Source of the DNA: Annona cherimola | Taxonomy: Eukaryota; Streptophyta; Magnoliopsida; Magnoliales; Annonaceae | Assembly: GCA_030490835.1 (NCBI GenBank) | Contig: CM059973.1 | Coordinates: forward strand, 55,990,008-56,054,007 | DNA: 64,000 nucleotides | Direction: 5' to 3' | In this document: positions 1 through 64,000 of the stretch, in pieces | How the letters are laid out: every line of letters starts with the position of its first letter | Numbering within the stretch: the stretch's first letter is position 1 | The notes under the pieces: generated by a model | Databases searched by the model: none | What the model was told of the DNA's origin: nothing | What the model saw: the letters and a program-made list of their open reading frames with translations, nothing else | Program-made: the position numbers and the translations under genes

Positions 1-378
1 GGTAATTGCAGGCAAAATAATTAGTTTATGCATTTTAACAAAAAATTTCCCAATTTCATGAAAAATTATATCATAAAAGCAAAGCAAATCAAAAGGGGTA
101 AAAACAAAAAAAATTGTAATAGATTAGCAAAGGAAAAAAAAGAAAGATTGATAATTGATCATTTGGGAAGCAACAAAAGCAAATATATATTTTTTCCAAA
201 AAGCTGATGGAGCAGGAAAAGGGCACAGGCTCTTTGAGCCAAGCGTCGGGTCGTACCTGCAATATTCCAGACAATTTGAAGAAGGGAAAGAAAAAAAAAA
301 AAAAAGCAAAAATACAGAGATTTGCCCAAAGAAAGGGGAAAAAAAGCGAAAAAAAGAAACAGCCAAATAAAAAAGGAA

Positions 379-380
<2 letters not shown>

Positions 381-410
<30 letters not shown>
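381..410 (+). repeat. Poly-G homopolymer (30 nt)
   Basis: Thirty consecutive G residues follow an A/G-rich stretch. A run this long could form G-quadruplex structures. It is also a frequent site of polymerase slippage and of errors in sequencing or assembly, so the exact length should not be trusted. It produces artefactual polyglycine and polyproline open frames on the two strands. Confidence 0.95.
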
Positions 411-411
<1 letters not shown>

Positions 412-599
412 GTGGATAGAAGAACCAAAAGGCCTTCTTTCTTTCGGTTCTTTTCGAAAAACCAACAAACCTTTTCCCGAAGAGAAAAAGAAAGAAGAAG
501 AAGATAATCTAAGTAAGAAAAGCAACAGAAAAAGAAAATAAAATGACTAAGTGTCTCCGTCTTCTTTAAATAAATAAAAGCAGATTTTTTTTTTTTAAG

Positions 600-980
600 A
601 GAAAACCACATGAGGCTAGCCATGAGAAATGCGAATTGGGATTGAGAAGAAGGATGAGTTTTTCTGTACCTTGAAATCTGGAGGAGTAGTTCTGTTCTGC
701 TGAGAAAAAGATGGAGAGAGAAAGAGGCGTTTGATGCGCGGAGACGAGGAAATCTGGGGTCGAGTAAAAAGATCGGCGATCTGTTCGAATCTATGTGGAA
801 AAAGGTACGGAAAAGCCTTAAATCAGATATATGAGAGAGAAGGATGGGAGGGAGCGTGACTGTCAAATCCTACATATTCTCTCTCTTCAACTAGGCTGGC
901 ACCCTCATATTTATGCTGTCCTCGGGCCGGCCGAGTACGAAGCCGACCCAGGTGATCTCAGCAGTCCAAGTAATCACTGG
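600..980 (-). promoter_or_regulatory. Possible promoter and leader of a leftward gene
   Basis: Read on the minus strand, the stretch has a TATA-like element (ATAAATATGAGG, near 905-916) followed by a pyrimidine-rich segment rich in CTCTCTC. Further on is a splice-donor-like AAG|GTACAG near 665-675, then T-rich intron-like sequence. This order resembles a plant 5' UTR with a leader intron, the coding exons lying beyond the left edge. No coding sequence confirms it. A chance pyrimidine-rich tract is the main alternative. Confidence 0.25.
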
Positions 981-2729
981 GCTGCTATTTTATTAAAAAG
1001 CCCCACATGAACGATCCAGATCGCAGATGCGTGGTCGTTCTTTTGAGGAATTTCGAGTCAAAGGACTCTGTGCTCTTCGTGTGGCAGAGGATCAGCGCAT
1101 GGCATTCATCGTATCCCCCAAGGGGAGAGAGATCAGGGTGACAGCTAAACACCGTTTGTCTAAAGCTGTAGGGACCAAAAGAGGTATCATGATTTTTCAA
1201 TCAATTTTATTTGGATGGGGTCAGATGTGGACCATTTTTATGATGAAATCGTAATTAAATTTAATGATTTGGTTTAACGTCATTTATTTTAGTATGGTAA
1301 TGAAATCTATTTTAATCAAAGTCTTGGTCTCTTGTACTTGATTAAGAATATATAACAATATTTCAACTATTGAATCACTAATTATTATAGATATAATAAA
1401 TGTTTTAGATAGTTTAGATTTGATTTGGGACCTTATGATCCTTCTTAATCTTGAGAATGATACAAGTTATGGATTGAGATATATTTGTATATTTATGCAA
1501 AGCCTAAAATATAGTTGGTAAATATCTTATGATGATGATGAATAGGTATGTAACACCTTTCCAGCTAGACTCTCCTTCAACCAACGGTTGTTGCTTAAAT
1601 CTATTCACAACCAATTAAGTCAAGAAAAACACAATACTACTAATGCTAGTAACTTGTGAATGTTAGGTCTATTGAAATAATTATAGTAGTAAAATCACAA
1701 TATCTTAATAGTAAATAACTAATTTAAATTATAGTGCAATATAATAATTTGATAATTACATCTCTACCTGTAACCATAAAATCAAATCAACTGCCATACC
1801 ATTAATTAAAGGTCTCCTCTAATATCACCACATAAATACAACTAATTCTACTAACTACTTCAAAAGATAAATAGATATAATTGTTTAAATATAAATGTCA
1901 AATATGTTTAAATTTTGCTTTCTCCATCTAAGACCTATATATCTTGAATTCTTTACTCTTCTTGTCAACTAAAATGACTGCATATATTGTGCCTTGATCC
2001 CCTAATTCTCACACATTCATAGATATATCCTATCACTTGATCTCTAAGGTGATCATTTTTGAACTTTAGATTGGTAAATGATTTAATATTACCTTAACTT
2101 ACCATTAATTGTTATTCCTTTTCATCTTGCTTTGCATCTCCCCTTTATCCTTCGCTTGCATGCCTTTTAGCTTTTTAGTTGCATTATCTACATCACTTAA
2201 ATCATCTTCACTTTCAAGGACTCGTCAACTACTTAAGTCCTTTTATTGAATACTTTATAAGCTTTGTTATTTATTGAATACTAATAATTATTGATTCATA
2301 ATATATTTTGTGGATATTTTATATTAATTTGGTGGGTAATTATTGAGTTTAATGTGAAATTTGTTTTTACAACATTTGGGCATCAAATATTAATTTCAAG
2401 TTACTTAAATAAATTTTGTTATCTTTTAGCTTGAAATTATATTTTTATTTGTTGCTATAAAATCAAATGTTTTTTATATTAAAAATAATTGTTGCAATAA
2501 TTGAGTTTCAAATAATTTTAATATATTGACCACATGTTTATTAAATTAATAATTTAAATATTTTACATTGGCCAAGCGATTCAGCATCAATCCATGTAAG
2601 TAATTATCTGTGATCCAAATATGTTAGCAGAAAATTCCACGTTTAGTGATAGCCACCGTCTAAATTTTCAATCCAGCCCGTCCAAAACAAGTCATCAAGT
2701 CAGCTGCCACCATCAATTTAAACCATGCA

Positions 2730-2737
2730 CATCACGC
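2730..2737. repeat. hAT target-site duplication, left copy
   Basis: CATCACGC immediately precedes the TAGGGG terminus and is repeated exactly at 3416-3423. Confidence 0.9.
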
Positions 2738-3415
2738 TAGGGGTGGGAATTGGGGCAGGTGGACCCGTGACCCGGCTTTGACCCGACCCGTTTTTTGCCG
2801 GGTAAAACCAACATATTTTTGACCCGATATAGGGATGGGTCAGAAATGTTGACCCGAATTCAAAAATATGGTCGGGGTGGGTCGACCATGTACCGACCCG
2901 AAGAGTCCGACCCGCCCCGCATATACTAATTTATTAAAAATTATAAGCCTATATTTAAATATTATTATTATTTTCTTTCAAATTTCTCACTTTTTTGTAA
3001 TCAACTCTATGAACAATAGAAAAATTAATTTATTCAAAAAGCAATATAAGAATCATTAAAAAAAATTTGTACATATATAACCGTTATGTGTAATTGTATA
3101 TTAACCTATTTTAATAAATGTATACTATATTTTCAAATGTTTTGTTTTCTTAATTATGTGTTTTTTAATAATTAGTGAAATATTGAAACATATAATATTT
3201 AAATTTAGTATAGATGTATACTTACGTTTGATAGGTATATAAATTCTGAAAGTTATCTAATTTGACCCGACCCGCTATCTCGAAACCGGTCCGATACCGA
3301 CCCGAATTTTGTCCCGACCCAGTATAAAAAGAAGGGTCAAACAAGATTTTTGAAACGTAGGGTCAGGGTTGGGCAAACCCTGACCCGTCCCGACCCGCCC
3401 CGATTACCACCCCTA
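2738..3415. mobile_element. hAT-type non-autonomous DNA transposon (678 bp)
   Basis: The element starts TAGGGGTGGGAATTGGGGC and its other end, reverse-complemented, reads TAGGGGTGGTAATCGGGGC: terminal inverted repeats with two differences in 19 bases. It is flanked by an 8-bp direct repeat, CATCACGC, at 2730-2737 and 3416-3423, the duplication size expected for the hAT superfamily. Several copies of GACCCG/CGGGTC lie within about 150 bp of both ends, as expected for subterminal transposase-binding motifs. The interior is AT-rich with no transposase, so it must be moved in trans. It sits inside an older LTR fragment. Confidence 0.9.
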
Positions 3416-3423
3416 CATCACGC
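3416..3423. repeat. hAT target-site duplication, right copy
   Basis: CATCACGC immediately follows the CCCCTA terminus and is identical to the left copy. Confidence 0.9.
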
Positions 3424-3540
3424 CCTTCATATTCACATCCATCCTTCCAACGTCCTAGCATGCACTCGTTGCCATCCATATCGTTCAAAAATTCAAGCCT
3501 CCAATTAATCTTAGCCCTTTATGATTCTCTATATGGTAAC

Positions 3541-3898
3541 ATTCGAGGACCCTCTCTATGAGATCAAATATCTCAATTCATTACATGCCAAGATAGACCC
3601 GATATGTGAGGACCAAATATTTTATTTTTATTTTTATTTTCATTATAACCCTTCCCTGTTTATGAGGTAATTTACAAACATACTACTAGGAATTTATAAT
3701 GTTAATGGATGCATAAATATATGAACGTGGCATCTAAGGGACGTATAGTGCATATATGCATGTACCATATTAGGTATAGATTTAAAGGTGTATGATTAGC
3801 GTGCCATTGTTGAGCGCTATCACTATTTTTCACATTGCAGAGCAGATACGAGGTTCGACCTGCTCAGTTAGGTCGTGGGGGTCAAAGGGGTAGTGCCC
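3541..3898. other. Short non-coding flank left of element 1
   Basis: No gene or repeat is recognised. Its last five bases, TGCCC (3894-3898), are the left target-site duplication of the Athila-type element. The sequence should be continuous with position 17481 once that element is removed in thought. Confidence 0.5.
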
Positions 3899-3926
3899 TA
3901 ATAACTCGTAAAAATACGAGTTATCA
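3899..3926 (+). repeat. Terminal hairpin at LTR start
   Basis: ATAACTCGTA and TACGAGTTAT pair across a short A-rich loop at the outer edge of U3. The same structure occurs at 15818-15845, and at 37754-37781 in another LTR, with different but still paired bases in the stem. Confidence 0.75.
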
Positions 3927-4229
3927 TGGCCCATTTCAGACTTTATTTGTGCCTATGTTCGAGAGATTAAGCTTAGTTTGCATACATTTAGCTTAAATTT
4001 CACTCGTGTTGCATTTTAGAAGCATTATTTAGTTTTTAGACATTTTAGCATTAATTAGGCATTTTTAGTTCATTTACTTTATTTTTCCATCTTTTGCAGG
4101 AAGGACAAGATATGAAGGCAATGCGGGCGAGTGGAATGTAGATCTAGACAAGTCACAAAGCAGGTGGATGGCACCTACGTGCCTTTGCCATGACACCAGC
4201 ACAATTTAGCATAGAGTGCTTCCAGTGAG

Positions 4230-4497
4230 TTGGCGCCTAGGCGCCAGCCAGGGGCGCCCAGGCGCCACTTCATCAACATGCAAGCAAAGTTCTGAAGATT
4301 TTTGAAGTCACAAGTCACATTGTTTCTAGGGAGTTGGCGCCTAGGCGCCAGGCATGATTTCACAATGTGTTCAGGAGAAGCTCCAAGTTGTGAAAACTCC
4401 AGGGAGTTGGCGCCTAGGCGCCAAGACATGAATTTTTAGGGTTTACAGAGAGGTTTCAAGTTGCCCAGCACATAGAGAGTTGGCGCCTAGGCGCCAA
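4230..4497 (+). repeat. Array of GGCGCCTAGGCGCC palindromes in U3
   Basis: Perfect copies of TTGGCGCCTAGGCGCC lie at about 4230, 4334, 4407 and 4480, so the last three are spaced about 73 bp apart. A variant, GGGGCGCCCAGGCGCC, lies at 4250-4265. Each palindrome is usually preceded by GAG or GGGAG. The array lies just upstream of the TATA box, where U3 enhancers are expected. A role in transcription-factor binding is inference only. Confidence 0.8.
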
Positions 4498-4545
4498 TAC
4501 GCATCCGTCTACGCAAATTTCAGTGCGTAAGCTGCGCAACCGGGC

Positions 4546-4555
4546 TTTATAAATA
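4546..4555 (+). promoter_or_regulatory. TATA box of 5' LTR
   Basis: TTTATAAATA lies about 50 bp after the last palindrome. It is conserved at 16480-16489 in the 3' LTR, while surrounding bases differ. It probably directs the genomic RNA start some 30 bp downstream, marking the U3/R boundary. Confidence 0.65.
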
Positions 4556-5534
4556 GATCCTAGGGGTTCGCACGTGGAAAGAAGAGAGGAGAGAACCCAG
4601 AAACGAACTACAAAGCTAGAGAAAAGAGGAAATCACGATCAAAGTACGGATTGAAGAGAGGATTCAACTCCGTTGGTGGAAGCCGCCGGAAAACTAGTTT
4701 TCTCTTATTCTTTCTCTGCTTTCATGGATACTTTTAATATGGATGTAATAGATGTTGTGATCATGTCTATGAACTAAACCTCCATTAGATGGATAGTTAG
4801 GATGAATTGAATTCTAAACTATATTATTTTTGGTTCTTTGAATTTTAGGAATGAATATTTAATTTTATATATGATTGTGTATGATTTACCTTTGCATGTG
4901 TGGATTTAATGTTTTTTACAAGATTAGCTACCTTGTAAGATGATTTATGTGCTTGATTATCCTTGGAAGAGGAAGATCTCTGCTAGATCCATGTGCAAGG
5001 CATAGGTTTCCACCTTGTTAAGGGGAGTTGTTTAACGGATAGGAATATACTGCTAAACCCTGTGTAGTCATTATTCAGGTTATAAACTTATCAATTTTAC
5101 TTTATTTAATGGCATGAGAACATAACAATTAAATAGGGTGTGATTAGCTTTATATAATGTTGAAAAACATATATAGAGATTAATGAACTTGGGCTAGTAA
5201 ATCCATACACGATCTAATTAAAAAGAACCAATGCGATATAGTTTAGATTCAAAGATTCCGAGCTATCCATCTGTCATCCCTGATCAGTAAACCCGTTTCT
5301 AGTATCCAGAAGTTTCGTAACTCTACTCTAATTTCTCATTGCAGTCGTTAGTTTTAGTTAAATCATAAACTCACAAATTTCCTCCCACCAAAAGCAGTTA
5401 AACGAATTAATAATTCTGGTTAATAATTCCTCGTGGGAACGATACTTTACTCACTCTTTATTACTTGACACGACACGTATACTCGCGTAAATAGCGAGCA
5501 TTTTAATTGACATATACGCAACTCATCAAGTTTT

Positions 5535-5552
5535 TGGCACCATTACCGGGGA
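5535..5552 (+). promoter_or_regulatory. Primer-binding site for tRNA-Asp
   Basis: TGGCACCATTACCGGGGA matches 15 of 18 positions of the complement of the plant tRNA-Asp 3' end, TGGCGCCGTTGCCGGGGA. All three differences are G-to-A, two of them at CpG sites, consistent with deamination of methylated cytosine on the other strand. It lies six bases (AGTTTT) after the LTR end. Confidence 0.85.
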
Positions 5553-5690
5553 ATTGTTTAGCCAATTATTGTTAGTCTTATTGTTTTCTTGTATAATTCT
5601 GTAGAATAGTTTATTTTCATAATTTCTTTTAGCTTAGAATTTTTCTGCTAGTTCAATTGCATTGGTTTTTGCAGATTATTCGCAAATTGC

Positions 5691-6760
5691 ATGCGTCGAG
5701 GCAGAACCGGAAAGGAGATTGTTATTCCTTTTGATCCAGAACCTGAGCGAACGTATTTGAGAAGGCGTCAAAAGAGCAGGGAGGCTAGGAACCGACAGTA
5801 TACTATGGAGCGCATCGAGAACTAGGACGAAAACGTTCATGCAAACCAACAGGGAAACTAAAGGATTGAGATTCCAAATCATCCACCTCAAGATGATTTG
5901 GACAACCCATTTGGGATCTCATTGTGCTTGGCCAAAATGCAGTTCAGACGAGCATCGCACCTCCTCCTATCAACACTAACAATTTCAAGATCAAGCCGGT
6001 GATTTTCCAGATGCTCTAGTCCATTGGACAGTTCGGAGGGCTTGCGTCTGAAGACCCACACCGCCATCTGTGGAATTTTCTGCAGATTATGAACACATTC
6101 AAGCAAAACGGAGTCTCCGATGAGGTGATGCGGCTTCGAACTTTTTCATTTTCTCTGCTGGATAGAGCTTCGGAGTGGCTAGATTCTTTGCCCCCGAACT
6201 CTGTCAACACATGGAATGACTTGGCTCGGAAATTCTTGGAGAAATATTTCCCGCCTGCCAAGCTAGCCAAGCTGAGAATGGACATAGTCTCGTTCAAGCA
6301 ACACGGGGAGGAGACCCTATCAGAGGAGTGGGATCGCTTCAAAGACCTGCTCCGAAAATGCCCGCATCATGGAATTCAGCCGTGGGTTCAAATACAGATT
6401 TTCTATAACGGTCTCCAGGATTCCACCCGTCACATGGTGGATTCTTCATCAAACGGTTCTCTGCTGGGGAAAAGTTATCGAGAATTGTACGCCCTACATG
6501 AAAACATGGCGGCCAATACTTATCAACTGCCATCTTACAGGAGCCGAAGTGGGGGTCTACTTCAATTGGATGCAGTTTCATCGATAAAGGCCCACATCGA
6601 CGCTTTATCTCGGTAAATTTAGAACTTGTCCAGGCCAGCCAATGTCAGTGCACTAGGGGCTTCTACACCACAGCAGTCGACAACAGCAGATATTTGCAAG
6701 TGGTGTGGCGAATTTGGCCATCCCAGTGATGAATGCGCCTCCAATCCGAAGTCCATTAAT
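5691..6760 (+). pseudogene. Athila-type Gag, broken
   Basis: The probable start is the ATG at 5691, followed by a basic N-terminus; stops (for example TAG near 5823) and a frame change follow. The capsid-like core (retrotransposon Gag family) is clearest from about 6011 to 6616, with MRLRTFSFSLLDRASEWLDSLP-like residues shared with plant gypsy Gag. A zinc knuckle C-x2-C-x4-H-x4-C lies at 6695-6736 in the same frame, after a stop at 6614. Gag would package the genomic RNA in cytoplasmic virus-like particles. The 6011-6760 part shares its frame with pol, as expected for a single Gag-Pol polyprotein. It cannot now give a full-length product. Confidence 0.88.
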
Positions 6761-8100
6761 TACGTGGGAAATTTCTAGAGAAATTCAGCAAATCAATATG
6801 GAAACAACTACAACCCAGGCTGGAGAAATCATCCCAACTTCTCATGGAACAACCAGACGAGGCCGAATCAGCCGCCTGAGCCCCCGCAGCAACAGCCCGC
6901 AAGACCGATGTAATTCAATCCACCTCTGTGAGAAGAAAAGAAATTTGATCCGGAAAATATCTTTATGCAATTCATGCAATCTCAGATCACGACGAACAGG
7001 AACTTGGAAGCTCAGATAAGCCAACTGGCCTCAGCTCTGAATAACCGGCCTCATGGTTCGTTGCCGAGCGACACTGAGCAAAACCCGAAGGAAAAAGGCA
7101 AGGAACAGGTCCAAGCAGTCACATTGCGTAGTGGAAAGCACTTACCCGATGCAATTCCACCAGAATCGATAACTGAACCCACTAATCCTCTGATTCAGTA
7201 GTCACAGGAGCCAGAAGAACCAGCTACTACCCAGAAGCAACCGGACGCTGAAATCGCCACAAATCCAAGGCCGCCTCCTCCATTTCCTCAGCGATCCACA
7301 AAGACTAAAAAGGAGGGCCAATTCAAGAAGTTCTTAGAGGTATTAAAGCATCTGCATATCAATATACCTCTCGTCGAAGCCTTGGAACAGATGCCTAGCT
7401 ACGCCAAATTCATGAAAAATGTGCTATCAAAGAAAAGACGGTTGACGGAATTCGAGACGGTGGCGTTAACAGAGGAAACCAGCGCTAGGGTGTAGAGGAA
7501 GCTACCCCCTAAGCTCAAGGACCCAGGGAGTTTCACTATCCCATGTATAATTGAAAACCGATACTTTGGGAGAGCCCTATGTGACTTGGGAGCCAACATT
7601 AACCTCATGCCTAAGTCAATTTTCAAAAAATTGGGCCTTGGGGAAGCCCGACCCACGACAGTGACGCCGCAACTGGTGGATCGATCTATCACGTATCCAG
7701 AAGGTATTATTGAGGATGTTCTTGTCAAGGTGGATAAGCTCATTTTTCCTGCAGATTTTATTATACTAGACTATGAAGAAGATCGAGATGTGCCGATTAT
7801 TCTAGGTCGACCCTTCCTCGCAACGGGCAAAGCCATCATCGATGTACAAGCTGGAGAGCTAACCATGCGGGTTCAGAGAGAACACGTTACTTTTAGCGTG
7901 TTCAAGACGATGCAGTTACCAAATGATTCTGATGAATGTCTAATGATCGACATGGTGGAGTCGGTAGTTCAAGCTGAATTCCAATTCTCAGCTTTCAAGG
8001 ACATCTTAGAAGCATCGCTAGTTGGGGAAGTCAGTGAATCTAATGAAGATTTGGCAAAAATGATACACTATCTGCAACAACCTCCAACATTCCCATGATA
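6761..8100 (+). pseudogene. Gag-Pol linker and aspartic protease, broken
   Basis: The frame of gag continues through stops into a linker with the Athila signature TLRSGK (about 7112-7140), a proline-rich stretch, and then the retropepsin-like protease. The catalytic motif is CDLGA at 7580-7594, where the Asp codon is 7583-7585. A second conserved block, PIILGRPFLAT, lies near 7792-7824 and corresponds to the ILG strand of retropepsins. The protease would cut the polyprotein into mature parts. Stops at about 7199, 7493 and 8096 interrupt the frame, so this is a remnant. No frameshift is needed between gag and protease. Confidence 0.87.
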
Positions 8101-8149
8101 CCCGCAGAAATTCGAATCGCTGGAACTCAAGCCGGAGTCTTTTAAATAG

Positions 8150-8698
8150 TTGAAGTCGTCGATCGAAGAGCCGCCTATCCTGGAGTTGAAACCCTTGCCA
8201 AAGCACCTTAGATATGCCTTCCTGGGAGTAGAATCCTCACTCTCAGTGATTATTTTTTCTGCACTTGATCCCGTGCAGGAAGAAAAACTGCTTAGAGTGC
8301 TCAGAAATCACAAAAAGGCCATAGGATGGATCATAGTAGACATTAGAGGCATCAGCCCATCCTTTTACATGCACAAGATTCAAGTGGAAGAGAATTCTAG
8401 GCCATCTATCGAAGCTCAGAGGAGGTTGAACCCAATCATGAAAGAGGTAGTAAAAAAGGAGATCATCAAATGGCTAGATGCAGGCGTAATATACCCTATC
8501 TCCGACAGTTCTTGGGTCAGCCCGGTGCAGTGCGTCCCGAACAAAGATGATATGACGGTCGTCTCCAACGAAAACAACGAGCTGATCCTGACTAGGATAG
8601 TTACTGGTTGGCGAGTTTGCATGGACTATCGCAAGCTGAATAAAGCCACCCAAAAGGATCATTTCCCGCTTCCATTCATTGATCAGATGCTGGACAGG
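8150..8698 (+). pseudogene. Reverse transcriptase, N-terminal part
   Basis: The stretch carries the first RT blocks: EAQRRLNP, KEIIKWLDAGVIYPISDSSW, and WRVCMDYRKLNKAT followed by HFPLPFIDQML. These are the fingers and upper palm of a Ty3/gypsy RT of Athila type. The frame is the same as gag and protease. It is cut at 8698 by the palindromic LTR insertion and resumes at 12063 in the same frame once the insertion and one copy of ACAGG are discounted. The codon just after the insertion is now TGA. Confidence 0.93.
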
Positions 8699-10365
8699 TG
8701 ATACTTCTAAAAATTTTCATTTAATTCCATGTTAAATTCGCACAAATAAATACTAAAATGATAATTAAATACAAGTTTTAAGTGGAATTGCACGAAAATC
8801 ATATTTTTGATAGAATCTTTAATTTTACTAAAAAATGGGACATTTTGCAAATATTCTTGAAAATATAAAATTATGACTCAAGAAAATTTTGATGTTGAAA
8901 TGTGTATTAGCTTATTAATATAATTTGGGCAAATTTATAAAATCATTTAATTGGAAAAATCATAACTATAATTATATTTTAAAATACAGGGAATAAAGTA
9001 GACTATCATATTTAGATGAATTAAAATTAAGATGATAATATCGAAATTATTTATCAACGAATTAATATTTAAATTCGTACTTAAAATACATTGCAGGAAC
9101 ACCGAATTTTCATGCACCACCGGAGCACCTGTTATGGTGCTCCATCTTCCCCAAAACGGCAGCGAGCATCCCGTCTTCTCCAAGCCGATCAAGCAGCCAT
9201 GGATGATTCGGTGCTGCAACTCATCTCACCGACCCACCAAGTAGCAACTATGCATTGGCCGAAAATCAGCAGCTCTGGCCACCAAATCAAAACCCTGCAT
9301 CTGAAGATTGGCAACCACTAAATCAAACCGAGCAGGACCTCTGATCATTTTCACCGCCCAAATCCAACCATCAATCATCCCCTTTTGCCGTAGAAAACCC
9401 ATCACAAACTACCGCATCCACCTATTTCAATTCAACAAACCAATAGCCTAAAATCCAAATTCGATTCCAGCAGCCATAGCTCTTCATCGAATCATCCTAG
9501 CCTCCATTTTGACAGCTCTCCATCTTCCTGAATCCCAATCGAAGCATCAACCCCTTTTGCCCAAGTTCTTCCTATGCTCTGACGAATTTCCAAAAGCTGA
9601 AATATCTACAGAAAACTTACACGGAAATAGACACACAACATCTCTCCCATCACTTGAAGTGGGGCTCATTAAGGTGGGACCTTTGCCAAGTGAGAAAAAG
9701 CTCCAAGGGCTTGGATTGCTTCTCAAAAGAGTGATCTTTAAGCAAGGATTGGGGTAATAAATTTTCTATTAATTATAGTTTTCTCTTTAAATGCTTTGTA
9801 GTTGTTAATTTTAGATTTGTAATATTTAGCGTAGATTTACCGCTTTATGCATTGTAATTTTTTTAATTAAGTTTAATGCAATTTTCATTCTTGTTTTCGT
9901 AGATTAAATTTTACTTCTATAGTCTTTTAATTACTGTCCTAATTTAGATTTAATTTTAGTTAATTGTAATTTCTCCTCTTCTTTCTCGGTCTCTTTCTCT
10001 CTCTTATTTATCTGCTTTCTCTCTCTCTTCTTTCTTTCTCTTTCTAATTCCCCTTTCTTCTCTCTCTCTAATTTCTTTTTCTTCTCTCTCTAATTTCTTC
10101 TATTTTCTCTTTTCTTTTCTCTCTAACGTCTCTTTCTCTTTCTCCTTTCTCTCTCTAATTTCTTTTTTCCCTAACTTCTTTCTCTCTCTTCTCTATACCC
10201 TCTCTTTCTCTTAAAAATAATTCAAAACTACATCGCCTCTCTGTGGATTCGACTCGACTCACCGTTATTCTACACTATCATCCGCATAGTGGTAGCTTTA
10301 ATGTGTTTCGGTTAATTTTAATTAAGCTGGTGATCACAGTGCTCTTAATGACAAGCACTTGGTGC
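8699..10365 (+). repeat. Left arm: plus-strand LTR lacking its last 6 nt
   Basis: It starts TGATACTTCTAAAAATTTTC and ends CACTTGGTGC. Compared with the opposite arm it lacks the final GCATCA. It contains a long CT-rich tract at about 9975-10205. The small open frames within it, such as 9509-9757, have mirror partners in the other arm and look incidental. Confidence 0.93.
9975..10205 (+). repeat. CT-rich tract in left LTR arm
   Basis: A polypyrimidine stretch of TCTCTC and TTTCTC words near the middle of the LTR, with a mirror A/G-rich stretch at about 10545-10785. It could sit in the leader between promoter and LTR end. It generates a spurious leucine/serine-rich frame on the minus strand at 10545-10793. 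Confidence 0.8.
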
Positions 10366-10383
10366 TCCCCAGCAACGGCGCCA
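10366..10383 (-). promoter_or_regulatory. Central 18-nt tRNA-Asp primer-binding site
   Basis: On the minus strand this reads TGGCGCCGTTGCTGGGGA, matching the tRNA-Asp complement at 17 of 18 positions. It is separated from the minus-strand LTR end by AGTTTT, the same linker as in element 1. The opposite LTR begins directly after its 18th base. This is the length copied from a tRNA primer before the modified A58, so it matches the end of plus-strand strong-stop DNA. Confidence 0.9.
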
Positions 10384-10389
10384 AAAACT

Positions 10390-12057
10390 TGATGCGCACC
10401 AAGTGGTTGTCGTTAAGAGCACTGTGATCACCAGTTTAATTAAAATTAACCGAAACACATTAAAGCTACCACTTTGCGGATGATAGTGTAGAATAACGTG
10501 AGTCGGGTCGAATCCACAGAGAGGCGATGTAGTTTTGAATTATTTTAAGAGAAAGAGAGGGAATAGAGAAGAGAGAGAAAGAAGTTAGAGAAAAAAGAAA
10601 TTAGAGAGAGAAAGGAGAAAGAGAAGGAGACATTAGAGAGAGAAGAAAAGAGAAAATAGAAGAAATTAGAGAGAGAAGAAAAAGAAATTAGAGAGAGAGA
10701 AGAAAGGAGAATTAGAAAGAGAAAGAAAGAAGAGAGAGAAAGAAGATAAATAAGAGAGAGAAAGAGACCGAGAAAGAAGAGGAGAAATTGCAATTAACTA
10801 AAATTAAATCTAAATTAGGACAGTAATTAAAAGACTACAGAAGTAAAATTTAATCTACGAAAATAGGAATGAAAATTGCATTAAACTTAATTAAAAAAAT
10901 TACAATGCATAAAGCGGTAAATCTACGCTAAATATTACAAATCTAAAATTAACAACTACAAAGCATTTTAAGAGAAAACTATAATTAACAAAAAATTTAT
11001 TACCCCAATCCTTGCTTAAAGATCACTCTTTTGAGAAGTAATCCAAGCCCTTGGAGCTTTTTCTCACTTGGCAAAGGTCCCACCTAAATGGTCCGCACTT
11101 CAAGTGATGGGAGATATGTCGTGTGTCTATTTCCGTGCAGGTTTTCTGTAGATATTTCAGCTTTTGGAAATTCGTCAGAGCATAGGAAGAACTCGAGCAA
11201 AGGGGGTTGATGCTTCGATTGGGATTCAGGAAGATGGCGAGCTGTCAAAATGGAGGCTAGGATGATTCGATGGAGAGCTATGGCTGCTGGAATCGAATTT
11301 GGATTTTAGGCTATTGGTTTGTTGAATTGAAATAGGTGGGTGCGGTAGTTTGTGATGGGTTTTCTGCAGCATAAGGGGATGATTGATGGTTGGATTTGGG
11401 CGGTAAAAATGATCAGAGGTCCTGCTCGGTTTGATTTAGTGGTTGCCAATCTTCAGATGCAGGGTTTCGATTTGGTGGCCAGAGCTACTGATTTTCGGCC
11501 AATGCATAGTTGCTACTTGGTGGGTCGGTGAGATGAGTTGCAGCACCAATCATCCATGGCTGCTTGATTGGCTTGGAGAAGACGGGATTCTCGCTGCCGT
11601 TTTGGGGAAGATGGAGCACCATAACAGGTGCTCCGGTGGTGCATGAAAATCCGGTGTTCCTGCAATGTATTTTAAGTACGAATTTAAATATTAATTCGTT
11701 GATAAATAATTTTGATATTATCATCTTAATTTTAATTCATCTAAATATGATAGTCTACTTTATTCCCTGTATTTTAAAATATAATTATAGTTATGATTTT
11801 TCCAATTAAATGATTTTATAAATTTGCCCAAATTATATTAATAAGCTAATACACATTTCAACATCAAAATTTTCTTGAGTCATAATTTTATATTTTCAAG
11901 AATATTTGAAAAATGTCCCATTTTTTAGCAAAATTAAAGATTCTATCAAAAATATGATTTTCGTGCAATTCCACGTAAAACTTGTATTTAATTATCATTT
12001 TACTATTTATTTGTGCGAATTTAACATGGAATTAAATGAAAATTTTTAGAAGTATCA
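10390..12057 (-). repeat. Right arm: complete minus-strand LTR (1668 bp)
   Basis: Read on the minus strand it begins TGATACTTCT at 12057 and ends GGTGCGCATCA at 10390, with both TG and CA ends present. It mirrors 8699-10365 with few differences. One example is TTTTACGTGG (minus reading) against TTTTAAGTGG in the left arm near 8776. Another is a one-base length difference in GATTCGGTGC versus GATTGGTGC. Confidence 0.93.
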
Positions 12058-12062
12058 ACAGG

Positions 12063-12530
12063 TGAGCGGGACGTGAATTCTATTGCTTTCTGGATGGCTA
12101 TTCAGGTTATCATCAGATTATGATAGCACCGGAGGACCAAGAAAAGACCACGTTCACATGTCCCTATGGCACGTTCGCATTCAGGCGAATGCCGTTTGGC
12201 CTATGCAATGCTCCAGGCACATTTCAGCATTGTATGATGGCTATTTTTATTGACATGGTGGAGGATTTCCTGAAGGTATTCATGGACGATTTCTCGGTAT
12301 TCGAAAATTCCTATGACGAGTGTCTGACCAACTTATCGAAAATGCTCCAGCGTTGCGAGGATACGAACCTGGTTCTTAATTGGAAAAAGTATCATTTTAT
12401 GGTGCAGGAGGGAATCGTACTTGGTCACAAGGTCTCTAAACAGGGAATTGAAGTGGACAAAGCTAAAATCGAGATGATCGGGGCATTCACAGTTTTTTTG
12501 GACATGCATGATTCTACAGGCGATTCATAA
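12063..12530 (+). pseudogene. Reverse transcriptase, catalytic part
   Basis: It continues the RT frame interrupted at 8698. The first catalytic Asp lies in FLDGYSGY (codon 12093-12095), and the FMDD box supplies the other two (12285-12290), with FMDD being usual in Athila RTs. MPFGLCNAP precedes FMDD as expected. After IEVDKAKIE a short deletion of roughly ten codons shifts the frame near 12480. This removes the segment that normally leads into the FLGHAGFYRRF block, which is still visible in another frame near 12500-12530. With the stop at 12063 and the 3.36-kb insertion, this RT is inactive. Confidence 0.92.
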
Positions 12531-13060
12531 AAGACTTCTTAAAGATAGCCAAGCCGCTATGTTCACTGCTCGAGAAAGATGCGCCATTCGAATTCACCAG
12601 CGAATGTATGGAGGCATTCAAGGAGCTGAAAAAGAAATTGGTATCCGCACCAATTATTATATCTCCAGAATGGAACCTCCCATTCGAATTGATGTGCGAT
12701 GCGAGCGACTACGTAGTGGGAGTGGTACTGGGACAACGAAAGAACAAGGTTTTTCACTCCATCTATTACGCTAGAAAAACCTTGAACGAGGCACAAATGA
12801 ATTATACTACAACCGAAAAGGAACTGCTAGCAGTGGTATTTGCATTCGACAAATTCAGAGTCTATCTGGTGGGCACCAAAGTGATCATTTACACAGACCA
12901 TCCAGTGATCAAATATTTGATCGAGAAAAAGGATGCAAAACCACGCTTGATTCGGTGGGTCTTATTGCTACAGGAATTCGACCTTGAAATCAAAGATCGA
13001 AAGGGAGCTGAGAATTAGGTCGCTGACCATCTATCTCGCCTTGAAGGATCCCAGTTAACC
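12531..13060 (+). pseudogene. RNase H domain
   Basis: The Ty3/gypsy RNase H lies mostly at 12608-13015 in a frame different from the RT before it. The catalytic acidic residues are visible in [14 protein letters not shown] and YTDH. The block ending in [12 protein letters not shown] is followed by a TAG stop (13016-13018, from CAG by a single transition) and then VADHLSRLE, the usual domain boundary. The enzyme would remove the RNA strand during cDNA synthesis. Separation from RT by the deletion near 12480 makes it a pseudogene. Confidence 0.9.
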
Positions 13061-14415
13061 CACAATACGGAGCAAATTCGGGAAGTGTTCCCGGACGAGC
13101 AGCTATTCTCTATCTCCCCAGGCAGTCCACCATGGTATGCAGACTTCATCAATTACATCGTTAGCGGAATGCTGCCTTTGGAGTTGAGTTCACATCAAAG
13201 AAAGAAGTTTCTTCACGATGTTAAATTCTACTTTTAGGATGAACCATATATGTTCAAGCAATGTCCAGGCCATTTATATCGGAGATGTATCCTAGAGTGT
13301 GAATAGGAATCAATATTGCAGAGCTGCCATTCATCTCCGTATGGGGGCCACTTTCATGGAGACAAGACTGCAGTAAAAATATGTCAATCTGGATTCTATT
13401 GGCCATCTCTATTTAAAGACGCCCATTTTTATGCCAAGAGGTGCGATCAATGCTAACGGACAGGTAATATTTCCAAAAGGCACGAAATGCCTCTCACTAA
13501 TATCATTGAGGTAGAAATATTCGATGTTTGGGGAATCAACTTCATGGGCCCATTCATTCCCTCTTTTGGAAACCAATACATTCTGGTTGCTGTTGATTAT
13601 GTTTCCAAATGGGTAGAAGTGATTCCGACTCAACCAGGCGATGCTGAAACAGTTCTCAAATTCATCAAGAAGAACATCTTTACCCATTTTGGCACGCCTC
13701 GGGTGATCATTAGTGATGGAGGATCCCATTTCTGTAACCGACAGTTCATGACAATTCTGCAAAAATATGGCGTACGCCACAGGGTGACAACAGCTTATCA
13801 TCCACAAGCTAATGGACAGGTCAAGTTGGCCAACAGGGAATTAAAGTAAATTCTGGAGAAAACGGTCAGGTCATCTCGCAAAGACTGTTCCGTCAAACTG
13901 GACGATACACTATGGGCGTATCGAACTGCTTATAGAATTCAGTTTGGAATGTCTCCGTACCAACTGGTTTATGGAAAAGCCTGTCATTTTCCGCTGGAGT
14001 TGGAACACAATGTGTATTGGGCGATTAAAAAACTAAACCTGGACATGCAACAAATGGGGGAACGTCGATTACTGCAACTCAATGAGTTGGACAAATTTCG
14101 AATGCAAGCCTATGAAAATGCTAAGATCTATAAAGAAAAGGTGAAGAAATGACATGATAAAAAAATTCTATCACGGAAATTCGAACCAAGTCAGAGAGTT
14201 TTGCTTTTCAATTCAAGATTAAAATTATTTCCAGGGAAATTCAAATCCAGATAGTCGGGTCCGTTCGTGGTAATAAAGGCGACTGAGCATGGGGCAGTGG
14301 AAATATTCAACGAAGCGTTAGGCAATAGTTTTGTTGTGAATGGGCAACATCTTAAGAATTATATAGGAGATGATTTTCAGCGTTGCAAGGAGGTGGTGGA
14401 ACTGAGAGAAAGTTA
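13061..14415 (+). pseudogene. Integrase with a Lys in place of the catalytic Glu
   Basis: An H-H-C-C zinc-binding region (about 13325-13460) precedes the DDE core. The first Asp is in DVWGINF (near 13525) and the second is in IISDGGSHF (near 13716). The residue 36 positions later, where Glu is required, is Lys (AAG at 13823-13825). The C-terminal region (LVYGKACHFPLE, then EKVKK) extends to about 14415. Stops at 13243, 13303, 13456, 13847 and 14150 break the frame. Most are TAG, TAA or TGA explained by single transitions. The element can neither make nor insert its own cDNA. Confidence 0.9.
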
Positions 14416-15805
14416 AACAGCGGGAACGTCGGGCGGAGGACGTTAAACTTAGCGCTGGATGGGAGACAACCCATCACTCATTTTCATTCTGATTTTTGTC
14501 TTTATTTTTGTTTTTGTTTTTATTTTTAGGTTGGAGCTGAGTTCCAAAAGAGATTATGGTCAGAGCATGCTTTGGGCAGCCATCCCAGTCCCAGCCCCAG
14601 CCAGACGATAGTGAGGACGAGGACGCCACCGAGTCCGAATCTTGAGGGAGTCCCAGTCCTTTCATTTTATTTTTATTTTACTTTTGCTTTCATTGTATTT
14701 TCATTAATAGTTCATTTTAGGTCATCATGCATTGAGGACAATGCATCTCTCAAGTTTGGGGGGGTGTATAATTTCAACCATAGGTTAGTTTTTCATATTT
14801 TATTTTATGTTAGTTTTTCGTGTTTTATTTTATTTGCTTGTATGTCAATTCTAGCTAATGAAAGTTATCTCTGTTTCAATCCATCTTATTGTGAAAATGT
14901 GCAAGGTTGTGATGAATTTTGACTTGAAATTGAATTCATGAAAGAATGGGCAATTCAGATTAAAAACCAAGTATAAAAGCAAGTTGAAATTGACATGTGA
15001 AAGAATTAAAATGAATTTCATAATACTTGGTTCTAATTCAACTATTTGTCAATCTTCCAGACTGAAATAATGAAAACTGAACTAAATAAATGCTGACTAA
15101 GTACTTTAATGGGTCCAGAAATGATATTACTTTACAGAATCACACAAGCATGTTCAGTACCCCTAACAAGGCATCAGAAAAATAAAAAAGGGGGTGGTTG
15201 ACCTGAGCTGAGTAACCGGGACTTGACATCAACAAATGGCAAGGTTCGCATAAAAAAGCAAAGGAAAATCACAGTAATAACACTTTAAAATTAAAATTCT
15301 TCCTAGAAACCCTGAAATACAGTGAGGGGAGCCAAAAAAAATAGATCTCCAGATATCCTGAAATATGGTGAGGAGAATTTTTTGCAATAAGTTTGGGGGG
15401 GGGGAAAGAAGGTGCAGTGGGTAGAAATTGAACCCAGTGACTTATTACTTTTTTTTCTGTGACCAGTTATTTCAACTTAAACCTTGGTTTGCCTGTTTCC
15501 ATTACTTCTCTAACTAGTTTTGTGATCGAATGGAAGATTAACGTGTTGCATTTATGACCATGTATTATGGAATTTTAGCATCCACATATAACTTGGTTTA
15601 AGAATAAAAAGGCATGCCTTGTTTGTATAATGAAGGATTTTTCAAATTAGATTAATCTTGACCTTGTGAAATAGATAAGTGGATTGATCAAAGCATAACA
15701 GGAAGCAAACGGAGTTAGTAGAGTCTGTATTCATTCATTGATTCATTGATTCATTCATTTATTCATTATTTTTGCATGTGTTGCTCGAGGACTAGCAACA
15801 TTTAA
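14416..15805 (+). other. Untranslated 3' region of element 1 with repeated PPT-like motifs
   Basis: About 1.4 kb separates integrase from the 3' LTR, with no env-like frame that I can support; the open frame at 14572-14922 has no recognisable domain. Two internal AAGTTTGGGGGG motifs (about 14748-14763 and 15387-15402) resemble the functional PPT at the LTR border. The first is preceded by GAGGACAATGCA and the terminal one by GAGGACTAGCAACA, so the duplications include flanking context. Confidence 0.65.
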
Positions 15806-15815
15806 GTTTGGGGGG
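15802..15815 (+). promoter_or_regulatory. Polypurine tract of element 1
   Basis: TTAAGTTTGGGGGG ends two bases before the TGATAACTC start of the 3' LTR. It primes plus-strand synthesis. GAGGACTAGCAACA just upstream is a context often seen in Athila-type elements. Confidence 0.8.
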
Positions 15816-15817
15816 TG

Positions 15818-17475
15818 TGATAACTCATAAAAATATGAGTTATCATGGCCCATTTCAGACTTTATTTGTGCGTATGTTTGAGAGATTAGGCTTAGTTTGC
15901 ATACATTTAGCTTAAATTTCACTCGTGTTACATTTTAGGAGCATTATTTAGTTTTTAGGCATTTTTAGCATTAATTAGGCATTTTTAGTTCATTTACTTT
16001 GTTTTTCCATCTTTTGCAGGAAGGACAAGACATATGAAGGCAATGCGGGCGAGTAGAATGCAGATCTAGACAAGTCACAAGGCAGGTGGATGGCACCTAG
16101 GCGCCACCCTACATGCCTTTGGCATGACACCAACACAATTCCGCATAGAGTGTTTCCGGTGAGTTGGTGCCTAGGCACCAGCCAGGGGCGCCCAGGCGCC
16201 ACTTCATCAACATGCAAGCAAAGTTTTGAAGGTTTTTTAAGTCACAAGTCACATTGCTTCCCGGGAGTTGGCGCCTAGGCACCAGGCTTGATCTCACAAT
16301 GTGTCCAGGAGAAGCTCCAAGTTGTGAAAACTCCAGGGAGTTGGTGCCTAGGCGTCAAGACATGAATTTCTCGGGTTTGCAGAGAGGTTCCAAGTTGCCC
16401 AGCACATAGAGAGTTGGCACCTAGGTGCCAATACGCATCCGTCGGCATAAATTTTAGTGTGTAGGCTGCACAACCGAGCTTTATAAATAGATCCTAGGGG
16501 TTCGCGTGCGGAAAGAAGAGAGGAGAGAGCCCAGAAACAAACTACAAAGCTAGAGAAAAGAGGAAATCGCGATCAAAGCACGAATTGAAGAGAGAATTCA
16601 ACTCCGTTGGTGGAAGCCGCCAGAAAATCAGTTTTCTCTTATTCTTTCTATTTTTCTTTCTCTGCTTTCATGGATACTTTTAATATGGATGTAATGGATG
16701 TTGTGATCATGTCTATGAACTAAATCTCAATCAGATGGATAGTTAGGATGAATTGAATTCTAAACTATATTGTTTTTGGTTCTTTGAATTTCAGGAATGA
16801 ATATTTGATTTTATATATGATTGTGTATGATTTACCTTTGCATCTGTGGATTTAATGCTTTTTACAAGATTAGCTACCTTGTAAGATGATTTATGTGCTT
16901 GATTTATCCTTGGAAGAGGAAGATCTTTGCTAGATCCATGTGCAAGGCATAGGTTTCCACCTTGTTAAGGGAAGTTGTTTAACGGATAGGAATATACCGC
17001 TAAACCCTGTGTAGTAATTATTCAGGTTATAAACTTATCAATTTCACTTTATTTAATGGTATGAGAACATAACAATTAAATAGGGTGTGATTAGCTTTAT
17101 ATAATGTTGGAAAACATATGTAGAGATTAATGAACTTGGGCTAGTAAATCCATACACAATCTAATTAAAAAGAACCAATGCGATATAGTTTAGATTCAAG
17201 GATTCCAAGCTATCCATCTGCTATCCCTGATCAGTAAACCCGTTTTTAGTATCCGGAAGTTTCGTAACTCTACTCTAATTTCTCATTGCAGTCGTTAGTT
17301 TTAGTTAAATCATAAACTCATAATTTTCCACCCACCAAAAGCAGTTAAACTAATTAATAATTCTAGTTAACAATTCCTTGTGGGAGCGATACTTTACTCA
17401 CTATTTATTACTTGACATGGCACCTATACTTGCGTAAATAGCAAGCATTTTAATTGACATATACGCAGCTTGTCA
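15818..17475 (+). repeat. 3' LTR of element 1
   Basis: It starts TGATAACTCA and ends CAGCTTGTCA, with CGCCC following as the right target-site duplication. It matches the 5' LTR throughout, with scattered differences. The GGCGCC palindromes are mostly decayed here: examples read GGTGCCTAGGCACC (about 16165), GGTGCCTAGGCGTC and GGCACCTAGGTGCC. The 5' LTR keeps four perfect copies. The TATA box at 16480-16489 and the terminal hairpin (15818-15845) are retained. Confidence 0.92.
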
Positions 17476-17480
17476 CGCCC

Positions 17481-18745
17481 CCAAAGAAATTTTTACTTAC
17501 GAAGTCGTAGGAGTGGGAAAGCAAATTACTAATTGTGATTAGACCCGACTCATGCTCCGACCCGACCCAACTCGATGGGGGTTCAGTTAAAGAGAGAGTC
17601 CGCGTGTGTTAGGGCTTCATCTTTTTTTATTTTTCTCTCGCACCCGACTCTCTTTCCCTCTTCTTCTCTTCCCGTTTTCTACTTCTTCTTTCTTTTCCCC
17701 TTCTGTTTAGTTCGATCTAGCCCTAGATCTCTTCAGAAACTCTACCAACTGCCTTGAAGATCATCGATTCACATCAAGGAAGTTCAAAATCTCCATAATT
17801 CAAGGCTACGGTCGCTGCTCTTGAGAGAAATCACGATCAAAGTAAGTAGATGTCGCCCCTTCTAGATTTAGTGATGAAATCTTGTGTTAAATATGATATA
17901 AGACTGGTGGAAAGGTGTATCTTCCAACAACTTTACGGTATGGGGAGTAGGGTTCGTAATAGTTAGGGTAAGTAGGGTTTATGGGAAATTCGTTGTGAAT
18001 GTGCGTTTTTTATAAAGTAAAGGACTCATTAGCAGTTTTTGTATCATTCAAATGTGACATTAGTCGATTTGACTCAAATGAGAGTATGAATTAGAGATTC
18101 CTCTTTTTGCGCCTACCATGTGTTTGGTAAAAAGATTATGTGACAGTTTTATATATTGAATTCAAAGTAAATATTATTGATGTTGTATGTATGGATTGTA
18201 GCATTTATTCTTGTCTATCGTGTATGATGTGTTATTTAAAATGATTAGTTGTAAAAGGGTTGTTCATGACCCCTGATTGACATGAGGAGAGGGTTGTTCG
18301 TGGCCCTTGATTGACATGACTAGAGAATTGTTCGTGTCCTTCTATTTATACGTGGTTATATGCATACGATCTTGGGAGTGGGTATTGAACCTATATGTCT
18401 TATATAGATCATGACATGAGCATCTAGAATTTTACTTATTCTCACTTTGTGCTAACCACTATCTACTTACTGAGTCTATTTAGACTCATATGGTTTGTTA
18501 CTTTGTCTTTAGATCATAGGTCAGGTGGGAAATCTCAAGATGGGACAAGTGGAAGATCAAACCTTGGAGAACATTAGAACAACATCTCTAATTACAGTTA
18601 TTTTGGAATTTATGCTCTTTTCATATTAGTATATGTAGATGACTATTGAGTCAGATTCAACTTAGACAAACATATTGTATTTAGTCTTTTGAATTGGATT
18701 ATAATCTATGTAGATGCATATATATATATGATCATTTGGTTTGCT
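17481..18745 (+). repeat. Decayed chromovirus-type LTR-like sequence
   Basis: The segment begins with CCAAAG after element 1. Near 18465 it contains CTTACTGAGTCTATTTAGAC followed by TCA, a core shared with the giant LTRs elsewhere in this window. Two repeats of GGGTTGTTCATGACCCC-like units lie at 18258-18335. No protein domain is present. The pattern fits a plus-strand LTR of a Tekay-like chromovirus, but the termini cannot be fixed. Confidence 0.45.
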
Positions 18746-18759
18746 TATTTAGTCTTGAA

Positions 18760-19218
18760 CTTTGAAAACCTCAAGTCGATCTTGGGGTCGACTTCGTCTG
18801 CGACTTTGCCCAAGTCGCAAACCGGAGTCGACTTCGACTGCGACTTTGGAATGTTCTGTCCCAAAATCAACTCTGGAAGGAACTGTGCATCTCCAAGTCG
18901 ATGCTGGAGTCGACTTCGTCTGCGACTTGGTTTCCAAGTCGCAAGTGGAGTCGACTTGGCCTGCGACTTCAGCTGCTCTCCTTCCAATTTCAACTCTGGC
19001 CATGAGGTTTCGTTTGAGGTCGAAGGTGGAGTCGACTTTGGATCGACTTCACCCTGAGTCGAAGTCCAAGTCGACTTGGGAATCGACTTGGCTGATTTCA
19101 TTCCTTAAGACATTCAACATAATCATTAGTAATCACTTTATACTCAAATTTGACTTTGTTAATCATCAAAACTCATACTTTGGTCAATTTTGTTTTGTTT
19201 TAAACATTGTTTCCAACA
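18760..19218 (-). repeat. Copia (SIRE-like) LTR fragment
   Basis: Read on the minus strand the fragment starts TGTTGGAAACAATGTTT at 19218 and soon contains TTTTGATGATTAACAAAG, a typical start for SIRE/Maximus-type LTRs. It then passes into an array of AAGTCGACTT and TGCGACTT words (18775-19095). The rest of the LTR is missing to the left. Its outer end lies directly against the broken RNase H of element 2, so this insertion or a later rearrangement cut that element. Confidence 0.65.
18775..19095. repeat. AAGTCGACTT palindrome array
   Basis: Irregular alternation of the 10-base palindrome AAGTCGACTT (and near forms such as GAGTCGACTT) with GCGACTT or AAGTCGC. The same array occurs at 25480-25976, 45950-46570, 47240-47950 and 63590-63790. 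It is a shared U3-like part of the copia LTR family. Confidence 0.85.
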
Positions 19219-21600
19219 AACACAACAGCTAGCAATTCTTTTTCAGTGGTTGCATAGTTGACTTGAGCATCATCTAGGATTTTTCTTGCATAGTAGATCA
19301 CTACTGGCTTATTATCCTTTCGTTGACCTAAAACTGCCCCAATCTCATGGTCACTTGCATCGCACATGATCTCAAATGGTAAGCTCCAATCAGGTGGCTA
19401 TATAATTGGGGCGGTGGTCAAAGCTTCTTTTAACCTCCATAACAACTTTAAACGGTCATCAAAAAAATCAAATTTTACATCTTGGTTTAGCAGGTTAGTC
19501 AGTGGCTTAGCGATCTTAAAAAAATCTTTGATGAAACGTCGATAGAAGCCGGCATGTCCCAGAAAACTCTGAATTCCTTTGACCGAATTAGGTGGTGGTA
19601 ATTTTTTAATGACCTCTATTTTCGCCCGGTCAACCTCAATACCTTGGCTTGAAATTAAATGCCCTAATACAATTCCTTCATGTACCATGAAATGACACTA
19701 TTCCCAGTTCAAAACCAAGTTGGTTTCTTCGCACCTCTGTAAAACCTTAGATAGGTTAGATAAGCATGATTCAAATGTAGTGTCATAAACAGAAATATCA
19801 TCCATAAATACTTCCATTATGTGTTCAATGTAATCAGAAAATATGGCCATCATGCATTGTTGAAAAGTGGCAGGTGCATTGCAAAGACCAAAAGGCATGC
19901 ATCTATATGAAAAAGTGTCGTATGGACAGGTGAAAGTGGTTTTCTCTTGATCCTTTGGGTGAATAGGAATCTGAAAGTAGCCAGAGTAACCATCCAAATA
20001 GCAAAAGTAAGAGTGATTGGCAAGTCGTTCAAGCATTTGATCAATGAAAGGCAAAGGAAAATGATCCTTTCAGGTGGCAATATTTAATTTGTGATAATCG
20101 ATGCACATTCGCCAACTTGTGACTGTCCTTGTGGGTATAAATTCATTTTTATCATTTTTCACGACAGTCATACCGCCTTTCTTGGGTACCACATGTACTG
20201 GGCTTACCCAACTACTATCAGAAATAGGATAGATGATTCCGGCATCAAGAAGTTTTAAAATTTCCTTTTTCACCACTTCTTTCATGTTTGGATTCAGACG
20301 TCTTTGAGATTCAATGCTTGTCTTACAATCTTCCTCAATTAAAATTCTGTGCATGCATAGAGAAGGACTAATACCTGGTAGGTCATTAATGCAGTATCTA
20401 ATTGCCTTCCTATGCTTTCTTAGTTCAGATAATAGTTCATCAGATTGGGATTCGGAAAAATTTGCATTGATTATGACTAGATAAGTATCATTTGGACCAA
20501 GAAATGCATACCTGAGATTTTTAGGAAGAGGTTTGAGTTCTACCTTTGGTGCTTCTTCCTTTGTTTTCGTCTAGGGGAAAGAATTGAGGTCTATGTCCAG
20601 CTTCCCAAGAGATGAGTCGGCAGCAGGTGAGATAAAAGGGCTTCCATCCAAGAGAGCTACACAAGCAGATAGTTCAGGGTTATCATTTTCAACAGTTGCA
20701 CTTTGAATGATACATACCTCAATCGGGTCATCTTTTTCTTCGATCGGCAATGGGTTGATGACGTTGACCCGCAAGCAAGAGTCATCGGTTGATAGGTGCT
20801 TTGTTGCCTCAGAAAGATTAAATTCAATCTTTTCATCTCCAACTGTTAGTGAGAGTCGACCATTCTTGACGTCTATGATGGCTCCAGCAGTGGCTAAGAA
20901 AGGTCGTCCGAGAATGATTGGAATTTGGCGATCCTCCTCCATGTCGAGGACTATAAAGTCGACTAGGATGAACAATTTTTTGACTTTCAAGGGAACGTCT
21001 TAAAGAATACCAACTGGGAATTTGATTGATCGGTCGGCCAATTGGAGAGACATAGACGTTGGTTTTGGATCACCCATGTTCAGCTTTTTACAGATGGAGA
21101 GTGGGATCAGACTTACACTAGCTCCAAGATCACATAGCGCTCTGTTGATTTGGACATTCTCAAGAGCACATGGAATGGAAAAGCTTTCAAGGTCCTTTAG
21201 CTTCTCAGGTAACTTGTTCTGCAAAATAGCGTTGCACTCCTCAGTGAGTGCAATGGTTCCGTACTCCTCGAGTTTTCTTTTGTTAGAAAGCATGTCCTTG
21301 AGAAATTTTGCATAAGCTAGCATTTGGGAAAGCATGTCAATGAAAGGCACGTTGATGGACAAGTTCTTGAGAGTAGAAACAAATTTCTCGAACTGCTTTT
21401 GGAGCTTAGCCTGTCATTGCCTTTGTGGGAAGGGGAGAGGAGGCTTGTAAGGAGGTGGTGGTACATATGGCTTCTCCACCACTGGTTTTGATTGTGGCTC
21501 CTCTTCTTGCTTCTTTTCCTACCTGGTATCCTTTTCTGTGACCATTTGAGGTGGGTCGAGCTGCTTTCCACTTCGCAAGGTAACTGCTTGCACCTATTCC
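19219..21600 (-). pseudogene. Element 2 Pol: protease, RT and partial RNase H
   Basis: Most of this lies in one minus-strand frame broken by stops. The protease block CDLGASVSLIP lies near 21126-21094, and PIILGRPFLAT lies near 20925-20893. RT follows: EAQRR-like and IYPISDSSWVSP residues near 20300-20200, then CYLDGYSGY near 19995, MPFGLCNAP near 19895 and FMDDISV near 19805. FLGHAGFYRRF lies near 19570. RNase H starts with MCDASD near 19365 and stops just after [11 protein letters not shown] at 19219. Stops (for example at 20997, 20568, 20070 and 19695) are mostly single transitions. It cannot be functional, because the catalytic RNase H end and integrase are missing. Confidence 0.92.
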
Positions 21601-21699
21601 CTAGTGTTTACCTTAGGTTGGCTAGGGAGTTTGCCCTGGTTTCTTTGGGATGAGGCGGTGACATTCTGAGCAATTTGATTTTCAAGCAACTTGATGTGG

Positions 21700-22836
21700 G
21701 TTTGCATTTGATCCATTCTTTCATCATTTTTCTTGAGCATTAGAATGATATTTTTGAGCATGGACTCAGTGGGTTGGGTTTATTATTTTGAGCATAATTT
21801 TGGGTGTTTGACTGGTTTGTCCAACAGAAATTGGGGTGGTTCCTCCATCCAAGGTTGTAAGTATTTGAGTATGGGTTACTATGAGTGCGCGTGTTATACT
21901 GGTTGTTGATTGCATTGGCTTGCTCGCCTGTGGTGTCCTGTATGGAAAAACTACACTCAGATGTGTAGTGTGAAGCTCCACAGATCTCACATGAAATGTG
22001 CCGAGAAGAAGATGCATCTGATCCGTTTCCTGTTTCTTCTGCTGCAAAATTTGATCAATTTTAGCATGAAGAGAATTTAGATACTCGATATCATATACAT
22101 TACCTTACCGAGAGGGTCCTCGGACGTCACCATATTGAGAATCATAAAGCGTCAAGTCATCGAGAAGCTCGAGAGCCTCCTCGTCAGTGAGTCGCATGAA
22201 TCGGCCACCAGCGGCTGAATTGACAGCGCTTTGGCTAGGTCGATCGAGTCCATTGAAAAAGTTTTCAATAATATCACCCTGCGAGATGCCATGATGTGGA
22301 CACTTGCGCTACAGATCTTTCATTCTCTCCAACGCATCATATAAGGTTTCCCCATCTTTTTGGACGAACTGATTGATCTCGTCTCTGATTTTCCTAGTTT
22401 TGTTGGGTGGAAAGAATTTTTCCAGGAAAGCAGTAGAGAGCTCGTCCCATGTGTTGAAAGTATCGGGCGGCATAGAATAGAACCACTCGCTTGCCCTGTC
22501 GCGAAGAGAAAACGGAAAAAGTTGCAGATGGATTACCTCATGTGGGATATTTTGCACCCTGATTGTGTTGCACAACTACATGAACTTAGTGATGTGAACG
22601 GTTGGGTTTTCAGAGGGTAGTCCTGCAAATTGGTCTTGTTGAACCATCCGGATGAGTCCGGGATTTAGTTCAAAATTTCTTCCATCGATCTCTAGTTCAA
22701 CTATGCATGATCGGAATCCACGACGGTTCGGGCAGTTCCGATCACTAAGAGTTACCCTTCTTGGAGGAGCATTGTTCTCAGCCCGGCCTTCCTCCTGCTC
22801 TTGATGTGGCGGGTTTGGATTGTTGTATTCTGCCAT
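21700..22836 (-). pseudogene. Element 2 Gag, broken
   Basis: It starts at the ATG at 22836 with MAEYNNPNPPHQEQEE, an acidic proline-rich N-terminus. The capsid-like core includes LFPFSLRDRASEWFYSMPP near 22510-22450 and FLEKFFPP. One stop (22576-22578) splits the N-terminus from the core, and another lies near 22307. The nucleic-acid-binding knuckle CEICGASHYTSEC (C-x2-C-x3-H-x4-C) is at 21991-21953 in a different frame, so at least one frameshift separates it from the core. Pol is in a third frame. The protein would assemble virus-like particles and bind genomic RNA. Confidence 0.87.
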
Positions 22837-23086
22837 AGTGTCTTCAAGATTTTGTTGCTATTTATACTCACGAATCCTTCTCCTAAAAGAACGTTCAATT
22901 TCAGGGTCAGCAATAAAGAGTTTTTCAGCTAGTTGTTTTGTGAAACTTCGTGTATGTGGGTGCATACAAAGATTCACTAGCTAATTCAAAGGAAAGAAGA
23001 AAATACAATAAAAGAAAAAGAATAAAGCAAAAAAAAGAAAAGAACAAAGAAAGTATCTAAAAACAAAACTTAAAGTAACGCCGAAT
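22837..23086 (-). other. Leader between PBS and gag of element 2
   Basis: An untranslated stretch, A-rich on the plus strand (T-rich on the transcribed strand) at about 22985-23060. It is much shorter than the leaders of some Athila elements. No frame of note. Confidence 0.6.
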
Positions 23087-23104
23087 TTCCCGACAGCGGC
23101 GCCA
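23087..23104 (-). promoter_or_regulatory. Primer-binding site of element 2
   Basis: The minus strand reads TGGCGCCGCTGTCGGGAA, seven bases after the LTR end (linker AGTATTT). It matches the tRNA-Asp complement at 15 of 18 positions, the differences being transitions. Another tRNA with a similar 3' end is possible. Confidence 0.75.
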
Positions 23105-23111
23105 AAATACT

Positions 23112-24713
23112 TGTTCGCAATCTCACCACAAGTGCACGGGTTGTAGATTGTAGTATATAAAATATCGATCAACAGGGAATTCGAGACTAAAAATTTTTCT
23201 TTTAAACACTTTCTCGTCGGATTTAATGGATTAGAAAAGTTGAAAGAGGATGTAGTAAATTAAATGGAAAAGATATACGAAATTGGGAAGAGAAAATAAA
23301 ATAGAAATTAGAATGATTTGAGAAAATGAGAGTGTGAGTATCTAGGGTCTAGGATTTCACATGCGTCTTTTGCAACGGGTAGTGGTATAATTATTTACTC
23401 TGGATATTTTTTGTTAAAGGAGAACAAACCATAATTTATCCTTGCACCTTCTCTCGAAACCTACAAGGCGTATCCTAATTTTCTTAACCACCTATTCTGA
23501 TGGGATTAAGTTAATTATAATCCATTAAGTTCTGTGGCTTGTTCATGGAATTTCTCAAGGTCATCATGCCTATTCTCATGGTCTTAGATTTCCAGGTTTA
23601 ATATCTTGATTATCGTATATTAGATTTTCACCTCTCGGTTCCATCACCTAATATACGGAATTATGCTAAAGTACGGGCCAATGTACAAAGCAAGCGTTAA
23701 AATCACAAAATATTAAATTAACAACAATATCCATCATAAATAAATTAACATCCACATCACGCTACATTGTACGCATGCTACATTCTAAACCCTAGATTAA
23801 GTGTTTAGCCCGGCATGTTCAAGTCCAACAGAGAATTAACATAACATCCCATCTTAAACAAGACAATAAAAATAAAGAAAAGAAAAGCTTATTGGTTTGG
23901 AGCTCCAATGATGTGTCGGTCGCTCCACGCAACTCGCTGGTTCTCCTCTCGCCTGTGCTCTCCACCTCTCTCTCTATCTCTCTTTCTCTCTCTGAAAAAC
24001 GGCCTTCCCCTTTTCCTTCGAAATTTTATTCTATTCAGTCTGGAACCCTCAAAGGGTTTTTATACATCCCTTAAAATGAGTCAGCCGCTCGCAATCGTAC
24101 GCAGGTTTGCGTATTGGCGCCTAGGCGCCAACTTGCTGGAAGTTGCTGATTGAGGGTGTTCGTAACTTGCTTGAAGATGGGAAAGTGGCGCCGGGGTGCC
24201 CCTGTCTAGCGCCTAGGCGCCAACTCTCTGGATGATTTACGACTTGAAAATCCTCCTGGAAGTCCTGTATGAGCATGCCATGGCGCCTAGGCGCCAACTT
24301 CCTAGAAGCAATTCTACCTTATGATCCCCAAAACCCTTTCGGACTTTTCAGCACGTTGATGAAGTGGACTCTCTGGAAGCAGACCGAAATGTGGTGTTGG
24401 AGATTCTGGCATGAGCCTGTAGGGTGGCGCCTAGGCGCCGACACCCTTGCTTTCTTTGGTTTCTCTTTTCTTCCATCCATCGTGCTCTTAAGTGTTCCCT
24501 GTTTCTTCTTGTCCGAATTCCCTTAGACAAAAGAATGGAATGAAATTTCAAGCCGAAAGATTATAAAAGTTATTAAATATCTTAAAATTCATGTTCAACA
24601 CCCAATTGATGCAAAAATCACATTTTAAACCAAATTTCATATTGAACTCAAATAATTCCCCATAAAATTGGTATAAAATGCCCACATAATATATTGTTAA
24701 TTTCCAATTATCA
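23112..24713 (-). repeat. 5' LTR of element 2
   Basis: On the minus strand it starts TGATAATTGGAAATTAAC at 24713 and ends GAGATTGCGAACA at 23112, next to the PBS linker. A probable TATA box (TATAAAA on the minus strand) lies at 24057-24063. Upstream of it in U3 are GGCGCC palindromes at about 24114, 24208, 24281 and 24424. Its right end is defined by comparison with the solo copy ending at 61967, since no partner duplication survives. Confidence 0.88.
24114..24440 (-). repeat. GGCGCC palindrome array in element 2 LTR
   Basis: One perfect TTGGCGCCTAGGCGCCAA lies at 24114-24131, with close forms at 24208-24223, 24281-24297 and 24424-24440. On the minus strand the palindromes are preceded by AGAGAGTTGGCG, and one is followed by CAGGGGCACC and GGCGCCACTT. 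Element 1 has the same surroundings at 4225-4268. The array lies upstream of the TATA box, as in element 1. Confidence 0.85.
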
Positions 24714-25429
24714 ATTATTAATCTAATTCACTAATTAGAGTTCTAATTATGGATGTAACATATATATCATATCACATCATTTTTTTAGTCCTGTTTCAAC
24801 AGTTTAGATCATCATAAATACATTTTTAATTAAATCTTTAATAGTCCACATCGACTTATCATTATTTCTACTAACATAAGTATTATTGAGACAAAATTAC
24901 AAATGCTCAAAACTATTCATCCATCAAGGTGTCAATACATGATCTAACATCATATCTTTATGTAAAATTAAATTTTACATACATCTACTAGTTTGGAATT
25001 ATGAATTCAATGGTTGAGATCATTCCTTTGCTATCTAATGGTATATAATTTGTTTGGGCCAACTTCGTTTACAATTTTAGGCAGAATTTTCTAATGAGGG
25101 TCTGCAGTCATGGCCCGCTTTCTCGGTAATAAAACTCCTCCATTATAAAACTACATCTTGCATGGATTAGATTTATTTAACCAAAATTTTACTTATCTTA
25201 CCGTTGAATCCCATGCAATGGCCGAGATTGATCTTCACATATTAAGATTAAAAAAAATAAACTTGTTACTAAACATTTTAAAGAAACAAAATGACTGAGA
25301 TTGGGTTGGATTGCTTGATCATAGCTTCTCTCTCTCTCTCTCTCCGTTCCTTCTCTTCCCTCTCAACTTTTGTTATCTCCACCCTATTTCTCTTCCGTCT
25401 CAACATTTTTATATAGTTTTGAGGAAAAC
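24714..25429. other. AT-rich non-coding stretch with CT repeat
   Basis: No gene is recognised. A short (CT)n microsatellite lies at 25326-25344. The stretch separates element 2 from the copia LTR fragment that follows. Confidence 0.5.
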
Positions 25430-25976
25430 TTGAATGTTAGAGGGTAGGTTACACATTAAATATGCCAATATTCAAAAAAAATTTGCCGTTGCGAGTCAAG
25501 TCATATTTGGAGTCGACTTGGACTACGACTTCATTCAAGTTGCATAGTAGAGTTGGCTTGGCTTGCAACTTTGGTCTTCTAAATGCCTTAAGAAAGTTGA
25601 TCTTAAGCTTTTACTCTCCATGTTACACTCTAAGTTGACTTGGACTTGGGGCTTCACCCAAGTTGTATATGAAGTCGACTTGAGTCCCGACTTCACTACA
25701 TGTTGAAATTTATAAACTCCAAATCTTCCTTTTTTTGGTCTTCTTTTCCTCAAGTCTTACTTCTAGGTCGACTTCATGTGAGACTTGACCTAAGTCGCAT
25801 GTGTAGTTAACTTAGGGTTGCGACTTAGGTCAAGTCAGTTCTGGTACTTTGAAAAATTTTCATTTTCTTTTTAAAATCTTCAAGTCACATGGTGAAGTCG
25901 ATTTGAATTGCGACTTCGTTCTTCAAACTTCAATTAGAGGAAATTTCAGTTGCTTGATGCACTCGAAGTCGCATTT

Positions 25977-28900
25977 TGTGGCGCCCCGACCCGGGTGCCT
26001 AGAAGCCTTACTCTGGGATCTTTATTGATTAGTAAACGTGATTCAGGATTGTTGCCCTGATCACATGATAAGATTTTTAATTGGATCTCGTCCAAATTTT
26101 TTTTCTTTCATCACATAACAAATACCTGTCGTCAACTTTATACATGATACTCATAATATCTCATTACATAACATCATATCATCATATACGAACACATTCT
26201 TGACATCAATTTCACATATATTATTCATATCATAATAACTGACTTATCTACATCACAAGTTCTTTCAATCTAAACATTTCATACATATATATTTTGAAAA
26301 TTCCATTAGACACACGTTTTGTCAAACTTTCAAATCTCATTGATAACATTCTAACTTGTCTTTCTACAATACAGGTCTTTTTAGCCTGATCATTTCATAT
26401 ACAAACTTTGATAATTTCCTACCATATATCCATTCATACCATATGCAAACCAACCTGTTATAAAGTTTTCTTCATACTCTTTTCCTTTCCTGCGTGACCT
26501 GTGTTGTACCTGTCTATGGTTGGGAAAAATAAACATGAGTCGAAACTCAATAAGCAAGCATTTTTCATTTTAAATGTATTTCTCACCTTTCAGTAGTAGA
26601 CGCTTAACAAGCGTTCGACAAGCAATTGGAGGAAACCTTTTCATAAAAACCTTTCATAAACAGTTCATAATCCCAATTCATGGTAATCATATGCTTGTAA
26701 AACTTGACATATAAATTCCTTTTCCATGGACATATTTATGTTCTAAAATATTTTTCATCGAAACTCCTTTTCTCATAGGACATTCTCATGTCCTAAAACA
26801 TTTTTCATCAAAATTCCTTTTCTCATAGGACATTCCTATGTCCTAAAATACTTTTCATCAAAACTCTTTTTCTCAGAGGACATTCTCATGTCCTAAAATA
26901 ATTTTCATAAAACCCTTTTTAAGCATATGCAACATGCAATACGTCTCTGTCCATCTGGTAGGTGACACTTATCAAGTGATCATCCTTCCTTAGGAGAGAA
27001 ACCCTTCCAGGTGATAGTCCACGAGCCAGGCGGCTATCCGTGTCCATCTCCCATTTCAGGGAGGGCGTCGCCGGCATTTAGCCTTATTCAAGCGACTCGG
27101 CCTATGCAGAGGGGGCCCAATTTACAACCGCGTCCGGCTTGCATATCCTTTATAGTAGACCTACTACATAATCCTTGTGCACACTTTTTCTTCACATTCA
27201 CATGCTAGCATTATTTTATAAAAACCACAGACCACAGTCTGTGTCCTTTTTCTGAAAACTTGATGCTAGCATGCTTTCATAAAATACTATAGACCTCAGC
27301 CTATATTCCTTTCAAATCTTGAAAATTGGGCTTAACCCATGTTAACGAGTTCTATACTCAAAATGTTTTGTAAGGATGGTCAACCTTAAAACATTTATAT
27401 TTCATAAATCATTTGAAGTATTCAAGGAAAATATTTGAAATAACAATATTTTCGAACCGTTTTGTAAATAATCTTTGAACAATAAAGCGTCGTTAAAAAT
27501 ATTTGAAACCAAAAGATTTTTCTTACAAATGCTTTTCCCATTTATGGGTTTTTTATGATCAAAGGACATGCAAGTACATGCTTTCATCTAATATCATATA
27601 CTTTTGTCCACCTGTCTTATTGTTCATTTCTATATGTGATAGTCTTGTATAATCCTTTGAACATTACTCAAATCATTTTTGAAATTAATTTATCGTGTTA
27701 GCCTTCCTTAAATCCTTCTCGAAACAATAGATTTTGGAAACTCCAAAATAATCCAATATTTAGATAACCTTTAAAATATATCATTAAAATACTTCAAAAC
27801 CATGTAACAAAGCTATTTTAAAACATTTATTTCAAATAACATTTTAAAATCTCATTTTCCTTCCAACACAACCTTTTCAACATTTGCATTTCGATATTTT
27901 TCAACATTGAAAGGATTTGCTTCTAACGAAGCAATTTCCAAAATAATTTAATATTGTAGAGTAAAGTCGTATAAAATTGTATTTTCAAAAGGGTTGCTTG
28001 CTTACCTGCGTAGTCAACTTGTACCTTCCACTTTTCCTTTTTCTTTTCCTATACAAATGAAAAGGACTATTTATAACATTCCATGCTTGCACAATGAACT
28101 TATTTTTCTAACTTATGTATGTTTCATCTCATACAACTATCTCCTATTCATATTTACACACTTGGCTACTACTAACCATTTTTCTATCATCTATAAATCA
28201 CTAATTAAACATGATTAGAACAAAATTTAAAATCTGTTTTTAAACATTTATACATATATTCATTATTTCATAGCTATTTAGGCCATGAAAATTCAAACAT
28301 TTTAGCCTAGCTATTTTTGATGTCACTTGATTAGGAGTCATATTTTATCGAACCAATAAATCATTTTAACACTTAATTAAACATTATATATGCATGGATT
28401 AATATTTAATAAATTAAAGAAACAACCCATGCCTGTCTAAATTTTCAGAAATTTACAACCTTTCTTTCATCATCCATAAATCATATATTAAACATGGTTT
28501 ATACAGATTTAAAAGTCTGTTTTGAATATGTTTTCACGCCTATCATTTTTTATCATTTCAATTTACTAATTCAACATAAATAAATAAAAATATTTTTTAG
28601 CATTAATCTTTACCCATCTGCTCATTATTTTCTATCCACTATTAAATCATGATTATAATAAAAATCTGTTTTAATCGTCACTTATACCCAGTATTTTTAA
28701 GCCATACATTAAACACAATTTTAATAGAAATTAAAATCTGTCTAGACATTAATTCAACATGAAATCAGATGGAGAAAATTTCCATCTTTAAACAGTTTTG
28801 AGCAATTCATCAATTAACCGGTAAAAATTATACAGAAAATTCTAATCCATTTGCTGAACTATTTAAACGGTAAATCTAGCTTGATTTAATTAAACAGTTT

Positions 28901-30958
28901 TACATTGAATTAACTAACAATAAATTAATGCTGAATTAGTTTAATGGTATCAATTCATATTTTTAACAACATTTATCAACACTCAGCAGAGTATTTACTG
29001 AATTAATAACGCAGTTTAAAATTACCCTGAATTAATTCCAGCAGCATTAAAATCATATTGAATTATTCAATGGTATCATGTATTTAGAAATTAATCAACG
29101 TCTAGCATGATTTCTTCCTGAATTTATGAACTTCAAAATCATAAAATCTGGAAATCTGAATTTTTGACGTTAAATAACCCAAATTTTTTTATTTAAACAT
29201 GATTTTGAAAAAAATTCAAAATCTTGCTGAATTAATTAAACAGCACTAAATTAATTCATGGTGTCACTCAATCATCAAATAATTAACATATCCAGCAATA
29301 TATGACGATACATATTAATGTTTAAACTAATTAAACAGTTTTTTAAAATCATATTAATTTAAACAGCATCACGGTAACAATCATACTGATAATTAAAGTC
29401 TGTTGAACCGGTATTAAATCATGCTGAGTTTTATTTAAATCATAAGAAAATCATGCTACATGAATTAACGGTATCAAAACATATTTATTAACGTTCAGCA
29501 TTGAAGCAATTTAAATAAGGACAGAACCTGGATGACGTTAAAGCCTTGCTGCTGCCCTCACTTTTTTTCTTTTTTTTCTATAGAAAATAATCAGCCATTC
29601 ATACGAGCAGCTTTCCAGAAGAATTATTTATCATATCAATTAACGTTCAGTAGGTAGAACTTCTACATTGGATTAAATGAAATCAGAATTTAAACATGGA
29701 ACGGGATAGCACTTCTGAAATCTAAAAAAATATTTTTGACATAAATCAATTAGGACTAAAGGTAAGGAACTAATTAAATAAACAGAACCTGCTTGGATTG
29801 CTGGACGTCCTTTTCTGCTGGAGGAATTTTTTTTTATATCTCTTGCTGCGTCCACCATTCAGCAGGATAATATAGCCGCTCAAAATCGACGTCCAGCGCC
29901 AAATGCCCTAATATATATTATTAGTGGTTTACTTGAGTTAATTAACTCAAGTTGCCGTTTAATCATAGGACAGCTGCTGGCATATTAATCCGTCCATTAT
30001 CAAATTTTGGACAGCTCCTACGTCATGCACCACCGTCATATTATTATTGTCCACGTAATCACCATTGCTGCCAGCGAATTTTCTTCACGCGCAAAAATTC
30101 TAGTATTAATAAATTAAATCATAACTACCTACATACACACTTATATACTATGAAAATTTTTCTTATTAATATATATACAATTGCTCTCAAAATGAACCTT
30201 TCGGAATTTTGAAAAAAAAAGATTATTTTATTTTAATTAACTAATTCATATTTGGATAAAAAAATCTCTTTTTAAAATTTTAGAGACATGTTTTCCAAAA
30301 TTTTATTCCTTCATTAATTTGGGCATATTAATTTAAGCTTTTCCTTAAAATTTCACCTTAATCGGAGTTGTATACCTATTTTTATTTAATTATTGGAAAC
30401 GAACATATACATTTCTCCAAAAAATTCACATACATTTCAAATGTGAATTTTGAAATTTTCATAATTATTCTAAATAATTCTTCATATCCCATAAAAATTT
30501 TCATCTTGAAATAATCATTATAGACCAAGTTAAGGTCTTTTGGAGCTAATTCAAAACATTAATTATGATAATAATATTTTTAATCATAATTTTCAAAATT
30601 CCACCGTTGATCATGTAAGTTACCTCATGATCAAGTTGTCCTTAAAATTTCATCTCAATTGGACATCAGCATTGTCCGATATGAATTTCCTAAGAAATTC
30701 CCGATTTAATCAGATTCTTAAATTTCCAAAATGACATGGAAAATGAATTTTAATAAGTTGCAACATAAGCATTCTCCACCCATTTTTTATCTTTTCGTAA
30801 TTATCACTAATCCCGTTTTACTTAGTCACCTTTTTTTCCACTAATTTTCACTTCCCATATGGGTTACACTTGAACCCTTTATTTTATGAAATTTTTGATT
30901 TTATCCTTGGACGATTTCAAGCTATATTTTCCTTAAGCTTAAAACTTGGGGTTTAACA
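25977..30958 (-). mobile_element. Giant solo LTR (4982 bp), chromovirus-like
   Basis: On the plus strand it runs from TGTGGCGCCCCGACCC to GGGGTTTAACA, so the LTR reads on the minus strand from TGTTAAACCCC to GGGGCGCCACA. CATTT flanks it on both sides (25972-25976 and 30959-30963). No gag, pol or PBS is present, so it is a solo LTR. It shares three features with the LTRs at 51500 and 57096: the last ~100 bp (CCAATCGACAAGATC-like), a TTATTGAGTTTCGACTCATG core (26535-26560), and a GC-rich block (27048-27102). The family is likely a long-LTR chromovirus such as Tekay, but no protein confirms that. Confidence 0.87.
26735..26910. repeat. 58-bp tandem repeat in giant LTR
   Basis: About three to four units carry AGGACATTCTCATGTCCT, itself an imperfect palindrome, followed by AAAACATTTTTCATC. 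Spacing is about 57-59 bp. Confidence 0.8.
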
Positions 30959-31070
30959 CATTTTAAGTTGACTTCAGTTTGTTCACCCAAGTTGCGTATT
31001 GAGTCAACTTAGTTTGTCAAATTTCTACACTAGACTCTCTAACTCCCTGAAGTCAATGTTGGAATGGACT

Positions 31071-32880
31071 ATCCTTCTACTTAGATCCTCAGTGTTGCCA
31101 CTCCTCCATTATTCTAGGGAAGCTTGCTTATTGAGAATGGTGCTGCTAAAGCTTTAGATTTTCATTTCTCCGCATTTTCCTACGCATCTCCTCCTTTTTC
31201 CTTTTTCTTTTTATCACTTGTAATGTGGTAGAGATCAGACTATGTTGTCATTTGTAATTCCAATGATTAAATTAAACTCTTTTATAATGAAATTTATGGC
31301 ATCTTCCTTACTTCTGTGGTTGTCATCTGCTGACTTTGTATGTTGGCCTTACTATAACCTCTGAATAATTGGGAACGATTTCTTATTGTTAGATCTTGTA
31401 CATGCCATAGGAGAGAGAATAATTAGTGTTTACTTGGACCTAGTTCAGGGGAAATGTTCAAAGTGCAAATGTTTTCTAGTCAAAGTGATTTTATTCTTTC
31501 TGATGTCAATAGGAGTGGTACACGGTTTACTCAACTTTGCAATTCATATACGAGAGATGGGAGGTTAGATTAAGCAATTTGCCTTGCATATTATTTTTCT
31601 TTCTTCTTATTAGAATCCCATGGTGATTAGTAGGATTTTATGCGATGTGTTTTTCATTATTAGCCCCATTGGTATCTTGCCTAATCTTTGTCTTGAATTC
31701 TCTTGGTTTAACTAGTCATCAGTTTGACGGGGTAGTTGGGTTTATTAGCCTTGTAGAGTCATGGCTTACTCCATTCATTGTTTGAGCTCATGTAGGCTAT
31801 CTATCTTTGGTCACTTTGGTGGTTAGCACTTGCTGGGCTGAGCTCTCTTTTTAGTGGCTCCAATACCTAGTGTTTTGGAGAATCTAGTTATGAATTCATG
31901 GAATATTTTCAAATTCCTCAATCCTGGAAGAAGGGCATGATGAGGTTGGCCTTAATAATAGCCTAAGATTTTGGTGGCATGTCACCAGTGTCCTTTCCCT
32001 AAAGTATTTTTAGAATGTATACATGAGGCTTTTATGAGGTTCAGAGACACTTATCTTTCTGAGTGTGTTGATTGCCTTTTGTAGCTCTAATGTCCTGCAG
32101 TTATCATGCCTACATCTGATGCCTAATGCCTTCTCGTAGGCATGTAACCGACATGCCTTTCATTTTAAAGCCTGATCAAGGTCATTTTCATCTAGCTAAT
32201 TTCGAACATTGTTCACCCACGTAGTTCATTAGAGTGGCTCTTTTTACTCTTCTTCTATAAACAATGCATCTTTGGTCCTTATGATTAAACACATCGCAGG
32301 GTAGAGTTGATGAGAGTCTTTATGGATGGTGAGAGGTAGAAAAGATCATAAGAAATTATTTTCCATATACGATGCCAAACGATAAATCTGAATTTGGTTC
32401 TAGACTTAGTTGAACTAGATTAGGGACTTGGATTACTAAAGAATGGGAGTAAATTGAATAGGCTTGGGTTTTACATGAAAGGAGGGGATTAATTTGAATT
32501 TAATTATTTCTATTATTATGTTTTTATTACATTGGTTGTTATGATTAGCCTATACAGCTGGATGCATATTTCCTCTTACATTCAATCTTGAATTTATTTA
32601 ATAGCTATAATGCTTCGCCGGCCTATTACATCCTACGATCGTTGGTGGCTGCATAAAACTACTAGGACCAATCAAGTAGAGGTAAAAGTGATATATCAAT
32701 AATTATGTCTCTTTTATAATTATAAATATTTACATTAAATTCCTCAATGTCCATCAAAATTCTTTCCAAGTTCCACTCAATAATTATCATAAATTTAAAA
32801 TGCCAAAATAGAAATATTTAACTTCAAATAACCACTCAAATCTAAACAATTAACCCAATTTCCATGATCTTGCATAAAAT
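31071..32880. other. Non-coding stretch, origin unknown
   Basis: The base composition is less AT-biased than the surrounding LTRs. Several short open frames exist, the longest being 31386-31568, without any recognisable domain. It may be old host intergenic or intron DNA, or an unrecognised repeat. I see nothing definite in it. Confidence 0.4.
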
Positions 32881-35503
32881 TGTAATATCCCACATCCTTT
32901 GCTTTTTCTGTTAACTAACTAAAAAGATAGAAAATTTTGAAATGAGTCTGGGCAAACTCAGTAAGTAGGGAAGTGAATGAAAGCTGCTCAATACTGAAAA
33001 CCAACTCAAAAACAACCAATTAAATATTAAAACTTTCATAACATTTAACATATCAATGCTCATGTTCATACAATAATGTAACTGATCGTGCTTATGCACT
33101 TAACCATTTAACTTTACTTTCTCTTTAACTCAGTGGCCCACGAATCGGAATCACTCTCATCGCATCCATGTAAGCCCATAACCATATCATTATCTTTAAG
33201 TCATCTTTTTCATATCATGCTCATGCATTCAAGTGTTATGCTCATGATATGTTAAATCATACTTTCTCAAATACAAATCAAAGCCATAAACTAAAACTGT
33301 TGTGCAAGTCATTGAAATATGTGCAACATCAAATAAATTGCACAAATCCATTGAAACTAAAATTCATCAAATTCACAGCAAATCCATCGGCACGACCCGT
33401 CATATAAATAGGAAAGTATTAATCTCATAACTCTATTTAAATCCTACTTACCTCAGATCTACAAACTAAACTTCTTTTTCTTGAAATCCAACATTTAAAG
33501 CTCAATCTTGAAGCCTTGCTCATGGAAATGAATATAATAATTTATTAGTAAATTTTCCGTAACTAATAATCATGACCTCTCCCTCCAAATTTTAAACAAC
33601 ATGAATAAATCGCAATTCTTTCCTTAATTTCACAATGGCAATGGATTAAAATTTCCATTTTCATTTTTTCGCATATCCTCTAATTACCTCTTATAATAAT
33701 AAAAATAATCTATATGAAAACCATTCGTCGAGATATATTCCATTTTATATTCATTCTATGTACACCGTACCCCCTATCCAAACATTCACTCATTGGAATT
33801 TAGTACAGTAATACTTATATTAATTATAACACAAAAGAAACCCTTAAAGCCGTCCATTTTAAATGAAATCTTCCTTTAAATCTCAGCATTATAGTATAAT
33901 TTTGCTTATGTATAAACTAGTATAATCATGCCCTTTTGAATATTCATAATTGAATAATTACATCAAAGAAAACTCTAGATACTCATTGTGGAATCATGCG
34001 GGTAATTCAATCTAATATATATATTTATAAACATCAATGTAAATCCCCAATGAATCAATACAATATAAAAACTTTTATTCATAGGAAAATAAAATCATAA
34101 CCCCTCACCTCTATCATATACACATATTAATATCAACAAATAATATACTTGAATTCCACATATCTAAACTGTATGAAATTATCAAATAGTAAATTTATGC
34201 ATAAATAAAAACTCACCTCTAAATTCATCTGAGCAGTGCTATTCCATGTCTGCCATCCATCTATCTGGAGAGTTTAACGCCCCTTAGGTTCTCGCTTTCC
34301 ATTAGCCTTAGGTATTTTACTATTACTAAATACCGAAGGCCCGTGGTCTCCCCAAAATCTCACACAAGCTTCAAACTAAAATTTCCACTCTTAACGCATG
34401 GCCGTAAAGATTCCAATTAAATGCAAATTTATCTCTAGGTTAAATGCGAACTTTTCTCTTCAAATCTCCACTTCTATTTTTATTCCATATTATAAGTGAT
34501 ACTGTACTCCATACACCGGCATGCTTGGCCCCCCTCCATTCCAACTCCTATCAAGTGCGGTCACTTTAAGCATCACAAATGCCCACATTATTTTACATAA
34601 ATAGCTTTTACATATATCAAATGACAGTAACATTATTAATATAAATTTCTTTTAATCAAAATTTATAGATACAATAAACATATATATATATCTGTGTATA
34701 TAAATCGTACATTTTCCAACTAACATTTTTGTCTTATCCACGAAAATTCAAAGTCTAATCTCATCCTTTCCAATACTATTTATTTTATAAAATTTAATTT
34801 TTACAAATTCCGTATGTCTAAATCTCGTGTGTGCACGCATCAGTTTGTACAAAATTAATCTCACTCATGCTATACCTCAGTCATTCCAATTCGTCTCCGC
34901 ATGATGAGATGTTTTCTACGTTAACTAATATACTTCGAGCGCCTTGATAATTTCACGCCAAATAAAATCTTCCTCTTGCTCCTGTAATTAAATCCACAAA
35001 TGTACTATGATTATTACCAGCCAACATTTCTTCTAAATTATTTTCTATTGATTCAATATATAAATAAACTCCATGATAAATCATTCACCAACGTGAATTA
35101 ATTCAAGCAGGCCATCTCCCCCTTTAAAACCCATTTAATGTCAAACTCGTGCATTTCAAGCCCACTAACTCATAAAAAATTCTTCGGCTCTATAAGATAA
35201 ATAATATAGTCAATATAACTATCCCATTAGCATGAAGTTTTCACATCATTTCCTTAGAATTTGTACTTTCAAATAAATTGCAAAATCATCACTAATTCTT
35301 TTATATATTGAAAATCAACCCATTACTAAGTTATGAACATAATATCATCGAAATTTACACTTCTATTAACTCTTGATTTTATCTTTTCGTATAATCACAA
35401 AAAAAATTAGAACTTGATTCTTTACATCAGGGTGACTTAGGCTTGGTGGGTGCATTATATGAGAATCCAAACATTTTATTTAAAAAAAAATTGGGATTTT
35501 ACA
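32881..35503 (-). mobile_element. Probable solo LTR (2623 bp)
   Basis: The ends are TGTAATATCCCACATCC and TTGGGATTTTACA, giving TG and CA termini and short inverted ends. On the minus strand it reads TGTAAAATCCC to GGGATATTACA. Near its 3' end it has CTACTTACTGAGTTTGCCC then AGACTCATTTC (32941-32970), the same core as in the other chromovirus-like LTRs. The flanking pentamers AAAAT and ATAGT match at only three positions, so the duplication is unconfirmed. No coding domain is present. Confidence 0.5.
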
Positions 35504-35655
35504 ATAGTCACCGGTCGAGTAAAACATTTTTTGCCAATAGGGATTACACTATCTCATGAAGAAATTTTACCAAATTAAGAAGTAGAAATACCAAATACAA
35601 TGCATTCTTATCTTTAGCATCTCTCTCCACTTTTATATCTTCTATAATATACTTA

Positions 35656-35935
35656 GGGTGTGTTTGGCAATGTGCAGAAAATGTCAAGTTAAAACTTTTC
35701 AATCTAAAACTTTTCACTCTCCACAACTATCATATTTTTCAATTACTTTTTCATATTTTCCTATACAACTACCCTACTTTTTAACAATTCTACAAAACTA
35801 TCCACATAACGAACCTATCTATTTTAACTTTATCTTCTTTACTGGTCATCATTACCTCTATCATATCACATCATTTGACAACTTTCACTCTCCAAAACTA
35901 TTCATCAAAAGTTTTATCCATTCCCAAACACACCC
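35656..35935. mobile_element. Tourist-like MITE (280 bp)
   Basis: The terminal inverted repeats are GGGTGTGTTTGGCAATG on the left and, reverse-complemented, GGGTGTGTTTGGGAATGG on the right. The trinucleotide TTA flanks both ends (35653-35655 and 35936-35938), as in PIF/Harbinger-type MITEs. The interior is AT-rich without a transposase. An hAT-like MITE is less likely, given the 3-bp duplication. Confidence 0.8.
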
Positions 35936-35939
35936 TTAT

Positions 35940-36284
35940 TATCTATATTTATAATATTCTTACCATCCTTTATAATATGCCATAATCGTTAATTTGTAAG
36001 CCCTTTACCACACTCTTTTTTCATAGAGTCTTGATATTTGACATATTAATGTGTCCAATTCTGTTGTATCATACCCATGGATCGTCATTAATTGCTATTC
36101 TAATACATTACATATAAATGATTCAAATACAACGTTATATCCTTTGTCACATAGTAGACTAATACCCATTAAATTGTGTTTGAGTCCTTCAATAAAGAAA
36201 ACTTCTTTTGTACGTGTATTGAAAATACTATAAATGTTGCCCTTACTACTAATTTTACCTTTCTCATTTTTGCTAAAAGCAACA
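35940..36284 (-). pseudogene. Copia Pol remnant (before integrase)
   Basis: On the minus strand a frame with IEGLKHNLMGISLLCDKGYNVVF-like residues is readable from about 36205 leftwards. These are the conserved residues between protease and integrase in SIRE-like Ty1/copia polyproteins. Protease and the zinc knuckle are missing between this piece and the gag at 37830-38326, and integrase is not recognisable. Stops are frequent. It is one part of a copia element broken by the LTR at 36285-37781. Confidence 0.7.
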
Positions 36285-37781
36285 TGTCGAGCTGTGTATA
36301 TGTCTAATTATTTTGCTCAATTCAACGCAAATATACGTATCAATCAAATAATAAAGTGTGAGTAGAGTATCATTCCCATGAGAATTATGATTAAACATAG
36401 TACTATCTCAAATTCCAATTTACTTAAATGAATTGGTAAATTAATTCGAAATGATATTAAGTGAACTAAATTCAAACTTAATTAACTAAACCAATGAATG
36501 ACTAAGGATGGGATAGCAATGGGTTGAGATTTCTTGGAGCTAATTATAATGGATGGGAGTATGAATTCTTTGATTTACAGCTATGTCAAACTGTTTCCTT
36601 TTTAGATTGGTTGTGCAGAGATTACTAATCTAGGTTCATTTATATTCATATATGTCTTCCAACACATGCAAATCTAACTTTCTTTTCGTTAATTGCTATG
36701 TTTCCATACAACTAAGTAAAACAAGGCTGATATTCACATAATTTAATCAAGATTACTAGGATTAATAGGTATATCTTTATCTATATTAATATCCAACGAC
36801 AACAAGTAATTTAAAACCTGTGCCATGTATTTAGATCTCATCTAAATCTCACTTTTTCAAGCATAGCTCTAGATATTAAATCAATCTACAAGATAGCCAA
36901 GCTTGCAAATTCATTAAACACAATATATAAGGATAATCCCACACACTATAAGTTATAGCAACATCGTCTATTCATTTCAAGCACATAGAAACCAAGTTAA
37001 CATAGTCTATGAGATAGGTCATCCATATCTCCCACCACATGAAGTTTTAACCCATAAACATGATTTCAAATCTCATAAAAACTAAGTTTAGATACATCCC
37101 AAGTGAGGAGAATAAGAAAAATAAGAAGAAAAATGAAAAGAGGAGATAAAACTCAATGATCTTCAATGAAACAGCTTGAATCTCCACTTTTTTCTCTTTT
37201 GTTGTGAAACCCTTTCTTGTCTCCTCTCCTTGCCTTAGTTGCAAGCTCCTTTAGGTATGCTTGAGAAACCCTAAGAGAAGTATTCATACCCCCTTCAATT
37301 TGAAGCATCACACGTGTGAGAATTTTCATACACTTCCTTCATGACCACGACCCCCATGCCCATGGTCATGGCCACAAGCTCCTGGATAGCTTAACAACAC
37401 ATTTTCTTAAGGAGGTGGAACTAGTGGCCATGACCACAGGCATGCTAAACCCAGGATTGCTTCTTGACAGCTTCAAGTGATTTCTTTCTCAATCCATCTT
37501 TTTGTTCTCTTAATTTGCACATTGGCCACCAACATTTCCTAAAAAATTAAAACAAAAATGAGTAAATGCAATCCGATTTAATCTAGTAAATCACAATGAT
37601 CTAAAATGAGAAGGATTGCAAGTGAATTATTGCTAGAAATGCATGAAATCCATAAGAAATGCAAGAACATATAAATTATCTGAACTAATGCAACTCCTAC
37701 ATAAATTTACATGTTTTTCGTGATCTAGCACTCAAATTTGGTACAATGGGCCTTGATAACTCTATTTTTATAGAGTTATCA
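36285..37781 (-). mobile_element. Athila-like LTR inside copia remnant
   Basis: Read on the minus strand it starts with the terminal hairpin TGATAACTCTAT (37781) and GGCCCATTGTACC, parallel to the LTR start of element 1. It ends GACATATACACAGCTCGACA (36285), parallel to element 1's GACATATACGCA and TCATCA. No PBS or coding part follows, so it behaves as a solo LTR. The flanks CAACA and AAACC do not match. The copia sequence on the two sides is also not continuous, so a deletion or rearrangement is likely. Confidence 0.65.
37330..37450 (-). repeat. GGCCATGACCA palindrome words in U3
   Basis: CATGACCACGAC, CCCATGGTCATGGCC and GGCCATGACCACAGGCATG are inverted copies of one word, located where elements 1 and 2 have their GGCGCC palindromes relative to the LTR ends. 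Confidence 0.6.
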
Positions 37782-38326
37782 AAACCATTCCACCATTGTA
37801 GGGTTGAGATCATGGAAATTTTCTTATGAGGAAGACAATTTCTTCATCTTCATTGAAGGATGACGATGAAGACTCGTCTGAACTTTGATGTGTTGCCTTC
37901 AGTGCGAGAGTCTTCTTCCCGTTGCTGTGTTCTTCATTTTCTTCTTCTTTATTAGCTCATGAGATATCAATGAGCTAATAAGATCTTCAAGCTTCAAGGT
38001 GTTCAAATCTTTTGCTTTTTAATTATAGTAATTTTCGACATCCATGACTCCACTAATGCTCATAGGATATTCATTTTTTGCCCAAACTTAGAAATAGCAT
38101 TTCCCAGGCCTTTGAGAGCATTAGTAATTTTTGAAAATCTAGCAAATATTTCAGAAATATTTTCAATTTTAAGCATTTTGAAACTTTTTAATACTCCAAT
38201 GAGAATATTCCTTCTCGTTCCTTGGACTTGAGAAGTGCCCTCATAAATAAAAGTTAGAGTATCCCAAATTTTTTTTGCAATCAAGCATAATAACACTCTA
38301 TCATACTTTGCAGCAGTTAGAGTACA
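37782..38326 (-). pseudogene. Copia Gag, C-terminal part
   Basis: On the minus strand the frame from 38326 has LTAAKYDRV, then AKKIWDTLTFIYEGTS, then EIFARFSKITNALKGLG. This is the conserved core of Ty1/copia Gag (UBN2-type). An acidic serine-rich stretch follows at about 37950-37830. The N-terminal part lies at 44969-45252, beyond the giant solo LTR. Across the GTACA duplication the frame joins smoothly (SLFCT then LTAAKYDRV). The zinc knuckle and protease are missing further left. Confidence 0.82.
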
Positions 38327-41300
38327 TGTAACACCCGCAATTTTTAAATTGCAATGCTAAACATGCAATATATATAAAAGGAAAATTTTGGGCCATTAAA
38401 ATATTAAAAATTAGAATTTTATTAATATCCTAAAATTATAAAGTAATAAAAGAGATAATTAATAAATAAACAGTGATAAGTATTATTTTTCAATGGAATA
38501 ATAGCGAAGTATACTAATTAATTTAATTAATAGCAGTTAAATAGTCTAAAAAAAGAGGAGAAGAAGAAGAAAAGAGAAAAGGAAGAAGAAAGAGGAGGAG
38601 AAAAAAAGGAACAAGGAGGGAGAGAACGTAATGATGGAGTAAGTTAATCTCTTATTTATATTATTTTTATATCGAAATATGATTTAGTTAGAGACTAAAC
38701 TTTATTTAGCATATGATTAAAGAAAAGACAAAAAATATACAAATAATAAAAATATGAAAAAATCACAAAAATAAGTATAAATGAAATAAAGATGATTAGA
38801 AAAACTTTCTCAAGATTCTCAAAAATTTTAGGAATTAAGAAAGAAGAATTCTAGAATTTTTACAAGAACTATGGTAAAGTTGCAAGGTAACAGAAAACTA
38901 CACAATAGCTGAACTTTAGAAAATTATAAAATATCATATATAAGTCAAAATAATATAAAATTAGTGTCATGTGAAAACTCTTGAAGTCTATTTTATAACT
39001 CAAAAATAATCATCTAAATTGGACTTAAAATGAGAGAGAGATATAGAAAATAGTGAAGGTATATCCTGATTTCTACACTATGACAAAAATAGAAATAATT
39101 CTGATTTAATTCGTTAAAATATATTTAATGGTAAGATAAATTTTAAAAAATTATATGATTAAAAAGAATATGAAATTTTGAATTCATCCATATGTAGTAT
39201 GATGGGTTTGGGAGAAATTATTGAAATAAAAATTATTGAAATCAAGTCGTCAACATAGATTTCAACTTTGGTATATCAATTAAGAGCATCACAAGTGGGT
39301 CATCGTCACTATAATAAGCAAATTTGAGCTGAATTTAGATGCCACCTCAATTATGATAATCTCATATGGATAAGTGAGAAAATTGATATAATGAATTTGT
39401 CAGATGACAAGACAAGGTTCAACCATGTGGGTGGAATAAATTCACGTAACTTGCACTTGGAGCTCTCCTATTAGTGCAAACTTGGAGAGCTCTTATAAAA
39501 AAAACTAAGTATAGCCTATCCTAGCCTATCCAAGAGTTAATTCCACATACTAAATAAAAAAAATTTGATTATAAATAGTATACTTAGGTGAAAAATTCGG
39601 ATGTACAAGAAAGTGTGGGTGAAGGAGAAGAAATAAAGAAAAGGAGCAAAATAGTAGTGATAGACAAGAGAGATTAACAAAAAGGTAATGATCCTGGACT
39701 TTTTGTTATTTATCCTACATATTTGGGCTAGTTTTCTTTCAAATAAATGATTCCGATCATGATTATCAAGGTTAGATTATGATAATTTAATTATTTTAAT
39801 AGAAGTATGCTAAAAGCAATGCTTTTTAGAGATGTTTCAATAATCAATATTACCTTCATCAATTTAAAATAGAATTTGATTAGGAAATAGTCAAAATTGA
39901 GTAGCAAAACAAGATCTACAACTTTCATGTGACAACTTTTCAAAATAATGACGTTTATAGGTTCGCTTTTAGGTCGCAAGATAGACTTGTTTTCAACACC
40001 TTGCTGGACATTTAGGTACAAACCTTAATGATTTAATCCAACCATTAACATGATGATCAAAGTAGGGTATAATAATGTTAATGACTTATATGTGATGTAA
40101 ATATAAATTTTGAACCTTTAAAATTTAATCGAACATAATTTAATATAATATTTTTAAGGGATATTTATCACATACCTTTGTAGAAAATTTTCTAGTAAAC
40201 TATTTTTTTATATACGTACAAAATAAGGAGAATTGATTTATGTATTATCAATTTAGTATAACTCAATTTACACCAAAAAAGATTTGAGGATCCAATACTA
40301 AGATCAAGGGGTTAAGGAAACATAAGCATGAAACATAATTTAAATATTTTACAAAACATAACAAGACTACCAAAGTGGTGATAGCAATTGTCAATAAATG
40401 ATGAGATCTAAGGATCAAATCAAATCAGACTTATATTTTGATTTTTTTGATATTAATGTTAACATTATATAATATTTATAAGATAGTCAAAGTGAATCAC
40501 AAAATGGGAAGATATAAGGTTATGACATGGGTTTAAATAATTTTAATGATAAAGAATATGATTTCTATTTGAAAAATGATTATTCTTTTTAGAGGATTAA
40601 ACCTTTAAATTTTCATAGAAAAAGTTGTGGGTCTAAACTATAATTAAGAAATTTAATAAATAAATAAATAATAATGACTTGTATACTAATCTTATGAGAA
40701 GAAAAGGGCCCTAAGGATTAATATTTTTTAGGAACCCTAAGAATTAATATTTATATCTTAATTATAGAAAAAATAAGAGAAAAAGAACTATAAGAGGAAG
40801 AAAGTTTTGTATATATGAGCTGCGTTTGATGGTATATATAATTTTTGGTCATCTACTTAAATGGGATAAGATTATGTATGGATTAGCTTATGCTGATGAG
40901 GTTTTTTGTAGTAGGCTTGTTTTATTTGTATGAAAAGATTTCATATCCTTTATATAAGCTGTAAAGGCTATATTAAGTTTAAATAGCCTTATAATATATA
41001 CAAGTCATTTACATATGTTGTATAAGGTTTATTTTACCATTTGTGTTAATTCATATGTTAAATGGAAAGTTTATACATATATAAATTATCTAAATATATT
41101 TTTTAGTATAAAAGGATGAAAAAGCTTTAATAGCCTATGAAAAAGCTTTAATGAGTTGGATTGAAATTTATCTATTTAAAGTATGTAAGATTTAGGGGAT
41201 TGAGATTAACTTAATTTCACGGTATCACTAGGTTGAATTTCATATATGAAAGTCCTAAATGTGAAAAAAGGTTTGTTCAAATATAGGATGAATCATATTT

Positions 41301-41480
41301 AAATAAGATGCTCAAGCGAAAAAAAAATGATTGAATTTCTTATTTAAAGGCCAATCAAAAATTGGTATATAGGAAAGATAAATAGTCATAAGTTTGGCCT
41401 GTATGATATGTTAGATGTATTCTTTGTTGGCGATAATAGGAAGGTGTAAAGAAAAGATAGAGGAAAGCTACAGGAAAAAG

Positions 41481-42200
41481 GTAAGAAAACCCTTCAAAAT
41501 GTTATTTCAAAAGAATTTTATGATAAGAAAATCCTTTCTTATCTTTTCATTTTATGAAAGGATATTAGTCATTGAATGATTATTTTATTTTTCTTTTATA
41601 TGTTTAAATTATGTATTTTGAAATGAAAATTTCCAATTTATTTGATGATAACATGCATATTTTCTTACAATAATCATCATTTATGGTATGCTTCTATGCA
41701 TTAAGTACCCTGTGGGTGAGACGGGAGGAAATGTTTCTGAGGAAACTGAGCCCAGCCACTTGACCTCGGGTCTTAAGGGTGGTGCCAGAGGCGTTTCAAG
41801 TATCCTCTGGAGTTAAGTAGGATGTATATGACTCATGCACGACATTGTAAGCAAGCCCTTCAAAATGTTATTTTAAAAGAATTTTATGGCAAGAAAATTT
41901 GTTCTTATTTTTTCGGTTTATGAAATGATATTTGCCAATAAATGATTTTTATGTGTTTGAATTATGCACTTTGCAATGAAAATTTTCTAGTTTATTTTGT
42001 GACGTCATGCATATTCCTCACAATGATCATGATTCCTGGTAGACTTGTATGCAATAAGTGCCCTGTGTAGTGATATAGTATGTGATATTTCTGAGGAAAC
42101 CGAGCCCAGTCACCTGACCTTGGATCTTAAGGGTGGTGCCAAAGGTGTTTCAAGTATCCTCTGGAGTTAAGCAGGATGTATACGATTCATGCACTGTATT
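41481..42200 (+). repeat. Tandem duplication of about 360 bp in giant LTR
   Basis: Two diverged units carry CCCTTCAAAATGTTATTT, then TGAGGAAACTGAGCCCAG (CCGAGCCCAG in the second), then CTTAAGGGTGGTGCCA and CCTCTGGAGTTAAG. The first starts near 41485 and the second near 41853. They include the GC-rich block that other giant LTRs have once or twice. Confidence 0.85.
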
Positions 42201-42615
42201 GTTAAGCATGTAAGATCAAAAATGTTATTATAGTGGATGATAAAAAATGTTATTATGCATGTTCGTACTTATTTCATTACAATACATGCATAAAAAGAAT
42301 TTAAGAATTTTATGTTATGAACAAATGCAACGGATTATGAAATTTCATGTATTTCTAAATTTTTGCTTACTAAGTATTTTATACTCACTGTGTTCAAATA
42401 ACTAGTGCATGCAAATGTTGCAGACTTGATAGAGGAGTCTCTACTACTAATAAAGTAGTGAAGATATGATTTATAATGCTTTTGAGGTATTTTAAGCCTT
42501 GGGATATAATTATTAAAATTGTACGTATTAAGTTTATTTGTTATGTTGAGGTTATATGACATTGAAATTAGGTTTTCATGTAAGGTATCATTGTAGAAGA
42601 GATGTACTAGATGCG

Positions 42616-44669
42616 TGATAATTGGAAATTAATAATATATTTTATGGGCATTTTATACTAATTTGGCGGGTAATTAATTGAGTTTAATGTGAAATTTGCT
42701 CTAAAATGTGGTTTTACAACAATTGGGTATTAAATATTAATTTAAAGTTATTTAAATAATTTTTATAATCTTTTGGCTTGAAATTACATTTTTTATTTGT
42801 TGCCATGAAATTAAATGGGCTTGAAATAATTTTTATAATGAGAACCCACTAATGATTTTGATGAATTAATGATTTAAATATTTTTTATGCAGTTTTGTAA
42901 GTTCAAGTGGGCCCCACAAGGTTTGCAAGTTCAAGAGTTCAGCAACAAATCAAATGCATCTTAGCCGTCCATCAAGGCCCATCAAAGATCTGCCAATATG
43001 AACCGTCCAAATAGAAACTAACGTGTTGAAAAATTCAGCACTGGTCAATCAGCAACCTGCAACGGCCAGATCACGCCCAGATCCATGCCAAAATTAAATC
43101 TGGTCGTCCAGATTTCCTCCAACAAATATCAGCCCACGTCATCCAAGCAACTACCCTTAATTAAATCTGCACCGTCCATTTTTGAACATCCAGCAGATTA
43201 ATTAGCAACCGCCTTGATTTTCAATCTGCACGGCCCAGTCCCTTGAATCACCACCGTCCAATATCCAGCCATCCATGCCATCCAACTGTCCAAACCAACT
43301 GTTCAGATTCTTCACCGTCCTAAGTGGGCCCAACAAGCTGCCCGTCCAGATCACATTCAGAAATCCATCAGATGGATCACCACCGTCCAAAGCATGTCAA
43401 AATCAGCAGTTTAATTCCACTTCCTCAGCTCAGATCAGCCGTCCAAGTATCCATAAATTCTTATCCATCCAAGCTAAATAATTCATGATAGAATTAATAC
43501 CCAAATTTTTCAGCAAGCTAAGCCGTCCAAATTTCTGATCCACTAGAAAATTCCATGACCGATTAAACGATGCATGCACATCTAATAGGTGGAGCAAGTC
43601 GTCCACATTAGATTTTGATGCGCAATCCGTAGACGTCAAGCTGCCCGCTTAGATACAAATTGCGTTGGCTTTAATTATACACAGAGTTGCTCCCTTATGA
43701 ATTAAGGGCTGGACGAACATGATGGGGGAACACAGAATTCACGAACGGAGGATTCCAGATAGAAAATTCACGGCAGAAAGAATTGAAGAGAAAAAATTAG
43801 AGAAGAGAGAGAGACACACAAGGAGGTGGAGAGCACCGTCAAAAGGAGGACTGGCGAGTTGCGTGAAGCAGCCGACACACCATCAGGAGCTTCAAACCAA
43901 TAAGTCCTACTATCTTTTTCTCTTTTAATTGTCTTGTTTAAGATGAATTTTGATTTTAATTTTATTTTGAACTTAAACATGCTTGGCTAATCCCTAAATC
44001 TAGGGTTTAGGATGTAGCACGCGTACAATGTAGCGTGGTGTGGGTTTTTAATTTATGACGGATCTTGTTGTTAATTTAATATCTTGTGATTTTTATGCTT
44101 GCTTTGTACATAGGCCCGTACTTTGGCATGATTCCATATATTAGGTGATGGAACCGAGAGGTGGAAATTTAATATACGATAATCAAGATATTAAACCTGA
44201 AAATCTAAGACCATGAGAATAAGCATGATGACCTTGAGGAATTCCATGAACAAACCATAGAACTTAATGAATTCTAATTAACTTAATCCCATGAGAATAG
44301 GTGGTTAAGAAAATTAGGGTATGCCTTGCAAGTTTTGAAAGAAGGTGCAAGGATAAATTAGGGTTTGTTCTCCTTTAACAAACAATATCCAGATTAAATA
44401 ATTATACCACTACCCGTTGCCAAAGACGCATGTGAAATCCTAAACCCTAGGTACTCGCACTCTCGTTTTCTCTACTCGTTCTAATTTTCAATTTTCTCTT
44501 CCCATTTTTCTATTTCTTTTCTAATTTATTATCTTCCCATTTTTTTATTCGATTTTATATCCGACACGAAAGCGTTTAAAAGCAAAATTTATAGTCCTGA
44601 ATTTCCTGTGGATCGATAATTTATATACTACAATCTACGACCCGTGCACTTGCGGTGAGATTGCAAACA
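42616..44669 (+). mobile_element. Nested solo LTR (2054 bp), element 2-related
   Basis: It starts TGATAATTGGAAATTAA and ends GGTGAGATTGCAAACA, with the duplication ATGCG on both sides (42611-42615 and 44670-44674). Ends and the 3' half match the LTR of element 2. The middle (42890-43660) has many CCGTCCA words and no GGCGCC palindromes, so it is a sister family. The fragment at 2285-3540 is the same type. No coding sequence follows. Confidence 0.9.
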
Positions 44670-44968
44670 ATGCGCTGAGATAGATATGAATGAATTTAGT
44701 AGAAAATATTTGATTATGTAATGATTATGAGGTTTTGTCTTACACAAACATAAACAGCATGCTGCCGAATTTTAGTTAAGGAAATAGAATCGAAATAGGT
44801 TCTAAAAGAAAAGAAAAAAATTGAGACTGGTTTTCAAACACATTATAAAGGCTTTCGCTTGTATAAGAATGAAATTTTAGCTTCATTCACAAGTTTCACA
44901 GCTTAAAAAGATCCGTGGAGTAAGGTTTTATATTGTGGTGAGCTCATGGTTCGGGGCGCTACAGTACA

Positions 44969-45252
44969 AAATAAAGAGGTTATGGCCATTGCATTACACT
45001 TTACTATTCTTACATCCTCCTCGATCCAATCAAAAGCTCCTTTACTTATAGGTACAAAACGAAGAGTCTATATTTGTGGTCATTATTAATTGTTTCATTC
45101 TCAATTTTCATTAAACGAAGTTATTTTTATCAAATAGGGTGGTTTTGTGAAAGACCGGCCCTCAGCAAAAGCAGGAACAGAAGTTGATTAGTTTGTCATA
45201 TTTACTAGATCACTTTGGTGAAAACTCAAAGACCTACTTTGATACCACTAGT
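44969..45252 (-). pseudogene. Copia leader and Gag N-terminal remnant
   Basis: On the minus strand an AFDWIEEDVRIVKCNAMAITSLFC-type frame (about 45040-44969) corresponds to the middle of copia Gag and joins the part at 38326. Upstream frames are too decayed to read as protein. The tRNA-Met primer-binding site lies at its right edge. Confidence 0.65.
45236..45247 (-). promoter_or_regulatory. Primer-binding site for initiator tRNA-Met
   Basis: The minus strand reads TGGTATCAAAGTAGGT, against TGGTATCAGAGC, the complement of the plant tRNA-iMet end. It lies five bases (ACTAG) after the LTR terminus TGGGACCA. This fixes the orientation of the copia element. Confidence 0.75.
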
Positions 45253-46774
45253 TGGTCCCAAGTTTATGGCAAAACCTAAGAAGGAAAGAGTGAATTGAAT
45301 TTCTTAAATTTTCTTTGGTAATTTAAAAGTTAACCTCTTGTGAGTTCAATCTCCTCGAATGAAATATAGAGGCAAGAGAGAGTAATAAATAGATGAAAAC
45401 ATTAAACACAATAGACATAACAAATTATAGTGGTTCAACATCCTTCCTTATTCCACTCTTCCAAATACACAGTCCTTTATATCTTGAGTTCTACTATCTC
45501 AGCAAGATTACAACTAAAGTCTTTGCTCTCTTTTAGATATAACTCTAGGGAGCCTTTATAATAATTGCACAAGTAGACGGTGAATTCAACTCTAACTGTA
45601 CACTACTTGTCTTAATTTGGCCTTGGTCTTTGACATCAAGTCAAGTATCACAATACAATAAGAATAAATTAAACAAAAAATTTACACGTTACAAATTTAT
45701 GTAGAGCAGTTGAAGCACTTGAAAAGATTCTTTAGAAGTTTAAAAGAGTGAAGAACTTGTAGCTTTTTATAGTAGAAGTGAGAGTCTCTCTTGAAGAACA
45801 ATTAATGCACATTTAATAGCTTAAAGATGGAAAGGTAAAGTCTCAATCAATGTTCTTGCTAACCCTCATAACTCTTTTTGTTGTGTCTTAAATAGATATA
45901 TAATTATTTAAACTTTAGAGGGTTGGTGGCATGCATTAAATGTGCTAACGTTCAAATGCGACTTTGCCCAAGTCGCAGAGTGGAGGTGACTTCAGTCGTT
46001 CTCTTCCTCACACTGAGCTTTCCTTCTTATCTCATGCTTTTGAAGTTTCTTCTTAGGTCTACTTGGTCCTTGGACTTGACTGAAGTTAAAGCAAAGTTGA
46101 CTCGAGTGCATGACTTCACAGAACATTGAATGCTTAGAACTTTGAAAATTTCATCTTCTAAGTTTATATACTTTAAGTCTTGAAGTCAACTCAACTTGGT
46201 CTTGATCTGGACCCAAGTCGCGAGTAAAGTCAACTTGGGCGTGTGACTTCACTCTTGGTACTTGAAGAAATTTAAACGGTTTTTCTTTCAAAACGCCAAG
46301 TCTTAAAGCTGAGGGAACTTCGTATCTGACTTTACCTAAGTCGCAGAGTGAAGTCGACTTCGGTTGGACTTCAGTTCTTCAAGTTCAACTTCAGCCTCCT
46401 GAAGTCTTCCAAATTTCACCTTGAGTCGACTTCGGTTTACGACTTCACCTAAGTAGCATGTAGAGTCAACTTTAGTTGCAAATTCTCCCAGTCAAGCATA
46501 CGCAATGTTCACTCTGCCTCCAAATTACCCTTTGAAGTCAACTTAGGTTATTGACTTGACCTATGTTGATGCTGAATTTTACTTGGTAATGCAATTTTAA
46601 CTATTTAATTTCAAATTTAAAATTCTAACTTCAACTATGAAATCGAACATATTAGTCCTTTGAATAATCTCAAATTTTGGTTATTAATCATCAAAATATG
46701 GATGATCCTTGATTTGCAAGTTATTCAATTGAGTTCACAACACTTTTATCTTGGGTTCCATTATTTCTCCAACA
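45253..46774 (-). repeat. 5' LTR of SIRE-like copia element
   Basis: On the minus strand it starts TGTTGGAGAAATAATGG at 46774 and ends CTTGGGACCA at 45253 before the PBS linker. It includes GATGATTAATAACC near the start and the AAGTCGACTT array (45950-46570). An inverted repeat of partial LTR copies of the same family begins directly at 46775, showing insertion into, or recombination with, an older LTR. Confidence 0.7.
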
Positions 46775-49000
46775 ATAGAACTAGAGTCTACGCTCTTTTC
46801 AAGATTTTAGCTCTAAGGGTCCTTTACAACAATCACAAAAGTAGTCGATGAGTACTATTTCAATCAAACACTGCTTGTTGATCACCTTGACTTTAGTCTC
46901 CAACACCAAGCCAAGTAGCCAAATGCAATAAAAAATTTAACATTAAATAAACCTACACTTTAGAAATGTATGTACAATAATGAAGCACGACAGCAAGCTC
47001 CTGAGTAATGAGGAACAAATTTGGACTTGAAACTTTCTTTAGTGAAATTGAGAGACTTGCTTTGAAATCGAATGAATGTGGCAATAATGCTTTTAGATAG
47101 AAAGGCTAAAGCTCAATGAGTGCCTTTGCTAACCATCATTACTCCACTCCACATCACTAGAATAGATTTGAAGGAATTTTGAACGCTAGGTGGTAAGTGG
47201 TGCACATTTAATGCACCAACATTCAAAAAATTTACAATCGTTATAACCAAAGTCGCATCTGAAATTGACTTGGCCTGCGACTTCACTCAAGTCGCAGATA
47301 GAGGCGACTTCAGCATCTACTTTAGTACACTAAATGCTCGTTGAAAGATTTTCTTCAAGCCTCGGTCTTTGAGTCTTAGGTGGAGTTTACTTAGGTTTTG
47401 AGACTTTACATAAGTTGCATGTAAGGTCGACTTGGGATGCGTTTTATTGGTATTGAGGCTCTTGCTTTTTGAAAATTCAACTTTCTTCATTTAATACTTA
47501 CAAATCTCATTTCAAGGTCAACTTCATGTTGAACTTTACCTAAATCGCAACTGGAGTCAACTTGGGGTGCACCTTCATATTTCATATTTGATGAAAATTC
47601 TTCAGATCTTCAATTATTTTTTCAAGTCACAGTTCTAAGTCGACTTTAGGTCCGACTTCACTTAAGTCGCAAGCAAAGTCAACTTAGGGTGTGACTTTAA
47701 ACAACATTTTGCAGTCAGAGAATTCTGGTGTCCTAACGGTCTATAAGTTACAAGTGAAGTCGACTTGGGTATCAAGTTTACGCAAATCATATGCAAAGTC
47801 GGCTTAGTATGTGACTTCAACTATAAAAACTCCCCCATGAGAAGTTTTTCCTCTAAACCTCCACTTGAAGTTGGTTGTGGACTCGACTTGGATTACGACT
47901 GGATGCAAGTCAATCTTGGAGTCAACTTGACTTTGAAACTCAACAACTTAAATTTGAAATTTGAAAGTTCTAAGTTCTAACACATACCCCAAATTCATTA
48001 GTAGATTTAAACCTCCCAAATTAGTTGTTAATCATTAAAACTTAGATATTAATTTACAATTGTGCTAGTTGAGTTCACAAATTGAGCAATAAAATTTTTT
48101 ATTTAAAATAAAAGAATATCTATCTATAGAAGATAAATGCAGTAAAATGAAAACATATAAATTCAGTCTACACACAAGTATATTGGTTCAATCCAAATCT
48201 TAGACACCTATTCAACTCTTTGAGGATGTTGTCTAAGGTTCCACTATACTAATCCAAATAAGGAATATATCACATATTTCTTTTCAATCTCACCAATAAA
48301 TTTTAAAATTTTGTTAATCTTCACTAAGCTAAGCCAAGAAACTTTCTCCTTCTATCAAAATAGAGACTACATACAAATTCAATAAATGTGTAGAGAAATG
48401 CTTCTAAAAAATCTTATTATATAAAGTAAATGTAAAAGCTAAAAGATAAGAGTTAAAATCCTAATGATTCAAAAACTATAAGTGATTTAGTGTAGTATTG
48501 AAAGTTTTAGCATTGTTAGCATAAGGAGTTGAAGTCACTTTTCAATTGTAAAAAAAATTTTGATCTCCTTTTGCTGCTATAGAATCTGAAGGCTGTTTTT
48601 ATGCAACTAACGGGGGTTTAAACAAATTTCAATGTTGATGAATGGGCTTTAATGGTTGGAAATGCATTAAATGTGTTTTTTCCTTTGCATCTCTCTTTCC
48701 ACCATCCTATCAGACATGACCATTTTTGTGGAAATTTGAATTAGGCCATCTCTTGTAGTCATCTTCTTTAGACTCAATAATCGATCTAAACAAAATCTAA
48801 TTTTGATGAAACTTGTTCTGATTCTTTTTGAAATTTTGAATTAAAAGTTACCACTCTCAATTTATCGAAGAACTCAGAATTTCAAGTCGTGGATTAATCT
48901 ATTCTTGCCTTTTAACTTTTAAGAGATCTTTATTTTTATTTCTATAAAACTACTTCTTCTATATTACTTTTGCAAATTCAATGGTCACTTTGAATGCTTC
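46775..49000 (-). repeat. Further copia LTR copies, fragmentary
   Basis: Positions 46775-48090 repeat the right two thirds of the LTR: AGAGTCTACGCTCTTTTC, ACAAAAGTAGTCGATGAG, the AAGTCGACTT array at 47240-47950, and TTGTTAATCATTAAAAC near 48025. From about 48110 a third copy restarts with leader-side sequence (TATTGGTTCAATCC) and continues weakly to about 48700-49000. The copies are diverged. Boundaries are estimated by comparison with 45253-46774. Confidence 0.55.
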
Positions 49001-49914
49001 TAAATTTGATCGAAACTAGAGTTGTTTTGTCATACTATTAGGTTCTAGAAAAAACTGAGTAGATCAAGAGAAGCTACTCATCCAGAGATTCTCTGTCATG
49101 TAATTGACATTTGAAACAAATCTTTCTTTTCTGATGCTTGAAATATTCTTTGTTTATCTTATTAAAATGGATAAAACACAAACCATTTGAATCACTAAAT
49201 AAGATTTGTCATCTTATATCTGTTGTAAGACTACATCATCTTCTATAGATTTCTTATATTCATTATTTGGTTTGGAATTTTTCCATAATGATTGTGCAAT
49301 ATGATATTCAATTAACTAACCTCATACAATGATTAATAATTTGAAAAATAAAATTATTCAGGAATATTAGTATCTCTAATATCATTTAATGTTTTATTCA
49401 TCATAAAAATATTTATACTTAAATTTTTTCGCTTAAGAAGAGTAATATAAACTTATGTTTTAGATCCAATAAGGAGAACATCACATTAAAAGAAAGATGG
49501 GAAAATGACTATTTTGTCTCGTAATTTTGTCGACAAATTTTCGCGAAGTATTGATGGATGAAATAGTGAGATATTAAACGCTAGTGATATTCTCGTCGAC
49601 ATCTATTAATTTTAGTTGACAAAAAAAATATTTCATTGACGTAGAGTAAATGAAAATGCACTAGATTGTTCAGATGATTTTGGAAGATTGAATTAATAAC
49701 TTTGGGAGTAACTTGGCGAATGAACTTTGGGAAGTAATGTGGCGAATGCAACTCTCAGTTGTTGCACACTCCAAGTTATCCCATTTTGTTAAAGTTATTA
49801 CCTTTTCTGTTATATGTTTCTTCCAAGTCTTGGTAATTAACATATTTGATTCAATTATTTCAATTTACATAATTCTCACGGTATTGATGACAACGCATGA
49901 TACTGAACCGTTTA
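49001..49914. other. AT-rich non-coding stretch
   Basis: No gene is recognised. A short frame at 49713-49934 has no known domain. It may include more decayed copia 3' sequence, since a copia RNase H remnant lies to the right. Confidence 0.4.
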
Positions 49915-50170
49915 GGGGGATGTTTGATAATTGATATTTTTGTGGTAGTGTGAGATAAGGTAGAGAGTGAAAAATGAAATATTTCAAAAATTGTGTAATT
50001 GATAGGAAATGATAGAGGTAAAGTTGGAGTAAATAAGTTTGACGGAGATGGTAGGAAAAATTATTAGAATGCAGGGGTAAAAATGAAAAATATCATTACT
50101 AATTAAGAGAGTTATTTGACCCCCACGGTTTCCCATCCCACCTCATAATTGATACAAAACAAACATACCC
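49915..50170. mobile_element. Probable second Tourist-like MITE (256 bp)
   Basis: The ends are GGGGGATGTTTGATAATTG and, reverse-complemented, GGGTATGTTTGTTTTG. Internal words such as AATGATAGAGGTAAAG and AGAGAGTGAAAA match the reverse complement of the MITE at 35656-35935. The flanks are TTA and TAA rather than an exact repeat, so the duplication is decayed or misplaced by one base. Confidence 0.55.
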
Positions 50171-50474
50171 TAAGTCTAACATAGTACTCTTTTTATCTTG
50201 CAGAAATTATCAGAAGACAGTGGTTTAATGAAAATATCAACTAAGTTTTTTTTTTTGGTGTTTATATACTATGACAATTGATATTATAAGTAGACACTTT
50301 CACAACCTTTACACCATAAAAGAATTTTTTTCATAAATAGCCCCACTCTCGGGGACATTTGTAAATATCTCGACTCTTAGGGGGGAATGGATACTCACAT
50401 CACCAAAGGGAGTTGAAATAGTGCCTCCTCCATGAGAGGCAGATGGTGCTACCACCAGGGCGCCATCCCTAGTG

Positions 50475-51200
50475 GCAAAAATATAAGTAATTGGTTGTCT
50501 ATAAATACATATTCCAAATAAATATTATAATTTTTAACATCATCTCTAATAAAATGATATTTGAATCTCCGGACCTGCTCTATGAAAATGATATTTGCTC
50601 TAATAAAATGTTATTTACATAGAAGTAGAGTCCTTTGATATCAATATGTTTAGCGCATAAATGTAAAATTGAATTCTTAGTGAATTTTTTTTGTTCTTAA
50701 TTCAAAGTCAAATTAATTGTACTTGTATTGTTACATAATTTGTACATATCGGTTCAATAAGAATATTAAGCTTTTTTATATTATACTAAAAAACAAAGAG
50801 TTCTATCAATTTCATAAAATTTATGATAATAGATCTGCATAAACCCCATGCATGGTAGCCCACTCTCTAAATTATTAACATGTACCGAAGACAATTCAGC
50901 ACTATTTAATGTTGTTAAAGTGTATCAGCTTATTAAATATCATTCGATTATATTAAAGTTAATAAAAACCTGATTGACTAAATAGCTTTACATAGTTTTA
51001 AAAATTGTTTAAAAGTACTCAACCAAATCAAAAGTCGATATTTTATTTTGTATATACTTTTATTGAATAAATATTACCCAAAAACTCCAATAAATTAATC
51101 TAGATCATATCTTTTTCAGAAGTATGTCAATGTCTATAAAATTTGTTAACTCTGTCAAACTTACTCAATCCCCAACAAAAATGATATAGCTAGATCATTT
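50475..51200 (-). pseudogene. Copia RNase H remnant
   Basis: On the minus strand a frame near 50750-50630 reads CNNTSTINLTLN, a stop, then FTKNSILHLCAKHIDIKGL. This is the copia RNase H signature CDNTSAI...KNP..H.R.KHIDI. RNase H upstream and the polyprotein tail downstream are only faintly visible. This copia remnant is separate from the gag at 37830-45252 and may be the source of the LTR fragments at 46775-49000. Strongly decayed. Confidence 0.6.
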
Positions 51201-53177
51201 GGCATTGGAATAATGAAAATTTTACATAAAAATTTTTAAATGGATTTAAAGAAATATCATAATACCATATGGGAATTAGTAGTTTAATATGGGAGAGAGA
51301 AAATGTTTCTTAGTTATCACCAATTGTTTCTTCTGCCATTGAAAAAAAATTATAACACATTTCATTGAAGTAAAATCTAACAAACAAAATACATATGAAA
51401 AGGAAATGCTTTAATGGGTCATGTAATATTTAAATAAGAACTAAATTTCATTTAAGTTAAAGATATGATCCTACTTAATTAGTGTAAAATGTTTCTATGT
51501 GTGAAACCTAGAACATTCTAAGCTTAATGAATGCAGCTTGGAATGGGTATAAGGATGAAATTGGAAATTTCATGAAATATAGAGTTTATGATAACTCACA
51601 TTGCCATGAAAATTTAATGGAAAATGTTAAATTATATGCCCTTTTATCTAAATGGATGAGATTAGGGCAACTAATTAAGCAAGATGATTAAGATAAATCA
51701 CACATGATTACCTTGGTAATTATGCACTAAAAGACAAAAGAAAGGTAGAGATGGTGAGATGGTGAGGTAGCATGGTCATTAATGACTATCTTTACATGTC
51801 ATTTAGATTAAGTATTTGATTAATTATTTGATAAATACATATCTTATGATATACAAGGTAGATTGACATAAAATTTTAAGGGCAAGTATAAGTTAATATG
51901 CTCTACATGATGAATGAAATGGATCATTGTAAATGTGTTAAACAACTAGAAATGACATAAAATTTCATGAATTAAATTGAATGACTAATATCTTAGCCTA
52001 TGTTCATCATTTTGAGAGAAATTTTTTTATGGATGGGTAAACTAATGTGCCCTAAATTATAAGTGGTATTGATTATATCAAGCCCAATGGGAAACCCTAA
52101 TTAGCATTGCAATTATTATTGCAATTAGCAATGATTACATGACATTTATGGATCTCATCCCAACGTTGACTTAAGGTCCAATTGAATGATGGGGATAAAA
52201 AGTAGAAGTTGGGACACATGTCAACATGGGGTGAATTGGGCAAGATTAAAGTCAAATAAATTAAGGCAAAGTTGACATTTGCAATTCCATTGGACATGTG
52301 TCAATGTAGGGTGAATTTGGAAGAGCTGAGGCAATTAAAGAAAAAGTGAGAGTTGACAATTTACAACTCATTTTGGACTCGTGTCAAGAAGGGGTGGATT
52401 GGGTTGAGAATTAAGTCAACAACAAAAGTGTAATGTTGACAAATTTCATCATCTTCAACGTGTGGCAAGCTAGGATTATTTTGGGCAGATTTTTATGGAA
52501 TAAGAATACAACAAATGGCATGATAAATATAGCTATATAGGGACACATGGACGGTCCAAAATGGATAGCAAAATGAGAGGATGAACAACTAGGATTTGTT
52601 CAGCAATTAATTGATGAAAATGCTTTATTAAATCATGATTTATTAGGTGTCAATAAAGGGTTAAAAATTAGCAACATATAAAAGGGAAAAGGCAGCACTA
52701 AGGGGGATGTTTTCAGCTATGTAGGGAGAGAAAAAACTTAGAAAAAAAAAAGAACAAGGTCAGCAACAAGACAAGTCCTGCAACAAGGAGGAAAGGAAAA
52801 AGAAGAAAAAAAGAGAAAAGAAAGAGAAGAGATAAGGGCTAATGGACGTCCAACAGGTTTGATACAAGATTTTATTTTTATTTTATCCATTTCATGCACA
52901 AAGGGATGTCCAATAGGTTACCTATGTATTGGTTTAATTATTTGTTTGGTTATTATTCCATTCTATGTTTAAATGGGTGTCCAAAGTTAGGTGTGGATGA
53001 TGTTCATCTATTTCTAATTACTCTAACTACATTAAGCACAAAGCAAGTTGATGAAAGGGGGAATTTCAATTCAAGAGTTAGTGGTTGCTAGAATTGCAAT
53101 AACATATGGTTAAAGAAATATTATAAGGTAACAGGAAATGAATAGAAGTAATGAAGGGCTATTTCGATAGGCCCCTA

Positions 53178-53530
53178 ATCCTATGCTCCCAGGCGCATAT
53201 ACCTATTTTTTTATTTTTAAAAAAAAAATTTCATGAACTTGTTAAACTAAGTGTATTTAACATATGTATCAATTTTTACCATTTTTGGAGAATTTTAGAT
53301 ATTTATTTCGGATTTTTAAAAATCAGTGGCATTTTAGTAATTTAAAATTACCTAAAATGCCACTAATTTTCAAAAATAAAAAATAAATATATAAAATACC
53401 CCAAAAATGGTAAAAATTTATATACATATTAAATACATATAGATTAACACTATTGTAAAAAAAATTCAAAAAAAAAAAGGTTTATGCGCCCGGGAGCATG
53501 CAGCACTGCATGCTCCCGAGAGCATAGGAT
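53178..53530. mobile_element. Foldback MITE-like element with GC-rich ends
   Basis: The left end ATCCTATGCTCCCAGGCGC and the right end, reverse-complemented (ATCCTATGCTCTCGGGAGC), form imperfect inverted repeats. The right arm holds an extra small palindrome, GAGCATGCAGCACTGCATG (53495-53513). The centre has GGCATTTTAG and CTAAAATGCC facing each other (53318-53362). Most of the 350 bp can fold into one hairpin. A target-site duplication is not clear, so the superfamily is unassigned. Confidence 0.6.
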
Positions 53531-54412
53531 AAAGGGCCATTTTGATAATGAATGATAATTCCAGAAATTTGAATGGAATTTAGGTTGTTATGGAGTACAA
53601 ACAAGTGCTTAACATGACCACAAAATTTGTGGTTTGATAATTTTTCATATGTATGTCATTGAGGTACAATTGTATAAGTGGAAAGTAGTAAAAATGACAA
53701 CACATGGGGCTGTTTTGGTAATTATAGTTAATTTCAGAAATTTTGATTTGAAATTAACTTGTATAAGTTGGAAACAAACACCTCGAATGATATGCAATAG
53801 GGTATAAACAAGTATTTTGAGTCATGGTGAAAGTTTCGAATACTAAACATGAGTATGGAATGACAACAAGTACTATAAATAATTGTAAAGGGCTAATACC
53901 CTAAACTTGAGTATTGAATGAAAGAAATAGTGAACCATTAAGGGTAAATAAGTATTTGTAGAAGGATAGATGTGGACTTTAGAAACTTTACTTGAACTTA
54001 GCTTGTTATAGTTTCAAGTAAGTAGCTTGAATTATTGAAAATGTTAAATACCCGAGAGGGGAGTATTAAAATGAATGAATAATTAAAGATCAAGGAATAT
54101 AATATGTATATATGTGACCTAAAAGATGAGGGTATTCATCTCAAAGAAGGAATGGAGTGAAATGTACAAGTTGTGAGTCACACGTAGGTTTAGACCATAT
54201 GAAGGTTGAGAACAAGTGATAAATGTACATTAGCTAAGCAAAGCATACAAGCAAAAGAAATTACACTAGTTATAAGATGATTATGTTCACTTGTCTAGAA
54301 AAAACTAAGGAAAAGATTCAAGGGACGAGTGGATTGTCACAAGGTAAGCAAGTCCTCCGAAAACCTTATTTCAAAAGGATTTTAGGAAAAGAAAGTTTGA
54401 ATTTTTTAAAGA

Positions 54413-54694
54413 ATGTTATTTGCAAACGAATATTTTGAAATGGTTTTATTGAAAAATTTTGAACTGGCTTTATCGAAATGTCTTAAAATGGTTTCATTAA
54501 AATATTTTGAAATGGTCTTCTCAAAATATGTTGAAATGGTTTTATTGAAAAGTTTTGAAATGACTTTATTGAAATGTCTTGAAATGGTTTCATTGAAATG
54601 TTTTGAAATAGTCTTATCGAAATATTTTGAAATAGTTTTATTGAAAGATCTTGAAATGATTTTATTGAAATTTTTTGAAAGTGTTTCAAATTGA
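54413..54694 (+). repeat. Tandem repeats of about 27 bp
   Basis: About ten units of TTTTGAAATGGTTTTATTGA type. Because the unit length is close to a multiple of three, both strands have an open frame through the array (54413-54694 plus, 54483-54689 minus). Periodic protein repeats here are a by-product, not evidence of a gene. Confidence 0.85.
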
Positions 54695-54759
54695 TGTTCT
54701 AAAATTGTTTAAGGATGACCACTCCTATAATTTTATATGAAAATTTTTGAAAGCACTTT

Positions 54760-54960
54760 AAGAGGTAAGCAAGTAACAAGTTGAAAAATGTTATCTTATC
54801 CTCAAATATTGAAATGATTTCAGGAGGTAGCAAGTTGAAAAATGTTGCTTAAGAATGCTACCTTATCCTCAAATATTGAAATGATTTCATGAGGTAACAA
54901 GTTGAAAAATATTGCTTAAGAATGTTACTTTATCCTCAACTATTGAAATGTTTTCGAAAT
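54760..54960 (+). repeat. Tandem repeats of about 65 bp
   Basis: Three units carry GGTAACAAGTTGAAAAATGT, then CTTATCCTCAAATATTGAAA and TGATTTC, with small length differences. Confidence 0.8.
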
Positions 54961-55539
54961 TGCTTTATCATGATGTTTTCAAAATTATTTCCAAGCAAAC
55001 AAGCAATACTCTTAAAAATATTATTTTTCTCAAACACTGCAAATGATTTGTAAAATTGCTTTACTTAAATGTTTCAAAAATCATTTAAGGGTAGTCATCC
55101 CAACATTGTGATGTGAAAAATATTTTCAAAATAATTATGCCAAGTTTTCAAGTTGAAAAATGACACAACATAAAGGGTGTGTATGTTTTATGTAATCATG
55201 CTAGCATAAGAAAATGGATGTGAATATGAATGGTGTGCGCACGCACAAGGATCAGATATTAGGTCCATGTAGAGGTGAAAGCATAATGACCCCCCCCTCT
55301 ATGTGTGGCCGAGTCGCTATGGCTCCAAGGCCAGCGGCACCCTCCCTGAAATATGAGCAGGATGAATGGATGGTGCTTAGCTAGCATGTCATCAAATGAA
55401 AGACTATATTATATACGAACAGTTTCTTCTCTATAGGGGGTTAATCACTTAGTAAGTGTCTCCTACTAAATAAAAAGAAATGTGATTATACGTGTTTTGT
55501 TTATGAAAAGCTCAGAATTGGGATATAAGAGGTTTTTAT

Positions 55540-55750
55540 GAAATGATTTACATGAATGATTTTCATAAAATGATTTACATGAATTGTTTTATGAATGAAT
55601 TACATAAATGATTTACATGAATAATTTACATGAATGGTTTTATGAATGATTCACATGAATGATTTACATGAATGGTTTTATGAATGATTTACATGAATGG
55701 TTTTATGAATGATTTACATGAAAGAGTTACACGAATGGTTTGCATGAAAG
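55540..55750 (+). repeat. ATGATTTACATGAATGG minisatellite
   Basis: About nine diverged units of TTTATGAATGATTTACATGA. A related ATGTATGGTATGAATGGATG repeat follows at 55950-56030. Confidence 0.85.
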
Positions 55751-56296
55751 GTTTCTTTTCTATGGTTAGTTGATCATTTGGTAAGTGTCTCCTACCTAAT
55801 TGAAAGAAATGCATTTACATGAAAGTAAAAAAAAATGCTTACTTACTGAGTTTAATACTTACATTTTGTTTTCTGAACCTTAGACAGATGGAGTACTAGC
55901 CAGGTGAAATAGGAAAGATTTACAAAGTGAGAATTTTAAAGTTATGCTCAAACTGTATGTGTGGTATGAATGAATGTATGGTAGGAATGGATGTATGATA
56001 TGTATGTATGGTATGAATGGATGCTGAATAGATGATGTCAATAGTTGGGTATGATATATTATAATGTAGATGGACAAGTTGATAACTTGTCAATAAAATG
56101 TGCAAGTAATCACAAGATTACGTCTACTTATAAATGGAATGAATTAGAATGAAAAAAAAAATTTCGCTAAACAAAATGGATTCAAAAATCCCACCACGTG
56201 CACAGGGCAATAATTATGTGTCACATTTACCAATCGACAATAATCTCAGAGTAAGGCCCAAGTTGTGACGCCTCGGGTCGGGGGTGCCACACTATG

Positions 56297-56953
56297 AAAC
56301 TATATAATCCCAGTCATTTTCAACATCTAGATAGTTTATGAAGAATTCATTCCATCTATTGTGTTTAACATCACTTATATTATTGTGGAAACACTTTTAT
56401 TTATCTAATATCACTGTATATGGACCCCATCTACAAACATGTATAATTAATGTAATAAAATAATTTAATATTAACTATCAAGTTTTAAGTAGTATTTTTA
56501 ACATCTAAACCATCTAAAATACTATTACAACATAGATAAATGATTTTATAAAATATTACTACATTCCAACACATATGTGAATGGATTTAAGTATTTTTTT
56601 CTAATGTACAAATAAATGTATCTATTTTTGAGCAAATGTGACTTATGCACATATTGGATTTTGATGAAATTTGATCTCCTAACTTAACAATGATATTAAA
56701 TACAATAAATAAATTAGATTTTTCATCAAGCATCAAAATCTTCAATTTGATTAAGTTACGTAGAACCACTTTCATGTAACTATGTATATATATCAATTTT
56801 AGATATATACATACACATATTCAACGTTTAAAATGTCTAAAACATCATTCCAAGTGGCTAAATGATTTCATAAATTATTATTTCATTTCAATGCACTTGT
56901 GAATGAATCCAAGTATTTTTATAATTTACATAATATTATACACTTTAAAGCGG
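56297..56953. other. AT-rich flank with a diverged direct repeat
   Basis: Segments at about 56480-56610 and 56815-56945 resemble each other (ATGATTTTATAAA and TATTACTACATTCCAA in the first; ATGATTTCATAAATTATTA in the second). Both end in AAGTATTTTT. There is no gene. The last five bases, AGCGG, are the left duplication of the next solo LTR. Confidence 0.5.
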
Positions 56954-58544
56954 TGTTCGCAATCTCACCGCAAGTGCACGGGTCGTAGATTGTAGTATAT
57001 AAAATATCGATCCACAGGGAATTCAGGACTAAAAATTCTGCTTTTAAACACTTTCTCGTCGGATTAAATAGATTAGAAAAGTTGAAAGAGGATGTTGTGA
57101 AACCCCGATCTTAGATACGTGTATAAAACCCTAGGGTTGTAAACCCTAGGTAATATATTTGGAAAATATACATTCATGAGTATGAAATATGTGAGAATAG
57201 AGGTTAAAATAATTATTTATGAAATTCGGATGAATAGTGCACGTGAATAGTAAAACGTGGGATTAAAGAATATGTTAAGTTAATCACTTTGGATTAACTT
57301 AATCATAAAAGATGAAAAAGGAAGCTTCCCACTAAAGGACAAATTTTCTTTTTGGATTAAAATAATAATTTTCGGATTTTTAGTGGATTTTTGAGAGAAA
57401 ATGAAGAAAAATTCATATCTTACGATCCGGAAGTCGGATTAAGGTGAAATTTTGTATGGATTGCTAAAATATTATGCCGAATATGATGGATGGATTGGAT
57501 TAAGCCAAATATCATGAAAAATGTGTTTCTTGAGAGCAAGTAAGTGATGTTTAACTTTTCCAAAGCAAGTCATTAATTCTACTTTTTACTTTTTGAAAAA
57601 GTAGCTTAAGATATGATATTTTAATGAAATAAAAAATATAAAAATCCCCAAAGTCCACCATGGGAAAACATGAGCTAGCATGGGGATTTGTGCCAAAAAT
57701 TCAATGGTTGAGATGAGCTCAATCAAGGATAATCAACGGTTGAGATTAATCATGTCTTTTGATGAAAATCAAGCAATTAATGGATGGATCAGCTTTGGAA
57801 ACTTGTGGCCAGCAATTTCCCACCTAAGATACTGAGAAATTGCTTGGAAATGAGGTGGAAATGACCTAAGTATAGATATTTATAATTTAGCCCAAAATTC
57901 AAGGGGGTAAAATGCAATTTCATGAAATTTTGGATGCTATAAATAGGGGAGGGTGCCTTGAACGAATTTCACACCCATCCCAAGCTCAAAATACTTGAGC
58001 AAGCTCATTTCCCCACCCCATCCACGTTCTAAGTAAGAGAGGAGGAGAGAAAGGAAGGGAAGAGAGAGAAAGGGAGGAGGAAAGGAGATTTTGGCTCACT
58101 TAAGGTAAGCGGATCCTCCTCAAATTTTTGCATGATGTTATTTAGGGTATAACATGGTTGGCTAATTCCTAAGTATGATTAATTAAGTATAGTTACTATG
58201 CCAAAATGGAATCATGTCAAAACATGATAATTTTGGAGCAAAAATAGAGGATTTGGGAAGATAGCATATGATATGTGAAAATAATGCTCTAAATTTGATA
58301 AATGATTATTTGGGATGTATTATTATGATAAATATGATGTTGGAATGATGATATATTAATTTCATGATTTTTGGAATTAAGGATTATGCTTAAGTGAATT
58401 TATGATGATTTTTAGTACATGGAGAAAATGATTTATTTAACCAAGTAAATGATGATAAATTCAAAATGTATGAAATTTCCCATGATATACGAAGCATAAG
58501 CTATGTCATGGTATTTTTTATTTTTGGAAAAAATGTCAATTTTT

Positions 58545-58690
58545 GGAACTCATGAACAGTAACCCACGTTGCTGTGAACAGTAACCTCAGGTGAACAATA
58601 AAAGTGAACAGTGATCTTGAACAGTGATGATGAACAGTAATCTACTACAGTGATTTGCTACAGTAACTATGACACAGTAAATAGCGTGAT
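58545..58690 (+). repeat. GAACAGTAA word cluster
   Basis: TGAACAGTAA, TGAACAGTGA and CTACAGTAA words recur about eight times in 145 bp, without strict spacing. Confidence 0.7.
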
Positions 58691-59319
58691 TTTGGAGAAA
58701 TTTTGAGATTAATATTTAAATATATTGATGGAATTTTTAAAGGATTTATGGATAAAAATCCATATAAATGAATAATGACCAAGTATTTATAAAAGGATAA
58801 CCTCTATAAAAATGAGGTAATATGTAATCATAAAGCATGCATGGAAAGCAAGCTAAGTCATGGAATAGATGGATAAAATATCCAATTTCCTTGTATAGGA
58901 AAAGGAAAGGAAAGGATAAAGGAGTCAGGTTGAAGCAAAGCAAAGGTAAGCAAGCTAACTTTTTAAAATATGATTTTATTTTCAAGTATTTATGAAATGT
59001 GTTTAAGGGTGGTCATTCCTATAATGTTTTGAAATAATGAATGTTTATGAGTTTTTATGAAAAGTCATGCTGGCATATTGATATCATGTGATGTTTATGG
59101 ACATGTGCACATGTACGATGTATAAGGAAGAGGCTTTGGTGGAGGTAGAAAGCGGATCAGAGGGTCCCCCTTCACTATTGCCGAGTCGTATGGGCTGTGT
59201 GCCAACGGCGTCCTCTCCAGAGGTGGAGGCAAAGGAATGTTATGTTTGAATGAATGCATTGCATTTTCATACATGGATTGAAAAGGAAAGCATGGATTTG
59301 AAATTATGTTTTTAAGGGA

Positions 59320-59820
59320 TGGTGCAAATAATTCTCTACATGAAAATGACAAGTCACCTCGTGTAAGAGGTATATAATGCCGGAAAAATCAAAAGTTATG
59401 CATGTAGAAACCATGTAGGCGTCAAGAGGAAGAGAGGTTCCCCTTGATGAGGCCAAGTTGGAGACAGCCGGCGTATTGGACCATGCTATGTGAGATGTTT
59501 CTTGGGCTAGCGTACCCACACATGAAGGTTTATGTCAGAAATGGAAAAAAAGTATTTGCACACATGGATTTGAAAAGATATTTTTAAGGGTGGTGAAAAT
59601 AATTCTCTACATGAGAATGACAAGTCACCTAGTGTAAGAGGTATATAATGCCAGAAAAATCAAAAGTCATGCATGAAGGACCATGTAGGCGTCAAGAGGA
59701 AGAGAGGTTCCCCTTGATGAGGCCAAGTCGGAGACAGCCGACGTATTGGACCATGCTATGTGAGATTTTTCCTAGGCTAGCGTACCTGCACACGAAGGTT
59801 TCTGTCAGGAGTGGAAAGGA
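59320..59820 (+). repeat. Duplication of about 275 bp
   Basis: The segment from ATAATTCTCTACATGA through GCGTCAAGAGGAAGAGAGG to TGTGAGAT...GCTAGCGTAC occurs at about 59328-59550 and again at 59603-59815, nearly unchanged. Confidence 0.9.
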
Positions 59821-61343
59821 AGCATTTGCACATCCAATGTTTATGAAAAGGTTTCTATTCCATTGATAGTTGATCACTTGCTAAGTGTCTCCTATCGAAT
59901 GGAGAGAAATGCATTTACGAATGATTTACATGAATGGTTTATGAAAGGTTTCGAAATATGGTTTACGAAAAGATTTCTATTCCGTTGGTAGTTGATCGTT
60001 TGATAAGTGTCTTCAATCGAATGGAGAGGAATGCATTTAAAATGAAAAATACTTGCTTATTGAGTTTCGACTCATGTTTTGTTTTCCCAACCTCAGACAG
60101 GTGTAGAGAAAGCCAAGATATGAAGGGCATGTGTTGCTAAAGAAAAAGAGAAATCTACCAAGGTTAGTAGATTTTTGTACAAATAGATTCCCTAATGGGA
60201 TATGATGAAAAAGGGTATAGGTTGTATAAAATTATAAAGTTATGAATAATATAAGAAGTTGATGATTTATGATGATATGGATATGTCCATTAAGAATGAT
60301 GATGAGTATATGTTTATATGATGAAAAGAAAAAGAAAGAAAAAAAAATGAAAAAAAAATTGGACGAGATCCAATTAAGTACTCGCCGCGTGATCAGGGCA
60401 ACAATCCTGATTCACACTTACCAATCGACAAGATCCTGGAGTAAGGACTATGTGGACGCCTTGGTTCGAGGCGCCACAGATGTAGTAAATTAAATGGAAA
60501 AGAAACAAAAAATTGGGAAGAGAAAATAAAATAGAAATTAAAATGAGTGGAGAAAACGAGAGTGTGAGTATCTAGGGTCTAGAATTTCACATGCGTCTTT
60601 TGTAACGGGTAGTGGTATAATTATTTAATCCGGATATTGTTTGTTAAAAGAGAACAATCCCTAATTTATCCTTGCACCTTCTCTCGAAACCTACAAGGCG
60701 TACTCTAATCTTCTTAACCACTTATTCTCATGGGATTAAGTTAATTAGAATCCATTAAGTTCTATGGTTTGTTCATGGAATTCCTCAAGGTCATCATGCC
60801 TATTCTCATGGTCTTAGATTTTCAGGTTTAATATCTTGATTATCGTATATTAGATTTCCACATCTCGGTTCCATCGCCTAATATATGGGAATCATTGCCA
60901 AAGTGCAGGCATTCGCACTAAGCGAGCATTAATCACAAGATATTAAATTAACAACAATATCCATCATAAATAAATTAACATCCACACCACGCTACATTGT
61001 ACGCATGCTACATCCTAAACCCTAGATTAAGGGTTTAGCCTAGCATGTTCAAGTCCAAAAGAGAATTAACATAATATCCCATCTTAAACAATAAAAAGCA
61101 AAGAAAAGAAAAGCTTATTGGTTTGGAGCTCCGAGATGTGTCGATCGCCCTACGCAACTTGTCGGTCCTCTTCTCGCCTGTGCTCTCCACCTCTCTCTCT
61201 CTCTCTCTTTCTCTCTCTCTAAAAAAAATCTCTAATCTCTTCTCCTTCGAAAAATTATCTCCCCCCCTTTCGGAACCCTCAAATGGTTTATATATATCCC
61301 TTAAAACGAGCCAACTGCTCGTAATCGTACCCAGGTCTGCATA

Positions 61344-61700
61344 TTGGCGCCTAGGCGCCCCTAGGCACCAGCTCTCTGTGTGATGAGCAATTTGGACACA
61401 TTCTGGAAATCCTAGAAAATTTTACACTGGCGCCTAGGCGCCAACTCTCTGAACTGTCCCTGCCTGGAACTTCTCCTTAACTTTTGTAGTTACCCCTGGG
61501 TGGCGCCTAGGCGCCAACTCCCTGGATGTAATTTTACCTTGTGATCCCCAGAACCCTTTCGGACTTTTAAGCATGTTGGTGAAGTGGCGCCTAGGCTCCA
61601 ACTCTCTGGAAGCAGACTGAAATGTGGCGCTGGAGATCTGGCATGGGCCTATAGGGGTGGCGCCTGGGCACCACTGGTCCGCGCCTAGGCGCCGACACCC
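61344..61700 (-). repeat. GGCGCC palindrome array in the solo LTR
   Basis: Perfect or near-perfect GGCGCCTAGGCGCC copies lie at about 61344, 61428 and 61501. Decayed copies lie at 61585 (GGCTCC) and 61660-61693. Spacing is about 75-85 bp. The layout matches element 2's LTR, with one or two copies more. Confidence 0.85.
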
Positions 61701-61972
61701 TTGCTTGCTTTGGTTTCTCTTTTCTTCCATCCATCATGCTCTTAAGTGTTCCCTATTTCTTCTTGTCCGAATTCCCTTAGACAAAAGAATGGAATGAAAT
61801 TTCAAGCCGAAAGATTATAAAAGTTATTAAATATCTTAAAATTCATGTTCAATGCCCAATTGATGCAAAAATCACATTTTAAACCAAATTTCATATTGAA
61901 CTCAAATAATTCCCCATAAGATTGGTATAAAATGCCCACATAATATACTGTTAATTTCCAATTATCAAGTGG

Positions 61973-63230
61973 TTACAATTCATCCATGAATTTGTTTGCA
62001 ATGATTTTTAGTACAATGTTAAAAAAGTGAATTAAAAAGGTTTTGTTTTAATCATCAATGTAGATCTAAAGTGGGGTCCATCTTCATTACTATTGAAGCA
62101 TATCCCAATTTTAAATACATGAACCTATGAAGTAGACTTGTATAATTTTTTATTTTATCTCCATAATAATACAAACTAATATCTAGAAGTGTATGCTCTA
62201 CAAAAATTACAAATCATATGAGAAGTAAAGAAAAACGCTCTACATACATCTTGTGACAAGGTTTTACATTTTAAATATTAAAATACCTTAATTTTCTATT
62301 ATTATACTTATATTTTCAAGATGTTTTTAGATATTTCCATACAGTTAATCAATTTATTTTATTAGTATTCTCTTTATTCTATTATTACTCTTATCACAAC
62401 ATATTATGATTTTCATTTTTTCAAAAAAAATTTCATTCTAATTTTTAAAAATGGATCGATTTTGGTACAAACGTTTGTATGCTCTAGTTAAAACGTACAT
62501 GCTTCATCTACCATTCGTTCGAAATGGATAGCTAGGATGTAAAGAAACGACGATGTGAAAAATATGAAACTTTTAGCTTTTTGCTCGTACATAAGGCTTG
62601 GAAAAGATTGATGTTTTGGTAACTTTAATGATTTTTTGCATTTTGATGTCTCTAACTTTACCTATTTTTTTTTTAACTCACAAGTTTTGCATATTTATTT
62701 TCTTAAGCTATGTAAGTTTACCTTTTTTCTATTTTCAACCCTAGAGTTCTTCGACATCAAAATACCTAATTAATAACTATTATTTGTAAATGAAAAGACT
62801 AAAATGCCCTTACGGCTTAGTTGAATCGACTTAGATTTGCAGATAGTGTTATTTTTGTTCTACACAAATTGTTCATAAATCGACCTATATATGTGTAGAG
62901 GAAGATTTTGTATGACTCAGTAGAGTCATATGAGTTGACTCATTTTAAATTTGCAAGCAGTATGATTTTTATTGTGACCAAGTTGAGTTGACCTATTTTA
63001 TAAGTTGACTCCTTTTAAGTACAATATTGTTATTAAAAATTCGTATTGTAGATATTGACAAATTTTCATTCGTTTGATGACTTGTATTAATGACAGAGTT
63101 TAATACACAAAGAAGGTGAATTTAGAGGGTTTATAAAATAAATACGTAGAGTTAGGAGGACTGAAATACAAAAAACCTTGGATTTAACCTAAAAAAGATG
63201 AAGCATGATATATAGTTTGTGGGTTGAATC
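61973..63230. other. AT-rich non-coding stretch
   Basis: No gene is recognised. Words such as GAGTTGACTCATTTTAA (62930-63015) recall the copia arrays but are too few to assign. Confidence 0.45.
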
Positions 63231-63380
63231 TAGGGGTGAGAATTGGGGTAGGCTGTACCAGGTCAAGGCTTACTCAACCATAACCTTGCCATTTAAAATT
63301 TTTATTTAACTCTATTTTTATACCGGCCGGGATAATGTTTATTTGATCATCACGTTTTTCAATAGATCTTGAGTTGTTTT
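63231..63380 (+). mobile_element. Left end of an hAT-type element, truncated
   Basis: TAGGGGTGAGAATTGGGG matches the terminus at 2738 (TAGGGGTGGGAATTGGGG) with one difference. No matching right end follows before the copia LTR at 63381. It is a fragment, and the assignment rests on one terminus. Confidence 0.5.
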
Positions 63381-64000
63381 TGTTGATCATATGCTTGCTT
63401 TAAGAATGATTAATTTGATTTTGATGATTAACAAATAATTGAAATATCATTAAAAAAGATCTAATAAATTTGTCTAAGTGTTCTCAGATATTTTGTCTCT
63501 AATTATGTGTATAAAAATGAAAATGTGAAATAATTTAAGTTTCAAGATCTCAAGTTTATGAATTGCAAGTTCAGCAAAGTGAAGTCTCAGCCCAAGTCGA
63601 CTTCACTTGCGACTTGAGTGAAGTCCCAGACCCAAGTCGACTTTGCCTGCGACTTGGGTGAAGTCTCAACCCAAGTCGACTTCGCCTGCGACTTCGAAGG
63701 TAAATTTTTGGACAGCAAGTTTTAACAAGACGAAGTCGCATCCCAAGTCGACTCCACTCATCCGAAGTCGACTCCACTTGCGACTTCAACTCATAACGGT
63801 CGAAAATCCGAACGTTGGAGCTCTAGATGCACGTGAACCTCCACTCCAAACGGCTAGATCATTTTTTCTCAATATATACCATTGATGTATGAACATGAAG
63901 AGTAGAGAGAAGGAGGAAAGAAAGAAGAAAACATAAATTAGGCTTTCATCTTCTAATATTCAAGTGTGTTGAAGTTATTTGAACAACTATTGAAGCTTCA
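63381..64000 (+). repeat. Copia (SIRE-like) LTR start, runs off the window
   Basis: It begins TGTTGATCATATGC and soon has TTTGATGATTAACAAAT, then the AAGTCGACTT array at 63590-63790. This is the plus-strand orientation of the LTR found reversed at 18760, 25430 and 45253. The rest, and any internal region, lies beyond the window. Confidence 0.65.

Follow-up and report, generated by a model that had tools for sequence, protein, structure and literature searches.

Integration of retroelement cDNA is usually described as requiring the U3 end and the U5 end of one finished molecule; in vitro, retroviral integrase also integrates U3/U3 donors, using two U3 ends in one concerted integration. DIRS-type elements, which are retrotransposons with inverted terminal repeats, rely on a tyrosine recombinase and are not known to make a target-site duplication (TSD); kilobase inverted arms with a TSD are found in foldback and long-TIR DNA transposons. 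Complex LTR insertions arising by template switching, in which the LTRs lie in direct orientation within one TSD, are described in the excerpts of Sabot and Schulman (2007; PMC1950507) used here. No report of integrated U3-U3 LTR palindromes was found in the literature searched (titles and the starts of abstracts, with few subscription papers covered), which is weak evidence that such structures are new. Here we describe one such palindrome in the genome of Annona cherimola, together with a second complete unit in the same genome.

Architecture of the unit and its host element

The window analysed is a stretch of 64,000 nucleotides (contig CM059973.1 of assembly GCA_030490835.1, positions 55,990,008 to 56,054,007 of the forward strand), and positions given without a prefix refer to it. 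At 8699-12057 it contains a 3,359-bp unit composed of two LTRs joined U5 to U5 with their U3 ends outward; the outer ends are TGATACTTCT and AGAAGTATCA, and ACAGG lies on either flank as a TSD (8694-8698 and 12058-12062, unstranded). The right LTR (10390-12057, minus strand) is complete at 1,668 nt and has both the TG and the CA end (TGATAC...GCATCA), whereas the left LTR (8699-10365, plus strand, 1,667 nt) has the TG but is without the final 6 nt of its U5 end (GCATCA), so that the CA is lost. Mirror symmetry spans the whole unit and ends at its boundaries, the flanking host bases being mirrored at only 8 of 20 positions, and an open-reading-frame check of 8699-12057 found no frame of 150 aa or more. 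A preliminary description of this DNA had reported head-to-head LTRs of about 1.67 kb with outward U3 ends, an ACAGG duplication, and no internal genes; all of this holds, with the arm lengths refined as above. The orientation of the LTRs is confirmed by relatives elsewhere in the genome, several of which have the PPT-like GGGGGGTG or a close variant before the U3 end, while AGTTTT and a primer-binding site (PBS) follow the U5 end of others.

The unit interrupts the reverse transcriptase (RT) gene of an older Ty3/gypsy element that is colinear on both sides of it. The LTRs of this host lie at 3899-5528 and 15818-17475 (K2P 0.066), the 3′ copy being preceded by the purine tract GGGGGGTG. Between them are a PBS with three mismatches, following the same AGTTTT spacer as in the unit (5535-5552), a gag fragment (Retrotrans_gag, 6020-6616), a protease-like piece whose match is below Pfam's cut-off, pol sequence up to the insertion (8150-8698), the resumed RT (12066-12527; RVT_1 68-205), and an RNase H domain (12512-13015); all of the host features with coordinates are on the plus strand. 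On the left the RT ends at residue 142 of Ty3 RT and on the right it continues from residue 147, with four codons between, the first of which is a stop; nothing therefore seems to have been lost or gained except the 5-bp duplication. Given exact U3 termini on the outside, a duplication of 5 bp, and a host RT that runs on colinearly past the insertion, the best reading is a single integration of a DNA carrying two U3 ends, as the preliminary description had claimed.

The host 5′ LTR contains a perfect palindrome, TTGGCGCCTAGGCGCCAA, which recurs in this or a changed-edge form within 4231-4498 in steps of 104, 73, and 73 bp. Other features of the window are GGCGCC clusters (near 16100-16275, 24115-24440, and 61345-61693), another repeat present in three copies that are 84-85% alike and in both orientations (23111-24714, 43799-44670, and 60479-61968), and two-copy tandem repeats of ~270 and ~370 bp (59291-59832 and 41481-42208, respectively). 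There are also two matches to Rfam snoR71, at 22286-22392 (+) and 6269-6375 (-); the score of the second equals the gathering threshold and the match falls within the gag frame of the host, so it may be due to chance or be repeat-derived.

Relatives of the LTR and divergence of the arms

A search of the genome (791.8 Mb) with the left arm gave at least 43 matches, 40 of the 4,079 first-look candidates having been scored. Normal relatives have LTRs that end in GCATCA or a close variant and are 2,274-3,074 nt long in the 29 measured rows; an exact 5-bp TSD is present in six of the 29 rows with both ends located (L014 and L015 being one duplicated stretch), and gag follows the PBS in all three relatives tested. 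In the genome there are 64 exact copies of the LTR-PBS junction, and a scan of IMG/VR for it returned 0. The preliminary description had envisaged a full-length parent; normal relatives are common, but the genome search found no full-length element with the unit's own LTR.

While PBS, PPT, and gag are all present in relatives, the window unit itself carries the PBS only; these features, and the 5-bp TSD (ACAGG here and GAAAG in the second unit described below), point to a derivative of a gag-bearing LTR retrotransposon, for which the term gypsy would rest on the likeness of LTR and PBS to the host element, whose RT matches Ty3 RT. A canonical LTR element has direct LTRs around gag-pol; the unit has inverted LTRs around a 24-nt centre.

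Some of the relatives have unusual arrangements of their own. On the minus strand of C7:41583000-41588500 (L025), an LTR of ~2.68 kb ends in GCATCA followed by AGTTTT and then GTCAC, and GTCAC is also found before the U3 end, as though integration had left the spacer attached to U5. At C7:70523000-70528000 (L042), one LTR has the PPT-like GGGGGTTG before it and a PBS after it, as if common to two elements. The solo LTRs L014 (C3:20.61 Mb) and L015 (C3:18.61 Mb) have the same TSD and flanks in opposite orientation, 2 Mb apart, and to judge from these are a duplicated segment.

The two arms of the unit are ~97% identical, with 49 substitutions in 1,662 aligned sites (K2P 0.030) and, besides the missing 6 nt, four small indels. 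Polarisation against relatives from the same genome (37 for R-U5 and 26 for U3, omitting L003 and L004, which are repeats of L009 and L013, and also L015 for the U5 part) shows 25 differences derived in the right arm and 18 in the left, four with both states in at least three relatives, and one unclear; for the seven U3 sites beyond about position 490 the assignment rests on one relative, and some CT-tract columns vary with the alignment. Thus 43 of the 48 polarised substitutions look derived in one arm only, with the derived state in no more than two relatives, so the arms were near-identical when the unit arose. This agrees with the earlier claim that the differences accumulated after insertion. 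Substitutions no more than 2 nt apart are in slight excess (7 vs 2.8 expected, P 0.017), with no such excess in the host LTRs, and the transition to transversion ratio is lower in the arms than in the host LTRs (35:14 vs 86:16, P 0.08); a few differences could thus have pre-existed between the arms. Divergence is lower between the arms than between the host LTRs, in keeping with a nested insertion, and at rates of 7e-9 or 1.3e-8 substitutions per site per year the estimated ages are about 2.2 or 1.2 Myr for the arms and 4.7 or 2.6 Myr for the host LTRs.

The U3-R fusion, the central PBS, and other U5-U5 joints

Both arms lack the promoter-proximal part of U3 together with its TATA box, an extra stretch that the relatives keep. 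In the right arm mid-U3 is fused to the inferred start of R at 11127-11128 (minus strand), and the left-arm equivalent is at about 9628/9629. The fusion site (arm position 931, aligned or extrapolated) corresponds to a point 22-36 nt downstream of the TATA box in 38 of 39 relative rows (L004 and L013 being one place), with the exception of L042, where the distance is 44 nt; the fusion therefore appears to lie near the transcription start. A 301-bp probe across the fusion gave 41 matches listed, 40 of 300 candidates having been scored, and only the two arms run through the fusion; in the nearest among the matches listed (C4:56528617) the sequence goes on into ordinary U3 and comes to a TATA box after 728 nt. 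Because the fusion is common to both arms and absent from the other copies examined, a single aberrant cDNA was probably the ancestor of the two. It is unlikely that a transcribed parent passed on an LTR without a promoter; the fusion therefore probably dates from the round of reverse transcription that made the unit, and was then copied into both arms. Homology in U3 that might guide such a mis-transfer is weak: of six R-start seeds, one singles out the junction as its best site (a result reached in 1 of 300 shuffles), a second scores it equal best, and the four others score it below the best.

Read on the minus strand, the right arm ends in GCATCA and is followed by the spacer AGTTTT (10384-10389), by the 18 nt of TGGCGCCGTTGCTGGGGA, and then directly by the reversed left arm without its GCATCA. 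The same spacer is present in the host element and in 14 of the 15 PBS-bearing relative rows, the exception being L042 with CATTTT. The 18 nt (10366-10383, minus strand) are a PBS that abuts the left LTR and has one mismatch to the form commonest in relatives; we take it to be of the tRNA-Asp type. With up to three mismatches the PBS pattern has three matches in the window vs none in 100 shuffles, and so is not a chance occurrence. The PBS is followed by GGC in 14 of the 15 PBS-bearing relative rows, and in the unit by the start of the reversed LTR (GCACC); as the relatives too continue with a G, the length of the PBS is ambiguous by 1 nt. In HIV, copying of the tRNA into plus-strand strong-stop DNA stops after 18 nt, ahead of m1A58, according to excerpts of an experimental study of that virus (PMC13191261). 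This suggests that the right arm plus the 18-nt PBS ends, within the 1-nt ambiguity, at the plus-strand strong-stop end point. The preliminary description, supported as to a unit with two U3 ends, overlooked both the PBS in its centre, an indication of the cDNA intermediate, and the U3-R fusion shared by its arms.

An 18-nt imperfect palindrome with the halves ACTTGGTGC and GCATCAAGT overlaps the end of the right arm (10387-10404, minus strand), with 8 of 9 positions per half in Watson-Crick correspondence plus one G-T, and its centre corresponds to the place where the left arm breaks off, 30 nt short of the right-arm/PBS end. It is the only dyad with 8/9 complementarity in the right arm, and the best there. 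Since 73 of 300 shuffled arms contain one as good, what is informative is its position alone, and this was noticed post hoc. The ends at the joint are alike at 3 of 6 positions, which offers no microhomology for priming, and blunt end joining accounts for the joint equally well.

Further head-to-head copies, a prospect raised in the preliminary description, do exist: the genome contains a second complete unit with its own TSD, and a third locus with a U5-U5 joint. The second unit (C4:54941816-54947769, located via a U5-U5 contact pattern at C4:54944946) has a GAAAG duplication on both sides and LTRs of 3,134 and 2,788 nt, U3 outward and both ending in GCATCA; its joint is AGTTTT-TAAATTTTTATTTAGCACCA-AAAACT, in which only ~1 nt and ~7 nt of PBS are left, plus filler. 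The middles of its two U3 regions are unlike each other, with 46-63% mismatch in five 300-column windows, which indicates two different templates, and a single snap-back thus cannot explain this unit. Elsewhere its arms differ at 10 of 228 positions (4.4%) at the U3 start, at 21 of 428 (4.9%) in the block before the CT-rich tract, and at 2 of 169 (1.2%) in the last 170 nt, which are conserved in the family; in the block before the CT tract the arms are mutually closest among the sequences fetched, and over the last 170 nt the left arm has a closer match in the C1 locus described next. We had considered that its R-U5 regions, at first taken to be ~1% apart, were a shared minus-strand strong-stop copy, but dropped this in view of the 4.9% before the CT-rich tract.

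The third locus (C1:82911083; positions 2087-8963 of L046, which is C1:82906100-82916099) has a U5-U5 joint around GGCGCC that keeps ~6 and ~2 nt of PBS, and consists of a PPT-preceded LTR, an inverted LTR piece of ~700 nt, and a truncated direct LTR; no TSD-bounded unit was found in the 10 kb examined. The exact strong-stop end is thus present in one of the three U5-U5 joints, that of the window unit. Joint patterns were searched as exact matches with raw counts, so the numbers are lower bounds, for which the 64 LTR-PBS junctions of the family are a yardstick. CACTTGGTGC...GCACCAAGTG is found at two places in the genome (C1 and the window), TGGTGCGCATCA...TGATGCGCACCA at two (C1 and C4), and ATCAAGTTTT...AAAACTTGAT at nine, among which the C1 and C4 loci are of the same LTR family as the window unit; the other seven, which may or may not belong to it, have no GGCGCC in their cores. 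A trimmed arm facing a PBS-bearing arm was matched exactly by the window unit only, and the exact genome search for PBS-to-PBS joints gave 0 for the Asp type and 0 for the initiator-Met type.

Origin of the units and comparison with known systems

We propose that the window unit is a fossil of failed reverse transcription, in which a strong-stop cDNA was doubled or joined at its U5/PBS end and integrated via two U3 ends, and we would put the probability of this at roughly two in three. From the structure of the unit, its exact termini and TSD, the 18-nt PBS endpoint, the near-identity of the arms at birth, and the second unit, we infer the following enzymatic steps. Minus-strand strong-stop DNA would have reached the 5′ end of the RNA and continued in mid-U3, deleting the promoter part of U3, and plus-strand strong-stop DNA primed from the PPT would have halted after 18 nt of the primer tRNA had been copied. 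The second strand transfer would then have failed, and at the U5/PBS end the 3′ end may have turned back on its own strand or on that of a sister, aided by the near-palindrome there; alternatively, it may have been end-joined to a sister copy trimmed by 30 nt. Finally, the linear product, with a U3 terminus at each end, would have been inserted by integrase with a 5-bp duplication. A snap-back hairpin has one duplex end only, so that a partner strand or opening of the hairpin is needed; the centre might be the work either of reverse transcriptase, turning around at the self-complementary end, or of cellular end joining. The exact strong-stop end and the common fusion speak, in the case of the window unit, for a doubled plus-strand strong-stop DNA, either one molecule or sister strands, while the second unit would require end joining or a jump to another RNA. 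The units appear to share two steps, U5-to-U5 joining at the PBS or close to it and then integration by two U3 ends.

The alternative that survives best is that two full-length linear cDNAs were end-joined at U5, the dimer was integrated by its outer U3 ends, and its halves later collapsed to solo LTRs through recombination of LTR with LTR. Solo LTRs with TSDs exist in the family; at C1:82911083 the LTR that is joined U5-U5 to an inverted LTR piece is preceded by a PPT, and so has internal sequence beside it; and excerpts of a review (PMC12786077) report that two-LTR circles of yeast Ty1 need ligase IV. We nonetheless consider this origin unlikely, as two further deletions would be required in each of two units, the full 18-nt PBS at the U5 end marks strong-stop DNA and not a finished linear cDNA, and arms with a common U3-R fusion are likely to have been copied from a single cDNA. 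Much less probable are two separate insertions in opposite orientations at one site with deletion of the intervening DNA: nested and repeated elements are frequent in the window, but the same 5-bp target would have to be used twice in opposite orientations, the deletion would have to end within 1 nt of the PBS end, the fusion in the arms is absent from all others of the 41 matches listed, and the second unit would need equal luck with its target. Self-integration of retroelement cDNA is known, and one LTR end could have been joined by integrase into another cDNA of the same particle with the product then integrated; however, an integrase joint retains the terminal CA of the attacking LTR, and with the last 6 nt of the left arm missing, CA included, we see very little prospect for this account. 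Long palindromes are also a known class of artefact, as when a missed adapter mirrors a read, but with unmirrored flanks, symmetry that halts precisely at the TSD-flanked LTR termini, arms that differ by 49 substitutions, a host RT colinear across the unit, and unlike U3 middles in the second unit, an assembly or read artefact is the least credible explanation of all.

With at least two units in one genome, there are natural records of integration through two U3 ends. If the window unit did arise from a strong-stop cDNA, the integrated molecule was probably unfinished, and the unit seems to preserve, for a plant element, the place on the tRNA primer at which plus-strand strong-stop synthesis came to a halt. 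From so long an LTR palindrome within a transcribable element one would predict hairpin RNA, a possible trigger of silencing. It is a speculative and rather doubtful extension that the family has a recurrent side route, in which a self-complementary U5/PBS end doubles strong-stop cDNAs into U3-ended palindromes that integrase accepts, each insertion being a hairpin-RNA locus able to seed small-RNA silencing of the parent family.

Comparison with known systems shows partial correspondence with several. Like a solo LTR, the unit has LTR sequence only, TG...CA ends, and a 5-bp TSD, but a solo LTR ends in U3 on one side and in U5 on the other; a solo-LTR reading was rejected since there are two LTRs, with U3 at both ends. 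It resembles DIRS-type elements in having inverted repeats of retrotransposon origin, and differs from them in its 5-bp TSD and tRNA PBS, with no open frame of 150 aa or more inside. Unlike those of foldback or long-TIR transposons, its arms are LTRs, and normal relatives of the gag-bearing retrotransposon from which they come have a PBS and a PPT. U3/U3 integration in vitro used engineered donors in a tube, whereas these are natural events in a plant genome. The complexes of Sabot and Schulman (PMC1950507), as described in the excerpts used here, likewise involve aberrant reverse transcription giving an odd cDNA, one integration, a single flanking 5-bp TSD, and matching outer LTRs; the flanking TSD is found here too, but the number and orientation of the LTRs differ, those complexes having three direct LTRs, the third of them shared by two direct elements, with internal domains, and the window unit two inverted LTRs with no internal domain and U3 at both termini.
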